From Burkholderiales bacterium (GTDB taxonomy: Bacteria; Pseudomonadota; Gammaproteobacteria; Burkholderiales; Burkholderiaceae_C): 64,000 bases of DNA. The stretch is from contig JAPLPK010000067.1 in assembly GCA_026400275.1 (NCBI GenBank), positions 17,195 through 81,194 on the forward strand, given 5' to 3'. A program made the translations under genes and the position numbers. Within the stretch, counting starts at the first letter, position 1. Every line of letters begins with the position of its first letter. Under the pieces are notes generated by a model. It did not search any database. It worked only from the letters and a program-made list of their open reading frames with translations, and was not told the DNA's origin. Positions 1 to 64,000 of the stretch are shown here, one piece after another.

Positions 1-733
1 AGAGCTTCACGGCCTTCAGGGCGGAGTCCGCAATCGGCACGATCTGGTCGTCATCACCGTGCATCACCAGCGTTGGCAGGGTGATCGCCTTCAAGTCTTC
101 GGTTTGGTCGGTTTCCGAGAAAGCCTTCACACCGTCGTAGTGCGCCTTGGCGCTGCCCATCATGCCTTGGCGCCACCAGTTCTGGACCACGCCCGGATAG
201 ACCTTGGCCCCTGGGCGGTTAAAGCCGTAGAACGGGCCTGCTGGCACATCCATGAACATCTGCGCGCGGTTCTCGGCCACGCCCTTGCGGAAGCCGTCGA
301 ACACTTCCATGGGCAAGCCCTCGGGATTGCTGGCCGTCTTGAGCATCAATGGCGGGACCGCGCTCACCAGCACAGCCTTGGCCGTGCGGCCACTGGGCTG
401 GCCGTGCTTGGCGACATAGCGCGCGACTTCGCCACCGCCAGTGGAGTGACCAATGTGGACCACGTTCCTCAGGTCCAGCGCCTCCACCACCGCAAAGGCA
501 TCGGCAGCATAGTGGTCCATGTCGTGGCCCTCGCTTACCTGCGCCGAGCGCCCGTGGCCGCGCCGGTCGTGTGCAACCACGCGGTAGCCATGCTGTAGGA
601 AGAACAGCATTTGCGCATCCCAGTCGTCGCTGGACAGTGGCCAGCCATGGTGGAACATGATCGGCTGTGCGCTCTTGGACCCCCAATCTTTGTAGAAGAT
701 CTGGACGCCGTCTTGGGTAGTAACTGTGGACAT
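1..733 (-). CDS. alpha/beta hydrolase (chloroperoxidase-like), 3' end cut by window edge
   Basis: The reading frame starts at the ATG at 733 ([18 protein letters not shown]) and runs off the left edge, so about 244 residues are visible. It is missing from the ORF track because it has no stop. The nucleophile elbow GHSTGGG lies near residue 97, an HHGW oxyanion-type motif near residue 28, and a GDDDQIVPI segment carrying the likely acid is near the edge. The histidine lies outside. This is the pattern of non-haem chloroperoxidase/arylesterase-type serine hydrolases (family knowledge); the substrate cannot be told. GGAG sits 11 bases before the ATG. It follows the SLAC1 gene by 60 bases on the same strand and probably closes the minus-strand operon. 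Confidence 0.9.
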
Positions 734-793
734 GCTTGAAATATCTCCGAGGGTTGCTGCAGCGGCTTCTGCTGCGGTTGAGAAAAGAATGGA

Positions 794-1789
794 CTAGTCT
801 TCACGAAATGCCGCGCCGCTGGCCATATGCAGAGCGGTGCGCACCACGACCCATGACACGATCAAGGTGGCGGCCGTCAGCGCCACGGCCGCAATCACCA
901 GGGTGTAGGTCGTGGGGCGCGCAAGGTAGTAGCCCAGGGTGGCACCGGCCCAGCCATCGGCCGGAAATGTCATCGCCCACCAGCTCATGAAGAACGCGCC
1001 ATGCGCCAGATGCCGACCCAAGCTGGCTAACAAAATGGCGATGAACAAGGCCAGGCAGTACAGCATGTCGCCCAGCGGCCCGGGCTGTCCACCCGTGAAG
1101 GCGAGATAGGCCGACAAACCAATCGACGGCGGCGCCAGCAAGATGAATAGCGTGGGCATGCTGCGCTGGCTCATCGTGGGCACAAACAGCACGCGGTGCA
1201 GCACGATGGTGAAGAACGACAGCCACAGAATCAGACCGATGGAGAAAAAGAACCAGCTGATCTCCACATGGCCCAGCGGCACGCCACCTACCGGCACCAG
1301 GATATTGCCCACCACCGGGATGAACCAGGCCGGCGTCAGCACGCCTTCGTCCTGCGGATGCAGTATCCAGCGGCGAATCAATGTCACGGCGAATGTGAAA
1401 TGCATGGTCGCGCCGATCCACCACAGCGCATCTGCCAATGCCCAGGAATAGGCCCGCAGACCGATGGACAGCACCACGGTAGCTACCGACACCGCCGGGA
1501 AGAAGCTGGACCGCACAGGGTGCGCAAACTCCTCCACCACCTCGGCAAAACAAAACTTCAGCTTGGCCAGGTGTAGCAGCACCAGCACCACGAAACTGAG
1601 CACGGCGATGAACAACAAGATCTGGCTGATGACCAAGGGCAGGCCAAAAACCCGGTGCGCGCCCGCCCAGGCATTGGCCAGGCCGCCTATGCCCATCACC
1701 ATGGAAAACATGGAGATGGACAAGCGCGCCAACAACGGTTTCTCCGCTGCGGGTGCCAGCGTAGGGACGGGGCTTGCTTCAGATACCAC
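794..1789 (-). CDS. SLAC1/TDT-family anion channel or transporter
   Basis: A polytopic membrane protein of 331 residues with about ten hydrophobic segments, starting near MFSMVMGIGGLANAW and including the conserved-looking WFIPVVGNILVPV stretch. This matches the tellurite-resistance/dicarboxylate transporter and SLAC1 anion channel superfamily. I chose the GTG at 1789 (VVSEASPVPT) over the upstream ATG at 1924, because GGGAGG lies 5 bases before the GTG and the upstream extension reads in a poorly conserved frame over DoxX. This start makes the gene overlap the end of doxX by 11 bases, which suggests translational coupling. The transported ion is unknown. Confidence 0.85.
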   Translation of the reverse strand: MVSEASPVPTLAPAAEKPLLARLSISMFSMVMGIGGLANAWAGAHRVFGLPLVISQILLFIAVLSFVVLVLLHLAKLKFCFAEVVEEFAHPVRSSFFPAVSVATVVLSIGLRAYSWALADALWWIGATMHFTFAVTLIRRWILHPQDEGVLTPAWFIPVVGNILVPVGGVPLGHVEISWFFFSIGLILWLSFFTIVLHRVLFVPTMSQRSMPTLFILLAPPSIGLSAYLAFTGGQPGPLGDMLYCLALFIAILLASLGRHLAHGAFFMSWWAMTFPADGWAGATLGYYLARPTTYTLVIAAVALTAATLIVSWVVVRTALHMASGAAFRED

Positions 1790-2186
1790 TGTGACCTCCC
1801 AGGTCGTACCAGGCAACCACGATGAAGCCCCCGACCAAACCCCAATGTTCGAAAAATGCATTCGCCACCACGCGCTTTTGCGCACCGTCTGTGGACCAGA
1901 AGCGGTCCGCCAGGCAATTCGCAAGCGCCGTGAAGGCCGCCAACATCACAGCCCCCAGCCAGCGGTAATAGCCGGTCAGCACCATGGCCGAAGCTCCGAA
2001 TTCAAAAGCGATGGTGAGGGCCGCCAAGGGTGCCGCCGGCGCCAAGCCAAAGCGCCGCATTTCTGCCACTGCAGACTGGAAGTCACGCGCCTTGTCGAAC
2101 GCGCCCTGCAGATAGGCAGCGCACAGACACAGCAGCGCCAGGCCGTGCACCCAGGGCGCTGTGAAAACCTGCCGCAGCGCGTCCAT
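1779..2186 (-). CDS. DoxX-family membrane protein
   Basis: A small membrane protein of 135 residues with four hydrophobic segments (HGLALLCLCAAYLQGAFDKARDF, then AALTIAFEFGASAMVLTGYYRWLGA and two more). The pattern is typical of the DoxX family, which includes membrane partners in redox and detoxification modules. The start at 2186 shares a base with the stop of the amidohydrolase (TGATG), and the end overlaps the SLAC1 start, so the three genes form a coupled block. The longer ORF in the track (195 aa) only adds a shadow of the amidohydrolase tail. Its function in this operon is inferred, not shown. Confidence 0.85.
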   Translation of the reverse strand: MDALRQVFTAPWVHGLALLCLCAAYLQGAFDKARDFQSAVAEMRRFGLAPAAPLAALTIAFEFGASAMVLTGYYRWLGAVMLAAFTALANCLADRFWSTDGAQKRVVANAFFEHWGLVGGFIVVAWYDLGGHSGI

Positions 2187-4069
2187 CAGACCGCCCAGCA
2201 GGCGCAACCCAGCGCGCCCCAGAAGCTCTTCAGGTCGGCGATGGGCAGCTTGCTGCTCCAGGCCGTGGCGTGCTGGTGGCCGTGCACGTTGCAGTCGTTG
2301 GCGCAGGCACAGGCCGCTGCGGCCTGGCGCATCACGGCTTGCATGGGCGCACCCTGCTCGCCCCAACCCGCGTAGCCACCAAAGCGGCGCACCGGCGACC
2401 AGTCGGGCATCGCCGGTGGCAGTGGGCTGTCGTCATGCGCGGCGAAATCACCCGCGCCATAGACCACCTTGCCGCCGACGATGGTCAGCAGCGCCGTGGT
2501 GTCGGCAATCTCGGATTCGGCACAGGCGAAGAAGTCGCGGTCGGGCACCACCAGGTCGGCGAACTGGCCCACTTCGATGCGGCCCTTCTTGCCGACTTCA
2601 TTGCTGAACCAGGTCACGTTCTCGGTCCACATGCGCAGGGCGGCTTCGCGGTCCAGGCAGTTGCGTTGTGGGTACAGCTGCATGCCACCCACGGTCTTGC
2701 CGGTGACTAGCCAGGACAGCGATACCCAGGGGTTGTAGGAAGCGACACGGGTGGCGTCGGTACCGGCAGAGACCTTCACGCCCTTCTCCAGAATTTTCTT
2801 CACCGGCGGCGTAGCCTCGGCCGCGCCATGGCCGTAGCGCTCGACAAAGTATTCGCCCTGGTAGGCCATGCGGTGCTGCACGGCGATGCCACCGCCCAGT
2901 GCGGCGATGCGGTCGATGGACTGGTCGGAGATGGTTTCGCAGTGGTCAAAGAACCAGTTCAGGCCTTGCAACGGTACATCCTGGTTGACACGCTCGAACA
3001 CGTCCAGCGCGCGGCTGATGGTTTCGTCGTAGGTGGCATGCAGGCGCCAGGGCCAGCGGTTCTGCGCCAGCAGGCGCACCACTTCTTCAAGCTCGCCTTC
3101 CATCTCGGGCGCCATGTCGGGGCGCGGCTGGCGGAAGTCTTCAAAGTCGGCGGCAGAGAACACCAGCATCTCACCCGCACCGTTGTGGCGGAAGTAGTCT
3201 GTGCCCTGCTTGTACTGAGACGTGGCCGTCCAGTTCAGGAAATCGGCCTTCTCCTGCTTGGGCTTTTGGGTGAACAGGTTGTAGGCCAGGCGAATGGTCA
3301 GTTGGTCGGCCTTGGCCAGTTCTGCTATGACCTGGTAGTCGTCCGGGTAGTTCTGGAAACCGCCGCCGGCGTCGATGGCGCCAGTTACGCCCAGGCGGTT
3401 CAGTTCACGCATGAAATGGCGTGTGGAATTCAGTTGGTACTCATACGGCAGCTTGGGCCCCTTGGCCAGCGTGGCGTAGAGGATGGACGCGTTGGGCTTG
3501 GCCAGCAGCAAGCCGCTGGGGTTGCCCGCGCTGTCGCGCACGATTTCGCCACCGGGTGGCGCGGGCGTGTCCTTGGTGTAGCCCACGGCGCGCAGCGCGG
3601 CGCCGTTGAGCAAGGCGCGGTCGTACAGGTGCAGCAGGAACACGGGCGTGTCGGGCGCCACCGCATTCAGTTCGGCGATGGTGGGCAAGCGCTTCTCGGC
3701 AAACTGGTGTTCGGTAAAGCCGCCCACCACCCGCACCCATTGCGGCGCGGGCGTGATGTCCACCTGGCGCTTGAGCATGCCCATGGCATCGGCCAGGCTG
3801 CGCACGCCGTCCCAGCGCAGCTCCAGGTTGAAGTTGAGCCCACCCCGGATGATGTGCAGGTGGTTGTCGATCAGACCTGGCAACACGCGCTTGCCACGCA
3901 TGTCGATGCGCTTGGTGTTCGGCCCCGCCAGCGGCATGACTTCTTGGTCGCTGCCAACATGGGTGAAGCGCCCGTCCCGGATCGCCACCGCACTGGCCGT
4001 TGGGTTGGCGCGGTCGAGTGTGGTGAACAGCCCGCGGTGCAGGATCAGGTCGGGATATACATCAGCCAT
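2186..4069 (-). CDS. Amidohydrolase family protein (YtcJ-like) with Cys/His-rich tail
   Basis: A 627-residue metal-dependent hydrolase of the amidohydrolase_3 type. Metal-site motifs are visible: LIDNHLHIIRGG near residue 70, HATYDE in the middle, DHCETISD, and GTDATRVASYNPW near the end of the barrel. The start was placed at MADVYPDLILHRG (4069), because the upstream 82 residues look non-coding and the protein then begins like its family. The last ~60 residues contain CACANDCNVHGHQH and a final GALGCACWAV. This Cys/His cluster is absent from ordinary YtcJ proteins and could bind metal. The gene sits 166 bases after the isochorismatase gene and is coupled to doxX by TGATG. Confidence 0.85.
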   Translation of the reverse strand: MADVYPDLILHRGLFTTLDRANPTASAVAIRDGRFTHVGSDQEVMPLAGPNTKRIDMRGKRVLPGLIDNHLHIIRGGLNFNLELRWDGVRSLADAMGMLKRQVDITPAPQWVRVVGGFTEHQFAEKRLPTIAELNAVAPDTPVFLLHLYDRALLNGAALRAVGYTKDTPAPPGGEIVRDSAGNPSGLLLAKPNASILYATLAKGPKLPYEYQLNSTRHFMRELNRLGVTGAIDAGGGFQNYPDDYQVIAELAKADQLTIRLAYNLFTQKPKQEKADFLNWTATSQYKQGTDYFRHNGAGEMLVFSAADFEDFRQPRPDMAPEMEGELEEVVRLLAQNRWPWRLHATYDETISRALDVFERVNQDVPLQGLNWFFDHCETISDQSIDRIAALGGGIAVQHRMAYQGEYFVERYGHGAAEATPPVKKILEKGVKVSAGTDATRVASYNPWVSLSWLVTGKTVGGMQLYPQRNCLDREAALRMWTENVTWFSNEVGKKGRIEVGQFADLVVPDRDFFACAESEIADTTALLTIVGGKVVYGAGDFAAHDDSPLPPAMPDWSPVRRFGGYAGWGEQGAPMQAVMRQAAAACACANDCNVHGHQHATAWSSKLPIADLKSFWGALGCACWAV

Positions 4070-4165
4070 AGGACAGTCTTTCAGTGAAGCAATCGAAACA
4101 ATCTGGCGGCGAGAGACTGGGTCAGATGCCGTAGCGAGCGGGCCGAGGTCGCGTTGAGGACCAGA

Positions 4166-4183
4166 GCCGTACTCCCGTACGGC
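4166..4183. repeat. GCCGTAC hairpin in isochorismatase-amidohydrolase spacer
   Basis: GCCGTAC-TCCC-GTACGGC forms a perfect 7 bp stem with a 4-base loop, inside the 166-base spacer between two minus-strand genes. No T-run follows on either side, so it is not a plain terminator. A similar hairpin (GGCCGTAC...GTACGGCC) lies at 57870-57890, also inside an operon, so both may be copies of one dispersed element or mRNA-processing hairpins. Confidence 0.55.
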
Positions 4184-4235
4184 GAGGACCGCAGACACGA
4201 GATCGGGCCGCGCAGTAGGCAGATGGCCTAGCCTC

Positions 4236-4889
4236 TCAGCCTTCGTGTGCACCAAACATGGCGCGGGCGTAGTTGATGCCGATACCGTAGCCGCCGCCAA
4301 ACCTCTTCGCCACACCGGTGGTCATGTCGTAGGTGTCGCTACGCGCCCAGTCGCGTTGCATTTCCAGCAGGTATTGCAGCGAGGTCATGGGCTGTGCGCC
4401 GGCCTGCACCATGCGCTCCATGGCGCGGTTGTGCGCCTCATTGGAAATATCGCCGCAGGCATCGGCAATCACATACACCTCGAAGCCCTGGGCTATGGCA
4501 GACAGGGCCGGGCCCACGATGCACACGCTGGTCCACAGACCGGCCAGCACGATGCGGCTCTTGCCGATCTCGTTGATGCGCTGGATCACAGCCGCGTCTT
4601 CCCAGGTGTTCATGGACGTGCGGTCCAGTAAGCCCTGGCCGGGGAAGGGGGCTGTGACTTCTTCAAACATCGGGCCCGAGAAGCTTTTCTCGGCCACGGT
4701 GGTGAGGATGGTCGATACACCGAAGCCGGCCGCAGCGCTAGCCACCAGGCCCGCATTGGAGCGCAGCAGCACCGGGTCGATGGAGTTGGTGGCAAACGCC
4801 ATTTGCGACTGGAAATCGATCATGACCAGGGTGTGGTCATGGGGGGTGAGCAACTTGGCGCCGGCGGTGGGGGTAGCGGTGATGGCCAT
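4236..4889 (-). CDS. Isochorismatase-family cysteine hydrolase (YcaC-like)
   Basis: A 217-residue cysteine hydrolase. The catalytic triad expected for this family can be placed: Asp in VMIDFQ (near residue 24), Lys in AEKSFSGP (near 68), and Cys in LWTSVCIVG (near 123). The C-terminal tail (RFGGGYGIGINYARAMFGAHEG) resembles YcaC-type members. AGGAG precedes the ATG by 9 bases. It lies between the pirin gene (171 bases upstream) and the amidohydrolase gene on the same strand, and is presumably co-transcribed under the divergent LysR regulator. The substrate is not known for most of this subfamily. Confidence 0.9.
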   Translation of the reverse strand: MAITATPTAGAKLLTPHDHTLVMIDFQSQMAFATNSIDPVLLRSNAGLVASAAAGFGVSTILTTVAEKSFSGPMFEEVTAPFPGQGLLDRTSMNTWEDAAVIQRINEIGKSRIVLAGLWTSVCIVGPALSAIAQGFEVYVIADACGDISNEAHNRAMERMVQAGAQPMTSLQYLLEMQRDWARSDTYDMTTGVAKRFGGGYGIGINYARAMFGAHEG

Positions 4890-5060
4890 GGTGAGAACTC
4901 CTGGGATGTGAAAAATCGATGTTGCGAACGACTAAGTACTTACCCGGTGCACGTTAGATGCAGCGGCCCGCAACAGATAGACGGTTTGCGCGATTTTTTG
5001 GACAAATGTGCGCTGGCAGTGCAAGAGCTTGTTACAAGCCCTTGCAGCAGCGCCCCCAAC

Positions 5061-5762
5061 TTACGGTGCGGTATCCACCAGCACCAGCTCAGCATCGGCG
5101 ATGGCTGTGACACGGATCGTCTCCACGTCACTGATCGCTGCACCGTCGCGGGCCAGCAGGCGCACGCCGTCCACGTCAACTTCACCGATGGCGGGCACCA
5201 AGTAGGCGCGGCGGTTCTTGCCCAGGTGGTACTCCGCCGTTTCACCAGCCTTCAGCGTGGCGCCGGACACCCGTGCATTGGTACGGATGGGCAAGGCCCC
5301 TTCATCACCCGGCAGGCCGCTGGCCAGTGCCACAAAGCTGCCGGAGCGGTCGCCCTTGGGGAAGGGCTTGGCGCCCCAGGAAGGTGGCAGGCCACGGCCG
5401 TCCGGCATGATCCAGATTTGGAAGATCTTGGTCACACCGGGTTCCTGGTTGTATTCCGAGTGGCGGATGCCGGTGCCCGCGCTCATCACCTGCACGTCAC
5501 CTGCTTCGGTGCGGCCCTTGTTGCCCAGGTTGTCCTGGTGGGTGATGGCACCTTCACGGACGTAGGTGATGATTTCCATATTGGCATGGGCATGCGGCGG
5601 GAAGCCGGTGCCGGCGGCAATCGTGTCGTCGTTCCAGACCCGCAGGGCACCCCAGCCCATGCGTGCCGGGTCGTGGTATTCGGCAAACGAAAAATGGTGC
5701 TTGGCATTGAGCCAGCCGTGGTCTGCGCCGCCGAGTGAGTCGAAAGGTCTGCGTTCAATCAT
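5061..5762 (-). CDS. Pirin-family protein (putative quercetinase)
   Basis: A 233-residue bicupin. The metal-binding set of pirins is visible in the N-terminal cupin: PPHAHANMEIITYV supplies two His, and TGIRHSEYN supplies the third His and the Glu. The total length matches YhhW-type pirins with quercetin 2,3-dioxygenase activity. The start MIERRPFDSLGG (5762) has GGAG 8 bases upstream; the 31 extra residues in the track are non-coding. It is first in the minus-strand operon and divergent from the LysR gene. Pirin, isochorismatase, DoxX and hydrolase genes under a LysR regulator suggest a response to quinones or aromatic toxins; this is inference. Confidence 0.92.
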   Translation of the reverse strand: MIERRPFDSLGGADHGWLNAKHHFSFAEYHDPARMGWGALRVWNDDTIAAGTGFPPHAHANMEIITYVREGAITHQDNLGNKGRTEAGDVQVMSAGTGIRHSEYNQEPGVTKIFQIWIMPDGRGLPPSWGAKPFPKGDRSGSFVALASGLPGDEGALPIRTNARVSGATLKAGETAEYHLGKNRRAYLVPAIGEVDVDGVRLLARDGAAISDVETIRVTAIADAELVLVDTAP

Positions 5763-5869
5763 GGTGTTTCTCCGAGAAGTTATGTTGCGATGGAGAGACT
5801 TTATGATTCGGCGATCAATAAGAGAATAGAAAAGATGGAAAACAATCCATTCCAAAATCTACATGCCCC

Positions 5870-5942
5870 CACGCTCATCGCTGCGCGTATCGCTGCCCCC
5901 CGAGGGGGCGCTCAGTGGCTTCGGGCGGCCGGGCGCCACTGA
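5870..5942. repeat. GC-rich dispersed element (CCCCC...GGGGG hairpin), copy 1
   Basis: Located between the divergent pirin and LysR genes. It has the order CCCCCACGCTC, then CTGCGCGTATCGCTG, then CCCCCCGAGGGGGC, then CAGTGG and a GC-rich tail. The same order of blocks recurs at about 15176-15238 (reverse strand) and 47868-47945, so this is one family of intergenic elements built around a strong C5/G5 hairpin. Confidence 0.65.
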
Positions 5943-5945
5943 CAC

Positions 5946-6881
5946 ATGACCAGACTGCCTGACCTCGAAGCCTGGGCCATCTTTGCCAAGGTGGCCGAAA
6001 CCGGCTCTTTCGCCAAGGCGGCGGCCGAGCTGGGCATCTCGCAACCCACCGTGTCCAAGGCGCTGACGCGTCTGGAGGGCCGGCTCAAAACCACCTTGTT
6101 CCACCGCACCTCGCGGCGCATGTCGCTCACCGCCAGCGGCCAGGCCTCGCTGGAGCGCGCGGCCCGCATCCTCAGCGAAGGTGAAGCCGTGGAGGCAGAA
6201 GTTACCGAGCAGTCCAAAAACCTGCGTGGCCCTATCCGCATTGCAGCGCCCATGTCGTTTGGTGTGTCGCACCTGGCGCCTGCTCTGCCTGCGTTCATGG
6301 CCCTGCACCCCGACGTGGCCCCGGACCTGCATTTCAGCGACGAGCTGATCGACATGGTGGCCGACGGGTTTGACGTGGCGCTGCGCATCTCGAACCTGCC
6401 CGACTCCAGCCTGCTGGCGCGCCGCCTGTGCACCGTGCGCCTGCTGCTGGTGGGCGCGCCTGCGTACTTCGCGCAACATGGCCGCCCCAGCCATCCGCGC
6501 GATCTGGCCACACACCGGGCGCTGCGCTATGTGCACACCCGCACCGGCGAGGCCTGGCGCTTTCAGCACGCGCGGTTGGGCGAGTTTTCACAGGTGGTCC
6601 CAGCCACGCTGCGCGCCAACAACGCCGAAGGCCTGATCCCCGCGCTGCACGCCGGCTTGGGCCTGGCACTGCAGCCCGAGTTCCTGGCCTGGCACGACCT
6701 GCAGTCGGGGCTGCTAGAGACGGCACTGGACGACTGGCAGGTGCCCCCGATCGCCCTGCACATCGTCACCCCCCCGGGCCGGGCACGGCCCGCGCGGGTG
6801 CAGGCGCTCATCGAGTTCCTGGCCCACCATTTTGCGCAGGCGCCGTGGGCCCAGGAGCCGGAAGCAAGAGCAGGGCGCTAG
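5946..6881 (+). CDS. LysR-family transcriptional regulator
   Basis: A 311-residue LysR protein. The N-terminal winged helix-turn-helix is clear (FAKVAETGSFAKAAAELGISQPTVSKALTRLEGRL), followed by a linker helix and the substrate-binding domain opening with LRGPIRIAAPMSFG. It is transcribed away from the pirin operon, with 183 bases between the start codons. That is the classic arrangement for a LysR regulator controlling the divergent genes. The effector is unknown. The start at 5946 immediately follows the GC-rich repeat element, so its ribosome site is weak. Confidence 0.93.
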   Translation: MTRLPDLEAWAIFAKVAETGSFAKAAAELGISQPTVSKALTRLEGRLKTTLFHRTSRRMSLTASGQASLERAARILSEGEAVEAEVTEQSKNLRGPIRIAAPMSFGVSHLAPALPAFMALHPDVAPDLHFSDELIDMVADGFDVALRISNLPDSSLLARRLCTVRLLLVGAPAYFAQHGRPSHPRDLATHRALRYVHTRTGEAWRFQHARLGEFSQVVPATLRANNAEGLIPALHAGLGLALQPEFLAWHDLQSGLLETALDDWQVPPIALHIVTPPGRARPARVQALIEFLAHHFAQAPWAQEPEARAGR

Positions 6882-7006
6882 CCTCTCATGCACGCGACCG
6901 ATGCCCGCTACAGGAATGGAAAAATCAAACTTCATGCATTGAACACGGGATTGCCGTGCGCTTAGGGCGACGCTGAATGGGGCGGCGCACAAAAGGCAGC
7001 CTGCAT

Positions 7007-7046
7007 CACCCCGATACACCCCGTCACACCCTGTCACACCCCGTCA
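7007..7046. repeat. Four tandem 10-bp units (CACCCCGTCA)
   Basis: The spacer between the LysR and DJ-1 genes holds CACCCCGATA, CACCCCGTCA, CACCCTGTCA and CACCCCGTCA in direct succession, followed by CCC. A 10 bp period places each copy on the same face of the helix, as for phased protein-binding sites; a simple slippage repeat is the alternative. Confidence 0.75.
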
Positions 7047-7126
7047 CCCATGTAGTAGCCGGCTAACACCCGCCGCCGCGCGCATCGCCCAACAATGGAC
7101 TCCCAACCACCCTTGAGGAGACATCC

Positions 7127-7708
7127 ATGGCAGCGAAAAAGATTCTGATGATTTGCGGCGACTACTGCGAAGACTACGAAACCATGGTGCCGTTCCAGGC
7201 GCTGCTGGCCGTCGGCCACACGGTCCATGCGGTGTGCCCAGACAAGAAGGCCGGCGACGCGATCAAGACGGCGATCCACGACTTTGAAGGCGCGCAGACC
7301 TATAGCGAAAAGCCCGGCCACAACTTCACTCTGAACGCCACCTTCGCCGGCCTGGACGTGGCCAGCTACGACGCATTGGTGATCCCCGGCGGCCGTGGCC
7401 CCGAGTACCTGCGCACCTACCCGGCGGTGATCTCGGCGGTGAAGCATTTCTTTGAAGCCAACAAGCCCGTGGCAGCGGTGTGCCACGGCGCGCAGTTGCT
7501 GGCCGGTGCCGGCGTGCTCAAGGGCCGCACCTGCTCGGCCTACCCGGCCTGCCGGGCCGAGGTGGAGATTGCGGGCGGCACCTATGCCGAGATTGCGATT
7601 GACGCGGCGGTGACGGACGGCAACCTGGTGTCCGCCCCCGCCTGGCCGGCGCACCCGGCCTGGATTGCGCAGTTTCTGGCCCTGCTGGGCACGCGCATCA
7701 GCTTGTAA
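7127..7708 (+). CDS. DJ-1/PfpI family protein
   Basis: A 193-residue protein of the DJ-1/PfpI/ThiJ superfamily. The reactive cysteine elbow [14 protein letters not shown] is near residue 118, and the Glu that pairs with the cysteine is probably in GDYCEDYE near residue 15. The GGRGPEYL segment is also typical. GAGGAG precedes the ATG. Members act as glyoxalases, deglycases, chaperones or proteases, and sequence alone does not separate these. It stands alone between the LysR gene and a small RHH gene. Confidence 0.92.
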
Positions 7709-7769
7709 TCCGCCATTGACCGCAGCCCTGCGGCCTCCGATGATGGAGGCCGTTCCAGGGGTAATCACC

Positions 7770-8135
7770 ATGTGCCAAGTTTTCATCAGCGCCGATCCGC
7801 ATCTGTACGACAGCCGCGCCCGCTCCGTGCGCCTGCATGGCGTGGCGACCAGCATCAAGCTGGAAAATCTGTTCTGGCAGGTGCTGGCCGAGATCGCCCA
7901 GCGCGACGGCATGGGCGTGCCCCAGCTCTGCGCCAAGCTGTATGACGAGCTGGTGGCCGAGCGCGGCGCGGTGGACAACTTTGCGTCCTTCTTGCGCGTC
8001 TGCTGTGGCCGTTACATGGCGCTGCAGCTGTCGGGCGGCATCCCGCAGGACACCTCGATTTCCATCCGCAGCCTGAATGCGCCACAAGTGCTGGCGACCG
8101 AAGGGCACCGCAGCCTATTGGCGCGGGCTGCATAA
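7770..8135 (+). CDS. Ribbon-helix-helix domain protein
   Basis: A 121-residue protein. The start at 7770 (MCQVFISADPHLYDSR) has AGGGG 8-9 bases upstream; the track ORF extends into the DJ-1 gene. The segment RSVRLHGVATSIKLENLFWQVLAEIAQRDGMGVPQLCAKLYDEL fits the RHH_4 type of ribbon-helix-helix DNA-binding domain: a beta strand RSVRLHG followed by two helices. It starts 62 bases after the DJ-1 stop. The target is unknown; the AT-rich region just downstream is one possibility. Confidence 0.8.
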   Translation: MCQVFISADPHLYDSRARSVRLHGVATSIKLENLFWQVLAEIAQRDGMGVPQLCAKLYDELVAERGAVDNFASFLRVCCGRYMALQLSGGIPQDTSISIRSLNAPQVLATEGHRSLLARAA

Positions 8136-8181
8136 GCCTGTTGGCGGTCCGCGTTGGCCGCAAGGCGTTTGCTACAAAATC

Positions 8182-8226
8182 AATAGCTTCTAGCGCAGTT
8201 CATGCCTGCGATGCAGGCACTTTTCC
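8182..8226 (+). repeat. Comamonad-type palindromic repeat (family A), copy 1
   Basis: AATAGCTTCTAGCGCAG...CTGCG...GCAGG...TTTT follows the RHH gene by about 46 bases and could act as its terminator. A second decayed right arm (TGCGCTGGCTGCTAATTTTTATTTT) lies near 8318-8345. Other copies are listed separately in this table. Confidence 0.6.
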
Positions 8227-8397
8227 TTTGTAACTACAGCGTGGCGTTACGCCTTTGGCTTGCAGTCGCCTGCGCAGTGCTGCGTGGCTAATTTTCTTCC
8301 AATCTCGCGATTGCCAAGTGTGCGCTGGCTGCTAATTTTTATTTTCTGGATTAATCGACATCTTGATTGGATGGCGACGGTTAGGTTTAAGTGTCAA

Positions 8398-8425
8398 TTA
8401 ACTAACTTTTGATAATTTTTATTAT
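8398..8425 (+). promoter_or_regulatory. Candidate promoter in the AT-rich leader of the sugar-binding protein gene
   Basis: The 555-base stretch 8136-8690 holds no gene. Apart from the repeat at its left end it is unusually AT-rich for this genome. TTAACT (8398-8403), 16 bases, then TATTAT (8420-8425) is the best sigma-70-like pair I see. The -10 overlaps a perfect inverted repeat GATAAT-TTTT-ATTATC (8411-8426), and a TGTCAA half-site like those upstream of the LacI gene lies at 8392-8397. Further inverted repeats are CGAGGA/TCCTCG (8458-8481) and CCAAT/ATTGG near 8500-8512. The implied leader would be about 260 bases. Confidence 0.35.
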
Positions 8426-8690
8426 CTACAGGCGTCCGGATAATGTATGCGGTGCGCCGAGGAGTAGGTCGATTTTCCTCGCTGAAATAAGGTGTTTCAC
8501 CAATGAAATTGGAGGTTTTGAATGCCTGTGCAGGTCGCCAGGTAACTAACTTTGGCGGCATTTTTTATTGTTGAATAAATCAAAGAAATTAATTTCTCTA
8601 GGAGTAACTACTTAGAAAATTTATTCAAATTGGTGTTTAAAGTAGCGGCGTTCCGATAAACCCTATACCCACCACTAGGAAATTTTCAAA

Positions 8691-9614
8691 ATGAAAAAGC
8701 TCTTTATCGCCGCCGCCGTCACCGCCTCTGTGTTGACCCCTTTTGCCGCGCATGCCCAGAAGATCGGCCTGGCCATGGCTAACCAGGAAACCTTCCTGGC
8801 CTACATGTCCGACGCCCTGCTGGCGCAGGCGAAAACCGTCGGGGCCAATGTGCAGATGGAGTCGGCGGAGAACGACGTGAGCAAGCAGCTCAACCAGATC
8901 CAGAACTTCATCACCCAGAAGGTAGAGGCCATCATCGTCAACCCGGTGGATACCGATGCCACCACCAAGATCACCAAGATGGTGACCGAGGCCGGCATCC
9001 CTCTGGTCTATGTGAACCGTAAGCCGGTGGACTTCGAGAAGCTGCCGAAGAACGTGGCCTTTGTGGCCTCGGACGAAAAAGTCTCGGGCACACTGCAAAC
9101 CCAGGAAGTCTGCCGCGTGATGAAGGGCAAGGGCAATATCGTGGTGCTGATGGGCGAGCTGTCCAACGAAGCTGCACGCACCCGCACCAAGGACATCGAG
9201 GAAGTGCTGGCCACGAAGGAATGCGCGGGCATCAAGATTCTGGACAAACGCGAAGGCACCTGGCTGCGCACCAAGGGCACGGACATCGTGTCGAACTGGA
9301 TCACCGCCGGACTGAAGTTTGACGCCATCATCGCCAACAACGACGAAATGGCGATCGGTGCGGTGCAGGCCCTGAAAGCCGCCAAGCGCTGGACCCCCGA
9401 CTTCATGGTGGCCGGTATCGACGCTACGCCCGATGCCCTGGCTTCGATGAAGGCCGGCGACCTGAAAGTCACCGTGTTCCAGAACGCCGCAGGCCAGGGC
9501 CGGGGCTCGCTTGAAGCCGCCATCAAGCTGATCAAGAAGCAGCCGGTGGACCGCTTTGTGAACATCCCGTTTGAGCTGGTTACGCCTGCCAACCTGGCCA
9601 AATACGCCAAGTAA
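8691..9614 (+). CDS. RbsB-like periplasmic sugar-binding protein (ABC substrate-binding)
   Basis: A 307-residue periplasmic binding protein. It has a signal peptide (MKKLFIAAAVTASVLTPFAAHA, cut after AHA). A Peripla_BP_4 fold follows, opening with KIGLAMANQETFLAYMSDALL, with IIVNPVDTDATTKI and a hinge-type ending FELVTPANLAKYAK. This is the family of ribose/inositol/xylose binding proteins. Its ABC ATPase and permease genes are not next to it; aldo/keto reductase and creatininase-like genes follow instead. The ligand is therefore unknown, but is probably a sugar or polyol. Expression is likely controlled by the LacI protein encoded at 11432-12487. Confidence 0.9.
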   Translation: MKKLFIAAAVTASVLTPFAAHAQKIGLAMANQETFLAYMSDALLAQAKTVGANVQMESAENDVSKQLNQIQNFITQKVEAIIVNPVDTDATTKITKMVTEAGIPLVYVNRKPVDFEKLPKNVAFVASDEKVSGTLQTQEVCRVMKGKGNIVVLMGELSNEAARTRTKDIEEVLATKECAGIKILDKREGTWLRTKGTDIVSNWITAGLKFDAIIANNDEMAIGAVQALKAAKRWTPDFMVAGIDATPDALASMKAGDLKVTVFQNAAGQGRGSLEAAIKLIKKQPVDRFVNIPFELVTPANLAKYAK

Positions 9615-9626
9615 AGCAGGGCCTGT

Positions 9627-10601
9627 ATGCGATACCGCGACTTTGGCCGCACCGGCTGGAAGGTGAGTGAGGTGGCCTTTGGGGCCTGGCAGATCGGTGG
9701 CGACTGGGGCGCGGTAGACGATATGCGCTCTATCGACACCTTGTTGTACGCCTTTGACAAAGGCATCAACTTCGTCGATACCGCCGAGCTGTACGGCAAA
9801 GGCCATAGCGAGGAGGTGATTGGCCGGGCGCTGCGGGCCTGGCAGGGCGACAAAATCTATGTTGCCACCAAGGTGCAACCCATCCAGTGGCCTAACGCAA
9901 ACGACGACCACCCGGCCATGCGCGGCCGCTACCCCGACTGGTATCTGCGCGACAGCGTCGAAAAGTCGCTGGAGCGCCTGGGCGTGGAGCGGCTGGACCT
10001 GCTGCAGCTGCACAGCTGGATGGGCGACGGCCTGTACGCGCTGGACTGGCTGGAGACCCTGAACCGCCTGCGCGCCGAGGGCAAGATCGACAAAATCGGC
10101 GTCTCCCTGCGCGACTTCCGGCCCGACGAGGGCATAGACCTGGCCCGTTTTGGCCTGGTGGACTCCATCCAGGTGGTCTACAACCTGTTCGAGCAGCGCC
10201 CGCGCCACGGCCTGTTTCCGGCAGGCGAGCAGACATCGACGGCGTTCATCGCCCGGGTGCCGCTGGATTCCGGCGCATTGGTAGGCCATTGGACGGCCGA
10301 CACCTACGCCCGCTGGGCCCCCGGCTCGGTGCCGCACACCATGTTCCGCGAGGGCCGGTTTGCCGAGACCTTGGAGCGGGTGAAGCGACTCAAAAAGTTG
10401 TGCGCCCCCTACTACCCCACGCTGGCCGAGGCGGCCATGCGCTACGTGCTGGATTCCCGGCAGGTGTCCACGCTCATCCCGGGCATGCAAACCCGTGCCG
10501 AGGTGGATATGAACCTGGTGTATTCCGATGGCCAGGCCTTCCCTGCCGAGCTGTTGGAAAAGCTGGGTGAACACCTTTGGATTCGGAACTACTACCAATG
10601 A
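9627..10601 (+). CDS. Aldo/keto reductase
   Basis: A 324-residue NADPH-dependent oxidoreductase. The catalytic tetrad of the family can be read: Asp and Tyr in FVDTAELYGKG (near residues 48-55), Lys in IYVATKVQP (near 81), and His in LDLLQLHSW (near 129). It starts 12 bases after the sugar-binding protein gene and overlaps the creatininase start by 4 bases (ATGA), so the three form one operon. Oxidising or reducing the imported sugar/polyol or its lactone is a reasonable role. Confidence 0.92.
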   Translation: MRYRDFGRTGWKVSEVAFGAWQIGGDWGAVDDMRSIDTLLYAFDKGINFVDTAELYGKGHSEEVIGRALRAWQGDKIYVATKVQPIQWPNANDDHPAMRGRYPDWYLRDSVEKSLERLGVERLDLLQLHSWMGDGLYALDWLETLNRLRAEGKIDKIGVSLRDFRPDEGIDLARFGLVDSIQVVYNLFEQRPRHGLFPAGEQTSTAFIARVPLDSGALVGHWTADTYARWAPGSVPHTMFREGRFAETLERVKRLKKLCAPYYPTLAEAAMRYVLDSRQVSTLIPGMQTRAEVDMNLVYSDGQAFPAELLEKLGEHLWIRNYYQ

Positions 10602-11320
10602 GCACCTTGCTACAAGCGCACCAACTGGAGCTGTTGCGGCCGCATGAAATCCGCGCCGAGCTGGCCCGCGCCTCCCGCGTCTACCTGCCGCTGGGCACCA
10701 TCGAATGGCACTGCGAGCATTTGCCGGTGGGGCTGGACGCGCTGACCGCCCACGGCGTGTGCCTGCGCGCCGCCCAGCGCAGCGGCGGCCTGGTCTACCC
10801 CACGCTGCACTACGGCACCGGCGGCGGCCACGGCATCTACCCGTGGACGGTGATGATGGAAACCGGCTCCGAGATCGTCGCCCAGCTGCGTAAAACCCTG
10901 GCCCGGCTGGAGGTGTTTGGCGTGGCCCAGGCGGTGCTGTTCACCGGGCACTTTGCCGACGAGCAGATCGCCATGGTGCGCCAGCTGGCCCAAGACTGGC
11001 AGGCCGAAGGCCACACGCTGCAGGTGCAGGCGCTGTCCATCAATATGCTGCCCCAGCCACCCATCGCCCCCGACCACGCCGGCCCGTTCGAGACCACGCT
11101 GCTGCACGCCCTGTGGCCAGAGCGGGTGGACATAGCCCAGCTGCCGCCCAAGCCCGTGCGCACCGGCAACATCGAAGAAGACGGCTGGGGCCCGCAGCGC
11201 CATGTGCAAGGCCACCCCCTGTGGGGCGTGGTGGGCCCGGACCCGCGCGACTTCGACCCGGCGCGTGGGCCAGAGCTGCTGGAGGCGGTGGTGGCCTGGC
11301 TGGTGGCGGAGGTGGCCTGA
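10598..11320 (+). CDS. Creatininase-family amidohydrolase/lactonase
   Basis: A 240-residue protein. The metal-binding signature of the creatininase family is seen in LGTIEWHCEHLPVGLDALTA near residues 30-46, with GTGGGHGIYPWTV and TGHFADEQ further on (the family usually has GNGGN here). The start MSTLLQAHQ at 10598 overlaps the aldo/keto reductase stop (ATGA). Family members hydrolyse cyclic amides or related rings. Placed after a sugar-binding protein and an aldo/keto reductase, opening a sugar lactone is possible, but this is inference. Confidence 0.87.
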   Translation: MSTLLQAHQLELLRPHEIRAELARASRVYLPLGTIEWHCEHLPVGLDALTAHGVCLRAAQRSGGLVYPTLHYGTGGGHGIYPWTVMMETGSEIVAQLRKTLARLEVFGVAQAVLFTGHFADEQIAMVRQLAQDWQAEGHTLQVQALSINMLPQPPIAPDHAGPFETTLLHALWPERVDIAQLPPKPVRTGNIEEDGWGPQRHVQGHPLWGVVGPDPRDFDPARGPELLEAVVAWLVAEVA

Positions 11321-11351
11321 ATTTGAATTTTCAGGCTATTTTTCAGGCATT

Positions 11352-11399
11352 AAATTGGCCGATAGCGCAGTAAACACGAGCGCCAGCAGCTATCAAAAA
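11352..11399 (-). repeat. Palindromic repeat family A, copy 2 (probable bidirectional terminator)
   Basis: On the reverse strand it reads TTTTTGATAGCTGCTGGCGCTCG...TGCGCTATCGGCC. It lies exactly between the convergent creatininase and LacI genes, has A/T runs on both sides, and no other terminator is seen there. Confidence 0.6.
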
Positions 11400-11431
11400 G
11401 AGAGTTAAATACGATAGCAAAGCCCGCTGGC

Positions 11432-12487
11432 TCACACGCTTTCGGGCAGGTGGATGTCCATCGGCACCAGCACCTGCCGTATGCCTGCTGTCGGTTGCAC
11501 CACCGCCTCGGCCATCTGGGCCACCAGTTCGCGGCAGAGCTGGGGCAGGGGGTGCGACAGCACGGCGGCGAAGTGCCGGTGGATCAGCCCGGCGCGTGTC
11601 ACGGGCGTGAGCTCGGTGCCTATGCCCACCAGCCGCTGGCCAGCTCGGTTGCGCTGGCGGCGCTGTTCCAGCGCTTTGAGCACGCCTTCAATGCCGCTGC
11701 CGCCCATGTAGAAACCCACCAGGTCGGGGTGGCTGTCCAGCAGCTCGTGGGTGCGTTCCTCGCCATAGGCATCGCTTTCCAGCGTGGAAATGGTCTCCAG
11801 CAGGTCAAAGTCGGGCGCGTGCTCGCGCATGTACGAGCGCAGGCTGATCTCGCTCAGCTCCTGGCACTGGAAGCGGTGGCTGCCCACAAAAATCGCCACC
11901 GGGCCGGGTGCGTGCGCCAGCTCCGAAATCAGCCAGGCCGCCGTGCGCCCCACCCGGCGGTTGTCCAGCCCGGCGTAGCCTGCGCGCAAGGGCGAGCTCA
12001 AATCAGAAATCAGCCCGAACACCGGCACCTGGCGCTGGTGCAAGGCCTCGATGGCGTTGTTGACCAGCGCGTGGTCGGCTGTGACCACCGCGATGGCATC
12101 CACCCGCTGGCCCAGGTCGGCCAGGTGCTCGGCCACACATTCGGGGGTTTGGTCCTTCAGGTACTCCACCACCGCGCGGCCGCGCAGCGTGGGGCAGTCT
12201 TGCGTGGCCTGGGTGAGCGCGGCGGCCAGGCCCCGGTAAAACACCGCGTTGGGCAGCTGCAGCAAAAACCCCAGCGTGAGGCGCGGGCGCACATCGCGCA
12301 GGCGCTCGGTGATGACACCCGCCGCGTAAAAGCCCAGGGCTTCGGCGGAGGCGCGGATGCGCTGGGCCGTGTCTTCGCGCACATTGCTGCGGCCATTCAG
12401 CACCCGGTCCACGGTGGAACGGCTGTGCCCGCAGTGGCGGGCCACGTCGTCCATGGTGGGGCGGCGGGAAGGATTTTTGCTTGACAT
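11432..12487 (-). CDS. LacI-family transcriptional regulator
   Basis: A 351-residue LacI protein. The N-terminal helix-turn-helix is clear (PTMDDVARHCGHSRSTVDRVLNGRSNVREDTAQRIRASAEALGF). The effector domain is of the RbsB/Peripla_BP type, like the sugar-binding protein encoded by the neighbouring operon. It is convergent with that operon and divergent from the desaturase. Paired TTGACA half-sites just upstream of its start suggest autoregulation, and a related half-site lies before the sugar-binding gene. The effector is probably the ligand or a product of that operon. Confidence 0.93.
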   Translation of the reverse strand: MSSKNPSRRPTMDDVARHCGHSRSTVDRVLNGRSNVREDTAQRIRASAEALGFYAAGVITERLRDVRPRLTLGFLLQLPNAVFYRGLAAALTQATQDCPTLRGRAVVEYLKDQTPECVAEHLADLGQRVDAIAVVTADHALVNNAIEALHQRQVPVFGLISDLSSPLRAGYAGLDNRRVGRTAAWLISELAHAPGPVAIFVGSHRFQCQELSEISLRSYMREHAPDFDLLETISTLESDAYGEERTHELLDSHPDLVGFYMGGSGIEGVLKALEQRRQRNRAGQRLVGIGTELTPVTRAGLIHRHFAAVLSHPLPQLCRELVAQMAEAVVQPTAGIRQVLVPMDIHLPESV

Positions 12488-12520
12488 GTTTGTGTCAAAA
12501 ATGGGTGTTGGTTTGACACA
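12481..12520. promoter_or_regulatory. Clustered TTGACA/TGTCAA half-sites, putative LacI-family operator
   Basis: TTGACA (12481-12486), TGTGTCAAA (12491-12499) and TTTGACACA (12512-12520) are packed in 40 bases over the LacI gene start. The last two form a perfect 9 bp inverted repeat with a 12-base spacer. The site lies between the divergent LacI and desaturase genes, so one site could control both. Confidence 0.6.
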
Positions 12521-12605
12521 TTATGGGGCAGAAACGGCGCCAGTAGTACCCAAAAAGAGTGTGGCCTCGTAGCATCCAGTCACGCCAAAACGGAGACAAA
12601 AAACC

Positions 12606-13655
12606 ATGCCAAAACCCACTTATTCCCGCTACGCCCTGCGGGACGACCAGGCCCCCACCGGCGACTTGCGCCGGGAGGAATTCGAGTCCGAAGTCAGCGC
12701 CCGCTGGTTTACGCCGCAAATCGACCGCAAGCTTTTGAAACAGCTCATGAAACGCTCTGACACAGAGTCGCTGTGGAACTACGGCCTGTGGATCGCACTG
12801 CTGGTGGCCAGCGGCGTGGCGGGCTTCTTTACCTGGGGCACCTGGTGGGCCGTGCCCTGCTTCCTGGTCTACGGCGTGCTGTATTCCACCAGCGACCACC
12901 GGGCGCATGAGTTGTCGCACGGCACGCCCTTCAAAACCCGCTGGCTGAACGAGGCGCTCTACCACCTCAACGCCTTCATGACCCTGCACGAGGGCCACTA
13001 CTGGCGCTGGAGCCACACGCGCCACCACACGCACACCATCATCGTGGGCAAGGACCCGGAAATCGCTTTTCCGCGCCCGGCCAACCGGCTGTATGCGCTG
13101 CTGGATTTCTTCTTCTTGAAGTCCGGCGTGCTGCTGCTGCGCGACATTGCCTTGCAGTCGGTAGGCCGCATCAGCCCGGACGGCGAGCATTTCATCCCGA
13201 GCAGTGAGCGCAGCAAGGTCATCCGCTCGGCGCGCATCTTCATGCTGGTGTTTGCCGCCGTGATCGCCGCCTGCATTTACAGCCAGAGCATCCTGCCGGC
13301 GATGTATGTCGTGTTGCCGCGCTTTTACGGCGGCTTCTTTGCCCAGTTTTTCAACGCCACCCAGCACACCGGCCTGGCCGAAGACGTGTACGACCACCGG
13401 CTGAACACCCGCACCTTTGTGACGAACCCGGTGTTCCAGTGGCTGTACTGCAATATGAACTTCCACATCGAGCACCACAGCCTGCCCATGGTGCCCTGGC
13501 ACCAGCTGCCCAAGCTGCACGCGGCCATCAAGACCCAGTGCCCGCCGGTCTACCCCAGCGTGTGGGCCGCCTGGGCCGAGATCCTGCCCGCCTTGCAGCG
13601 CCAGGCCCATGACGCCAGCTTCCAGGTCACCCGGCCTGTACCCGGAGCCGTGTAA
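12606..13655 (+). CDS. Fatty acid desaturase family protein
   Basis: A 349-residue integral membrane di-iron protein. The three His boxes of membrane desaturases/hydroxylases are present: HRAHELSH, HTRHHTH and NFHIEHHS, with hydrophobic segments between them. It is divergent from the LacI gene. The substrate could be a fatty acid or another lipid or alkyl group. Its stop codon overlaps the start of an IS3-type transposase orfA (TAATG), so the native 3' end may have been changed by the insertion. The link to the sugar operon is unclear. Confidence 0.88.
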   Translation: MPKPTYSRYALRDDQAPTGDLRREEFESEVSARWFTPQIDRKLLKQLMKRSDTESLWNYGLWIALLVASGVAGFFTWGTWWAVPCFLVYGVLYSTSDHRAHELSHGTPFKTRWLNEALYHLNAFMTLHEGHYWRWSHTRHHTHTIIVGKDPEIAFPRPANRLYALLDFFFLKSGVLLLRDIALQSVGRISPDGEHFIPSSERSKVIRSARIFMLVFAAVIAACIYSQSILPAMYVVLPRFYGGFFAQFFNATQHTGLAEDVYDHRLNTRTFVTNPVFQWLYCNMNFHIEHHSLPMVPWHQLPKLHAAIKTQCPPVYPSVWAAWAEILPALQRQAHDASFQVTRPVPGAV

Positions 13656-14088
13656 TGGCCACGCCCGGGCCCCAGAAAGTGCACCGCTACGGCGCTGAAT
13701 TTAAGCTGCAGGCGGTGCAGATGAGCCAGCAAAGCGGTGTGCGCATCAAGGACGTGGCGGCCACGTTAGGTATTCACCCGTTTATGCTGTCCAAATGGCG
13801 CAAGCAGGTGCGCGACGGCGAGCTGGTCGGCCCGCCTGCTGCCGTGGATGCGAATACGGTGGTGGAGCTGCAGCGCCTGTGCGCCGTGGAGCAGCAGTTC
13901 AAACGCCTGCAACAGGAGCATGAACTGCTAAAAAAAGCCATCCGGTTTGCTTTCGATCCAAAGCCGAAGTTTTCCGTTTTATCGGGGCAAACCGGGACAC
14001 CTATTCCGTGCAACTGATGTGCCAGTACTACCAGGTGACACGGGCAGGCTATTACGCCTGGTGTAAGCGGGGGGCTGCGGAAGCCTAG
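13655..14088 (+). pseudogene. Truncated IS3-family element: orfA plus 5' part of orfB
   Basis: OrfA (13655-14017, 120 aa) has the helix-turn-helix of IS3-type transposases (AEFKLQAVQMSQQSGVRIKDVAATLGIHPFMLSKWRKQV) and a leucine-rich coiled coil (VELQRLCAVEQQFKRLQQEHELLKKAI). Seven A's at 13930-13936 (CTA AAA AAA G) form the typical -1 slippery site. The -1 frame then reads into an orfB start (FRFIGANRDTYSVQLMCQYYQVTRAGYYAWCKRG) that stops at 14086-14088, so the whole DDE catalytic domain is missing. No left terminal inverted repeat is possible because orfA begins on the desaturase stop codon. The fragment ends exactly over the stop of the convergent thioredoxin gene. Confidence 0.85.
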
Positions 14089-15044
14089 TTCAGCATCATG
14101 CTGAGGCGACGACGGTAGGTGGATACCAGTTGGGCCTGGGGGTCTTGCTCGGTGACGGACTTGCCCGAGATCTCGATGCCACCGGCGCTCTTGGTGCCCG
14201 CATCGGCGCTGGCCTTGGGCTTGGGCGGGGTCAGCAGCTCCAGGATGGCGACGAAGAGCTTGCGGGGGGCTTCGTCGTTCCATTTCTTGTCGCGCATGAT
14301 GATCTCCAGCAGCTCGTCCATGGCAGCGGTCCAGTCGCCCAGGGCCATCAGGACCTGGGACTTGGCGAAGCGGGCATCAAAGTCGCGTTTGTTGGCGGTG
14401 ATTTGGGCGTCAAAACCGGCTATGCCGCTTGCCTGTGCTGCGTCACTAGCTGCGAAATTGAGAGCGGCTATCCATTGCGCCAAGGCTTCAAAGCGCAGCT
14501 GCAGCGGTATGTATTTCAGCGTGGGCTGCAGTGCGGCCTCGGCTTCTTCCAGGTTGCCGGTTTCAACCAGCAGGCGCACGTAGTCATAGCGGGCGTCGTC
14601 GTTGGCCGGGTCAAGGGCCAGGGCTTCATGTAACTTGTGCAGGGCGGCGTCGGTGTCGCCGGATTCGAGCAGGGCCTGGGCTTGCTCCGCTTCCGTGGGT
14701 TCGGCGTCCAGCGGCTCGCCTTCGGGCACGTGTTTGTCCAGGAATTCCTTGAGCTGGCCTTCGGGAATTGCGCCCTGGAAGCCGTCCACCGGCTGGCCGT
14801 TGATCACCAGGATGCAGGTTGGGATGCTGCGGATGCCAAAGGCGGCGGCCAGTTGTTGCTCTTGGTCGGAGTCGATCTTGGCCAGCTTGAAGCGACCGCC
14901 GTATTCAGCTTCGACCTTTTCCAGTAGCGGGCCGATGACCTTGCAGGGGCCGCACCAGGGCGCCCAAAAGTCCACCAGTACCGGCGTGGTCATGGAGGCG
15001 GCAATGACCTCGGTTTCAAAGTTTTCGACGGTAACGTTGATCAT
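14085..15044 (-). CDS. Thioredoxin-TPR protein (CnoX/YbbN-like chaperedoxin)
   Basis: A 319-residue protein with an N-terminal thioredoxin domain (residues 1-108; active site DFWAPWCGPCKV) and a C-terminal TPR region (about 120-275) ending in a tail with TYRRRLSMML. This is the architecture of CnoX/YbbN, which protects proteins against oxidative unfolding and passes them to GroEL or DnaK. E. coli CnoX has lost the first Cys, but here the full WCGPC is kept, so it should be redox-active. An Ala-rich stretch (NFAASDAAQASGIAGF) coincides with a degenerate family A repeat. It is divergent from purE. Confidence 0.93.
   Translation of the reverse strand: MINVTVENFETEVIAASMTTPVLVDFWAPWCGPCKVIGPLLEKVEAEYGGRFKLAKIDSDQEQQLAAAFGIRSIPTCILVINGQPVDGFQGAIPEGQLKEFLDKHVPEGEPLDAEPTEAEQAQALLESGDTDAALHKLHEALALDPANDDARYDYVRLLVETGNLEEAEAALQPTLKYIPLQLRFEALAQWIAALNFAASDAAQASGIAGFDAQITANKRDFDARFAKSQVLMALGDWTAAMDELLEIIMRDKKWNDEAPRKLFVAILELLTPPKPKASADAGTKSAGGIEISGKSVTEQDPQAQLVSTYRRRLSMMLN
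14411..14460 (-). repeat. Degenerate family A repeat inside the thioredoxin-TPR gene
   Basis: The reverse strand reads AATTTCGCAGCTAGTGACGCAG...GCAAGCGGCATAGCCGGTTTTG. It shares the ATTTCGCAGCT opening with the purK copy and the GCC...GGTTTTG end with the intergenic copies. It is in frame and encodes an Ala/Ser-rich linker between TPR units. Confidence 0.4.
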
Positions 15045-15175
15045 TTGTGGGGGTGCTCGAAGGCAAAAAGTAAAATTAAGGGCTAATCAACACGGCAACA
15101 ACCCACCACCCAACATCCAGTCAGAACGCATCCCGTCCAGAAACACCGCAGAACTGGCTCAGCCAGGCTGCAGGT

Positions 15176-15238
15176 GTTGCCCCCTGCAAGGGGGGTGGCG
15201 GAAAGTGCAAAGCACTGGAGCCTGGGGGTGTGTAACAA
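15176..15238 (-). repeat. GC-rich dispersed element, copy 2
   Basis: Between the divergent thioredoxin and purE genes. The reverse strand reads CACACCCCCAGGCTCC...TTTCCGCCACCCCCCTTGCAGGGGGC, closely matching copy 3 at 47868-47945. It ends directly against the purE start region. Confidence 0.7.
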
Positions 15239-15241
15239 CTT

Positions 15242-15745
15242 ATGAACTCTATTCAAATTGGTGTGGTGATGGGGTCCAGCTCCGACTGGGACACCATGCA
15301 GCACGCGGTGCAGATTCTCCAACAGTTTGGTATCACCTTCGAGGCGAAAGTGGTTTCCGCCCACCGCATGCCCGATGATATGTTTGCTTACGCCGAGGCC
15401 GCCGCTGGCCGGGGCATGAAAGCCATCATCGCAGGCGCCGGCGGCGCCGCCCACTTGCCCGGCATGCTGGCCGCCAAGACCACGGTGCCGGTGCTGGGTG
15501 TGCCGGTGGCCAGCCGCCATCTGCAGGGCGTGGATTCGCTGCACAGCATCGTGCAGATGCCCAAGGGCATCCCCGTGGCTACGTTCGCTATTGGCACGGC
15601 CGGTGCAGCCAACGCGGCGCTGTTCGCCGTAGCCCTGTTGGCTAACGAGAACCCCGCGCTGCGCACCCAGCTGGAGGCCTTCCGTGCCGCCCAGACCGAA
15701 GTGGCGCGCAATATGACCCTGCCACCCGCGCCCCACGCCCTATGA
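15242..15745 (+). CDS. purE: 5-(carboxyamino)imidazole ribonucleotide mutase PurE
   Basis: A 167-residue class I PurE. The expected motifs are all present: [10 protein letters not shown] (phosphate binding), SAHRMPD with the catalytic His, and [14 protein letters not shown]. It converts N5-CAIR to CAIR in purine synthesis, in the cytoplasm. Its last 4 bases overlap the purK start (ATGA), so PurE and PurK are translated together. The start is preceded by the GC-rich repeat, which replaces any recognisable strong ribosome site. Confidence 0.98.
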
Positions 15746-16902
15746 GCCAGGTCTTACTACCCGGTGCCACGCTGGGCGTGATGGGCGGCGGCCAGCTGGG
15801 CCGCATGTTCATCCACGCGGCCCAACGCATGGGTTATTTCACCGCCGTGCTGGACCCCGATGCCAACAGCCCCGCTGGCCGCGTGAGCCACCACCACATC
15901 GCCACCGACTACATGGACGCCCCCGGCCTGGGCCAGTTGGCCGAGACCTGCGACGCCATCACCACCGAGTTCGAGAACGTGCCGGCGCCGGCCCTGGCCC
16001 GCCTGGCGGTGTACACCACCGTGTCGCCCGCAGCCGCGTCCGTCGCCATTGCCCAGGACCGTGCGCAGGAGAAAGCCCACTTTGTGGCCTGCGGCGTGCC
16101 CTGCGCACCCTATGCGGTGATTGAAACTGCGGCGCAACTGGCCGCCGTGACAGACGACCTGCTGCCCGGCATATTGAAGACCGCCCGCATGGGCTACGAC
16201 GGCAAAGGCCAGGTCCGCGTGGCGACCTATGCCGAGTTGGCCCAGGCCTGGCTGGACCTGAAGGGCGTGCCCTGCGTGCTGGAGAAGATGCTGCCGCTGG
16301 CCGCCGAGTGCTCGGTCATCGTCGCGCGTGGTGCCGACGGCCAGATGGTCCACCTGCCGGTGCAGCGCAATCTGCACCGTGACGGCATTCTGGCCGTCAC
16401 CGAGGTTTATGAGGGAAATATGCCTGCAGCGCAGGAAGAACATGCGCTGGCAGCTGCGAAATCAATAGCAAACGAGCTGAATTACGTGGGCGTGCTGTGC
16501 GTGGAGTTCTTCGTGCTGGACGACGGCAGCCTGGTGGTCAACGAGATCGCGCCGCGCCCGCACAACAGCGGCCACGCCAGCATGGACTGCTGCGATGTGT
16601 CGCAGTTCGAGCTCCAAGTGCGCACGCTTGCCGGCCTGCCCCTGGTGCAGCCGCGCCAGCACAGCCCGGCGCTGATGCTGAACCTGCTGGGCGACCTGTG
16701 GTTTGTGCGCTCTGAAAGAGCTGCCACGCCGCCTTGGGCCGACGTGCTGGCCCTGCCCGGTGCACATCTGCACCTGTACGGCAAGTCTGGCGCCAAGCCC
16801 GGCCGCAAGATGGGCCACCTGACGATTACCGGCGCTTCGGTGGAGGCTGTGCGCGCCACCGCCTTGCAGGCAGCGGCGCTGCTGGGCATAGAGGCATTTT
16901 GA
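15742..16902 (+). CDS. purK: 5-(carboxyamino)imidazole ribonucleotide synthase PurK
   Basis: A 386-residue ATP-grasp enzyme that carboxylates AIR to N5-CAIR using ATP and bicarbonate, feeding PurE. It opens with the dinucleotide-like loop [23 protein letters not shown] forms part of the ATP site, and [13 protein letters not shown] is the family signature. It overlaps purE by 4 bases and is followed after 2 bases by tsaC. A family A repeat in reverse orientation underlies residues about 225-243 ([18 protein letters not shown]) without disturbing the frame. Confidence 0.97.
16414..16468 (-). repeat. Family A palindromic repeat inside purK
   Basis: The reverse strand reads TTGATTTCGCAGCTGCCAGCGCATG...CCTGCGCTGCAGGCA, with the two arms CTGCAGCGCA and TGCGCTGGCAG able to pair. 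It is in frame within the ATP-grasp domain. The surrounding motifs remain intact and the local length looks normal. Confidence 0.55.
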
Positions 16903-16904
16903 GC

Positions 16905-17909
16905 ATGCTGTTGGACGGTCGTGACCCGGCAGCGGTCCAGCAAGCCGCGCAGGCGCTGGCTGGAGGCGAGCTACTGGGCCTGCCCACTGAAACGGTGTAC
17001 GGGCTGGCTGCGGACGCATCCAATGACGCTGCGGTAGCCAAGATATTCGCTGCCAAGGGCCGGCCCAGCGACCACCCGCTGATCGTGCACATAGCGCCCG
17101 ACGGCCCTGGCGTGGCGCATTTCGCCAGCCAGGTGCCAGCATTCGCCCAGCAGTTGATGGAGGCGTTCTGGCCTGGCCCGCTGACGCTGATCCTGCCGCG
17201 CCGGGATGGCGTGGGTGCGGCAGCGGCGGGCGGGCAGGATTCGATCGGCCTGCGTTGCCCTTCGCACCCGGTGGCGCAAGCAGTGTTGCGCGCCGCTGCG
17301 GCCCTGGGTGTGGCCGGTGTGGCGGCACCTAGCGCCAACAAGTTTGGCCGCGTGAGCCCGACCACGGCAGCCCATGTGCAGTCCGAGTTTGATGATGGCC
17401 TGCTGGTGCTGGACGGCGGGCCCTGCACCATGGGGATCGAGTCCACCATCGTGGACTGCACCCGTGGCGTGCCGGTACTGCTGCGCCCCGGCAGCATCAG
17501 CCGCGACCAGATCGAGCAGGCTTGCGGCCAGCCGCTGCGTTCCAAGGAAGACCTGGCCGCGCCCGATCCGCGCGCGTCGGGCACGCTGGAGGCCCATTAC
17601 GCGCCCAGCGCCAAGGTGCGGCTGATGGACACCAAGGTGCTGCAAACCGCGCTGGACCTGCTGGGCCAGGTGCAGGACGGCGTGCCCGGCTCAATTGGCG
17701 TGTATGCACGCAGCGCACTGCACAACCATTCGCGCCAGGCCCTGCTGCGCGCCATGCCGGACGACGCGGCTGCGGCAGCCCAGGAGCTGTTCGCAGCGCT
17801 GCGCAATTTCGATGGCCAAGGCGTGCGGCTGATCTGGATAGAAACCCCGCCGGACACCCCGGAATGGGAAGGTGTACGCGATCGTTTGCAGCGCGCATCT
17901 GCGGCTTGA
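16905..17909 (+). CDS. tsaC: L-threonylcarbamoyladenylate synthase (TsaC/Sua5 type)
   Basis: A 334-residue protein that makes threonylcarbamoyl-AMP for the t6A modification of ANN-decoding tRNAs. The YrdC domain is at residues 1-200 (LPTETVYGLAADA, KGRPSDHPLIVHI, PSANKFGRVSPTTA, GIESTIVDC). A smaller C-terminal Sua5 domain follows (from about 220), giving the long Sua5 form rather than the short TsaC form. The start at 16905 lies 2 bases after the purK stop; the longer track ORF is a shadow of purK. TsaB, its pathway partner, is encoded 5 kb downstream. Confidence 0.95.
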   Translation: MLLDGRDPAAVQQAAQALAGGELLGLPTETVYGLAADASNDAAVAKIFAAKGRPSDHPLIVHIAPDGPGVAHFASQVPAFAQQLMEAFWPGPLTLILPRRDGVGAAAAGGQDSIGLRCPSHPVAQAVLRAAAALGVAGVAAPSANKFGRVSPTTAAHVQSEFDDGLLVLDGGPCTMGIESTIVDCTRGVPVLLRPGSISRDQIEQACGQPLRSKEDLAAPDPRASGTLEAHYAPSAKVRLMDTKVLQTALDLLGQVQDGVPGSIGVYARSALHNHSRQALLRAMPDDAAAAAQELFAALRNFDGQGVRLIWIETPPDTPEWEGVRDRLQRASAA

Positions 17910-17971
17910 CATGTCTTTACGCTCCGTTACCCGTGCCTCGTTAAACTACCTGATTGATTTTTGGAGTCCTC

Positions 17972-18928
17972 ATGGCTATTTCTAGTTTGCGCCGGGCCTT
18001 TGTGTGGCTGGCATGTGCCTCAGCAACCCTGCTGACCGCCTGCGGTTCCAGCACGGTGGAGTCGCAACTCACGCCGTCGCGCATCATTGGCTTTGGTGAC
18101 GCGTTCAGCGTGGTCAAGTCGGGTGCCAGCTATACGGTGAACGACTCGGCCATCAATACCTGGTTGGCGCAATTCGCCTCCAGCTATGGCCAGACTTTGA
18201 ATACATCGTTGGTATATGCACAGGGCAATGCCCGCATCAGCGCTACGACGGACGCAGCGGGCAGCACCAGCACTTTGACGGTGACGCAGCAGATCGACAG
18301 CTTTCTGGCCAGCAACACCCTCAGCGCTAACGATGTGGTGGTAGTCAATGGAGGCATCAGCGACCTGGTGGTGGAGATGGCGGCTGTGACAGCCAATACC
18401 GAAACCTCCGACACGATGCTGGCCAATGCCAAACAGTACGGCAAAGACCTGGGCGCGCAAGTGCGGCGATTGGTGAACGCTGGCGGCAAGCACGTGGTGG
18501 TGGTCGGCCCTTACAACCTGGGCGTCAGCCCCTGGGCCACGGCGATTGGTCAGAACAGCTTGTTGAAGAGCGCCAGCAGTGCCTTCAACGAGGCCATGCT
18601 GGTGTCCATCGTGGACCTGGGTGACACCGTGTTGTACGTGGATGCTGCCTATTACTTCAACCTGGTGCAGGCTACCCCTTCCTCGTATGGTCTGACCAAT
18701 AGCACCGATCTGGCGTGTACTTCGACAGATTCGGGTGCGGGCATCGGCACCGGCACGGGCCAGGTTAATTCGTCTTTGTGCACAACCTCCACGATTGCAG
18801 CTATCACGGCCAATTCGTCTGGCACGACCTACGATTTGTACATGTTCGCCGACCGCCTTTACGTGACCCCTGCGGTGCAGCGCCTGTTCGGCGTGTACGC
18901 GTACGGCAAGGTACACGCGCGCTGGTAA
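17972..18928 (+). CDS. GDSL-family lipoprotein with degenerate active site
   Basis: A 318-residue lipoprotein: signal peptide with lipobox LLTAC, so membrane anchored. The rest aligns by eye with the SGNH/GDSL lipoprotein encoded at 19690-20892 (IIGFGDAFS against LVSFGDSLS, YAQGNARIS against YAQGSARVT). The catalytic residues differ: the Ser of block I is Ala (GDAFS), the GxND Asn of block III is Ser (GGISDL), and the DxxH of block V is lost (FADRLYVTP against FADDVHPTV). It is therefore predicted to be inactive as an esterase, perhaps a binding protein. TTGGAG precedes the chosen ATG by 5 bases. A strong terminator follows. Confidence 0.85.
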   Translation: MAISSLRRAFVWLACASATLLTACGSSTVESQLTPSRIIGFGDAFSVVKSGASYTVNDSAINTWLAQFASSYGQTLNTSLVYAQGNARISATTDAAGSTSTLTVTQQIDSFLASNTLSANDVVVVNGGISDLVVEMAAVTANTETSDTMLANAKQYGKDLGAQVRRLVNAGGKHVVVVGPYNLGVSPWATAIGQNSLLKSASSAFNEAMLVSIVDLGDTVLYVDAAYYFNLVQATPSSYGLTNSTDLACTSTDSGAGIGTGTGQVNSSLCTTSTIAAITANSSGTTYDLYMFADRLYVTPAVQRLFGVYAYGKVHARW

Positions 18929-18950
18929 GGCTGCAGCAATATCCAGACGT

Positions 18951-18979
18951 AAAAAAGCCGACCCTTGGGTCGGCTTTTT
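18951..18979. terminator. Bidirectional rho-independent terminator
   Basis: AAAAAA-GCCGACCC-TT-GGGTCGGC-TTTTT: a perfect 8 bp GC-rich stem with an A-run and a T-run on its two sides. It lies between the convergent GDSL lipoprotein and ompW genes and serves both. Confidence 0.92.
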
Positions 18980-18995
18980 GTTGGGCCGAAGCTAT

Positions 18996-19664
18996 TTAGA
19001 ACTTGTAGCCGACGGCGACTGCAACGGTCACCGGGTTCAGCGTAACGTCGATGGTCTGGCCGGTAGACAGCGTGCCACGGGTCTTCACGAAGGTCTTGGC
19101 AATCATTCCGTCGATGAACCAGCGTTCATTCAACGTTACCGTGCCGCCCACCTGTACGGTCAGTCCCAGCCTGGACTCCAGCGACAAGGTCGTGGGGGTG
19201 CTGGATGAGCCACCGGTGATGGCGGTCAGCACGGCCGTACCCTTTTCCTTGTAGAACTTGGCATAGGTGGGGCCGGCGCCCACATAGGGACGGAACTGTG
19301 CGTTGGCTTCGCCAAAGTGGTACTGGCCAAACAAAGATATGGGCAGAGCCTTGGTTTCAGCGATCTTGCCGGCGCCGGAAATGGCGCCAGCGCCATACAG
19401 GTTGTGTGTGAACGGTGTCGCCAGAGGCAGATCCACGGCCCAGTGGTCGTCCACCATGTAGGTAATGCCGCCACCCAGCTGGGTATTGCCATTCGAATCG
19501 ATCTTGGTATGGGGCAGGCTAGAAGCCGACAGATCACCGCTGTCCACGGCCGGCGTGATGTTGGTAATGCCGCCGCGCACCATCCAGGTACCTGCGGTTT
19601 GGGCTTGGGCTGCGCCGGCCATCAGCAACAGGGTCGCAGCCAGGCAGGTGGTTTGGAATTTCAT
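18996..19664 (-). CDS. ompW: Outer membrane protein OmpW
   Basis: A 222-residue, eight-stranded beta-barrel of the OmpW family. It has a signal peptide (MKFQTTCLAATLLLMAGAAQA) and opens with AGTWMVRGGITNITPAVDSGD. NTQLGGGITYMVDDHWAVDLPLATPF and GQYHF are typical, as is the final aromatic residue (VGYKF). OmpW proteins form a hydrophobic channel for small apolar molecules. AGGA lies 7 bases before the ATG. It sits downstream of, and in the same direction as, the active-looking GDSL lipoprotein (25-base gap), so a joint role in handling hydrophobic esters is possible. Confidence 0.93.
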   Translation of the reverse strand: MKFQTTCLAATLLLMAGAAQAQTAGTWMVRGGITNITPAVDSGDLSASSLPHTKIDSNGNTQLGGGITYMVDDHWAVDLPLATPFTHNLYGAGAISGAGKIAETKALPISLFGQYHFGEANAQFRPYVGAGPTYAKFYKEKGTAVLTAITGGSSSTPTTLSLESRLGLTVQVGGTVTLNERWFIDGMIAKTFVKTRGTLSTGQTIDVTLNPVTVAVAVGYKF

Positions 19665-19689
19665 GGGGGTGTCCTTGTGTCTAGACGGA

Positions 19690-20892
19690 TTACAGCCAGC
19701 CAGCGGCGGCCAATTTCAGGGCGACGAAACGGTTCAACAGCCTGTAGCCAGCGACCGTGGGGTGCACGTCGTCGGCAAACTGGTAGGTGTTGAAATCTGT
19801 ACCCGAAACCAGGTTGCTGGAGTTGCAGACCAGGGACAAACCAGCCAGGATGTTGCCCGTTGCGGAGCAGACCGAGGTGGTCACATTGGTCAAGCCGTAT
19901 TGCGCAGGGTTGGCGTACTGGTCCATACCTTGTGCATAGGCGTCCGCCTGCACCACGCTGGTGGGCAAAGCGGCTGTGAGCGTGCTGTTATAGGTCGTGA
20001 CCATGGTGCCCAACAGGGTTTGGGCCGAGGCGCTCAGGCTTTGGCCTCTGGGGGTTTGCACGATGTTGGGCACAGTGACGACGACGACGTACTTGGCACC
20101 CTTGCCGACTATCGAGTTCTTGACATAACCCGCCAGCTCCGTTGCCGCAGTGGCCATGCCGGTGACAGCGGCTGCAGGGGCTGCTGCTGCCAGGGTCGCG
20201 GCGGGCGTGCCACCGATGATCTGGCCTTGGAGGGTGGGAGACCAGCCCGCAGCGACAGCTGCTCCATAGGCGGCGGTGCGGGTGGTCGTGGTGTCGGTGG
20301 TCAGCAAGGTGGTGACGGCCGAGACCGCATTCAGGTGCATGAAGGCATCATTGGCGCCGGCCAGCACGGTGACAAGCTCAGTGCCAGAGAACTGTGTGAC
20401 GCGCGACAAATGGTTGGCGATCTGGGTCTTGACCGGTACTGCCATCAGGCCCAGATTTTCCGCAGTGCTCAGGCTTTGCAATGCCACGCTGCCGGGGGCA
20501 AACGTCGATGTCACGCGGGCGCTGCCCTGGGCGTAGTTGGTGCAGCTGGTGTGTTCGGTAACGGCGACCGAGACAATGCCTGCGGACACCATGGCTGCGT
20601 TGGGCAATATGCCGGTTTCTGCTGCGCACGGCGCGCTCAGGTTCAGTTGGCCAGCCAGGAATTCGGTCCAGTTCTGGGGCGAGGTGGAGGTACTGTTGTT
20701 GACCGTGAACTTGCCGCCGCCTACGGCTGCAATCGTGCCCACCTTGTAGGTGCCCACATCGCTCAGACTGTCGCCAAATGACACCAAAGATGTGAACGTG
20801 ACTTTGGTGCTGGTTTCACTGCCGCCGCCGCCGCAAGCGGACAAGAGCAAGGCCGCGGTCAGGGCGGCGAGTTTTGTGGAATTCCAATGCAT
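19690..20892 (-). CDS. SGNH/GDSL hydrolase lipoprotein
   Basis: A 400-residue lipoprotein with lipobox LLLSAC. All SGNH blocks are present: VSFGDSLSDVG (Ser), YAQGSAR (Gly), LAGANDAF (Asn) and FADDVHPTVAGYRLL (Asp/His). This predicts an exported esterase or lipase held at the membrane. The middle region is rich in Thr, Ala and Ser. AGGAG precedes the ATG. A palindrome GAACG-GT-CGTTC lies 24 bases upstream of the start and may be an operator. It has a degenerate paralogue across ompW. Confidence 0.92.
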   Translation of the reverse strand: MHWNSTKLAALTAALLLSACGGGGSETSTKVTFTSLVSFGDSLSDVGTYKVGTIAAVGGGKFTVNNSTSTSPQNWTEFLAGQLNLSAPCAAETGILPNAAMVSAGIVSVAVTEHTSCTNYAQGSARVTSTFAPGSVALQSLSTAENLGLMAVPVKTQIANHLSRVTQFSGTELVTVLAGANDAFMHLNAVSAVTTLLTTDTTTTRTAAYGAAVAAGWSPTLQGQIIGGTPAATLAAAAPAAAVTGMATAATELAGYVKNSIVGKGAKYVVVVTVPNIVQTPRGQSLSASAQTLLGTMVTTYNSTLTAALPTSVVQADAYAQGMDQYANPAQYGLTNVTTSVCSATGNILAGLSLVCNSSNLVSGTDFNTYQFADDVHPTVAGYRLLNRFVALKLAAAGWL

Positions 20893-20915
20893 TGGGGGGC
20901 TCCTGTAGTAAAAAA

Positions 20916-20927
20916 GAACGGTCGTTC
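20916..20927. promoter_or_regulatory. GAACGGTCGTTC palindrome, possible TetR-type operator
   Basis: GAACG-GT-CGTTC stands 24 bases before the start of the GDSL hydrolase gene, in the 113-base spacer to dacB. This arrangement is common for TetR-family binding sites. No TetR gene is adjacent. Confidence 0.35.
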
Positions 20928-21005
20928 GTTTGTGCTGAATGTTACGCGGGTCGCTTCAAACATCGCAAAGGGTTAGTACGGATAAGTCGGGTGCCCATGT
21001 GTGAT

Positions 21006-22445
21006 TTATTCCTCCTTTACCGCCCATTCGATAAGTGCATCCAGTGCCGGCCGGGCGGCAGCTGCGTTGGCGTGGTTGACGATGCCCACCACCACATAGC
21101 GCTTGCCGCTGCGCCCGGTGGCATAGCCGGCCACCGAGGCGACGCCGTCCAGCGTGCCGGTTTTCAGCTGGGCGCGGCCCATGGCTTCGGGGGCCAGGCC
21201 GCGATCGCGCATGCGCAGCGTGGTGCCGTCCACCCCGGCGATGGACAGGGACTGGGCCAGCACCGCGCCATTCGGGTGGCTGGCCGCGCGGCGCAGCAGC
21301 TGGCCCAGCGCGCGGGCGCTGGTGCGTTCGTCGCGGCTCAGGCCGGAGCCGTTTTCCAACGTGGGCACGGACACCTCGCTGCCGATGGCGCGTGGCCACC
21401 AGGCCGCGATGACGGCGCGGGAGGCCGCAAAGCTGCCGGGCTGGCCGTCGTGCGCGCCCAGGGTCAGAAAGACCTGCTGCGCCATCACGTTATTGCTGAA
21501 TTTGTTGACGTCGGCGATCAGCTCACCCAGCGGCTGAGACGGTGCGTCCATCAGCCACTCGGCGGTGGCCGGTGTGCGGCCGTCGCGCACCATGCCGTCC
21601 AGTGCGCCGCCCGCACCCAGGTACATCGCCTGCAGCACCCGGCGGGCAAAGCTGGCCGGGTCGCTATAGGCCACGGGCCAGCTGCGTTCGCCGCAGCGCA
21701 CCGGGTAACTGCCCAGAAAGCGCACCTGGTTGGGGTCGGAAAAGTCCGCCTGCAGCCCGCCTCGCCAGTCGCCGCAGGCCTGGCTGTCCAGCGGCACCTG
21801 CGCGTCTATGGCCACGCCGGCCATCGGGGGCTCGCTGCGCACCTGGGCGGTGCGGCTGCCGGGTTCGGGCGTGAAGCCCAGGATCAGCGACTTGAAGTTG
21901 ACCAGCAGGCCGTCCGGCGTGGCGTTGTAGGGGCTGAGGGCCTGGCCGTCAAAGGCCGCCGGGTCGCGCGCCACCGGCTCAAAGAAGCCGTGGTCCAGCA
22001 CGATGTCGCCGCGCACCTTTTGCACGCCGCGTGCTTGCAGGGCCTGGAACATGGCGGTGATGCGCTCCAGCACCAGCTTGGGGTCGCCACCGCCACGGAT
22101 GTAGAGGTTGCCGTACAGCACGCCGTCGCGCACCGGGCCATCGGCGTAGAAGCGGGTCTTCCAGGTGTAGTCGGGGCCCAGCAGGTCCAGCGCGGCAAAG
22201 GTGGTGACCAGCTTCATCACCGACGCCGGGTTCACAGACACCTCGGCCCGGTGGCTCAGGCGCGGCCGGGCATTGCCGTCGGCGGCCTGCACCAGCAGGC
22301 TGACGGCATCCGCCGGCACCTTGGCGCGTGCCAGGGCTGTGGCGATGTCGGGCGGCAGGCGCTGCGCCTGGCTGGGCAAGGCCAGTAGCAGCGTGCTGCA
22401 GGCCAGGGCCGTCAGCGCTGCTTTAATAGGGGTGAAAATAGCCAT
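21006..22445 (-). CDS. dacB: D-alanyl-D-alanine carboxypeptidase/endopeptidase (PBP4, DacB)
   Basis: A 479-residue periplasmic penicillin-binding protein of the S13 family. It has a signal peptide (ending SQAQ). The three active-site motifs are SVMK (near residue 75), SNN (in NKFSNNVMAQQ) and KTG (in QLKTGTLDGVAS). The long insert between SxxK and SxN that is typical of PBP4 is present. It trims or cleaves peptide cross-links in peptidoglycan. It is transcribed away from tsaB; a family A repeat lies in the spacer. Confidence 0.95.
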   Translation of the reverse strand: MAIFTPIKAALTALACSTLLLALPSQAQRLPPDIATALARAKVPADAVSLLVQAADGNARPRLSHRAEVSVNPASVMKLVTTFAALDLLGPDYTWKTRFYADGPVRDGVLYGNLYIRGGGDPKLVLERITAMFQALQARGVQKVRGDIVLDHGFFEPVARDPAAFDGQALSPYNATPDGLLVNFKSLILGFTPEPGSRTAQVRSEPPMAGVAIDAQVPLDSQACGDWRGGLQADFSDPNQVRFLGSYPVRCGERSWPVAYSDPASFARRVLQAMYLGAGGALDGMVRDGRTPATAEWLMDAPSQPLGELIADVNKFSNNVMAQQVFLTLGAHDGQPGSFAASRAVIAAWWPRAIGSEVSVPTLENGSGLSRDERTSARALGQLLRRAASHPNGAVLAQSLSIAGVDGTTLRMRDRGLAPEAMGRAQLKTGTLDGVASVAGYATGRSGKRYVVVGIVNHANAAAARPALDALIEWAVKEE

Positions 22446-22470
22446 GGTTCCGATCTGCAGACATTTATCA

Positions 22471-22520
22471 AATAGCTATAGAAATAGTAGCAGCTTGCGC
22501 AGGATAATCCTGCGCCACAC
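22471..22520. repeat. Palindromic repeat family A, copy in dacB-tsaB spacer
   Basis: AATAGCTATAGAAATAGTAGCAGCTTGCGCAGGATAATCCTGCGCC contains a perfect stem GCGCAGGAT-A-ATCCTGCGC (22497-22515). The GGAT/ATCC bases replace GGTA/TACC of the copy at 60904-60950, so pairing is kept while sequence changes. It occupies most of the divergent promoter region of dacB and tsaB. Confidence 0.7.
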
Positions 22521-22547
22521 CCCCATTTCTTGTGTAACTTATTGCCC

Positions 22548-23246
22548 ATGCCGCTTCTTGCCTTTGACACCAGCACCGACACCCTTTCCATCGCCGTGGG
22601 CGATGGCGCAGAGGTGTGGCTGCACAGCGGCGCGGGCGGCGCCCAGGCATCGACCACGCTGATCCCGGCCATCCTGGCGCTGCTGGCCCAGGCCGGGCTG
22701 CGGCTGGACCAGCTGGACGCCATCGCGTTTGGCAGCGGCCCGGGCTCGTTCACCGGTCTGCGTACCGCCTGCTCGGTGGCGCAAGGCCTGGCGTTTGGCG
22801 CCGGCAAGCCGGTGCTGCCCATCGACACGCTGATGGCCGTGGCCGAAGAGGCCCGCATACAGCACGGCGTGCAGCAGGTGCAGGCCCTGCTGGACGCGCG
22901 CATGGACGAGATCTACACCGGCTTCTATGCCTACGCGCAAGGCCGCTGGCAGCAGCGCGCCGACTTCCAGCTGCTGCGGCCCGAGTCCGTGCTGCAGGAA
23001 GAGGGCTGGGCGCTGGCTGGCAATGCACTGGCTGTGTATGCCGACCGCATTCCTCCTTCCAGTGGCCCGCGTTACGCGGTGCTGCCTGCCGCAGCCGCCA
23101 TGCTGCGCCTGGCCCCGGCCTTGCTGGCCGCCGGCCAGGCGGTGCCAGCCGACCAGGCCCTGCCGCGCTATATCCGTGACAAAGTGGCCCAGACCACCGA
23201 CGAACGCATGGCCGCCAAGGCGGCCGCCGGGGCAGCAACGCCATGA
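22548..23246 (+). CDS. tsaB: tRNA threonylcarbamoyladenosine modification protein TsaB
   Basis: A 232-residue ASKHA-fold protein that works with TsaD and TsaE to attach the threonylcarbamoyl group to A37 of tRNA. LLAFDTSTDTLSIAV opens the protein and FGSGPGSFTGLRTACSVAQGLAF is the family hallmark. The start at 22548 (MPLLAFD) matches the family; no strong ribosome site is seen. The stop overlaps the rimI start (ATGA), and the two are translationally coupled. Confidence 0.96.
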   Translation: MPLLAFDTSTDTLSIAVGDGAEVWLHSGAGGAQASTTLIPAILALLAQAGLRLDQLDAIAFGSGPGSFTGLRTACSVAQGLAFGAGKPVLPIDTLMAVAEEARIQHGVQQVQALLDARMDEIYTGFYAYAQGRWQQRADFQLLRPESVLQEEGWALAGNALAVYADRIPPSSGPRYAVLPAAAAMLRLAPALLAAGQAVPADQALPRYIRDKVAQTTDERMAAKAAAGAATP

Positions 23247-23728
23247 GCGCCCAGCTGCAATCGCCACAAGCGCCGGAGCCAGCGGAGGTCCGCTTCGAGC
23301 CGCTGACCGCGCTGTGGCTGGACGAGATCGTCCGCATAGAGCAGACCGCCTATGCCCACCCCTGGTCGCTCGCCAATTTCAAAGACACGCTGGCCGCTGG
23401 CTATGAATGCCAAATTTTGCTGGCCGGCACCACCGTGCTGGGTTACTTCGTGGCCATGAAGGGCGTTGACGAGGTGCATCTGCTGAACATCACCGTGACC
23501 CCGGCTTACCTGCGCCAGGGCTGGTCGCATTTGATGCTGGACGCGCTGGCCCTGTGGTCGCGCGGCCAGGGCGCACAGTGGCTGTGGCTGGAAGCGCGCG
23601 CCAGCAATCTGCGGGCACTGCATGTGTACACCCAGTTCGGCTTCAGCCGCGTCGGCCTGCGCAAGGACTACTACCCCAACGGGCCGGGTCAGCGCGAGCA
23701 TGCGGTGGTGATGAGTCTGCCGCTATGA
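23243..23728 (+). CDS. rimI: Ribosomal protein bS18-alanine N-acetyltransferase RimI
   Basis: A 161-residue GNAT enzyme. It has the substrate-side motif EQTAYAHPWSLANFKDTL, the acetyl-CoA loop region VTPAYLRQGWSHLMLDAL (a slightly altered Q/RxxGxG/A loop) and ARASNLRALHVYTQFGFSRVGLRKDYY, all as in RimI. It acetylates the N-terminal Ala of ribosomal protein S18 and possibly other proteins. It overlaps both tsaB and the UDG-like gene by 4 bases, so the three are one translational unit. Confidence 0.94.
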   Translation: MSAQLQSPQAPEPAEVRFEPLTALWLDEIVRIEQTAYAHPWSLANFKDTLAAGYECQILLAGTTVLGYFVAMKGVDEVHLLNITVTPAYLRQGWSHLMLDALALWSRGQGAQWLWLEARASNLRALHVYTQFGFSRVGLRKDYYPNGPGQREHAVVMSLPL

Positions 23729-24543
23729 GCCTGGACCTGGACGCCCGCCAGCGCGCCATGCTGGCCGAAATGCAGGTGCCGGTCTGGTGGCCGGCTGCAG
23801 AAGTGTCGGTTGCCACGGCACCGGCGCGGGCAGCACCGCCCGTAGCAGTGGCCGCCCCTGCCCCCGCTCCTGAGGCACCGGCACCCGCCCGCAGCGGCAT
23901 GCACAGCCTGGCAGAGGCCATGCAAAATGCTCCTGAATTAATAGCTGCTCGCGCAGGTAATACAAGCGCCGAAGCCAAAAATGGCTTGGATTTGTCTGGC
24001 GCCGATATGGGTGATGCCGACATGGCGGCCCTGCGTGCCGGCTGGAGCGCGTGCCAGGCCAGCCGCGCGCTGGGTGCGGCTGCCGGCGCGTCGCCCGACT
24101 GGTTGGTGCTGGGCGAGGCGCTGGCCATCAGCGACGACCCCGCCAGCGCGCCCTTTGTGGGCGATGCCGGCGTGCTACTCGACAACATGCTGCGTGCGGT
24201 AGGTATCCGTGCCCAGGCGCCGCTGCGCTCGGCCCAACTGACCAGCGTGCTGAAAACACGGCTTGCGGACCAGCCCGATGCCGACCCGCTGGTCTTCAAC
24301 GCGCCCCATCTGGAGCGCCATGTGCGCCTGCTGCAGCCCCGGCTTATCCTGGCCTTGGGCCCGTTTGCCGCCCAGTTGCTGCTGCGCGACGCCACGCCTT
24401 TGGGGCAGCTGCGCGGCCGGGTGCACCGCTACCAGGGGGTGCCGGTGGTGGTGTCTTATGCGCCGGCCACCTTGTTGCGCAACCCCGCTGAAAAGGCCAA
24501 GGCCTGGGCCGACCTGTGCCTGGCGATGTCGGCTTCAGCGTAA
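23725..24543 (+). CDS. Uracil-DNA glycosylase superfamily protein with degenerate motifs
   Basis: A 272-residue protein: an Ala/Pro-rich N-terminal linker (to about residue 65), then a domain resembling type 4 iron-sulfur UDGs. LLxNML, PFVGDAG, LILALGPFAAQLLL, LRGRVHRYQGVPVVV and LLRNPAEKAKAWADL are recognisable. Key positions differ from what I know of type 4 enzymes: GEAPG is GEALA, the HPS-type motif is YAPATLL (His lost), and the four cluster Cys are reduced to one (ACQAS for CxxC; VLKT for VLKC; NAPHL at the last position). Activity on uracil is therefore doubtful. A family A repeat lies in the linker. The start overlaps the rimI stop. Confidence 0.85.
   Translation: MSLDLDARQRAMLAEMQVPVWWPAAEVSVATAPARAAPPVAVAAPAPAPEAPAPARSGMHSLAEAMQNAPELIAARAGNTSAEAKNGLDLSGADMGDADMAALRAGWSACQASRALGAAAGASPDWLVLGEALAISDDPASAPFVGDAGVLLDNMLRAVGIRAQAPLRSAQLTSVLKTRLADQPDADPLVFNAPHLERHVRLLQPRLILALGPFAAQLLLRDATPLGQLRGRVHRYQGVPVVVSYAPATLLRNPAEKAKAWADLCLAMSASA
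23935..23985 (+). repeat. Family A palindromic repeat inside the UDG-like gene
   Basis: AATTAATAGCTGCTCGCGCAGGTAATACAAGCGCCGAAGCCAAAAATGGC is a near-consensus copy. It is in frame and codes for LIAARAGNTSAEAKNG in the linker before the glycosylase domain. Confidence 0.75.
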
Positions 24544-24576
24544 ATACGTTCTAGCGCCGGCCCGTAAAATCGGGGC

Positions 24577-25404
24577 ATGACCTTTCTAGACATGCTCCAA
24601 AACGCCGGGCAGCGCAATGCCTCCATGCTCTGCGTGGGGCTCGACCCCGATCCGGCCCGCTTTCCGGGCGCATTGCGCGGTGATGCCAGCAAGATTGCCG
24701 ACTTTTGCAACCGCATCGTGGACGCCACGGCCGACCTGGCCATCGCCTTCAAACCCCAGATCGCCTACTTTGCCGCGCACCGCGCCGAAGACCAGCTGGA
24801 GCGCGTGGTGGCGCACATCCGCCGCGTCGCGCCGCATGTGCCCATCATCCTGGACGCCAAGCGCGGCGACATCGGCTCCACTGCCGAGCAGTACGCTGTC
24901 GAAGCATTTGAGCGCTACCAGGCCGACGCCGTCACCCTGTCGCCCTTCATGGGTTTCGACTCGGTCCAGCCCTACCTGAAGTACCCCGGCAAGGGCGCTT
25001 TCCTGCTGTGCCGCACCTCCAACCCCGGCGGTGACGACCTGCAAAACCAGCGCCTGGCCAGCGTGCCCGGCCAGCCCCTGCTGTACGAGCACATCGCCCA
25101 ATTGGCCCAAGGCCCGTGGAACCTGAACGGCCAGCTCGGCCTGGTGGTGGGCGCGACCTACCCGGCGGAAATCGCCCGTGTGCGCGCCTTGGCACCCACC
25201 GTGCCGCTGCTGGTGCCCGGCGTGGGCGCGCAGGGCGGAGATGCCCATGCCACGGTGCGGGCCGGCTGGACCGCCAACGGCCCGCTCATCGTCAACTCTT
25301 CGCGTGCCGTGCTGTACGCATCGTCCGGCGACGACTTCGCCGATGCCGCACGCAGTGCTGCCCAGCAGACGCGCGACCAGTTGCAGGCCGCACTGCCACT
25401 ATAA
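24577..25404 (+). CDS. pyrF: Orotidine 5'-phosphate decarboxylase PyrF
   Basis: A 275-residue OMP decarboxylase of the longer type-2 form. The catalytic segment [15 protein letters not shown] (residues about 88-102) is intact. [14 protein letters not shown] opens the barrel, and VGATYPAEI and [11 protein letters not shown] bind phosphate. It makes UMP from OMP, the last step of pyrimidine synthesis. It starts 33 bases after the UDG-like gene. A family A repeat and then a large nested palindrome follow the stop. Confidence 0.97.
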
Positions 25405-25451
25405 AAAGAATAGCTTCTTGCGCAGGTATCTCCTGCGCTGGAGGCGGTTTT
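25403..25451. repeat. Palindromic repeat family A directly after pyrF
   Basis: AAAAAGAATAGCTTCTTGCGCAGGTATCTCCTGCGCTGGAGGCGGTTTTG starts on the pyrF stop codon. The stem GCGCAGG/CCTGCGC followed by GGTTTTG makes it a plausible terminator. Confidence 0.75.
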
Positions 25452-25670
25452 GCCTGATTAGTTACTTGCCTCAGACACACCACCACAACCGTTCGCCCTG
25501 AGCCTGTCGAAGGAGCCTGTCCTGAGCTTGTCGAAGGGCCTGTCCTGAGCTTGTCGAAGGGCCTGTCCTGAGCTTGTCGAAGGGCTCAGTCTGCAAGCCC
25601 TTCGACCAGCTCAGGGCGAACGGGGGGGCATGGGCGTGCTTGCGTTCTGAGGCAAGTAGCTAATCAGGCA
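25451..25670. repeat. 220-bp nested palindrome carrying three exact 23-bp tandem repeats
   Basis: Outer arms: TGCCTGATTAGTTACTTGCC+TCAGA (25451-25475) and its reverse complement at 25646-25670, 24 of 25 matching. Inner arms: CCGTTCGCCCTGAGC (25489-25503) and GCTCAGGGCGAACGG (25609-25623), perfect. Inside lie three identical copies of GCCTGTCCTGAGCTTGTCGA+AGG at 25515-25583, plus a partial copy before them and an inverted copy after (GCCCTTCGACCAGCTCAGG). The core CTGAGC-TTGTCGAAGG is a dispersed motif seen in many proteobacterial genomes (recall). It fills the gap between pyrF and the small membrane-protein gene. Confidence 0.9.
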
Positions 25671-25685
25671 GTTTGGGTACCCAGC

Positions 25686-25877
25686 TCAGGGCGTGGCTTG
25701 GAAGCTGATGTCGTTGGCCAGCATGAACCACAAAATCAGCGTGGGTATGACTACGGGCAGTGACAGAGCGCAAAACATCAGCGTGGTCATGGCGAACGCG
25801 GCAATGTCATTCCACCACTGCAGCAGCACTACGCGCAGGTCAACTTCCCAAAATCGTTGCGGCGGTCTATTTGGCAT
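25686..25877 (-). CDS. Small single-span membrane protein, unknown function
   Basis: 63 residues if started at 25877 (MPNRPPQRFWEVDL), where AGAGG lies 6 bases upstream; the track start adds 14 poorly supported residues. A hydrophobic region AFAMTTLMFCALSLPVVIPTLILWFML spans about 27 residues and could cross the membrane once. I do not recognise a family. It is convergent with the pyrF unit, and the nested palindrome separates them. It may be a real small protein, since the ribosome site and the hydrophobic profile agree. Confidence 0.5.
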   Translation of the reverse strand: MPNRPPQRFWEVDLRVVLLQWWNDIAAFAMTTLMFCALSLPVVIPTLILWFMLANDISFQATP

Positions 25878-26083
25878 AGGGGGCCTCTTCTTTTGCGAAG
25901 TGTAGTGCGCTGCTGGCAATTTTCCAGCGGTCTGTGCTGCGCTGTTTTATCCCCAAAGCAGTTGAAAGCAACAATCTGCGTAGGGTGAATTTGCATGCAA
26001 TAAATTTACAAAAGCTTACGATCGTCACTCCATAGGCCAAAGTGGCTGTGGCTTTCCTGTTGAATCACCCCAAGGAGCCTTGC

Positions 26084-27712
26084 ATGCAGTTGTCCCAATT
26101 GAAAATCAGCACCCGTCTGACCTTTGGTTTTGGTTTGCTTGTCCTCTTGTCGCTGCTGTCGGCGGGCCTGTCTTTGAACAAGCTCGCCAGCGTACAGGCC
26201 AGTCTGGAAGACGTGGTGAAGGACAACAACTACAAGATTCGCTTGAACAATGACATGTCTCAGGCGATACATGTGGTGGCCCGGGTGATCCGCACTTTGA
26301 TCATCCTGGAAGACGAGGGCCAGATGGCCGTCGAAAAAGAAAAAATTACCCAGGCGCGTGCCAGCTACGATAAAAGCTGGGCTGCGTTGCAGAGTCTTCC
26401 CGACACCGATGCCGCCAAGGCCATGAGCGCCAAGATTGAGGAGCAGGCTGCCAAGGGCCGCCCCCTGAACACCCGGTTGATGGAGCTCGGCCTGGCCAAC
26501 AAGGCCGATGAAGCCAAGGAACTGCTCTTGAAAGAAGCCAACCCCGCCATCACGAAGTGGCAGGATGCGATTCTCGAAAACATCAACTACCAAGAGGCAC
26601 AGAACAACAGCCAGTACGAAGAAGCCTTGGCGGACTATGTTCATGCGCGCAACCTGCTGTGGGCGGCGTGCTTGATCAGCGTTGCTTTGGCGGCGGGGTG
26701 CGGCTGGTTGATCACCCGTTCCATCCTGCGCCAGTTGGGTGCTGAGCCTAGCGAGGCCGCCGCCCTGGCCCAGGGCGTGGCGTCGGGCGATCTCAGCATC
26801 CATATCCAGCTGCAGCAGGGCGACAACAGCAGCCTGATGGCCCAGCTGAAGACCATGCAGGAGAGTTTGGTCCGCTTGGTGGCCGGCGTGCGCCAGAGTT
26901 CTGAGAGCGTGGCGGCTGCCAGCGCCCAGATTTCCCAGGGCAACCAGGACCTGAGCTCCCGCACGGAACAGCAGGCCAGCGCGCTGGAGGAAACTGCCGC
27001 CTCCATGGAACAGCTGGGCGCCACTGTGAAACAGAATGCCGACAGCGCCCGCCAGGCCAACCAGCTGGCGGTGAGCGCCAGCAAGGTTGCGATGCAAGGC
27101 GGCGATGTGGTGGCCGAGGTAGTGACGACCATGCAGGGCATTAACGAGTCTTCGCGCAAGATCAGCGACATCATTGGTGTGATCGATGGCATTGCGTTTC
27201 AGACCAACATCCTGGCGCTGAATGCGGCGGTTGAAGCGGCGCGCGCCGGCGAGCAAGGCCGAGGCTTTGCCGTGGTGGCCAGTGAGGTACGTAGCCTGGC
27301 CGGACGCAGTGCCGAGGCCGCCAAGGAAATCAAGCAATTGATCTCGACCAGCGTGGAGCGGGTCGAGCAAGGTACGGCGCTGGTGGATAAAGCCGGTGCC
27401 ACCATGAGCGAGGTGGTCAGCTCCATCCGCCGGGTGACCGACCTGGTGGGGGAAATCAGCGCCGCGAATAACGAGCAGAGTTCCGGTGTGTCCCAAATCG
27501 GTGAAGCGGTGACCCAGATGGACAATGCCACCCAGCAGAACGCCGCGCTGGTCGAGGAGATGGCTGCGGCTGCCAACAGCATGAAGGGCCAGGCGGACGA
27601 CCTGGTGGCGGCCGTGTCTGTCTTCAAGTTAGGGCAAGGCGTGCATGCGCGGCATGCAGCTGTGCCTGCCGCGATGGTTGCGGGAGGCGGCAGGCCGCTG
27701 CGTATCGCCTGA
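26084..27712 (+). CDS. Methyl-accepting chemotaxis protein (4HB-type sensor)
   Basis: A 542-residue chemoreceptor. TM1 lies at about residues 11-31. A periplasmic four-helix-bundle domain (35-188) contains the [22 protein letters not shown] segment often seen in 4HB sensors. TM2 (about 190-212) leads into a HAMP region and the long signalling coiled coil. The hairpin tip [51 protein letters not shown] is intact. AAGGAG sits 6 bases before the chosen ATG. No CheW-binding C-terminal pentapeptide is visible. The ligand is unknown. It stands alone, with no other che genes nearby. Confidence 0.95.
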
Positions 27713-27830
27713 GGCCTGAGGGCTCAGGTGGGTAAAGTGTTTCAAAATGTCATAGGGTGCTTGTGATTGCTGAATTTGCCCTTACCAATCTGATAACCTT
27801 TATTCGTACAACCTACTTGAAAGAACCGCC

Positions 27831-28142
27831 ATGGCTAAAACCAGCATCGAATCCCAAGAACAACTGGTCAGTGATATCAAGTCGGTCATCTCAGACGCGG
27901 AAGACATGCTCAGCGCAACCGCCGACCAGACTGGTGAGAAGCTTGCCAGCCTGCGCGCCCGCGTCAAGGCCCGCCTGAGCGACGCCCGTGAACGCCTGAT
28001 CGACGCCGAAGCCGCCTTGCGCCACAACACCAAGGTTGCCGCCCGTGCTGCCGACGACTACGTGCACGAGTCCCCCTGGACCGCCGTGGGCGTGGCCGCT
28101 GGCGTAGGCCTGCTGGTTGGTCTCATCATTGGCCGCCGCTGA
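27831..28142 (+). CDS. YqjD/ElaB-type DUF883 membrane-anchored protein
   Basis: A 103-residue protein with a long amphipathic N-terminal helix region and a C-terminal membrane anchor ending in the typical PWTAVGVAAGVGLLVGLIIGRR. E. coli YqjD and ElaB tether inactive ribosomes to the inner membrane in stationary phase (family knowledge). It is followed by yqjE- and yqjK-like genes, the same order as in E. coli yqjD-yqjE-yqjK, which supports the call. Confidence 0.93.
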   Translation: MAKTSIESQEQLVSDIKSVISDAEDMLSATADQTGEKLASLRARVKARLSDARERLIDAEAALRHNTKVAARAADDYVHESPWTAVGVAAGVGLLVGLIIGRR

Positions 28143-28171
28143 ATCCTGGCCCGCTGCGGGCCTGGGTTTCT

Positions 28172-28573
28172 ATGCGTAACTTGTTCGGCGGCGGGCTGTA
28201 CGCCGCTTTGACAGGCATCCCGGTCACTTTGCTGACCGTGGTGCGCACGCGTCTGCAGCTATTCGGCAACGAGCTGCAGACCGCCAAACTCCATGTATTG
28301 CGTGAGCTCAGTCTGGTGCTGGCCATGGTGGCCTTCGCCGGGCTGGGTGTCGTGCTGGCCGTGGTGTTGGTACTGAGCTTGTTGTGGGACCAGCGGGTGG
28401 CCGTGTTGTCCTGCCTGTCTGTGCTGTTTGTGGGGCTGGCTGTGATTTGTTATGCCCTGCTGCGCCGCTCTGCCGTGGCGTCCGACAATATGTTTGCCGC
28501 CAGCCTGGCCGAACTGCAGGAAGACCTGCGCCAACTCAAAGCCGAAGCGGGCCATGGGCAAGACCCACACTGA
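28172..28573 (+). CDS. YqjE-like inner membrane protein (phage holin family)
   Basis: A 133-residue protein with two transmembrane segments (LSLVLAMVAFAGLGVVLAVVLVLSLL and VAVLSCLSVLFVGLAVICYALL) and a charged C-terminal helix. The Pfam name 'holin superfamily III' describes this fold, but the position behind a YqjD homologue marks it as the chromosomal YqjE, not a phage gene. It overlaps the yqjK-like start by 20 bases. Confidence 0.88.
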   Translation: MRNLFGGGLYAALTGIPVTLLTVVRTRLQLFGNELQTAKLHVLRELSLVLAMVAFAGLGVVLAVVLVLSLLWDQRVAVLSCLSVLFVGLAVICYALLRRSAVASDNMFAASLAELQEDLRQLKAEAGHGQDPH

Positions 28574-28883
28574 GCTGGCTTACGAGCGTGGGCGCTTGCT
28601 GGAACGCATCCAGTACCAGCGCAGCTTGCTGGCGCGCGAATGTGCACCGTTGCAGCGCGTGGCCCAAAAGGGTGATCACCTGGCGGGGCTGGCAGCCGAG
28701 CTGCTGGCTTTTGCGCGGCAGAACCCATTGACGCTGGGGGCCGTCGCTGCTGTCGTGCTGGTGTTCAAGCCACGCATGGCCTGGCGCATGGCAAAGCGCG
28801 GCTTCTTTCTATGGCGCGGCTGGCGCATGGTGCAGCAGTGGCAGCCCGGCACTTTGATGCAGCTGCTGCGCCGCTTCATTTAA
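28554..28883 (+). CDS. YqjK-like protein
   Basis: A 109-residue protein starting at MGKTHTELAYERG (28554). It has a basic N-terminal helix (ERGRLLERIQYQRSLLARECAPLQRV), a central hydrophobic segment (NPLTLGAVAAVVLVF) and a basic Trp/Arg-rich end. It matches the YqjK family by position and general profile; sequence similarity within this family is weak. The last gene of the yqjDEK-type operon, it is followed by a strong palindromic repeat. Confidence 0.75.
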   Translation: MGKTHTELAYERGRLLERIQYQRSLLARECAPLQRVAQKGDHLAGLAAELLAFARQNPLTLGAVAAVVLVFKPRMAWRMAKRGFFLWRGWRMVQQWQPGTLMQLLRRFI

Positions 28884-28895
28884 TCTACGATTGCT

Positions 28896-28949
28896 ATTAA
28901 ATAAGTAGCTGCTAGCGCAGGTAATACATGCGCTAGCAGCCTATTTTAT

Positions 28950-28951
<2 letters not shown>
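28896..28951. repeat. Palindromic repeat family A with perfect 12-bp stem (probable terminator)
   Basis: GCTGCTAGCGCA (28908-28919) and TGCGCTAGCAGC (28929-28940) pair perfectly across GGTAATACA, followed by CTATTTTATTT and preceded by AAATAA. It lies between the convergent yqjK-like and uvrA genes and reaches the uvrA stop codon, so it probably ends transcription from both sides. Confidence 0.85.
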
Positions 28952-31883
<2,932 letters not shown>

Positions 31884-31999
31884 TGTGGGCCGGCCTTGGG
31901 AGAAATCGGCTTCAGGCCAGGGCAGGCGCCCACAGAGCCCAAAAGCAAGAGTAAACCCGCCATGATAGTGAAGATCAAGGAGAATCGCACAATTCGTGC

Positions 32000-33262
32000 T
32001 TGCTTTCGTCCATGGTGTCTTGCGTGCCCCAGTCTTCTGCTTCTTCCTCTGCGTCCATCCCCCCCGCTGTTGCTATGCCGGTTGTGTCACTCGCCATGAC
32101 TGCGCTGGAGCGGCGCGCCAGCCTGTCGCTGGCGGGTATTTTTGCCCTGCGTATGTTGGGCTTGTTTTTGGTATTGCCCGTATTTGCTCTGGAGGCGGCC
32201 AAATTCCCAGGCGGTGACGACCCCGCCCGCGTGGGTTTGGCGATGGGCATATATGGGCTGACGCAGGGCTTTTTGCAGCTGCCGTTTGGCATGGCGTCAG
32301 ACCGGTTTGGCCGCAAGCGGGCGATTGTGCTGGGCTTGTTGTTGTTTGCGGCGGGTAGCTTTGTGGCCGCCTGGGCTGACAGCTTGACCGCGCTGACCCT
32401 GGGGCGTGCGCTGCAAGGCGCGGGCGCCGTGTCGGCCGCTGTGACCGCCTTGCTGGCCGACCAGACGCGCGATGCCGTCCGTACCAAGGCCATGGCTTTG
32501 GTGGGCGGCAGCATCGCGTTGATGTTTGCCTTGTCGTTGGTGCTGGCGCCGGCGTTGGCGGCAGTCGTAGGGCTGGGCGGTCTGTTCGCGCTGACTGGCA
32601 GTCTCGCGTTGGCCGGTATTGCCGTTGTACTGTGGGTGGTGCCGCCCGAGCCGTTGCTGCACACGCAGCAGCCCCGTGGCAAGCTGTCCGAGGTGTTGTC
32701 ACATGCAGGGCTGCTGCGGCTGGATGCGGGCGTGTTTATTCTGCATGCGGTTCAGTTGGCGATGTGGATGGCCGTACCGGCGCTGTTGGTGCAGGCCGGG
32801 CTGGACAAGGCGCACCATTGGTGGGTGTATTTGCCTGCGGTGCTGGGTTCGTTCGTGGTGATGGGTGGCGGGCTGTTTCCGCTGGAGCGCCGCGGCTACC
32901 TGCGTGCGGTGTTCCTGGTGGCCATTTCTTTGATTGCGCTGGTGCAGTTGGGGCTCTTCTGGGTGGCAGATGCACCGCATATCAGTAGCTTGGCCACTTT
33001 GTTGTTTTTGTTTTTTTGCGGCTTCAATGTACTGGAGGCCAGCCAGCCCAGCCTGGCGTCGCGATTGGCTCCGGCCCATGTGCGGGGTACGGCATTGGGG
33101 GTGTACAACACGCTGCAGTCCTTGGGTTTCTTTGCCGGGGGGCTGGCCGGAGGGGCCTTGTTGAAGCATCTTGGCCCCCAGGGCTTGTTTGCGGTCTGCG
33201 GTGGGGCTATGCTGGTCTGGCTAATGGTTGCTTGGCCAATGCGGGCCCCCGGCAAAGCATAA
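32000..33262 (+). CDS. MFS transporter (YajR-like drug efflux type)
   Basis: A 420-residue major facilitator with twelve hydrophobic segments. The loop 2-3 motif A is present ([20 protein letters not shown]), as is the antiporter-type region ([24 protein letters not shown]). The N-terminal ~30 residues are Ser/Pro-rich, and the true start may be at [19 protein letters not shown] (32096); neither site has a clear ribosome site. It is divergent from uvrA and 25 bases upstream of ssb. The substrate is unknown, with drug or metabolite efflux likely. Confidence 0.9.
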
Positions 33263-33287
33263 TCTACCCCCTCTAGAGGAATTCACC

Positions 33288-33830
33288 ATGGCATCCGTCA
33301 ACAAAGTCATCATCGTCGGCAACCTGGGCCGCGACCCTGAAGTGCGCACTTTCCCCAGCGGCGATCGGGTCGCCAATGTCACCATTGCTACCACCGAAAC
33401 CTGGAAAGACAAGCAGACCGGCGAGCGTCGCGAAGCTACCGAATGGCACCGTGTGGTGTTTCGCGGTGGTTTGGCCGGCATCGTCGAGCAGTACCTGCGC
33501 AAGGGTTCGCAGGTCTATGTGGAAGGCTCTATCCGTAGCCGCAAGTACAACGACGCGACCGGCATGGAAAAGTCGATTACCGAAATCATTGCCAGTGAAA
33601 TGACCATGCTGGGCAGCCGCCAGGGCATGGGCGGCCCGCAAGGTGGTGGCAATGACGGCGGCTATGACGACGGTGGCTACGACAACAGCCCACCGCCTGC
33701 GCCGGCCCGCCGCCCAATGGCACCCGCCGCCCGCCCGGCGATGGCGCCCCCGTCGCGCCCGCCAGCACCCGCGCCTGCAGCACGCTCTTCGAGCGGATTC
33801 GATGATATGGACGACGATATCCCGTTTTGA
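33288..33830 (+). CDS. ssb: Single-stranded DNA-binding protein SSB
   Basis: A 180-residue SSB with an OB-fold (residues 1-110, [20 protein letters not shown]...[14 protein letters not shown]), a Gly/Pro/Ala-rich linker and the acidic tip [10 protein letters not shown] that recruits repair and replication partners. The start at 33288 has AGAGGA upstream; the track start reaches into the MFS gene. It binds ssDNA as a tetramer in replication, recombination and repair. The uvrA/MFS/ssb arrangement is common in Burkholderiales. A strong terminator follows. Confidence 0.98.
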
Positions 33831-33865
33831 CCTGCACTTTCGCAGCGTTTAAGCTCAACTTCTAA

Positions 33866-33901
33866 CCGTCCGTGTGCATATAGCGCACGGGCGGTTTTTT
33901 T
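33866..33901 (+). terminator. Rho-independent terminator after ssb
   Basis: CCGTCCGTGTGC-ATATA-GCGCACGGGCGG followed by seven T's: a 12 bp stem with two G-T pairs, 35 bases after the ssb stop. Confidence 0.92.
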
Positions 33902-33999
33902 GTGCCCGTCCTACAAATGGGGGATGTTTAAACACAGGGCAGAGTACGGTATTACAACCCTGGTTGTGCGGGTGTGGTCGAGTCGATAGCATGAAGTGA

Positions 34000-36900
34000 A
34001 TGGCTCCTACTACACCCCACTTGCTTCCCCGACGTGTTTCCTTCGAGTGGCGCTCCCTGGTCGTGGTGCTGGGCTTGGTAGGCATTTTCATTGCCTATAT
34101 CTACACCGCCGAAGTGGACCGCGTCAACGCGACAGAGCGTGAGCGCCTACGCACCCAGGCCAACGTGGTCGCCAATGACATCCAGGGAAATTTGACGGTA
34201 GCTAGCCTTGCCCTGCAAGAGGTCATCAAAGACTATATGGTGGGGCCTGAACCGGTACGTAGCCAGGAGCTTGCAATGCGTTTGCGGGCCTTGGTTGACG
34301 CCATGCCGGGCGTTCGGTCCATGGTGGTGTTGGATGCCAACGGTATGTCCATTGCAGCTCACCGACCTGAATACGTGGGCATGGACCTTAGCCACCGGGA
34401 GTATTTCAAGACGGTGCGCGACCACCCCAGTGTGTCGACGCTGTATGTTTCTGAACCGTTTGTGTCCGTCCAGAAAGAGGTGGTGATCACCTTGTCTCGC
34501 ATGGTGCCGAATGCCGAAGGGCAGTTTATGGGCCTGGCTTTTGCAACGCTGGACCCGGCTTACTTTGCGGGCATATTTCGGCCCATCATGTATGCCCCGG
34601 ATGTGTTGTCTTTTGTGATCCACGGTAGTGGCTTGCCCCTGCTCAGCTATCCGCCTGTGACGAGCTTTCAAAGCGCGAACTTCAGCCAGGCCGGCAGCCT
34701 GTTCAACCAGCACATGCAGAGTGCTCGTACCCGCAGTGAATTGACTGGCGCTTTGTTTCCAGGGGGTGAGGAGCGACAGGTCGCCACCTATACCGTACAG
34801 CCGGCGGTGCTGGATATGGACAAGCCTTTGATCGTTGGTGTCAGTCGCGAGTTGGCCGTGATTGCACAACCGCTAAGGCGTCAGGCCATCACCTATGGTG
34901 TGTTTTATGCCGTCCTGGCTTTTTTGTGCAGCATGGCGCTGTATTGGACCCAATTGCGCCGAGCGCGTATGGAGACGATGGAGGCAGAGCGCGACCGTGA
35001 GCGCCTGGAGGCCGCCGATAGGTTGAAGCTGGCCTTGCGTGGGGCAAACCTGGGGCTGTGGAGTTTCCATGTGCCCACCTCTGCACGGACGTTTGATGCG
35101 AACTCCTTTGCCATGCTGGGGCACTCTCCACACGACATGGAGAAGGAACCGGACTTCTGGAACGGCCGCATTTGTGAGGAGGATTTGCCGGTCTACACAG
35201 CGGCGAAGGAGCAGTGTATTGACGGCAGCGTGCCCTTTTTTGAGGCGACTTACCGCATACGGCACAAGCTGGGCCACTGGGTCTGGGTCATGTGCCGTGC
35301 ACAGGCGATTGCGCGGGATGGTGATGGCCGGGCCATCACCATCATGGGCACGCATATGGATGTCACGGCTGCCAAGCTTGCCGAGCAGGAGGTTGTTCGG
35401 GGCCGTAACGAGCTTCTGAATGTTTTTGACAGTCTGGCAGATGCTGTCTTTGTGTTTGACCAAAACCATCAATTGGTCCGCGTCAACCGTGCTGGGCGGT
35501 CCATGCACGGCTTGTTCGATGCCGATACCCCGTTTGAGAATGTGGTGAACAACATTGAGCTTGTGCAAATGGACGGCAATTTGTTGCAAGCAGACCAATG
35601 GCCTAGCCAGCAGGGCGTGCGCGGTCAATTCATGCGGGACTTACAGTTCGAAGTCCGCCGCAAAGACCGTGGCACGTCCGTTTTTGTAGAGCACAGCACA
35701 TCCGCCATTTATGACGTATCAGGAGAGATGGCGCTACTGATCGTTGCCTGCAAAGACGTTTCAGAGCGTCGGCTGACCAATGCCTTGCGTGAGAGCGAGG
35801 CGAGGTTTCGTACCCTGATTGAAGATGCGCCACTGGCGATTGCGATTCTTCGGGCGGGTCGCTTTGTCTACGTGAATCCGCGTTACCGTCGTTTGCACGG
35901 CTACGAAGATTCGGACAATCTCGTTGGATGCATGTGGAGCAGCATGATCGCTCCAAAATCACGGGCTGGCTTGTTGGTCGAGGAAGCCCGCGTCAACGAA
36001 GACTCGCCCATAGAGCAGATGTTTGAGGCAATCAGTCTGGCTACGGACGGGCAGTTGGTGTCGATCTTCAATACCACAACCCGCGTTGACCTCGCCGATG
36101 GGCCTGCCACGCTGGTATTCGCCCAGGATATTTCGGCCCAGAAACAGGCGGAGGCAGCATTACTCCAGGCCCGCGATGTGGCAGAGGCGGCGAACCGCAG
36201 CAAGGCTGAATTCCTGGCAAATATGAGCCACGAAATACGGTCGCCATTGAATGCCATCCTGGGCTTGGCCTACCTGCTGGAACAGGGGAGGCTGGAGCGA
36301 GACGCGCTGGATATGGTGCGCAAGATACGCGGCTCCGGCCGTTCGCTGCTGGGCATCATCAACGATATCCTGGACGTCTCCAAGATCGATGCTGGCCATA
36401 TGGTGATTGAGCAAACGCCGTTCCGCTTGGGTGATGTGATGGACAACCTGGCCGGCACCATGGGCATCAACGCAGGGGACAAAAATATTGAGTTGGTGAT
36501 TCAGCCGCTGCCTCCTGGTGTTTCCGTGGTCAAAGGCGACGCTTTGCGGCTGGAGCAGGTGCTCACCAACCTGACCAGCAACGCCATCAAATTCACCCAT
36601 GTGGGCCGGGTTGAGGTGCGTACCGAGCTGTTGTCCATGTATGACAACAAGCTTGTTCTGCATTTCTGCGTCAAGGACACCGGCATAGGCATTGCTCCGG
36701 CCTTGCAAAAGGACGTTTTCTCTGCTTTCACCCAGGCCGATAGCTCCACCACGCGCCGCTATGGTGGCACGGGGCTGGGGTTGACCATCTGCCGCCAACT
36801 GGTGGGTTTGATGGGCGGCGAGATTGGGCTGACCAGCACGCCAGGCGAAGGCAGTGAATTCTGGTTCACGCTGCCCATGCAGCAGGTGCCCCACACCGAC

Positions 36901-38403
36901 TTTTCGTCACCCGACATGGTGCGCATTGATGCCCTGGTGGCCGATGACAGCGAGATCGCCTTGCAGGCCGTGGTGGCGATTGCCCAGGGCCTTGGCTGGC
37001 AGGTGGATGCGATGGACTCTGGCGAGGCCGTGCTGTCGCAGGTGCAGGAGCGCAAGAGCGGCAAGCTGCCCCACGTAGTGGTTTTGGACTGGAAGATGCC
37101 GGGTTTGGATGGGCTGGCTACGGCGCGTGCCATACGGGCCAGCGTGCCGCCCGATGAATGCCCTATCGTGATCATGGCCACCGCCTATTCACTGTCCAGT
37201 CTATCCAGCCAACCCGGTGCAGAGCTGGTGGATGCGATCCTGAACAAGCCGGTGACTACATCGACCCTCTACAACGCGGTCATCGAAGCGCAGCGGCGTC
37301 GTGCTGCCACGGTGGGCATACCGCATGCGATGCAGCAGGCGGAGGGGCGCAGTCTGGTAGATGTGCGGGTGCTGGTGGTGGACGATAGCGACATCAACCG
37401 CGAGGTCGCGCAGCGCATCCTGGCGGATCAGGGGGCCATCGTGGCACTGGCGGAAGACGGCGAAGACGCGTTGAAGTGGCTCATGGCACACCCCGAAGAG
37501 GTGGACCTTGTGTTGATGGATGTGCAAATGCCGGTGATGGATGGCATCGAGGCGACACGCAGGTTGCGCCGAGTTCCCCATTTCAAGGACCTGCCGGTGG
37601 TGGCATTGACCGCAGGCGCCTTTAAATCGCAGCAGGAAGCGGCATTTGCAGCGGGCATGACCGAGTTCATCAGCAAGCCTTTTGACGTGCCGTCCACCAT
37701 TGCCTTGATCCAGCGGCTGCGTCGCCGCCCAAGGCCACGCGCGCCTGAGAATTCGGACGTCACCGCAGTACCTCCGCTTGCGCATGCCGAGGCACCCGCG
37801 CCGGCGATCCTGAGTGTGATGGATGTTGCCCAGGGGCTGCAGCTTTGGTCGGACGTCAATATTTACCGAGGCTATCTGAGGCGCTTTGCGGACAGCTATG
37901 GCGGCGCCGTGGCCGTCATGAATGCCAGTTTGGCCATTGCAGACCGCCCGGCCGCCGCCGCTCTGGCGCACAAGCTGATGGGGGCTGCGGCGAACATGGC
38001 GCTGCCCGAGACCGCCCGCCTGGCGGGGGAGGCCGAGCGCGTCTTGTCCGCAGGCTACGACCCCACCCATGTGCTGGCCCGCCTGGACGAGGCAATCAAA
38101 GATGCGGTGTCTGCGATTGGCCGCTTTGTACCGCCCGTGGTGGTGGCCAAGAACGCGCCGCAAGCCGCAGCATCGACGACGGCGGGGGCGTTCAATCTGA
38201 AGGATTTGTTCCGGCAAATATTGGGGGCTTTGGACGCGGACGACCCCACGCCGGTCGAGCCGCTGCTGGCGCAATTGGCGCACCATATGCCCGCCCATGC
38301 ATTGGAAGAGATCCAGGCCTGCGTGCACGGTTTCGATTTTCGGGGCGCCGAGGCCGCCGTTCATGCTTTAGCCCGGGTACGGGGTATTCCTTTGCAGGAG
38401 TAG
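34000..38403 (+). CDS. Hybrid sensor histidine kinase (Cache-PAS-HisKA-HATPase-REC-REC-Hpt)
   Basis: 1467 residues. TM1 at about 17-37; a periplasmic Cache-type sensor (38-295, with AHRPEYVGMDLSHREYFKTVRDHP and VSEPFVSVQKEVVITLSR); TM2 about 296-318; three PAS units (about 335-460, 465-600, 605-725). HisKA has the phosphoacceptor in NMSHEIRSPLNAILG (near 743). HATPase motifs are NLTSNAIKFTH, DTGIGIAP and GGTGLGL. Two receiver domains follow (VVVLDWKMPGLDG, near 1029; LVLMDVQMPVMDG, near 1172), then an Hpt domain (LAHKLMGAAANMALPETA, near 1323). It is probably co-transcribed with the HD-GYP gene 2 bases downstream, the likely output. The signal is unknown. Confidence 0.95.
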   Translation: MAPTTPHLLPRRVSFEWRSLVVVLGLVGIFIAYIYTAEVDRVNATERERLRTQANVVANDIQGNLTVASLALQEVIKDYMVGPEPVRSQELAMRLRALVDAMPGVRSMVVLDANGMSIAAHRPEYVGMDLSHREYFKTVRDHPSVSTLYVSEPFVSVQKEVVITLSRMVPNAEGQFMGLAFATLDPAYFAGIFRPIMYAPDVLSFVIHGSGLPLLSYPPVTSFQSANFSQAGSLFNQHMQSARTRSELTGALFPGGEERQVATYTVQPAVLDMDKPLIVGVSRELAVIAQPLRRQAITYGVFYAVLAFLCSMALYWTQLRRARMETMEAERDRERLEAADRLKLALRGANLGLWSFHVPTSARTFDANSFAMLGHSPHDMEKEPDFWNGRICEEDLPVYTAAKEQCIDGSVPFFEATYRIRHKLGHWVWVMCRAQAIARDGDGRAITIMGTHMDVTAAKLAEQEVVRGRNELLNVFDSLADAVFVFDQNHQLVRVNRAGRSMHGLFDADTPFENVVNNIELVQMDGNLLQADQWPSQQGVRGQFMRDLQFEVRRKDRGTSVFVEHSTSAIYDVSGEMALLIVACKDVSERRLTNALRESEARFRTLIEDAPLAIAILRAGRFVYVNPRYRRLHGYEDSDNLVGCMWSSMIAPKSRAGLLVEEARVNEDSPIEQMFEAISLATDGQLVSIFNTTTRVDLADGPATLVFAQDISAQKQAEAALLQARDVAEAANRSKAEFLANMSHEIRSPLNAILGLAYLLEQGRLERDALDMVRKIRGSGRSLLGIINDILDVSKIDAGHMVIEQTPFRLGDVMDNLAGTMGINAGDKNIELVIQPLPPGVSVVKGDALRLEQVLTNLTSNAIKFTHVGRVEVRTELLSMYDNKLVLHFCVKDTGIGIAPALQKDVFSAFTQADSSTTRRYGGTGLGLTICRQLVGLMGGEIGLTSTPGEGSEFWFTLPMQQVPHTDFSSPDMVRIDALVADDSEIALQAVVAIAQGLGWQVDAMDSGEAVLSQVQERKSGKLPHVVVLDWKMPGLDGLATARAIRASVPPDECPIVIMATAYSLSSLSSQPGAELVDAILNKPVTTSTLYNAVIEAQRRRAATVGIPHAMQQAEGRSLVDVRVLVVDDSDINREVAQRILADQGAIVALAEDGEDALKWLMAHPEEVDLVLMDVQMPVMDGIEATRRLRRVPHFKDLPVVALTAGAFKSQQEAAFAAGMTEFISKPFDVPSTIALIQRLRRRPRPRAPENSDVTAVPPLAHAEAPAPAILSVMDVAQGLQLWSDVNIYRGYLRRFADSYGGAVAVMNASLAIADRPAAAALAHKLMGAAANMALPETARLAGEAERVLSAGYDPTHVLARLDEAIKDAVSAIGRFVPPVVVAKNAPQAAASTTAGAFNLKDLFRQILGALDADDPTPVEPLLAQLAHHMPAHALEEIQACVHGFDFRGAEAAVHALARVRGIPLQE

Positions 38404-38405
38404 GC

Positions 38406-39395
38406 ATGCTTTCACCCACCATTCTGGTTGTGGATGATGAGCCCGGCAATTTGGCCGTGATGCGCGATATTCTGGCCAGCAGCTACAAGCTGGTGTTCGC
38501 ACGCAATGGAATGGAGACCCTGGCGGCCGTGCAAAAGCATCAGCCCGCCATGGTGCTGTTGGACGTAGGTTTGCCGGACACCAACGGCTACGACCTGTGC
38601 CGGCAGATCAAGCAAGCCGACCCCACCCACGCAGTGCAGGTGATCTTTGTCACAGGCTATACCGACGTTGCGCATGAAGCTGCAGGCTTCGACGCCGGTG
38701 GTGTGGACTACATCGCGAAGCCGGTATCGCCGCCAATTGTGCGTGCCCGTGTGGCCGCGCATTTGTCTCTGGTGCGGGCTACCGCACTGGAAAAAAGCTA
38801 CCGCGAAGCCGTTTTGATGCTGGGCCAGGCCGGGCATTACAACGACAACGACACCGGCTCGCACATCTGGCGTATGGCGGCCTACGCCCGTGCTTTGGCT
38901 CAGGCGGTAGGCTGGGATACCGAACGCAGCATGCAGCTTGAACTGGCCGCGCCCATGCACGACACGGGCAAGCTGGGCATACCCCATGCCATCCTGCGCA
39001 AGCCTGGGCCGCTGAACGACGAGGAATGGGAGGTGATGAAGACCCACCCCCAGATCGGTTATGACATCCTCAGCAAAAGCGATGCGCCGGTATTCCAGCT
39101 GGCCGCTGAAGTGGCATTGCGGCACCACGAAAAATGGGACGGCAGCGGCTACCCCGGTGGCTTGCGCGGGTGCGATATTCCAGAGTCTGCGCGTATCGTG
39201 GCCCTGGCCGACGTGTTCGATGCCTTGTGCATGCGCCGCCCCTACAAAGAAGCCTGGACGGTGGAGCAGATCCTGGACTACATCCATGCCGACGCCGAAT
39301 GCCACTTTGACCCGGCGATGGTGCGGGCGTTCAAGAGCATTCTTCCGGAGCTGCTGGACATCCGGGCCCATTGGATGCGGGTAGAGGCCGGCTAA
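38406..39395 (+). CDS. Response regulator with HD-GYP phosphodiesterase domain
   Basis: 329 residues (start MLSPTILVVDDEPGN; the longer track ORF is a shadow of the kinase end). The receiver domain is at 1-125 with the phosphoacceptor in MVLLDVGLPDTNG and the conserved Lys in YIAKPVSPP. The HD-GYP domain (about 135-325) keeps MHDTGKLGIPHAIL and RHHEKWDGSGYPGGLRG. It should hydrolyse cyclic di-GMP when phosphorylated by the hybrid kinase encoded immediately upstream. The pair forms a compact signal-to-c-di-GMP unit. Confidence 0.95.
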   Translation: MLSPTILVVDDEPGNLAVMRDILASSYKLVFARNGMETLAAVQKHQPAMVLLDVGLPDTNGYDLCRQIKQADPTHAVQVIFVTGYTDVAHEAAGFDAGGVDYIAKPVSPPIVRARVAAHLSLVRATALEKSYREAVLMLGQAGHYNDNDTGSHIWRMAAYARALAQAVGWDTERSMQLELAAPMHDTGKLGIPHAILRKPGPLNDEEWEVMKTHPQIGYDILSKSDAPVFQLAAEVALRHHEKWDGSGYPGGLRGCDIPESARIVALADVFDALCMRRPYKEAWTVEQILDYIHADAECHFDPAMVRAFKSILPELLDIRAHWMRVEAG

Positions 39396-39527
39396 GAGCC
39401 TGTGCACCCCTGCGGTGCAATCGACGGCCAGAAACTGGCACAAAACTAGCTTAAACCCCAAGAAGCTGACCGTTTGGTTAGCTTTATAGTGGGTTCCCAT
39501 GTCCATCCATCAGCTAGCCAGGTATCC

Positions 39528-40331
39528 ATGAAGCCATCTGATCCTTCCGCCGGCGTTGCCGTATTACCCGCCGTAGAGGTGCGCAAGGCGAACGTGGTGT
39601 ACCCCGCTGCCGATGCGCCGGTGCATGCCTTGCAGGACATCGACCTGACGGTGCGCCAGGGGGAATTTGTCTCGCTGATCGGCCCGTCCGGCTGCGGCAA
39701 GACAACCCTGTTGCGTGCCATTGCCGACCTAGAACCCATCAGCTCCGGCACCATGCTGGTGAACGGCGTCAGTCCGCATGATGCGCGCCTGGCCCGCTCC
39801 TACGGTTATGTGTTCCAGGCTCCCGCGCTGTTCCCCTGGCGCACGGTGCTGGCCAATGTAGTGCTGCCGCTGCAGATACAAGGGCGCGGCAAGGCCGAGA
39901 GCCAGCGCATCGCCCTGGAACAGCTGGAGCGTGTGGGCCTGAAAGGCTTTGAGAAGAAATACCCTTGGCAGCTTTCCGGCGGCATGCAGCAGCGCGTGTC
40001 GATTGCCCGTGCGCTGGCTTTCGAGCCTCGCATCCTGATGATGGACGAGCCCTTTGGAGCGCTGGATGAAATCACCCGCGACCGGCTCAACGAGCAGCTG
40101 CAACAGCTGTGGCAGCGCGAGCGCCGCACCGTGGTCTTCGTCACCCACTCGATTGCCGAGGCGGTGTACCTGTCCACCCGCATCGTGGTGATGTCGCCAC
40201 GGCCTGGGCGCATCGTGAAGGTGATCGAATCCACCCTGCCCGACGCACGCCACCTGGGCCTGCGCGACACGCCGGAATTCATGGCCTTGGCGCACGCAGT
40301 ACGGGAGTCATTAGCAGATGGCCACCATTAA
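39528..40331 (+). CDS. ABC transporter ATPase (nitrate/taurine/pyrimidine type)
   Basis: A 267-residue ATPase. Walker A is GPSGCGKTTLLRAIA, the Q-loop VFQAPALFPWRTV, the signature LSGGMQQRVSIARALAFEP, Walker B ILMMDEPFGALDE and the H-loop FVTHSIAEAVYLS. The SsuB/TauB/ThiZ-like style fits the NMT1-type binding protein encoded three genes on. The start MKPSDPS (39528) is preferred over the upstream TTG-type start. It overlaps the first permease gene by 14 bases. Confidence 0.95.
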   Translation: MKPSDPSAGVAVLPAVEVRKANVVYPAADAPVHALQDIDLTVRQGEFVSLIGPSGCGKTTLLRAIADLEPISSGTMLVNGVSPHDARLARSYGYVFQAPALFPWRTVLANVVLPLQIQGRGKAESQRIALEQLERVGLKGFEKKYPWQLSGGMQQRVSIARALAFEPRILMMDEPFGALDEITRDRLNEQLQQLWQRERRTVVFVTHSIAEAVYLSTRIVVMSPRPGRIVKVIESTLPDARHLGLRDTPEFMALAHAVRESLADGHH

Positions 40332-41232
40332 AAACCGCTCTGCTTTCGATAGCGCTATGCCCATAGCCACCGTGCTACTGGCGGTTATTTTGCTTTGGTA
40401 CGTGGGTGCCGTGTGGTTAAACGCACCTGGTGCCATCGAGCGCGTGATCACGCCCCGCCTGGCGCCCGGTGCCAGCTGGACCTGGGCCGATCTGGTGCAG
40501 ACCACACTGTCCATGCAGCGCCCGGTGCTGCCCGCGCCGCAGCAGGTAGCGCTGGACTTCTGGTCCAGCCTGGTCGATTGGCCGGTGGATTCGCCGCGCA
40601 ATCTGCTGTACCACGTGGCCGTCACCGCCCAGTCCAGCCTGCTGGGCTTTGTGATGGGCACGCTGTTTGGCCTGCTGCTGTCGGCCGGCATCGTGCATTC
40701 GCGCACCCTGGACAGGGCGCTGATGCCCTGGATCGTAGCCTCGCAAACCATTCCCGTGCTGGCGATTGCGCCCATCGTGCTGATCATTCTGGGCAGCCTG
40801 GGTTTCTCTGGCGTCTGGCCCAAGGCGGTGATTGCCATGTACTTGTGCTTCTTCCCGGTCACGGTGGCCATGGTGCAGGGCCTGCGCTCGCCGCAGAAGA
40901 TCGATACCGAGCTGCTCTACACCTACGCCGCCTCGCCCTGGCAAGCCTTCTGGCTGCTGCGTGTGCCTGCGGCTCTGCCGTTCTTGTTTCCCGCGCTGCG
41001 CGTGGGCATCGCTGCAGGTCTGGTGGGCGCCATGGTGGCCGAGCTGCCTACCGGCGCCCAGGCCGGCCTGGGCGCCAAGCTGCTGCTGGGCTCCTACTAC
41101 GGCAATACGGTTGCTATCTGGTCGGCCCTGCTGATGTCGGCCTTGCTGGGCCTGGGTTTGACCGCCGCCGTGCTGGGCGTGGAGCGCCTGGTACTGCGCC
41201 GCCACGGTGTGCGGCCAGGGGCTGCAGCATGA
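40318..41232 (+). CDS. ABC transporter permease, first of pair
   Basis: A 304-residue inner-membrane permease of the SsuC/TauC/ThiX family. It has an N-terminal membrane segment, a periplasmic stretch with VLPAPQQVALDFW, and five further segments. The EAA-type coupling loop is ELLYTYAASPWQAFWLLRVPAALPFLFPALRVG. It overlaps the ATPase gene by 14 bases and the second permease by 4 bases (ATGA). With two different permeases the importer is probably a heterodimer. Confidence 0.93.
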   Translation: MATIKNRSAFDSAMPIATVLLAVILLWYVGAVWLNAPGAIERVITPRLAPGASWTWADLVQTTLSMQRPVLPAPQQVALDFWSSLVDWPVDSPRNLLYHVAVTAQSSLLGFVMGTLFGLLLSAGIVHSRTLDRALMPWIVASQTIPVLAIAPIVLIILGSLGFSGVWPKAVIAMYLCFFPVTVAMVQGLRSPQKIDTELLYTYAASPWQAFWLLRVPAALPFLFPALRVGIAAGLVGAMVAELPTGAQAGLGAKLLLGSYYGNTVAIWSALLMSALLGLGLTAAVLGVERLVLRRHGVRPGAAA

Positions 41233-42176
41233 AGGCGCGCAGTCCGTTGGCCGTGGCTGGCCTGGTGCTCGCCAGTGCTGTTTTTGCTTCTATTTTTATA
41301 GCTACTGCCGCAGGTATTTCAAGCGCTAGCAGCCTTTTTTATCCTGGGCTTTTGTTGGTGCTGGCATTGGCCGTGTGGACAGTGCGGGCCTGCGCAGCGC
41401 TGGACGGTCGGGCCATTTACGGCATGCTGACGGCCGGCCTGTTCGGCCTGTGGCTGCTGTACTTCTGGCAGCTGCTGGTGACGGCGTTCGAGGTGCCGCG
41501 CGTGTTGCTGCCTGCGCCCTGGTTCATTGCCCAGGCCATGGCCGAGCAGTGGACGGTGCTGTGGACCGACTTTGTGCAGACCGTACTCAAGTCGGTGCTG
41601 ACCGGCTGGCTGCTGGGTTGCGGCCTGGGGTTCGCCGTGGCGGTGGCGATTGACCGCATGCCGTTTCTGCAGCGCGGCCTGTTGCCTATCGCCTCGCTCA
41701 CCAGCACCGTGCCCTTGGTCGGTGTGGCGCCGATTGCGGTGATGTGGTTTGGCTTTGATTGGCCGTCCAAGGCGGCGGTGGTGGTCTTGATGACCTTCTT
41801 CCCCATGCTGGTGTCCACGCTGGCCGGGCTGAAGGCCGCAGGCAAGCTGGAGCGCGAGCTGATGTACAGCTACGCGGCGGGCTATGGCCAAACCCTGTTG
41901 GCGTTGCGCCTGCCCAGCGCCATGCCGTTCATCTTTGGCGCGCTGAAGGTGAATGCCACGCTGGCCTTGATCGGCGCCATCGTGGCCGAGTTCTTCGGAT
42001 CGCCAACGGCGGGCCTGGGCTTTCGCATTTCCACCGAGGCGGCCAAGATGCACATGCCGCTGGTGTGGGGCGCAATTGTGGTGGCCGCCATCACCGGCTC
42101 GGCGGCCTATGCCCTGTTGGTTCAGCTGGAGCGGCGCTTTGCGTTCTGGCACCCGTCGGTCCGGTCCCAAAAATAG
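41229..42176 (+). CDS. ABC transporter permease, second of pair
   Basis: 315 residues. The coupling loop ELMYSYAAGYGQTLLALRLPSAMPFIFGALKVN and the PRVLLPAPWFIAQAM segment match the same family as the first permease. The first ~65 residues add hydrophobic stretches before the usual first segment, and part of them (FIATAAGISSASSLF, about residues 22-37) is encoded by a family A palindromic repeat. The N-terminus has therefore probably been extended or remodelled by the repeat. The start at 41229 overlaps the previous stop (ATGA). Confidence 0.92.
   Translation: MKARSPLAVAGLVLASAVFASIFIATAAGISSASSLFYPGLLLVLALAVWTVRACAALDGRAIYGMLTAGLFGLWLLYFWQLLVTAFEVPRVLLPAPWFIAQAMAEQWTVLWTDFVQTVLKSVLTGWLLGCGLGFAVAVAIDRMPFLQRGLLPIASLTSTVPLVGVAPIAVMWFGFDWPSKAAVVVLMTFFPMLVSTLAGLKAAGKLERELMYSYAAGYGQTLLALRLPSAMPFIFGALKVNATLALIGAIVAEFFGSPTAGLGFRISTEAAKMHMPLVWGAIVVAAITGSAAYALLVQLERRFAFWHPSVRSQK
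41292..41342 (+). repeat. Family A palindromic repeat inside the second permease gene
   Basis: ATTTTTATAGCTACTGCCGCAGGTATTTCAAGCGCTAGCAGCCTTTTTTATC is a near-consensus copy including the flanking T-runs. It is read in frame as part of an N-terminal hydrophobic segment. Confidence 0.8.
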
Positions 42177-42209
42177 ATTTCCCCACCTGTCCCTACCTAG
42201 GAGTATTTG

Positions 42210-43217
42210 ATGCAAAAACTGTCCAAGTTGAGTCAATGCCTGCTGGCCGCCGCGTTTGCGGTTGGCAGCCTCGCCGCCCAGGCGCAAGAGAAGGTCACCG
42301 TGCAGCTGAAATGGGTGCCGCAAGCCCAGTTTGCCGGCTACTACGTGGCGGCCGCCAAGGGCTACTACAAGGCCGAGGGACTGGACGTGACCATCAAGCC
42401 CGGCGGCCCCGATATTTCTCCGGTGCAGGTGATCGCCGGCAACAACGCTGACGTGATCGTCAACTGGATGCCCGACGCGCTGGCCGCCCGCGAGGCTGGT
42501 GTGCCACTGGTCAACATCGCCCAGGTGTTCAACCGCTCCGGCCTGATGCTGACCTGCAAAAAGGCCAGCGGCGTCAGCAGCCCGAAGGACCTGAAGGGCA
42601 AGACCCTGGGCGTCTGGTACGGCGGCAATGAATACCCGTTCCTGAATTGGATGGGCAAGCTGGGATTCAAGCCCGACACCGACATCAAAGTGCTGAAGCA
42701 AGGCTTCAACGTGGACCCGCTGCTGCAGAACCAGGCAGCGTGCGTATCCACCATGATCTACAACGAGTACTGGCAAATCATTGACGCCGGCGTCAAAGAG
42801 AGCGACCTGGTCACCTTCTTCTATGAAGACCAGGGTGTGGCCTCGCTGGAAGACGGCCTGTACGTGCTCGAATCCAAGCTGAAAGACCCGGCCTTCGTGG
42901 CCCGCATGGGCAAGTTTCTGAAGGCGACCTTCAAGGGCTGGAACGACGCGGTGAAGAACCCCGAAGAAGCCGCCAAGATTGTGGTCTCCAACGACATGTC
43001 CGGCAGCGCCACCCTGGCAGTGCAAAAGCGCCAGATGGAAAACGTGGCCAAGCTGATCACCACCGCCAGCACGCCGAAGATGGGCTACCTGGAACCCGCC
43101 GCCTATGAGCGTACGGTGAAGGTGCTGATGTCTGGCGGCAGCGCACCTGTCATCAAGAAGGACCCAGGCGCCGCCGCCATGAGCCATGTGGTGTGGGACG
43201 CGGCCTCCAAAAAGTGA
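42210..43217 (+). CDS. NMT1/THI5-like ABC substrate-binding protein
   Basis: 335 residues with a signal peptide (MQKLSKLSQCLLAAAFAVGSLAAQA). The mature protein opens with EKVTVQLKWVPQAQFAGYYVAAAKGYYKAEGLDVTIKPGG, the hallmark of the NMT1/THI5 family that binds hydroxymethylpyrimidine, pyrimidines, riboflavin or related compounds. TAGGAG precedes the ATG (the TTG three bases earlier is not needed). Next to a RutR-like regulator and psuK/psuG, a pyrimidine ligand is the best guess. It is the last gene of the importer set. Confidence 0.93.
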   Translation: MQKLSKLSQCLLAAAFAVGSLAAQAQEKVTVQLKWVPQAQFAGYYVAAAKGYYKAEGLDVTIKPGGPDISPVQVIAGNNADVIVNWMPDALAAREAGVPLVNIAQVFNRSGLMLTCKKASGVSSPKDLKGKTLGVWYGGNEYPFLNWMGKLGFKPDTDIKVLKQGFNVDPLLQNQAACVSTMIYNEYWQIIDAGVKESDLVTFFYEDQGVASLEDGLYVLESKLKDPAFVARMGKFLKATFKGWNDAVKNPEEAAKIVVSNDMSGSATLAVQKRQMENVAKLITTASTPKMGYLEPAAYERTVKVLMSGGSAPVIKKDPGAAAMSHVVWDAASKK

Positions 43218-43326
43218 TTGCCGGTCCGCTTCCATCGTTTTCATCCGTTATGGTGTCGGGTTTTCTTGTCGCAGGCCAGCACGGCCAGGGGCAGCACACC
43301 GAATTTCGTATGGAAGTGGACAGGGA

Positions 43327-43980
43327 ATGAGTCGATTGACAGCCAGCACGGCGGATACCAAGGGCCAGATCCGCCAGGCCAATGAAGAGCTGATACTCGC
43401 CGCGGCAGAACGCGTGTTTGCCGGGGCGGGTTTCAGTGGCGCCACCATGGCGCAGATTTCCGAAGAGTCCGGCCTGCCCAAGGCCAATCTGCACTATTAC
43501 TTCGGCAACAAGGAGGCGCTGTACCGCGCGGTGCTGGCCCGCATTTTGGAGGACTGGCTGGCACCCACCCACGGCATCACCCCTGAGGCCGACCCGAGCC
43601 AGGCCATAGGTGCTTACATCCGCAGCAAGATGGCCCTGTCTGCTGCGCGGCCGCATGCGTCCAAAGTCTGGGCCAACGAGCTGCTGCACGGCGCCACCGT
43701 GGTGCGGCAGCTGCTGGCCACCGAGCTGCGTGCCACCGTGCGCGCCAAGTCCGCCGTCATCGACCAATGGATTGCCGAGGGCAAGATGGCACCGGTAGAC
43801 AGCACGCACCTGTTCTTCACCATCTGGGCCGCGACCCAGACCTATGCCGACTTCGACATCCAGGTCAGCGCCGTGCTGGGTAAGCCAGCCCTGACCCGCA
43901 ACGACCACAGCCGCGCTACCACCCATGTGCTGGCCTTGATACTGCGCGGCTGCGGCCTGAACCCAGACCCCGCGCCATGA
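43327..43980 (+). CDS. TetR-family regulator, RutR-like
   Basis: 217 residues. The TetR helix-turn-helix is clear (ILAAAERVFAGAGFSGATMAQISEESGLPKANLHYYFGNKEALYRAVL). The KANLHYYF variant and the C-terminal domain fit RutR (YcdC), which senses uracil and thymine in E. coli. The start MSRLTAS at 43327 has AGGG just upstream. Its stop overlaps the psuK start (ATGA). PsuG releases uracil, so the regulator may respond to the product of the genes it is coupled to. This is inference. Confidence 0.88.
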   Translation: MSRLTASTADTKGQIRQANEELILAAAERVFAGAGFSGATMAQISEESGLPKANLHYYFGNKEALYRAVLARILEDWLAPTHGITPEADPSQAIGAYIRSKMALSAARPHASKVWANELLHGATVVRQLLATELRATVRAKSAVIDQWIAEGKMAPVDSTHLFFTIWAATQTYADFDIQVSAVLGKPALTRNDHSRATTHVLALILRGCGLNPDPAP

Positions 43981-44897
43981 GTTACATGCTGGCCGTGGGC
44001 GCCTCGAATATGGACATTGCCGGCCACAGCAGCCAGGCCGTGGTGCTGGGCGACTCCAACCCCGGCCATATCGCTTTGGCCCCGGGTGGCGTGGCGCGCA
44101 ATGTGGCAGAAAACCTGGCGCGCCTGGGTAACTGCACACGGCTGGTCAGCGCTGTGGGCGACGACACGCCAGGCCGCAGCCTGCTGGACGCCACAGCCGC
44201 AGCCGGAGTGGATCTGCGTGCCTGCTGGGTGCTGCCGAGCGAGGCTACCTCCAGCTATTTGTCGCTGCATGGACCGGACGGCGATATGGCCATGGCGGTG
44301 AACGATATGCGCATCGTGGCCCGCATTACGCCCGAACGGCTGGCGCCCTTGGCCGCCGATATCGCCGCCGCCCAGGCCCTGCTGCTGGACTGCAATTTGA
44401 CCGATGCAGCCCTGGCCTGGCTGTGCACGCACAGCGGCGGCACGCCGATTTTTGTGGATACCGTCTCCACGCATAAGTGCCAGCGCATTGCCCCCTGGCT
44501 GCAGCATGTGCACCTGCTCAAACCCAACCGGCTCGAAGCCCAGGCCCTGACAGGCTTGCCGCTGGACAGCCTGGCCGACGCGCCCGCCGTGGCGGCCTGG
44601 CTGCACCGCAAGGGCGTGCGGCAGGTGGTGCTTAGTTTTGGCGCGCAAGGCGTGTTCTGGAGCGATGCGGATGGCAGCCAGGGCCTGCAGAGCGCCCCCC
44701 ACGTCGCAGTAGTGAACGCCACAGGCGCGGGCGACGCACTCATGGCCGGGCTGATGCATGCGCATGCCCAGGGCCAGACCCTGTCGGAGGCGGCGGGTTT
44801 CGGCTCTGTATGTGCGGCCCTGACGCTGGGTGTGCAAGGTGCGAACCACCCCCAGCTGTCGCTGGCGCTGGTGCAACAATGGCTGCGCAGTACCTGA
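43977..44897 (+). CDS. psuK: PfkB-family kinase, probable pseudouridine kinase
   Basis: A 306-residue ribokinase-fold protein. The N-terminal substrate side reads LAVGASNMDIAGHS, with GGVARNVAENLARLG binding the sugar. The C-terminal NATGAGDALMAGLMHAHAQG carries the anion hole and catalytic Asp. It lies 23 bases before psuG, so the reaction is predicted as pseudouridine + ATP to pseudouridine 5'-phosphate. It lacks the N-terminal HTH found in some PsuK proteins. The start overlaps the RutR-like stop. Confidence 0.9.
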   Translation: MSYMLAVGASNMDIAGHSSQAVVLGDSNPGHIALAPGGVARNVAENLARLGNCTRLVSAVGDDTPGRSLLDATAAAGVDLRACWVLPSEATSSYLSLHGPDGDMAMAVNDMRIVARITPERLAPLAADIAAAQALLLDCNLTDAALAWLCTHSGGTPIFVDTVSTHKCQRIAPWLQHVHLLKPNRLEAQALTGLPLDSLADAPAVAAWLHRKGVRQVVLSFGAQGVFWSDADGSQGLQSAPHVAVVNATGAGDALMAGLMHAHAQGQTLSEAAGFGSVCAALTLGVQGANHPQLSLALVQQWLRST

Positions 44898-44920
44898 ATA
44901 TGTGACCTAGAAAGATTTTG

Positions 44921-45847
44921 ATGACGGCTAATCCTTTTCTCGACATCCATCCCGAAGTAGCGGCTGCCCTGGCCGCCAAGCGTCCCGTGGTGGCGCTGGA
45001 GTCCACCATCATTGCCCATGGCATGCCCTACCCGAACAATGTGGCCACGGCGCTGCAGGTAGAGGCCGAGGTGCGCGCCCATGGCGCTGTGCCAGCCACC
45101 ATCGCCATCGTGCAGGGGCGTTTGAAAGTGGGCCTCAGCCCCGACGAAATTGAACAACTGGGGCGTGGCGGGCGCGACGTCGTCAAGGTCAGCCGTCGCG
45201 ATATGGCGTTCATCGTGGCCGCAGGCCAGACCGGTGCCACCACCGTGGCCTCGACCATGCTGATTGCGGCCATGGCCGGCATCCGCGTATTCGCCACCGG
45301 CGGCATTGGCGGCGTGCACCGGGGCGCGGCGCAGAGTTTTGATATTTCGGCCGACCTGCTTGAGCTGGCGCAAACCCCGGTGGCCGTGGTCTGTGCCGGC
45401 ATCAAGTCGATTCTGGACCTGGGGCTGACGCTCGAATACCTGGAAACACACGGCGTGCCCGTGGTGGGCTACCAAACCAATAATCTGCCGGCTTTCTACA
45501 CCCGTGAAAGTGGCTTCAAGGTGGACTACCGGCTGGATACGCCCGACGCCATCGCCGGCGCCATGCAGGCCCAGTGGGCCATGGGGCTGCAGGGTGGCAT
45601 GGTGGTGTCCAACCCGATTCCTGAGGCCTATGCCATGCCGCGCGCGACCATTGACGCCGCTATCGAGCAGGCGCTGCAAGAGGCCCGCGCCCAGGGCGTG
45701 GCGGGCAAGCAGTCCACCCCATTTTTGCTGGCCCGCGTCAGCGAGATCACCGGTGGCAACAGCTTGGCTTCCAACATCCAGCTGGTGCTGAACAATGCCC
45801 GGCTGGCGGCAGGTATTGCCGTCGCCTACCAGCAGCGGGTGGCCTGA
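44921..45847 (+). CDS. psuG: Pseudouridine-5'-phosphate glycosidase PsuG
   Basis: 308 residues. The sequence is strongly characteristic: VALESTIIAHGMPYPNN (with the active-site Glu), QTGATTVASTMLIA, FATGGIGGVHRGA, and CAGIKSILDLGLTLEYLET (with the Lys that forms the Schiff base with ribose). It splits pseudouridine 5'-phosphate into uracil and ribose 5-phosphate. I use the ATG at 44921; the track's TTG is one codon upstream. It is followed after 5 bases by the dioxygenase gene. Confidence 0.96.
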   Translation: MTANPFLDIHPEVAAALAAKRPVVALESTIIAHGMPYPNNVATALQVEAEVRAHGAVPATIAIVQGRLKVGLSPDEIEQLGRGGRDVVKVSRRDMAFIVAAGQTGATTVASTMLIAAMAGIRVFATGGIGGVHRGAAQSFDISADLLELAQTPVAVVCAGIKSILDLGLTLEYLETHGVPVVGYQTNNLPAFYTRESGFKVDYRLDTPDAIAGAMQAQWAMGLQGGMVVSNPIPEAYAMPRATIDAAIEQALQEARAQGVAGKQSTPFLLARVSEITGGNSLASNIQLVLNNARLAAGIAVAYQQRVA

Positions 45848-45852
45848 GCGCC

Positions 45853-46725
45853 ATGGTTTATCGCACGGTGCTGGACGACGCACAGGGCCTCTCGGCGGAC
45901 GCCCGCGCCGCCTATGCGCGCGACGGCGTGCTGGTGCTGGAGGACTTTGTGTCTGTTGCCCAATGCCAGGCTTTGCAGGCACGCGCACTCGAACTGGTGG
46001 CCGAGCATGCATCGCGTGCGCCCGGCACCGTTTTTTCTGCCCGCGACCAGCGCCATGCCAAGGACGCTTACTTTGCCGCTTCGGCCCGGGGCATAGGCGC
46101 GTTCTTTGAAGAGGGGGCGTTCGATGCGCAGGGCCAGCTGCAGGTGCCGCTGGAGCGCGCCATCAACAAGCTGGGCCATGCCATGCATGACCTGGACCCG
46201 GTGTTCCAGGCCTTCTCGCGCGGCCCGCGCTTGCAGGCGGTGGCGGATGGTCTCGGCCTGGCAGATGCCCGGCTCGTCCAGTCCATGTACATCTTCAAGC
46301 AGCCCGGCATTGGCGGCGAGGTGAACTGCCACCAGGACGCGACCTATCTGTACACCGAGCCGCAGTCGGTAGTGGGCTTCTGGTTTGCGATCGAGGATGC
46401 GCACCGCAGCAATGGTTGCCTGGGTGGCGTACCGGGCGGGCACCGCCATGGGCTGAAAGAGGTGTTCCGCCGCCAGGCCGATGGGACTTTACGGTTGGAG
46501 CAGCTGCAAGCCAGCGCGCCATGGGATATGGAGCAGCTAGAGTGGCTGGAGGTGCGCCAGGGCAGCTTGATTGTGTTCAACGGCCTGCTCCCCCATTTGT
46601 CAGAACCCAACCGCTCGGCCCAGTCGCGCCACGCCTACACCTTGCATGCGGTGGACGGTCGGGCGCATTATCCGGACAGCAACTGGATACAACCCCACGG
46701 AGCGCCATTTACCGGCTTTGCGTAA
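45853..46725 (+). CDS. Phytanoyl-CoA dioxygenase (PhyH) family protein
   Basis: A 290-residue Fe(II)/2-oxoglutarate oxygenase. The iron ligands are HQD in EVNCHQDATYLYTEP (near residue 160) and the distal His in FNGLLPHLSEPNRSAQSRHAYTLHAVDG, whose Arg would hold 2-oxoglutarate. PhyH-like proteins hydroxylate many small molecules. It starts 5 bases after psuG and precedes a nucleoside-type ABC importer, so the substrate may be a nucleoside, modified base or deoxyribose. No such member is known to me in a psuKG operon, so the substrate is open. Confidence 0.9.
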   Translation: MVYRTVLDDAQGLSADARAAYARDGVLVLEDFVSVAQCQALQARALELVAEHASRAPGTVFSARDQRHAKDAYFAASARGIGAFFEEGAFDAQGQLQVPLERAINKLGHAMHDLDPVFQAFSRGPRLQAVADGLGLADARLVQSMYIFKQPGIGGEVNCHQDATYLYTEPQSVVGFWFAIEDAHRSNGCLGGVPGGHRHGLKEVFRRQADGTLRLEQLQASAPWDMEQLEWLEVRQGSLIVFNGLLPHLSEPNRSAQSRHAYTLHAVDGRAHYPDSNWIQPHGAPFTGFA

Positions 46726-46762
46726 GCACAGACCGTACGAACACGAGGAGGATTGCATCGGC

Positions 46763-46791
46763 TTTACACCGCATACCACTTTTCATATTTT
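46763..46791 (+). promoter_or_regulatory. Candidate sigma-70 promoter for the BMP importer genes
   Basis: TTTACA (46763-46768), a 17-base spacer, then TATTTT (46786-46791), in the 170-base gap after the dioxygenase gene. This suggests the BMP-type importer can be transcribed on its own. Confidence 0.45.
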
Positions 46792-46895
46792 GCCTATAAC
46801 AGGCACAATTCCGGCTGAATTGAAATGGCGCTACATTCTGCCCACTCAATTGCAGCGGGTTCTTCGTCAACCACCACCCTGAAACTTAAACCAAC

Positions 46896-47867
46896 ATGAA
46901 AAACACACTCAAACTGGGCTTCTTGGCCGCCGCGCTGGTTTCCACCTTCTCCGCTTGGGCCGATCCGGCCATCATTTTTGACATGGGTGGCAAGTTTGAC
47001 AAATCCTTCAACCAAAGCGCCTATGAAGGCATGGAGCGCTGGAAGAAGGAAACCGGCAAGCCCTACCTCGAATTCGAAGTCGCCAACGAAACCCAGCGCG
47101 AGCAAGCCATCCGCCGCATGGCCGAGCGCGGTGCCAGCCCCATCATTGGCATCAGCTTCAGCCAGGCTTCTGCCATGGCCAAGGTGTCCAAGGAATTCCC
47201 CAAGCTGCAATTCGCCATCATCGATGACGTGGTGGAAGCACCCAACGTGCAGTCGGTAGTGTTCAAGGAACACGAAGGCAGCTTCCTGGTCGGCATGTTG
47301 GCCGCAGAAGCCAGCAAGACCGGCAAGGTCGGTTTTGTGGGCGGCATGGACATTCCGCTGATCCGCAAATTCCAGTGCGGCTACGAACAAGGCGCCAAGT
47401 ACGCCAACCCCAAGGTGGAAACCTTTGCCAACATGACCGGCACCACCGGTGCTGCCTGGAACGACCCAGGCCGTGGCGGCGAGCTGACCAAGTCCCAGTT
47501 TGCCAAGGGCGCTGACGTGGTGTTCGCCGCTGCCGGCGGTACTGGCATTGGTGTGTACCAGGCAGCCAAAGATGCCGGCAAACTCGCCATCGGTGTGGAC
47601 AGTAACCAGAACTATGTGCAACCCGGCACCATGCTGTCCTCCATGGTCAAGCGCGTGGACGTGGCGGTGTACAACATCCTGAAGAACTACAAGGCCGGTG
47701 TGACCTCCTTGGGCTTGAAGGAAGACGGTGTGGGCTACTCCATGGACGAGTTCAACGCCAAGCTGGTGACGCCCGAGATGAAGAAGAAGGTCGATGCCGC
47801 CAAGGCCGACATCGTCAGCGGCAAGATCAAGGTCGTGGACTACATGACCGCCAACGCTTGTAAGTAA
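46896..47867 (+). CDS. BMP-family ABC substrate-binding protein (nucleoside type)
   Basis: 323 residues with a signal peptide (MKNTLKLGFLAAALVSTFSAWA). The mature start PAIIFDMGGKFDKSFNQSAYEGMERW and the FADVVFAAAGGTGIGVYQAAK-like region are typical of BMP (PnrA/Med) proteins, which bind purine or pyrimidine nucleosides. It heads a complete importer: ATPase and two permeases follow. Together with psuK/psuG upstream it suggests uptake of pseudouridine or other nucleosides. Confidence 0.95.
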   Translation: MKNTLKLGFLAAALVSTFSAWADPAIIFDMGGKFDKSFNQSAYEGMERWKKETGKPYLEFEVANETQREQAIRRMAERGASPIIGISFSQASAMAKVSKEFPKLQFAIIDDVVEAPNVQSVVFKEHEGSFLVGMLAAEASKTGKVGFVGGMDIPLIRKFQCGYEQGAKYANPKVETFANMTGTTGAAWNDPGRGGELTKSQFAKGADVVFAAAGGTGIGVYQAAKDAGKLAIGVDSNQNYVQPGTMLSSMVKRVDVAVYNILKNYKAGVTSLGLKEDGVGYSMDEFNAKLVTPEMKKKVDAAKADIVSGKIKVVDYMTANACK

Positions 47868-47945
47868 GCACACCCCCAGGCTACACACTTCGTGTTTTCG
47901 CCAACCCCCTTGCAGGGGGCGAACCCAGTGGCCCGGCGGAGCCGG
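47868..47945 (+). repeat. GC-rich dispersed element, copy 3
   Basis: CACACCCCCAGGCTACACACTTCG...TTCGCCAACCCCCTTGCAGGGGGCGAACCCAGTGG fills most of the 132-base gap between the binding-protein and ATPase genes. The C5/G5 hairpin may reduce downstream expression relative to the binding protein. It matches copies 1 and 2. Confidence 0.75.
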
Positions 47946-47999
47946 TTCCACGGGTTCTCTGGCGGGACACAGTTGTAGCCCTCGGCATCTCGGATTTCC

Positions 48000-49565
48000 A
48001 TGACAACCCAACAATCTTCTGTGGTGGATGCGACCGCTGTGCACATGGCGGGCATCAGCAAGCGTTTTGGCGCTGTGCGGGCCAATGATGGCGTGGACTT
48101 GCGCGTGCGTTCTGGCACGGTGCACGGCATCGTGGGCGAGAACGGCGCGGGCAAAAGCACGCTGATGTCCATCTTGTATGGCTTCTACAGTGCCGACAGC
48201 GGCAGCATCGAAGTCTTTGGCCAGCCGGCCCGCATCCGCAATGCGCATGAAGCCATCGCGCTGGGCATTGGCATGGTGCACCAGCACTTCATGCTGGTGG
48301 ACACGCTGACCGCGCTGGAAAACGTCATGCTGGGCGCCGAGCCCCACGCTCTGTTGAGCAAAGCAGAGAGCATCGTGCGTAGCAAGCTGGGCGCGCTGAT
48401 GCAATCTACTGGCCTGCACGTGGACCTGGACGCCACGGTGGACCAGCTTTCCGTCGGCGACCGCCAGCGCCTGGAAATTTTGAAGGCGCTGTACCGGGGC
48501 GCCAAGATTCTGATCCTGGATGAGCCCACCGCCGTGCTCACCCCACAGGAAACCGAACAACTGTTCGAGGTGCTGGCGCGCCTGCGCACGCAGGGCACCA
48601 CCATCTTGCTGATCACCCACAAGCTCAAGGAAGTGATGCGCTTGTGTGACCAGGTCACCGTCATGCGCAGCGGGCGCGTGGTGCATGAATGTGCCATTGC
48701 CCAGGCCTCGGTGGAGATACTGGCCGAAGCCATGGTGGGCCGCAAAGTGAATATGGGCCGCCAGGGCGATGCGGCCATCGCATTGGGTGCGGTGCTGCTG
48801 CAGGTACGCGGGCTGGTGGTGCGCGACGCGCTGCAAGTGACCCGTCTGCAAGACTTTGACCTGAGCCTGCGTGCCGGCGAAATCGTCGGCGTGGCCGGCG
48901 TTGCTGGCAACGGCCAGAGCGAGCTGCTGGAGGTCTTGTCCGGCCTGCTGGCCCCTAGCGCGGGCGAACTGCAGCTGGGTGGCCGCAGCTTCACCCCTGG
49001 CCAGTGGCTTACACCGGGTGTAGCGCGTAGTTTGGGCCTGGCCCATGTGCCCGAAGACCGGCACGCCCGCGCCATGGTGATGAGCTTTGCCGCCTGGGAG
49101 TCTGCGGTGCTGGGCTACGAGGCCCTGCCCGAATACAGCAGCGCAGGGGGCTGGATGCGCCACGGCGCGATGCGCGCGGCCACGGCGGCCATGATGGAGC
49201 GCTTCGATGTGCGTCCTCGCAACCCGGACCTGGTCAGCTCTAAATTCTCTGGCGGCAACCAGCAAAAGCTGGTGTTGGCGCGCGAGATTGGCCAGGCGCC
49301 CAAAGTGCTTCTGGTGGGCCAGCCCACGCGGGGCGTGGACATTGGCGCGATCGAATTCATCCACGCCCAGCTGCGCGCCATGCGCGATGCGGGCTGTGCC
49401 GTGCTGGTGGTGTCCAGCGAGCTGGACGAAATTTTGGCCCTGGCCGACCGCGTGCTGGTGCTGAACCAGGGCTGTGTGACGGGCGAGCTGCCGATTGCAG
49501 ACTGCAGCGAGGCCCGGCTGGGCCTGCTCATGGTGGAAACCAAAGAACAAGGATTGAAGGCATGA
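48000..49565 (+). CDS. Nucleoside-type ABC transporter ATPase (two ATPase domains)
   Basis: 521 residues in two ABC halves, as in sugar/nucleoside importers. The first half has Walker A GENGAGKSTLMSILYGFY and signature LSVGDRQRLEILKAL with Walker B ILILDEPTAVLTP. The second has GVAGNGQSELLEVL and FSGGNQQKLVLAREI. The degenerate second Walker A is usual for this family. It overlaps the first permease start by 4 bases (ATGA). Confidence 0.96.
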   Translation: MTTQQSSVVDATAVHMAGISKRFGAVRANDGVDLRVRSGTVHGIVGENGAGKSTLMSILYGFYSADSGSIEVFGQPARIRNAHEAIALGIGMVHQHFMLVDTLTALENVMLGAEPHALLSKAESIVRSKLGALMQSTGLHVDLDATVDQLSVGDRQRLEILKALYRGAKILILDEPTAVLTPQETEQLFEVLARLRTQGTTILLITHKLKEVMRLCDQVTVMRSGRVVHECAIAQASVEILAEAMVGRKVNMGRQGDAAIALGAVLLQVRGLVVRDALQVTRLQDFDLSLRAGEIVGVAGVAGNGQSELLEVLSGLLAPSAGELQLGGRSFTPGQWLTPGVARSLGLAHVPEDRHARAMVMSFAAWESAVLGYEALPEYSSAGGWMRHGAMRAATAAMMERFDVRPRNPDLVSSKFSGGNQQKLVLAREIGQAPKVLLVGQPTRGVDIGAIEFIHAQLRAMRDAGCAVLVVSSELDEILALADRVLVLNQGCVTGELPIADCSEARLGLLMVETKEQGLKA

Positions 49566-50692
49566 GCGCGACGAATACGGCCAAGCCCCTGCCGCGATGG
49601 GCCGATGTGTTCCTGCTGCCTGCGGTGAATTTGCTGATTGCGCTGCTGGTGGCCGGCGTGGTGGTGGCCCTGGTGGGCCAGAACCCACGCCAGGTGATGG
49701 AAGTGCTGGTGCACGGCGCCTTTGGCACGCAGCGGGGCTTAAGCTACACCCTGTACTACGCCACCACCTTCATCTTTGCCGGGCTGGCGGTGTCTGTCGC
49801 CTTTCACGGCGGCCTGTTCAACATCGGCGTGGAAGGCCAGGCCGTGGTGGGCGGGCTGGGTACGGGCCTGATTGCGCTGTGGCTGTCGCACAGTCTGCCA
49901 GCTGTGGTCATGCTGCCCTTGATGCTGCTGGCCGGCGTGCTGTTCGGCATGCTGTGGGCGGCCATACCCGGTTATTTGCAGGCCTACCGCCACAGCCATG
50001 TGGTGATCACCACCATCATGTTCAACTTTCTGGCGACCAGCCTGCTGGCCTATCTGCTGGTGAACCGGCTGAAGCCACCGGGCACCATGTCGGTAGAAAG
50101 TGCGCCCTTTGCCGATTCGGCCAAGCTGCCCGGCATGCAGCAGGCGCTGGCCTGGATAGGCGTGGACTGGCCGTCGTCGCCGCTCAATGTCAGCCTGTTC
50201 CTGGCCCTGGCAGCGGCGGTAGGCGTGTACTTTTTGCTCTGGCACAGCCGGGCCGGCTACCGCTTGCGGGCCGTGGGCTCCAGCGAAGGTGCTGCCTCGT
50301 ATGCGGGCATCAATGCCAAGCACCAGGTGGTGTTTGCCATGGCCTTGTCGGGCGGCCTGTCCGGCATGATCGGCATGAACGAAATCGCTGGCGTCAACGG
50401 CAAGCTGTTGCTGGACTTTGTGGCCGGTGCCGGCTTCACTGGCATTGCGGTGGCATTGATGGGGCGTAACCACCCGTTTGGCATCGTGCTGGCCAGCATC
50501 CTGTTTGGTGCGCTGTTCCAGGGCGGGGCCGAAGTGAGTTTTGATGTGCCCGGCTTCAGCCGCGACATGGTGGTGATGCTGCAAGGCTTCATCGTGATGT
50601 TCTCGGGTGCCATGGCCTATGTGTTCGCGCCCATGCTGTCTCGCGGTCTGGCCCTGTTGACCCCCAAGACCACAGGAGCCCAGCATGGATGA
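49562..50692 (+). CDS. Nucleoside-type ABC permease (first)
   Basis: 376 residues, polytopic, of the BPD_transp_2 family. Typical stretches are FAGLAVSVAFHGGLFNIGVEGQ and YRLRAVGSSEGAASYAGINAKHQVVFAMALSGGLSGMIGMNEIAGVNGKL. It pairs with the permease encoded next, which it overlaps by 8 bases, to form the membrane channel of the BMP-type importer. Confidence 0.95.
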   Translation: MSATNTAKPLPRWADVFLLPAVNLLIALLVAGVVVALVGQNPRQVMEVLVHGAFGTQRGLSYTLYYATTFIFAGLAVSVAFHGGLFNIGVEGQAVVGGLGTGLIALWLSHSLPAVVMLPLMLLAGVLFGMLWAAIPGYLQAYRHSHVVITTIMFNFLATSLLAYLLVNRLKPPGTMSVESAPFADSAKLPGMQQALAWIGVDWPSSPLNVSLFLALAAAVGVYFLLWHSRAGYRLRAVGSSEGAASYAGINAKHQVVFAMALSGGLSGMIGMNEIAGVNGKLLLDFVAGAGFTGIAVALMGRNHPFGIVLASILFGALFQGGAEVSFDVPGFSRDMVVMLQGFIVMFSGAMAYVFAPMLSRGLALLTPKTTGAQHG

Positions 50693-51653
50693 AGCCCTGA
50701 TTGCCGACCTGCTGGCGTCCACGCTGCGTATGGCCACGCCCCTGATCCTGTGCGCCCTGGCCGGCCTGCTGTCCGAACGCGCCGGCGTCATCGACGTGGG
50801 GCTGGAGGGCAAGATGCTGTTTGCCGCCTTCATCGCTGGTGCCAGCGGCGCCGCCTTTGGCTCCATCACGATCGCCTTGCTAGCCTCCATAGGCATCGCC
50901 GTGGCCTTGTCCTGGATGCATGGCTATGCCTGCGTCAGCCACCGGGGGGACCAGGTGGTGTCCGGTGTGGCCTTGAACATCATTGCCACGGGGCTGACGG
51001 TGGTGCTGGGCCTGGCCTGGTTCCACCAGGGCGGGCAGACACCTACCGTAGCCGATGGCGTGCGCCTGCACGCGCTGTGGCCCGGCGCGGCAGACGCCTT
51101 GCAAGGCATTCCCTTGGTCGGGCAGATCATCGGCCTAGGCCTGCTCAGCCACAACATCATGGTCTACTTGGCGCTGGCCTTGGTGGCGGCTGTGTGGTGG
51201 CTGGTGTACCGCACGCGTTTTGGCCTGCGCCTGCGCGCAGTGGGCGAAAACGCCCACATGGTGGATGCTGCCGGCGTCTCGGTGCTGCGCCTGCGCTACA
51301 CCGCGCTGACGCTGAACGGCATTCTGTGCGGCCTGGCCGGCAGCTATATGGTGCTGGCGCAGAACGCCTCGTTTGTGCCGCATATGACCGCCGGCCGTGG
51401 CTTCATGGCCCTGGCCGCCATGATCTTTGGCAACTGGCGCCCGGTGCGCGCGTTGTGGGCGTGCTTGTTGTTCGGCTTTCTGGATGCTATGGCCATCCGC
51501 CTGCAAGGCGTCAGCCTGCCCGGCGTGGGCGAGGTACCAGTGCAGGCCGTGCAGGCCTTGCCCTACCTGCTGACGGTGGTGCTGCTGGCCGGCTTCATCG
51601 GCAAGACAGCCGTGCCCAAGGCTTTGGGCCAGCCCTACGTGAAAGAGCGCTGA
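50685..51653 (+). CDS. Nucleoside-type ABC permease (second)
   Basis: 322 residues, polytopic, of the BPD_transp_2 family. It has AGLLSERAGVIDVGLEGKMLFAAF and FGLRLRAVGENAHMVDAAGVSVLRLRYTALTLNGILCGLAGSYM, as in the second permease of nucleoside importers. It overlaps the first permease gene and ends the operon, with a terminator 22 bases later. Confidence 0.95.
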   Translation: MDEALIADLLASTLRMATPLILCALAGLLSERAGVIDVGLEGKMLFAAFIAGASGAAFGSITIALLASIGIAVALSWMHGYACVSHRGDQVVSGVALNIIATGLTVVLGLAWFHQGGQTPTVADGVRLHALWPGAADALQGIPLVGQIIGLGLLSHNIMVYLALALVAAVWWLVYRTRFGLRLRAVGENAHMVDAAGVSVLRLRYTALTLNGILCGLAGSYMVLAQNASFVPHMTAGRGFMALAAMIFGNWRPVRALWACLLFGFLDAMAIRLQGVSLPGVGEVPVQAVQALPYLLTVVLLAGFIGKTAVPKALGQPYVKER

Positions 51654-51675
51654 AGCAGGTGCTTTCGAGCTGATT

Positions 51676-51715
51676 AAAAAGGGGTGTTCGCCAGTGGGGC
51701 GTGCACCCCTTTTTT
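51676..51715 (+). terminator. Rho-independent terminator after the BMP importer operon
   Basis: AAAAA-GGGGTG ... CACCCC-TTTTTT with a 17-base loop, 22 bases after the last permease stop. The A and T runs extend the stem. Confidence 0.8.
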
Positions 51716-51863
51716 CTTGGGGCGCACCCCATCTTTATGCGTGGGACTTGTGTTGAAGCAACGCTGGTGATTCGCGCATATCGATAGAAAAAGATAGCGC
51801 AAACGGCAGTGCTCTGACGGGCCAGAATGAATCGACATTCTTACCACGCACCGTGCCACCGCT

Positions 51864-52865
51864 ATGCCGTATTCACTTTCTCTGCTCGATAAGAGCCCCA
51901 TCCCGCCAGGTGCCAGCGCCGCCCAAGCATTGCAGCGTACCGTGGCGCTGGCCCAGCGCGCCGAAGAACTGGGCTACCGGCGCTTCTGGGTGGCAGAGCA
52001 CCATGGCAACCCGACCTTGGCCAGCAGCGCGCCCGAGGTGCTGATCGCCCACATCCTGGCCCGTACCACGCGTATCCGCGTCGGCTCCGGCGGCGTGATG
52101 CTGCAGCATTACAGCCCTTTCAAGGTGGCCGAGGCCTTCAAGCTGCTGGCCGCGCTGGCGCCTGGCCGTGTGGACCTGGGCGTCGGCAAGGCGCCGGGTG
52201 GGTTGCCGCTGGCCAGCCACGCATTGCAGTGGCTGCATGACGCAGCGCGTAAGCCCGACTTTGCGCAGCAACTGGCCGACCTGGATGCATTTTTGGAAGG
52301 AACCGTGATCGACGGCCATCCACTCAGCGGCGCTGTGGCCTACCCCACACCGCCTGAGCTGCCCGAGCGCATTCTGCTCGGCGGCAGTGCGGCCAGCGCC
52401 GAGTTGGCTGCGCGCCTGGGTTGGGACTTCACCTACGCTGGGCATTTCAATGCCGATCCGGCCAACATCGAGCGCTCGGTTGCGGCCTACCAGCAGGCCA
52501 CGGGCCGACCTGCGGCGCTGGCCTTATATGCCTTTGCCGCCGCAAGCAAGGACAAAGCCGAGCGTCTGGTGGGGGCGCTGCGCATCTTCAAACTGCACCT
52601 GTCCACTGGCCAGAGTGTGAATCTGCCGAGCGAAGAGGCCGCAGCCGAGTTTGCGCGCCAGGCCGGCGTGGCCGACTACCGCATTGAAGAGACGCGGCCT
52701 TACGTGCTCACCGGCAGGCCCGAGAGCGTGCGCCACGCGCTGGACGCCCTGAGCGCCCGCTACGGCATCCAGGAATTTGTCATCGACACCCCGGTGGTGG
52801 GCTTTGCCGACCGCTGGGCTTCCGTAGAGCTGCTGGCCGGCGCAGAGCACGCCATAGCTGCTTGA
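51864..52865 (+). CDS. LLM-class flavin-dependent oxidoreductase
   Basis: 333 residues of the bacterial luciferase-like fold. GYRRFWVAEHHGNPTLASSAPEVLIAHILARTTRIRVGSGGVMLQHYSPFKVAEAFKLLAALAPGRVDLGVGKAPGG is the type seen in LLM oxidoreductases (YhbW/MsnO8 style). It is the first gene of an eight-gene operon and has its own 210-base upstream region containing GAATG-AATCGA-CATTC. It probably uses reduced FMN and oxygen on a small sulfur or nitrogen compound. No flavin reductase is encoded nearby. Confidence 0.92.
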   Translation: MPYSLSLLDKSPIPPGASAAQALQRTVALAQRAEELGYRRFWVAEHHGNPTLASSAPEVLIAHILARTTRIRVGSGGVMLQHYSPFKVAEAFKLLAALAPGRVDLGVGKAPGGLPLASHALQWLHDAARKPDFAQQLADLDAFLEGTVIDGHPLSGAVAYPTPPELPERILLGGSAASAELAARLGWDFTYAGHFNADPANIERSVAAYQQATGRPAALALYAFAAASKDKAERLVGALRIFKLHLSTGQSVNLPSEEAAAEFARQAGVADYRIEETRPYVLTGRPESVRHALDALSARYGIQEFVIDTPVVGFADRWASVELLAGAEHAIAA

Positions 52866-52891
52866 TTTTTGACCCAGAACGAGACACCACC

Positions 52892-54238
52892 ATGGCACAG
52901 ACACCCATTCGCTTCGGCATCATGCTGCACGGCGCCGGCGGCCACATGAACGCCTGGAAGCACCCCAGCGGCCCGGCCGACGCTAGCGTCAACTTGGACT
53001 TCTACATCCGTACCGCTCAGAAGGCCGAAGCTGCAGGCATCGCCTTCGCCTTCGTGGCCGACGGGCTGTATATCAACGAGAAGTCGATACCGCATTTCCT
53101 GAACCGCTTTGAGCCCATTTCCATTCTGTCGGCGCTGGCGGCAGTGACCCGCAAGATCGGCCTGGCCGGCACCATCTCCACCTCGTACAGCGACCCGTTT
53201 ACCGTGGCGCGGCAGTTCGCCTCGCTGGACCTGATCAGCCAGGGCCGCGCTGGCTGGAACGTGGTCACCACGCCCCTCGAAGGCACGGCCAAAAACTACA
53301 GCCGCACGCACCCCGAGCATGCGCAGCGCTACCAGATCGCTGACGAATACCTGCAGGTCACACAAGGCCTGTGGGACAGTTGGGACGACGATGCCGTGGT
53401 GCGCAACCGCAGCACCGGCCAGTTCTTCGACAAGAGCAAGCTGCACACGCTGGACTTCAAAGGCCGCTTTTTCGAGGTCGCTGGCCCGCTGAACATCGGC
53501 CGCTCGCCCCAGGGCCAGCCGGTGATCTTCCAGGCAGGTTCATCTGACGCAGGCATTGGCCTGGCTGGCAAATACGCCGACGCGGTGTTCACCCATTCGC
53601 CCTCGTTGGAAGAAACCCGCAGCTTCTCGCGGCAGGTGAAGGCCAGCGCGATTGCCCAGGGCCGTGCCGGTTCCGACGTGAAGGTATTTCCCGGCATCGG
53701 CCCGGTGGTGGGCGCCACGCAGGCCGAGGCTGACGCCAAGTACCAGGCGATCCGCGAGCTGCTCAGCATCGACGAGGCCCTGGCCTACCTGGGCCGGTTT
53801 TTCGACCACCACGACTTCAGCCAGTACCCGCTGGACGCACCGTTCCCTGAGCTGGGTGACATCGGCAAAAACAGCTTTCGCTCCACCACCGACCGCATCA
53901 AGGCCGAGGCCGCGAAAAGCGGGCAGAGCTTGCGCGAGGTGGCGCTGGAAGTGGCTACGCCGAAGTCGCAGTTTGTCGGCACCGGCGAGCGCATTGCCGA
54001 TGAAATCATCCGCTGGATCGACGCCGAGGCGGCCGATGGCTTCATCCTCGGTTTCCCGGTGGTGGCGCAAGGCCTGGATGACTTCATTGCGCATGTGATC
54101 CCCGTGCTGGAAGCCCGTGGCCGCTATGAACGCACGCTGCCTGGCACCACCCTGCGGGACCACCTGGGTCTGCCGCGCAAGGCCAGCCGCTATGCCGAGC
54201 CCAGCAGCTCTGCGCACGCCGAACGGAAGGTAGCCTGA
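52892..54238 (+). CDS. NtaA/SnaA/DszA-family FMN-dependent monooxygenase
   Basis: 448 residues (start MAQTPIRFGIMLHGAGGHMNAW). Motifs of the NtaA/SnaA/SoxA/DszA group are clear: AGIAFAFVADGLYIN, FEPISILSALAAVTRKIGLAGTISTSYSDPFTVARQFASLDLISQGRAGWNVVTT and IFQAGSSDAGIGLAGKYADAVFT. These enzymes oxidise C-S or C-N bonds with reduced FMN. B. subtilis YxeK and YtnJ of this family cleave N-acetylated S-substituted cysteines. Here it is coupled by TGATG to an M20 amidohydrolase, matching that pathway. Confidence 0.93.
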   Translation: MAQTPIRFGIMLHGAGGHMNAWKHPSGPADASVNLDFYIRTAQKAEAAGIAFAFVADGLYINEKSIPHFLNRFEPISILSALAAVTRKIGLAGTISTSYSDPFTVARQFASLDLISQGRAGWNVVTTPLEGTAKNYSRTHPEHAQRYQIADEYLQVTQGLWDSWDDDAVVRNRSTGQFFDKSKLHTLDFKGRFFEVAGPLNIGRSPQGQPVIFQAGSSDAGIGLAGKYADAVFTHSPSLEETRSFSRQVKASAIAQGRAGSDVKVFPGIGPVVGATQAEADAKYQAIRELLSIDEALAYLGRFFDHHDFSQYPLDAPFPELGDIGKNSFRSTTDRIKAEAAKSGQSLREVALEVATPKSQFVGTGERIADEIIRWIDAEAADGFILGFPVVAQGLDDFIAHVIPVLEARGRYERTLPGTTLRDHLGLPRKASRYAEPSSSAHAERKVA

Positions 54239-55428
54239 TGCCGCGTGAAGAAGCTACCGACGTCCGCCGCGTGGAATCTCGCGTGGCGTCGTATATCAAC
54301 GAGTTCGTGGCATTGCGCCAGGACATCCACCAACACCCCGAGCTTTCTTTCAAAGAGCACCGAACCTCTGACATCGTGGCTGCGCGCTTGGCATCGTGGG
54401 GCTATGAAGTCACGCGTGGGATCGCAGGCACCGGTGTGGTCGGTAGTCTGCGCCGTGGCAACGGCAGCAAGACACTGGGTATCCGCGCCGATATGGACGC
54501 TCTGCCCATCCAGGAAGCCACCGGCCTGCCCTATGCCAGCGTGAATGCCGGCGTGATGCATGCGTGCGGCCATGATGGGCACACCGCCATCCTCCTGGCG
54601 GCGGCGCGCACGCTGGCCGAGGTGGGCCAATTCGACGGCCAGTTGCAGCTGATCTTCCAGCCGGCCGAGGAAACCGGCACGGGTGCCCGCAGGATGATTT
54701 CCGAGGGCCTGTTCGACCGCTTCCCGTGCGACGCAGTGTTTGGCTTGCACAACTGGCCGGGCGTGCCTGCCGGCCACCTGGGCTGCGTGGCCGGTCCCGC
54801 CATGGCCTCTATCGACCAGGCCGTCATCACCATTCGCGGCAAGGGCGGCCATGGTGCCGAGCCCCACCGCACGGTGGACCCGGTGGTCGTCAGCGCCCAC
54901 CTGATCACTGCGCTGCAGACCATTGTTTCGCGCAATGTGGACCCGCTGGATATGGGCGTGGTTACGGTGGGTTCGATCCACGGCGGATCGGCCTCGAATG
55001 TGATCCCTGACGCGGTGGAGCTGAAGCTGACCATGCGTTCCTTCCGTCCCGAAATCCGCAAGCTCTTGCAAGAGCGCGTACCCGCGCTGGCCAAGGCCCA
55101 GGCCGAGAGCTTTGGTGCCGAAGCCGAGGTGGACTACCAGCTGGGATTTCCGGCGGTGCTGAACCATGTGGACGAGACCGCGTTTGCCCGCAGCGTGGCC
55201 GAAGACACCTTCGGCGCCGGCCAGGTCGAGCCCGGCTTTCGCCCGCGTACCGCCAGCGAAGACTTCGCCTACATGCTGCAGGCGCGCAAGGGCAGCTATG
55301 TGTTTTTGGGCAACGGCGAAGGCGCTTCGCTGCACAGCCCGCGCTACAACTTTAACGACGCCGTGCTGGGCCTGGCCGCCACCTACTGGACCCGGCTGGC
55401 CGAGCGGTTTCTGGCACCCGCTGTATAA
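54238..55428 (+). CDS. M20-family amidohydrolase (N-acyl amino acid deacylase)
   Basis: 396 residues. Motifs of M20/peptidase D amidohydrolases are present: RQDIHQHPELSFKEHRT, GIRADMDALPI, MHACGHDGHTAILL and FQPAEETGTGARRMI. Binding of two metals by Cys, His and Glu in these motifs is known for the family. It should deacylate N-acetyl amino acids. With the neighbouring GNAT and monooxygenase it would remove the protecting acetyl group after C-S cleavage, as B. subtilis YxeP and SndA do. The start shares a base with the previous stop. Confidence 0.93.
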   Translation: MPREEATDVRRVESRVASYINEFVALRQDIHQHPELSFKEHRTSDIVAARLASWGYEVTRGIAGTGVVGSLRRGNGSKTLGIRADMDALPIQEATGLPYASVNAGVMHACGHDGHTAILLAAARTLAEVGQFDGQLQLIFQPAEETGTGARRMISEGLFDRFPCDAVFGLHNWPGVPAGHLGCVAGPAMASIDQAVITIRGKGGHGAEPHRTVDPVVVSAHLITALQTIVSRNVDPLDMGVVTVGSIHGGSASNVIPDAVELKLTMRSFRPEIRKLLQERVPALAKAQAESFGAEAEVDYQLGFPAVLNHVDETAFARSVAEDTFGAGQVEPGFRPRTASEDFAYMLQARKGSYVFLGNGEGASLHSPRYNFNDAVLGLAATYWTRLAERFLAPAV

Positions 55429-55444
55429 GCCAAGGAGACTTTCC

Positions 55445-56035
55445 GTGAGCGAAACATTCCTCTACACCCAACCGCACGATCCGGCCGCCCGGCCGCTGAT
55501 CGAGGCATTGACGCGCGAGTACGACACCCGTTACGGCGACATACCGCGCGCCGAGGGCGAGCCGAAAGAAATGGACCGCTACCCGCCCGAGGTGTTTGCG
55601 CCACCGCACGGCAACTTTGTGCTGCTGCTGCGCGATGGTGTGGCGATTGGCGGCGGCGCCTTCATGCGGCTGGACCCGCACACCGCCGAGTTCAAACGCA
55701 TCTGGACCCATGCCGAGTTGCGCCGCCAGGGCCTGGCCCGCAAGATCATGGTCGAGCTGGAGGCGCAGGCCGTGCGCCAGGGCTATAGCCGTGGCTACCT
55801 GACCACCGGCTTTCGCCAGCCCGAGGCGGTGGCGCTGTACCTGGGCCATGGCTACACGCCATTGTTCGATCTGGCGCAGGACCCGGCCACCATCGGCAGC
55901 CTGCCGTTCCAGAAGCTGCTGGTGCCCAGCGCCAAGGTCGAGTTTCAAGAGATCGTGGTCAAGCGCAGCGATCTGCTGCAAGGTGTACTCGCGCTGCGCG
56001 GCGCTGCGGCACTGGAAGGAGCCGTCGCACCATGA
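55445..56035 (+). CDS. GNAT-family N-acetyltransferase
   Basis: 196 residues, starting at GTG 55445 ([10 protein letters not shown]), with AAGGAG 7 bases upstream; the track ORF start lies inside the M20 gene. The acetyl-CoA segment is [27 protein letters not shown], followed by [21 protein letters not shown]. It is probably the acetylating enzyme for the substrate imported by the ABC system (YxeL/YtmI role); this rests on context. It overlaps the transporter gene start by 4 bases. Confidence 0.9.
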
Positions 56036-57831
56036 CCAGTACCACCTATTTTGACTTGGCCCCCGAGGCCGCCGCAGCGCCCAATGTGGCGGCGCCCGCA
56101 CCCGCTCCGGCTGCACGGGAAAAAGGCGACTACTCGCAGTACAGGGTCGTCCCTGCGCGTTACCCGGGCCGTACCGTCGGCACGGTGCTGGCGGTCTTGG
56201 TGATTGCCGCCGTACTGCAGTCGGTGTTCACCAATCCGCGCTGGGGCTGGGGCGTGTTTGCCGAATGGTTCTTTGCCGAGCCGGTGCTGATCGGCCTGGG
56301 CCGCACGCTGCTGCTCACGGCAGCGGGCGCGCTGTTTGGCTTCATTCTCGGCACCGGGCTGGCGCTGGCGCGGGTCTCGCGCTCGCCCCTGCTGGCGCGC
56401 CTGTCCTGGGGTTTTGTGTGGATCTTCCGCTCGATTCCGGTGATCGTGCTGCTGTTGATCATCAACAACCTGGGCTACCTGTATGAAACGGTGTCGCTGG
56501 GTGTGCCATTCACCGGCACGGTGTTTTTTTCGTACCCCACGACGCAACTGATCAGCCCGTTTGTGGCGGCGCTACTAGGCTTGACCTTGAACCAGGCGGC
56601 GTTTTCTTCGGAGATCATCCGTGGCGGCATCTTGTCGGTAGACCAGGGCCAGTTGGAGGCGGCTGCCGCGCTGGGGCTGCCACGCCGCCGCCAGGCGTTT
56701 CGTATCGTGTTGCCGCAGGCCATGCGCTCGATACTGCCTAGCGCCTTCAATGAAATCATCGGCCTGGCCAAGGGCACCTCCAACGTGTATATCCTGGCGC
56801 TACCCGAGCTGTTCTACACCATCCAGATCATCTACCGCCGCAACCTGGAGGTGATTCCATTGCTAATGGTGGCTACCGTCTGGTACCTGGTGATCCTCAC
56901 CGTGCTGTCGATTGCCCAGCACCAGATCGAGCGTCACTTCTCCAAGGGTGCGCTGCGCAACCACCAGGCTGCACCCTGGGCCCGCTGGTTGCGCGCACGC
57001 CTCCCAGCGCAGGCCACAGCGCCAGCGGTGCGCCGCGAAGCTCCGGCGCGCCGTGCCGTGCCACCCAGCACGGGTGGCGAGGTCACGGTGCATGGCATTT
57101 CGAAGAGCTTTGGCGCGCTGAAGGTGCTGCAGGACGTGACCTTGAGCGTGCCACGCGGTAGCGTGACCGTGGTGCTCGGCCCGTCAGGCTCTGGCAAATC
57201 GACCCTGCTGCGCACCATCAACCACCTGGAGCGCGTGGACGAGGGCTTTATCGCCATCGACGGCGAACTGGTCGGCTACCGCAAGGACGCCGACACGCTG
57301 TACGAGCTGCGCGAGAGCGACATCCTGGCGCGCCGTGTCGATGTCGGCATGGTGTTCCAGAACTTCAATCTGTTCCCGCACCTGACGGTGCTGGAAAACA
57401 TCGTCGAGGCACCGATTGCCGTGCGCGGCCAGCACCGGGCGGATGCCGAGTCGCAAGCCTTCGAGCTATTGGCCCGCGTGGGTCTGGCCGACAAGGCCCA
57501 CGCCTATCCGCTCCAGCTGTCGGGCGGCCAGCAGCAGCGCGTGGCGATTGCCCGGGCGCTGGCGCTGCGGCCCAAGGTGTTGCTGTTTGATGAGCCCACA
57601 TCTGCGCTGGACCCCGAGCTGGTGGGCGAGGTGCTGGACGTGATCAAGGAGCTGGCGCGCTCAGGCACCACCCTGCTGATCGTCACGCACGAGATCGGTT
57701 TTGCCCGTGAGGTGGCCGACCGCATCGTCTTCATGGAGCAGGGCCGCATCGTCGAAGTGGGCACGCCCGACCAGGTGTTCAACGCCCCGCAACACGCCCG
57801 TACTGCAGCCTTCTTGGCCAAGGTGCTGTAG
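56032..57831 (+). CDS. Amino-acid ABC transporter permease-ATPase fusion
   Basis: 599 residues. An Ala/Pro-rich cytoplasmic N-terminus (1-45) leads to a HisM-type permease (about 45-305) with coupling loop [43 protein letters not shown] basic Ala-rich linker follows, then a HisP/GlnQ-type ATPase (about 345-599): [55 protein letters not shown] and VTHEI. Permease and ATPase are usually separate proteins. Fusion forms are known in some proteobacterial polar amino acid importers. A likely cystine or S-substituted cysteine importer, from context. Confidence 0.94.
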
Positions 57832-57869
57832 CCCACAGCCCATCACTTACCCACGCTGATCCTCTGGCT

Positions 57870-57890
57870 GGCCGTACGCCCTGTACGGCC
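57870..57890. repeat. GGCCGTAC/GTACGGCC hairpin between transporter and binding-protein genes
   Basis: GGCCGTAC-GCCCT-GTACGGCC is a perfect 8 bp stem, extendable by three weaker pairs. No T-run follows. It lies in the 119-base gap between the fused transporter gene and the first binding-protein gene. It could stop exonucleases or balance levels, since binding proteins are needed in excess. Confidence 0.6.
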
Positions 57891-57950
57891 GGCAGGGGAG
57901 AGGCTTGCCGTGATTTTTCTCAACCTGAACCTTTTGATTGGACCCACACC

Positions 57951-58886
57951 ATGCGACTTCATGCCCCCTTCCGAAATGTCCTGATCGGCATCGCTACCGC
58001 CGCCGCCACTTTGCTGCCGCTGCACGCCTGGTCCCAGGCCGGTGACCTGGACCCCGCGCAACCGGGCCGCATCCGCGCCCAGAAGTCCGACGAAGCGCTG
58101 AAGCTGCTGTCTAAAGACTACAAGTTCACCAAGGACGGCACTTTCACCGTGGGTATCGCGCTGGGCCGGTTGCCCTTGGGCTCTTTCGCCAATGACAACA
58201 AAACCTTTGTCGGCAACGAGCCCGACATCGCACTGCTGGTGGCCGACAGCCTGGGTCGCAAGCTGGAGCTGGTGCCCGTCGCCTGGGCCGACTGGCCGCT
58301 GGGCCTGCAGTCCGGCAAGTTCGACGCGGTGGTGTCCAACGTCACCGTCACCGAGGCGCGCAAGGAGAAGTTCGACTTTTCCACCTACCGCAACGACACG
58401 CTGGGCATTTACGTGAAGAGCGATAGCAAGGTCGCCAGCGTGAAGGAGCCTAAAGACATAGCCGGCCTGCGTGTGATCGTCGGCGCCAGCACCAACCAAG
58501 AGCAAATCCTGCTGCGCTGGAACCAGCAGAACCTGGCCGCAGGCCTGAAGCCGGTGGAGATCCAGTACTACGACGATGACGTGGTGCAGCGCCTGGCGAT
58601 CCAGTCGAACCGCGCCGATGCCTACCTGGGCCCGAACGCGCTGGCTGCCTACGAGGCCCGCGACGGCAAGACCCGGCTGGCCGGCACCTTCTCTGGCGGC
58701 TGGCCACTCAGCGCCGAAATTGCCGTTACCACGCGCAAAGGCTCGGGCCTGGCCGACGCGGTGACCGCCGCGCTGAACGAACAGATCCGCAACGGCAACT
58801 ACACCAAGGCGCTGGCCCGCTGGAACCTGGGCTCCGAGGCCATTGAGAAGTCGCGCACCAACCCGCCTGGGCTGCCCAAGTCCTGA
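57951..58886 (+). CDS. Polar amino-acid ABC substrate-binding protein, tandem copy 1
   Basis: 311 residues with a signal peptide (cut near LHAWSQA). It is an SBP_bac_3 protein: GTFTVGIALGRLPLGSFANDNKTFVGNEPDIALLVADSLGRKLELVPVAWADWPLGLQSGKFDAVVSNVTVTEARKEKFDFSTYR, ending in NPPGLPKS. It is a close paralogue of the following protein. It probably delivers ligand to the fused transporter. Confidence 0.94.
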   Translation: MRLHAPFRNVLIGIATAAATLLPLHAWSQAGDLDPAQPGRIRAQKSDEALKLLSKDYKFTKDGTFTVGIALGRLPLGSFANDNKTFVGNEPDIALLVADSLGRKLELVPVAWADWPLGLQSGKFDAVVSNVTVTEARKEKFDFSTYRNDTLGIYVKSDSKVASVKEPKDIAGLRVIVGASTNQEQILLRWNQQNLAAGLKPVEIQYYDDDVVQRLAIQSNRADAYLGPNALAAYEARDGKTRLAGTFSGGWPLSAEIAVTTRKGSGLADAVTAALNEQIRNGNYTKALARWNLGSEAIEKSRTNPPGLPKS

Positions 58887-58912
58887 TGCGGAATTTTGGT
58901 AGGAACCACACC

Positions 58913-59845
58913 ATGCTGTGTATTTCATCTTTCTGCCGCCGCGCTGCCTTGGCTGCTGTCTGGCTCTACGCGGTAGCGGCTGGGGCCGCCGACCGCTTTG
59001 ACTTCAGCCCCGAGCAGGCGGGCCGCGTGCGCGCCACCAAAGACGCCGAGGCCATCAAGGCCCTGCCCAAGGACTTCCGCTTTGTAAAAGACGGGGTGTT
59101 TACCGTGGCGATTTCGCCTATGGCACCGCCGATTTCGAGCTACGCCACCGACGCGAAGACCGTGGTCGGCTTCGACCCCGACTACGCGCAGCTGGTGGCC
59201 GACGCCCTGGGCCTGAAGCTGGACCTGCAGCCTATTGCCTGGGCCGACTGGCCGCTGGGCTTGGTCTCCGGCAAATACGACGCGGTGATCTCCAACGTGG
59301 GCGTGACCGAGCAGCGCAAGGAGAAGTTCGATTTCTCGACCTACCGCCTGGGCCTGCACGGCTTTTACGTGCGGGCCGACAGCGCTATCCGCAGCATCAA
59401 GGAACCCAAGGACGTGGCGGGGCTGAAGATCGTCACCGGCGCTGGTACCAACCAGGAAAAAATCCTGCTGGAATGGAACCGGCAGAACACCGCTGCGGGC
59501 CTTAAGCCGCTGGAGCTGCAGTACTTTGACGACGACGTGGCCCGGGTGCTGGCGGTGGTGTCGGGGCGCGCAGATGCCAACTTCAACCCCAATGCGCCGC
59601 AGGCCTACCACGCGGCCAAAGAGGGCAAGATCAAGCTGGTCGGCACGGTGAACGCCGGCTGGCCGCTGAAGTCTGACGTGGCCATCACCACGCGCAAGGG
59701 CAGCGGCCTGGCGCAGGCGCTAACCATCGCGGGCAACGGCCTTATCAAGGCCGGCAAATACCAGCAAGCGCTGGCCCGCTGGAGCCTGAACGAAGAGGCA
59801 CTGGCGGCATCGGAAACCAACCCGCCCGGCTTGCCCAAGTTCTAA
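58913..59845 (+). CDS. Polar amino-acid ABC substrate-binding protein, tandem copy 2
   Basis: 310 residues from the ATG at 58913, chosen because TAGGA lies 8 bases upstream; an ATG at 58886 overlapping the previous stop (TGATG) would add 9 residues. The signal peptide is MLCISSFCRRAALAAVWLYAVAAGAA. The mature sequence parallels copy 1 throughout (FVKDGVFTVAIS, AWADWPLGLVSGKYDAVISN, RKEKFDFSTYR, GAGTNQEKILL, NPPGLPKF), which marks a tandem duplication. Differences around the ligand pocket (PMAPPISSY against GRLPLGSF) suggest a second ligand. Confidence 0.93.
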   Translation: MLCISSFCRRAALAAVWLYAVAAGAADRFDFSPEQAGRVRATKDAEAIKALPKDFRFVKDGVFTVAISPMAPPISSYATDAKTVVGFDPDYAQLVADALGLKLDLQPIAWADWPLGLVSGKYDAVISNVGVTEQRKEKFDFSTYRLGLHGFYVRADSAIRSIKEPKDVAGLKIVTGAGTNQEKILLEWNRQNTAAGLKPLELQYFDDDVARVLAVVSGRADANFNPNAPQAYHAAKEGKIKLVGTVNAGWPLKSDVAITTRKGSGLAQALTIAGNGLIKAGKYQQALARWSLNEEALAASETNPPGLPKF

Positions 59846-59847
59846 CC

Positions 59848-60891
59848 ATGGCGATCGAAAAACTGGGCTTCTTGACCCCCGGCAACTACACCGATACCGA
59901 CCCCTTCACCGGGCTGGAGCAGAGCCTGCAGCTGTTCCAGCAGGGCGAAGACCTGGGCTACGACCACGGCTGGGTGCGCCAGCGGCACCTGGAGCGCGCC
60001 GTGTCCTCGGCCAGCGTGTTTCTGGCTGCGGCCAGCCAGCGCACCCGCCGCATCGCCCTGGGCACGGCCGTGATCCAGATGGGCTATGAAAACCCGTTCC
60101 GCCTGGCCGAAGACTTGGCCACGGTGGATGTGCTGTCGCGCGGTCGTTTGCTCGTGGGCCTGAGTGCGGGTGCGCCGCCCTATGGCCCGCTGCTGGGCGA
60201 GCGGTTTCTGGACGGTGACGCCAAGGACGTGGACTATTCGCACCATCGCATTGCCCGGCTGCGTAGCAATTTGCAGGGCGGCTGGATAGGCGACGAAACG
60301 GCGCTGATTCCATCGCCGGCAGGGCCACAGCGCGCGCGCCTGCACCCCTGGGCGCCGGGCCTGGCCGAGCGCCTGTGGTACGGCGGCGGCTCGCGCCGGT
60401 CGGTGGAGTGGGCCGGGCGCAACGGCTTCAACCTGTTGCTGGGCAATATCAATACCGGCGAAACGTCGGACGACTTCTACGTGACCCAATACGGCCATGT
60501 GGCGCTGTTCCAGCAGCACTGGGCGGCCGACTACACGCCTCGCATCGCCCTGGGCCGTGTCATCGTGCCGCTGGACAGCGCCGACGCCACCACCCGCCAG
60601 CGCTACCGCGCCTATGCCGAGAGCCGCAAGGCCCGCACGCTGCAGCCGCAAGGCGAGCGCCGTACGCTGTATGCGCCCGACCTGGTGGGCACCAGCGACG
60701 AGATTCTGGAGCTGCTGCACCAAGACCCTGTGCTGCCGCTGGTGCGCGAGCTGCGCCTGGAACTGCCCTACGACTTTGCGCCGCAGGACTACGCGCAAAT
60801 CCTGCACGACGTGGTGCGCTCCATCGCGCCGGCGCTGGGCTGGCAGCCTGCTGCCGAGGCGGTTGCGCCGGTGCCGGAGGCTGTGTTTTAA
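59848..60891 (+). CDS. LLM-class flavin-dependent oxidoreductase (second)
   Basis: 347 residues of the luciferase-like fold. Opening segments are EKLGFLTPGNYTDTDPFTGLEQSLQLFQQGEDLGYDHGWVRQRHLERAVSSASVFLAAASQRTRRIALGTAVIQMGYENPFRLAEDLATVDVLSRGRL. It starts 2 bases after the second binding-protein gene and ends the operon. It differs from the first LLM enzyme and from the NtaA-type monooxygenase, so the operon encodes three distinct flavin oxidoreductases. Confidence 0.92.
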   Translation: MAIEKLGFLTPGNYTDTDPFTGLEQSLQLFQQGEDLGYDHGWVRQRHLERAVSSASVFLAAASQRTRRIALGTAVIQMGYENPFRLAEDLATVDVLSRGRLLVGLSAGAPPYGPLLGERFLDGDAKDVDYSHHRIARLRSNLQGGWIGDETALIPSPAGPQRARLHPWAPGLAERLWYGGGSRRSVEWAGRNGFNLLLGNINTGETSDDFYVTQYGHVALFQQHWAADYTPRIALGRVIVPLDSADATTRQRYRAYAESRKARTLQPQGERRTLYAPDLVGTSDEILELLHQDPVLPLVRELRLELPYDFAPQDYAQILHDVVRSIAPALGWQPAAEAVAPVPEAVF

Positions 60892-60903
60892 AGCACTATG
60901 GTT

Positions 60904-60950
60904 TTGATAGCTGCTGGCGCAGGTATTACCTGCGCTGGAGGCCGATTTTG
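60904..60950 (+). repeat. Palindromic repeat family A after the last operon gene
   Basis: TTGATAGCTGCTGGCGCAGGTATTACCTGCGCTGGAGGCCGATTTTG has the perfect stem GCGCAGGTA-T-TACCTGCGC (60917-60935). It lies between the LLM gene and the MYG1-family gene and may end the operon. Confidence 0.8.
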
Positions 60951-60997
60951 CTTAAACCCCGGGTGTGCCACCACAGGGGCCTCGCTAAAATCGGCCG

Positions 60998-61972
60998 ATG
61001 ACAAAAACCACCACGATCGCCACCCACAGTGGCACTTTCCATGCCGACGACGTTTTTGGCGTTGGCGTTCTGATGGGGGTGTTCCCCGCGCACAGCCTGC
61101 TGCGCACCCGCGACAAGGCCTTGATCGCTACTGCCGACTTTGTGGTCGATGTGGGCGGCACCTGGGACGCCGCCACCGGCCGTTTCGACCACCACCAGCG
61201 CGGCTTTGAAGGCGCGCGCCCGGTGCGTTTGGTCGATGGCCAAAGCGTGCCCGGCGTGGGCTATGCCAGCGCCGGCCTGGTGTGGTCGGCTTACGGCACG
61301 GACTACGTGAAAGCGTGGGCGACCAGCCATGGCCACACACTGGACGACGCTGCGGTGGCCGAGGTGGTGCATTCCATCGACCACTCGCTGGTGCAGTACC
61401 TGGACATCGTGGACACCGGCCAGGGCGATGTGGCGCCCGGCATCTTCGGCCTGTCCAGCCTGGTGGCGCAGCTGAACACCCATTGGCTGGAAGAGCAGGG
61501 CCTGGACCTGGCCGCCAAAGCCCAGCTGCTGGAAACCCGCTTCCGCGAGGCCATCGCCATCACCCGTAAGTTTCTGGACCATGCCATCAGCAAAAAAGTG
61601 GCGCAGATCCGCGCCATGGACATCGTGCGCCAGGCGCCGCGCCTGCTGGGCGGCAAGCTGCTGCACCTGCGTGAGGGCGGCATGCCCTGGACCCGCGTGG
61701 TGGTCGATGAAATGCCCGAGGTGATGTTCGTCATCTACCCCGACTCCGACGGCAACCAGTACCAGATCAAGACCGTGCCGACGGAGCCAGGCTCGTTCGA
61801 CACCCGTATGGATCTGCCCGCCAGCTGGGCCGGCCTGCGCGACCAGGAACTGGCCGCCGTCACCGGCGTGCCCGACAGTGTGTTCTGCCACCTCAACCTG
61901 TTCATCGGCGGAGCCCGTAGCTTCGAAGGCGCGCTGAAGCTGGCCGAACTGGCATTGGCGGAGCCCGTCTGA
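60998..61972 (+). CDS. MYG1-family (UPF0160) metal-dependent hydrolase
   Basis: 324 residues. THSGTFHADDVFGVGVL near the start and FDHHQRGFEGAR further on are the DHH-like metal-binding motifs of the MYG1 family. Eukaryotic MYG1 is a 3'-5' RNA exonuclease; bacterial members are poorly studied. It stands alone after a repeat, 106 bases from the operon. The function here is not known beyond a probable phosphoesterase activity. Confidence 0.93.
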   Translation: MTKTTTIATHSGTFHADDVFGVGVLMGVFPAHSLLRTRDKALIATADFVVDVGGTWDAATGRFDHHQRGFEGARPVRLVDGQSVPGVGYASAGLVWSAYGTDYVKAWATSHGHTLDDAAVAEVVHSIDHSLVQYLDIVDTGQGDVAPGIFGLSSLVAQLNTHWLEEQGLDLAAKAQLLETRFREAIAITRKFLDHAISKKVAQIRAMDIVRQAPRLLGGKLLHLREGGMPWTRVVVDEMPEVMFVIYPDSDGNQYQIKTVPTEPGSFDTRMDLPASWAGLRDQELAAVTGVPDSVFCHLNLFIGGARSFEGALKLAELALAEPV

Positions 61973-61987
61973 TTAAAAGGTACTCCG

Positions 61988-62890
61988 CTACGGACGCAGC
62001 GCTTGGGTGAAATCGATAAACGCGCGTAGCGGTGTCGGCAGCTGGCGGCGGCTGGGGTAGTACAGGTAGGGGCCGGAGAAGCTGGGCCACCAGGCTTGCA
62101 GCACCGGCTCCAGCGCCCCGCTGTCGAGATGGGGGCGCAGCCAGTCTTCGAACAGGTAGATGACGCCGCTACCGGCCACGGCGGCATCCACCGCCAGTTC
62201 CACGGCGCCGCCGATCCTGACGATCAGCGGGCCGCTGGTGTCCACCTTGATGGTTTCGCCGTCCCGCTCGAATTCCCAGGCCGGCATGGCGCCGCTGGCG
62301 AATTTGCCACGCAGGCAGGCGTGGCCCAGCAGGTCGCGCGGATGCTCGGGGCGACCGCGCTGGTCCAGGTAGGCGGGCGCGGCGGCAGCCGCAAAGCGCT
62401 GCACACGCGGGCCGATGGGGATGGCGACCATGTCCAGCTCCAGCCGCTCCTCGTAGCGGATGCCCGCATCGCAGCCCTCGGCCAGCATGTCCACAAAGCT
62501 TTCTTCGGCGATCACCTCCAGCACGATGTCGGGGTAGGCGGCCAAAAATGGCGGCACGATGCTAGGCAGCACCAGGCGGGCCGCGCTGAGCGGCACATTC
62601 AGCCGCAGCGTACCGGCGGGCCGGTCCCGAAAACCGTTGGCCACGTCCAGCGCGGCCTCCACCTCGCCCAGCGCCGGGCCCAGCCGCTCCAGCAGACGGG
62701 CGCCTGCCTCTGTCAGTGCGACGCTGCGCGTGCTGCGGTTGAGCAGCCGTACGCCAAGCCGGGTTTCGAGCCGGCGCACGGCCTCGCTGAGGCTGGAGGC
62801 GCTGCCACCGTTGGCAAGGGCCGCACCCCGAAAGCCGCCTGCACGCGCCACCGCCACGAAGGCCGTCAGGTCTGCCAGGTTTGCGGTCAT
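61988..62890 (-). CDS. LysR-family transcriptional regulator
   Basis: 300 residues: N-terminal helix-turn-helix (FVAVARAGGFRGAALANGGSASSLSEAVRRLETRLGVRLLNRSTRSVALTEAG) and a substrate-binding domain beginning PAGTLRLNVPLSAARLVLP. It is divergent from the aldo/keto reductase gene, with 93 bases between starts, so it very likely controls that gene. The end is convergent with the MYG1 gene, 15 bases apart. Confidence 0.94.
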   Translation of the reverse strand: MTANLADLTAFVAVARAGGFRGAALANGGSASSLSEAVRRLETRLGVRLLNRSTRSVALTEAGARLLERLGPALGEVEAALDVANGFRDRPAGTLRLNVPLSAARLVLPSIVPPFLAAYPDIVLEVIAEESFVDMLAEGCDAGIRYEERLELDMVAIPIGPRVQRFAAAAAPAYLDQRGRPEHPRDLLGHACLRGKFASGAMPAWEFERDGETIKVDTSGPLIVRIGGAVELAVDAAVAGSGVIYLFEDWLRPHLDSGALEPVLQAWWPSFSGPYLYYPSRRQLPTPLRAFIDFTQALRP

Positions 62891-62903
62891 TGTTCGCCTT
62901 TCT

Positions 62904-62916
62904 GCACAAGCTGTGC
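62904..62916. promoter_or_regulatory. GCACA-AGC-TGTGC palindrome, possible LysR-binding site
   Basis: A perfect 5 bp inverted repeat with a 3-base centre, 14 bases upstream of the LysR start in the divergent promoter. The T-N11-A type spacing usual for LysR sites is not clearly met, so confidence is low. Confidence 0.3.
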
Positions 62917-62983
62917 TGATTCAACCCACTTATCGTACGCGGTGTTCTTGCCTACATTCGTGGCTCACCACAGAGGAACGAAC

Positions 62984-63865
62984 ATGATCGACATTGGCCA
63001 AGCAGGAAATTACACACTCGGCGACCGCAGCGTACAGCGTCTGGGATACGGCGCCATGCAGCTCGCCGGCCCCGGCGTATTCGGGCCGCCGAAGGACCGC
63101 AAGGCGGCCGTCGCCGTACTGCGCGAGGCCGTGGAAAGCGGCGTCAACCACATCGACACCAGCGACTTTTACGGCCCGCACATCACCAACCAGATCCTGC
63201 GCGAGGCGCTGCACCCTTACCGCGACGGTCTCACCATCGTCACCAAAATCGGCGCCCGGCGCGGCGCGGATGGCTCCTGGAACCCGGCATTTGCACGCGA
63301 GGAACTGACCCAGGCGGTGCACGACAACCTGCGCAATCTGGGCCTGGACGTGCTCGACGTGGTCAACCTGCGCAGCATGTTCGGCATCCACGGGCCGGCC
63401 GAAGGCTCGCTGGAAGAACCGCTCAGCGTGCTGGCCGGGCTGCAGCAGCAGGGCCTGGTGCGCCACATCGGTTTAAGCAACGCCACACCCACGCAAATCG
63501 CCCAAGGGCGCAGCATCTGCCGCATTGTGTGCGTGCAGAACCTGTACAACCTGGCGCACCGTGCGGATGACGGCCTGGTCGCCGATCTGGCCCGCGACGG
63601 CACGGCTTACGTGCCGTTCTTCCCGCTGGGCGGCTTCAGCCCTTTGCAGTCGGCGGGGCTCTCCGCCGTGGCCGAGGAGCTTGGCGCCACACCCATGCAG
63701 GTCGCACTGGCTTGGCTGCTACAGCGCTCGCCCAACATTCTGTTGATCCCCGGCACTTCGTCGGTCGTGCATCTGCGCGAAAACCTGGCCGCGGCACAGT
63801 TGGTGCTGACCCCCAGCACGGTGGCGCGGTTGGACCAGATCGCCGGTGAAACCCAACCGGTCTGA
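62984..63865 (+). CDS. Aldo/keto reductase (YdbC-like)
   Basis: 293 residues from ATG 62984, with AGAGGA upstream; the long track ORF is a shadow of the LysR gene. Asp and Tyr lie in HIDTSDFYGPHITN and Lys in IVTKIGARRG. The usual catalytic His segment reads LDVVNLRSMF, so the His is replaced, as I recall for the YdbC group (a pyridoxal reductase in E. coli). It is divergent from its probable LysR regulator. Confidence 0.92.
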   Translation: MIDIGQAGNYTLGDRSVQRLGYGAMQLAGPGVFGPPKDRKAAVAVLREAVESGVNHIDTSDFYGPHITNQILREALHPYRDGLTIVTKIGARRGADGSWNPAFAREELTQAVHDNLRNLGLDVLDVVNLRSMFGIHGPAEGSLEEPLSVLAGLQQQGLVRHIGLSNATPTQIAQGRSICRIVCVQNLYNLAHRADDGLVADLARDGTAYVPFFPLGGFSPLQSAGLSAVAEELGATPMQVALAWLLQRSPNILLIPGTSSVVHLRENLAAAQLVLTPSTVARLDQIAGETQPV

Positions 63866-63902
63866 TGCGCTGTAGGCTGGCCAGGGCGCTTAAACTTTTG
63901 CC

Positions 63903-64000
63903 ATGACCATCGAATCGACTCCTTCCGCCGACAAACCCAATGCCCGCACCGAAGCCGCGCTGGCCCGCCTGCACAAGGCCATGCGCGACATCGAGGCCGA
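63903..64000 (+). CDS. Unidentified gene, 5' end only
   Basis: An open frame from ATG 63903 to the window end gives MTIESTPSADKPNARTEAALARLHKAMRDIEA. The segment is Ala/Arg-rich and helical, with no recognisable motif. No clear ribosome site precedes it. The codon pattern is like its neighbours, so a real gene is likely, but identity cannot be given. Confidence 0.5.
   Translation, partial: MTIESTPSADKPNARTEAALARLHKAMRDIEA

Follow-up and report, generated by a model that had tools for sequence, protein, structure and literature searches.

The eight closely spaced genes at positions 51864-60891 of a 64,000-nucleotide stretch of a Burkholderiales bacterium (contig JAPLPK010000067.1; referred to here as the window) raise the question of which compound they process and of whether they correspond to a known Bacillus pathway for S-substituted cysteines. 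A preliminary description, made from the letters alone, had likened them to both the yxe and the ytm operons and had regarded two extra LLM enzymes and a transporter fusion as their distinguishing features, the extra flavin enzymes and two binding proteins being supposed to widen the substrate range. The analyses indicated that the locus can be read, with high confidence, as the form that the CmoO/CmoJ pathway for S-alkylcysteine salvage takes in proteobacteria, its activities and substrates being predicted from sequence.

Gene order and boundaries of the locus

The ORF listing of the window revealed eight intact ORFs between 51864 and 60891, all on the forward strand. Their Pfam families (Bac_luciferase in three proteins, Peptidase_M20 with M20_dimer, Acetyltransf_1, a BPD_transp_1-ABC_tran fusion, and SBP_bac_3 in two proteins) and NCBIfam matches agree with the eight tightly linked genes originally described. 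Six of the seven gene junctions range from a 4-base overlap to a 27 bp gap, and the widest, of 119 bp (57832-57950), lies between the transporter and the first binding protein. Folding of this segment yielded a strong hairpin at 57862..57910 of the forward strand (-41.7 kcal/mol for RNA), which may tune the mRNA level of the binding proteins. The next gene on the 3' side begins at 60998 and is a different gene.

Upstream, a GC-rich stem-loop with A- and T-tracts, located at about 51675..51712 of the forward strand by sequence and fold, is the probable terminator of a preceding ABC-transporter operon. Given this terminator-like hairpin, the salvage operon is probably a transcriptionally separate unit with its own promoter. 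A promoter scan found no sigma-70-type site, and in the upstream alignment a similar AT-rich block (GCATATCGATA-n-AAAAGNTAGCGCAA) was confined to three loci, those of the window and of the nearest relatives L078 and L079; three loci are too little basis for naming a regulator. Neither a sulfur regulator nor a reductase gene occurs within the operon. The GC content of the operon (0.655), compared with that of its flanks (0.631 and 0.663), gave no compositional sign of recent transfer, despite the patchy distribution of the locus.

Relationship to the Bacillus salvage enzymes

Hazra and Begley described a route in which S-alkylcysteine is acetylated, sulfoxidised by CmoO (YtmO in Bacillus) and cleaved by CmoJ (YtnJ), which yields an aldehyde together with N-acetylcysteine sulfenic acid, and the pathway was called widely distributed in soil bacteria (PMC10863075). 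The first gene of the window locus (LLM-1; 51864..52865, + strand) encodes an MsnO8-family protein (TIGR03558, 344 bits against a cut-off of 167) with 43% identity to YtmO of B. inaquosorum. Both proteins fell within a 31-row clade with support of 100/100, outside of which were placed the other MsnO8-family proteins of B. inaquosorum and the paralog from the window's own genome. Identity and tree thus identify LLM-1 as an ortholog of CmoO/YtmO, predicted to act as an N-acetyl-S-alkylcysteine S-oxygenase. Since LLM-1 groups with the known sulfoxidation enzyme of the pathway, it would be one of the two signature enzymes and not an addition, so that of the two LLM enzymes formerly considered extra only the second, LLM-2, keeps that status.

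The second gene (52892..54238, + strand, most likely starting at the ATG at 52892) encodes an FMN monooxygenase of the NtaA/DmoA family (TIGR03860, 513 bits against a cut-off of 280), 55% identical to B. inaquosorum YtnJ over 439 aa and 44% to YxeK. A 57-row maximum-likelihood tree placed it in a proteobacterial clade of 22 rows (100/100), including PDB 3sdo, which is nested in a 34-row clade with the YtnJ proteins of Bacillus, Psychrobacillus and Paenibacillus (96/99), while YxeK and the own-genome paralogs of gene 2 lie outside. The trees were midpoint-rooted and their rows were collected by similarity to the window proteins, which makes the deep placement tentative. On this evidence gene 2 is assigned to the CmoJ/YtnJ orthologs and not to the YxeK type, with a predicted role in C-S cleavage of the sulfoxide.

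The third gene (54238..55428, + strand) encodes an M20 protein with Pfam M20 and M20_dimer domains, which scored 355 bits with the TIGR01891 amidohydrolase profile (cut-off 154). Its closest solved relative is YxeP (1ysj), and it is 40% identical to YtnL, yet it falls outside the YtnL/YxeP clade, and the tree joins it to two further M20 proteins encoded in its own genome (split supported by 100/99). The phylogenetic placement on which the preliminary description had made its reading depend therefore spoke in part against that reading, the M20 protein falling outside YtnL/YxeP, although the monooxygenase groups with YtnJ. A role as N-acetylcysteine deacetylase, although not by orthology, is nevertheless plausible, because the metal-site motifs HACGHDGH, PAEE and LHN are retained and deacetylation of N-acetylcysteine has been proven for YtnL and its paralogs (PMC12757645). 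The adjacent GNAT protein (Acetyltransf_1, 1.4e-12; 55445..56035, + strand, with the start refined to the GTG at 55445) is a predicted S-alkylcysteine N-acetyltransferase. Its comparison with YtmI gave a marginal match (22% over 123 aa) and that with YxeL no useful match, and it is not recognisably orthologous to either protein.

The importer genes comprise a PAAT-type fusion of an amino-acid ABC permease with its ATPase (56032..57831, + strand; BPD_transp_1 at residues 107-303 and ABC_tran at 366-524), and two proteins assigned by Pfam to SBP_bac_3, SBP1 (57951..58886, + strand) and SBP2 (58913..59845, + strand, with an alternative start at 58886). The ATPase half is 48% identical to Bacillus TcyN. 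The two binding proteins are 61% identical to each other and only about 23% identical to TcyK; the best NCBIfam profile of SBP1, below its cut-off, is the cystine-binding PRK11260. A linked PAAT-type importer with two predicted binding proteins is thus present. The binding proteins, formerly counted among the extras, do not set the locus apart, because the Bacillus operon also has two, TcyJ and TcyK (PMC6323116). The fusion does differ from Bacillus, but it is common to the proteobacterial loci examined, as seen from the annotation 'amino acid ABC transporter permease/ATP-binding protein' or from reading the DNA, and thus does not single out this version.

Taken as a whole, the locus shares with the ytm/sna-tcy-cmo operon the orthologous CmoO and CmoJ and, in one cluster with them, a GNAT, an M20, a pair of family-3 binding proteins and an importer of the PAAT type. 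The B. inaquosorum operon (L030) consists of a GNAT, two binding proteins, two permeases, an ATPase, CmoO, a glutaredoxin-like protein, CmoJ, RibR, an M20 and a TauE-like protein. The window differs from it in gene order, in having a single permease that forms one protein with the ATPase, where Bacillus has two permeases plus an ATPase, in a GNAT and an M20 from other subfamilies, and in the addition of LLM-2. The glutaredoxin-like CmoI, RibR and YtnM have no counterpart within 51864-60891; we take them as accessory, because the published chemistry proceeds with an acetyltransferase, CmoO, CmoJ and a deacetylase. The scm/yxe operon also has an acetyltransferase, an FMN monooxygenase, a deacetylase and an importer, with the same strategy of acetylation, cleavage and deacetylation; unlike the window, however, its monooxygenase lies outside the CmoJ clade, it has no CmoO and a single binding protein, and it includes YxeQ. 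Pfam, NCBIfam and the tree revealed no YxeK (ScmK) ortholog, no 2SL and no lyase family among the eight genes. The likeness to ytm was thus retained and that to yxe was not, the yxe/scm assignment being rejected on the monooxygenase tree and the gene content.

Distribution of the locus and the additional flavin enzyme

The full set of eight genes was found in the same order on plasmids of Comamonas odontotermitis (L053), Terrarubrum flagellatum (L054), Haematobacter massiliensis (L058), Rhizobium ruizarguesonis (L059) and R. acidisoli (L076), as well as at four loci of the window's own family (L078, L079, L082 and L083). Chance does not explain the linkage of the eight genes, whose order is repeated across many genomes. 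Most proteins of the Comamonas, Terrarubrum, Haematobacter and Rhizobium loci are 56-80% identical to those of the window, the lowest value being 45% for LLM-1 of Haematobacter. Shorter forms also occur: six genes, with LLM-2 and one binding protein missing, at L086-L089 of one other family, a rearranged form lacking M20, with the GNAT and a binding protein in front, in Burkholderiaceae and relatives (L055, L057, L090 and L091), and a locus lacking M20 and one binding protein (L080). The operon-type monooxygenase (E<=1e-190) was detected in 7 of 201 genomes of the family and 7 of 399 of the order; the two other sampled genomes from the window's genus both lacked it. The locus is therefore accessory and patchily distributed.

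Genomic context analyses revealed sulfur-related genes beside several of these loci, namely ssuE directly upstream of the operon in Comamonas, a cysteine synthase gene adjoining the locus in Haematobacter and near it in Terrarubrum, and msuE and gamma-glutamylcyclotransferase downstream in Rhizobium, where DsbA is also encoded on that side. The genome of the window itself encodes an SsuE over cut-off outside the operon (G000:C207:6705-7199), so that a candidate gene for the source of FMNH2 is present. A route worked out in Bacillus would thus exist in soil- and plant-dwelling alpha- and betaproteobacteria as a compact, patchy and often plasmid-borne operon, and in such habitats the S-alkylcysteines left by detoxification of electrophiles would supply sulfur.

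LLM-2 (59848..60891, + strand; Bac_luciferase, 4.8e-23) begins 2 bp after SBP2 in the same direction and is, by family assignment, the sole enzyme additional to those of the known pathway. It reached no NCBIfam cut-off (best profile TIGR04027, 94 of 413 bits) and had no PHROGs match, and its single-sequence structure prediction was useless (pLDDT 37.7). LLM-2 is retained at the locus in alpha- and betaproteobacteria. In the family sample it occurred in 6 of the 7 genomes with the operon-type monooxygenase and in none of the 194 others (Fisher p ~8e-11, relatedness ignored), and the contig of the seventh genome ends inside the operon. LLM-2 is thus tied to this locus. Relatives with 53-66% identity are also found in other sulfur clusters, in B. 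stagnalis (L071) with NtaA/DmoA enzymes alongside and SfnB close by, and in Paracoccus (L077) with a GNAT, MsnO8 and several NtaA/DmoA-type enzymes. The closest solved relative, Klebsiella PCX02514 (PDB 8K74; 110 bits with the LLM-2 family profile), belongs to the same luciferase-like fold family but is distant in sequence. Its reported activity is the hydroxylation of poly(acrylic acid) (PMC11354265), a compound without connection to this locus, and the kinship does not suggest a role for LLM-2 here.

Proposed route and competing explanations

Salvage of S-substituted cysteines by acetylation, flavin-dependent C-S cleavage and deacetylation, served by an amino-acid importer, had been proposed at the outset and is well supported by the CmoO/CmoJ orthology and the conserved linkage. 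The eight genes would very probably let a soil-type betaproteobacterium import an S-alkylated cysteine and strip off its alkyl group, by the known Bacillus pathway rearranged into a form that proteobacteria widely share and that includes one additional flavin enzyme. Direct support comes from the orthology of LLM-1 and gene 2, the conserved linkage and the reductase gene; the activities, the substrates and the roles of GNAT, M20 and LLM-2 are predictions. The two periplasmic binding proteins and the fused transporter would import S-alkylcysteine or a related sulfur amino acid, which the GNAT would N-acetylate. LLM-1, with FMNH2 and O2, would convert the thioether to the sulfoxide, and the CmoJ-type enzyme, likewise with FMNH2 and O2, would cleave the C-S bond, releasing an aldehyde along with N-acetylcysteine sulfenic acid. 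The sulfenic acid would be reduced by cellular thiols, and M20 would take off the acetyl group to yield cysteine, with FMNH2 being supplied by the SsuE-type reductase whose gene lies outside the operon. LLM-2 would extend the pathway as an accessory flavin enzyme, most likely as a second sulfur-oxidising activity, which in the simplest case would act on another sulfur substrate or on the other sulfoxide stereoisomer; disposal of the aldehyde released by CmoJ is a possible role.

An operon of the scm/yxe type for S-(2-succino)cysteine (2SC), in which the GNAT would acetylate 2SC, the monooxygenase alone would split it and M20 would deacetylate N-acetylcysteine, has in its favour the same enzyme families, YxeP as the best solved relative of M20 and the 44% identity to YxeK. 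We consider it very improbable, given that the monooxygenase groups with YtnJ and not with YxeK, that it adjoins a CmoO ortholog, which the scm pathway lacks (L092) and does not need, and that the operon contains neither a 2SL nor a YxeQ gene. Degradation of another N-acylated or aminopolycarboxylate-type compound, as by NtaA or EDTA monooxygenase, would reduce the sulfur link to family resemblance; in its favour, NtaA-type enzymes also belong to TIGR03860, and neither the GNAT nor M20 is recognisably orthologous to its Bacillus counterpart. This, too, is very improbable, as the comparison of gene 2 with solved structures (phmmer) gave 552 bits for YtnJ and 219 bits for EDTA monooxygenase, orthologs of both CmoO and CmoJ occur, side by side, and ssuE, msuE or cysteine synthase genes lie near the loci of relatives.

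Several observations were counted against the CmoO/CmoJ reading itself, namely an M20 that is closer to M20 proteins of its own genome than to YtnL/YxeP and is missing at five of the loci described above (L080, L055, L057, L090 and L091), a GNAT without recognisable orthology to YtmI or YxeL, the low identity of the binding proteins to TcyK (~23%), and the lack of CmoI, RibR and YtnM and of a sulfur regulator or reductase within the operon. A variant of that reading, not exclusive of it, would confine salvage to the CmoO-CmoJ part and have LLM-2 and one binding protein serve a separate sulfur substrate (e.g., a sulfone or sulfonate) under shared regulation only. The L086-L089 loci without LLM-2 and the second binding protein, the other loci without M20, and the close LLM-2 relatives in the B. 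stagnalis and Paracoccus clusters are consistent with it, but LLM-2 occurs only with the locus in the family sample (6/7 vs 0/194) and directly follows SBP2, and we regard the variant as rather unlikely.

Under the CmoO/CmoJ reading, the annotations "LLM oxidoreductase" and "nitrilotriacetate monooxygenase" gain a testable meaning, and the locus singles out an orphan enzyme, LLM-2, together with acetylation and deacetylation steps replaced by members of other subfamilies. As a tentative proposal, held with somewhat less than even confidence, LLM-2 may be a third, undescribed flavin monooxygenase of proteobacterial S-substituted cysteine salvage, for instance a second sulfoxidase with opposite stereochemistry or different substrates, or an oxidase of the CmoJ aldehyde, and in that case the locus would have acquired its GNAT and M20 independently of the Bacillus ones.

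LLM-2 and its neighbours in other genomes

In Sinorhizobium americanum (locus L056), the frame of LLM-2, the additional luciferase-like flavin enzyme encoded by the last gene of the salvage operon (59848-60891), is disrupted near codon 276 and carries no annotation (L056:19018-19974), although the remaining operon genes are intact. In the Rhizobium plasmids of R. acidisoli (L076:11076-17340) and R. ruizarguesonis (L059:20077-23758), a DsbA-family protein gene lies directly 3' of LLM-2 and is followed by msuE and gamma-glutamylcyclotransferase genes, additions that possibly indicate a sulfenic-acid or disulfide step and a tie to glutathione-conjugate breakdown. LLM-2-like proteins also occur close to CmoJ-like or NtaA/DmoA enzymes in different sulfur-type clusters of Burkholderia stagnalis (L071), Paracoccus (L077) and Pantoea (L073), some of which include peptide-type ABC transporters.

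Further NtaA/DmoA-family enzymes in the window's own genome

Two more enzymes of this family scored above the cut-off, at G000:C102 and G000:C110, one of them adjoined by an SsuE-like reductase; both are probably additional organosulfur enzymes.

Upstream ABC operon and internal hairpin

The upstream operon (46896-51653) encodes a binding protein, a double-domain ATPase and two permeases. The top NCBIfam profile of the ATPase was a B6-type ABC ATPase, and the nearest to the preceding kinase gene (43977) was pseudouridine kinase, both below cut-off. The operon resembles a nucleoside/vitamin-type uptake unit and has no connection with the salvage operon finding.

Within the salvage operon, a strong GC-rich hairpin (57862-57910) separates the transporter gene from the first substrate-binding protein gene; it may stabilise the mRNA or partially terminate transcription.
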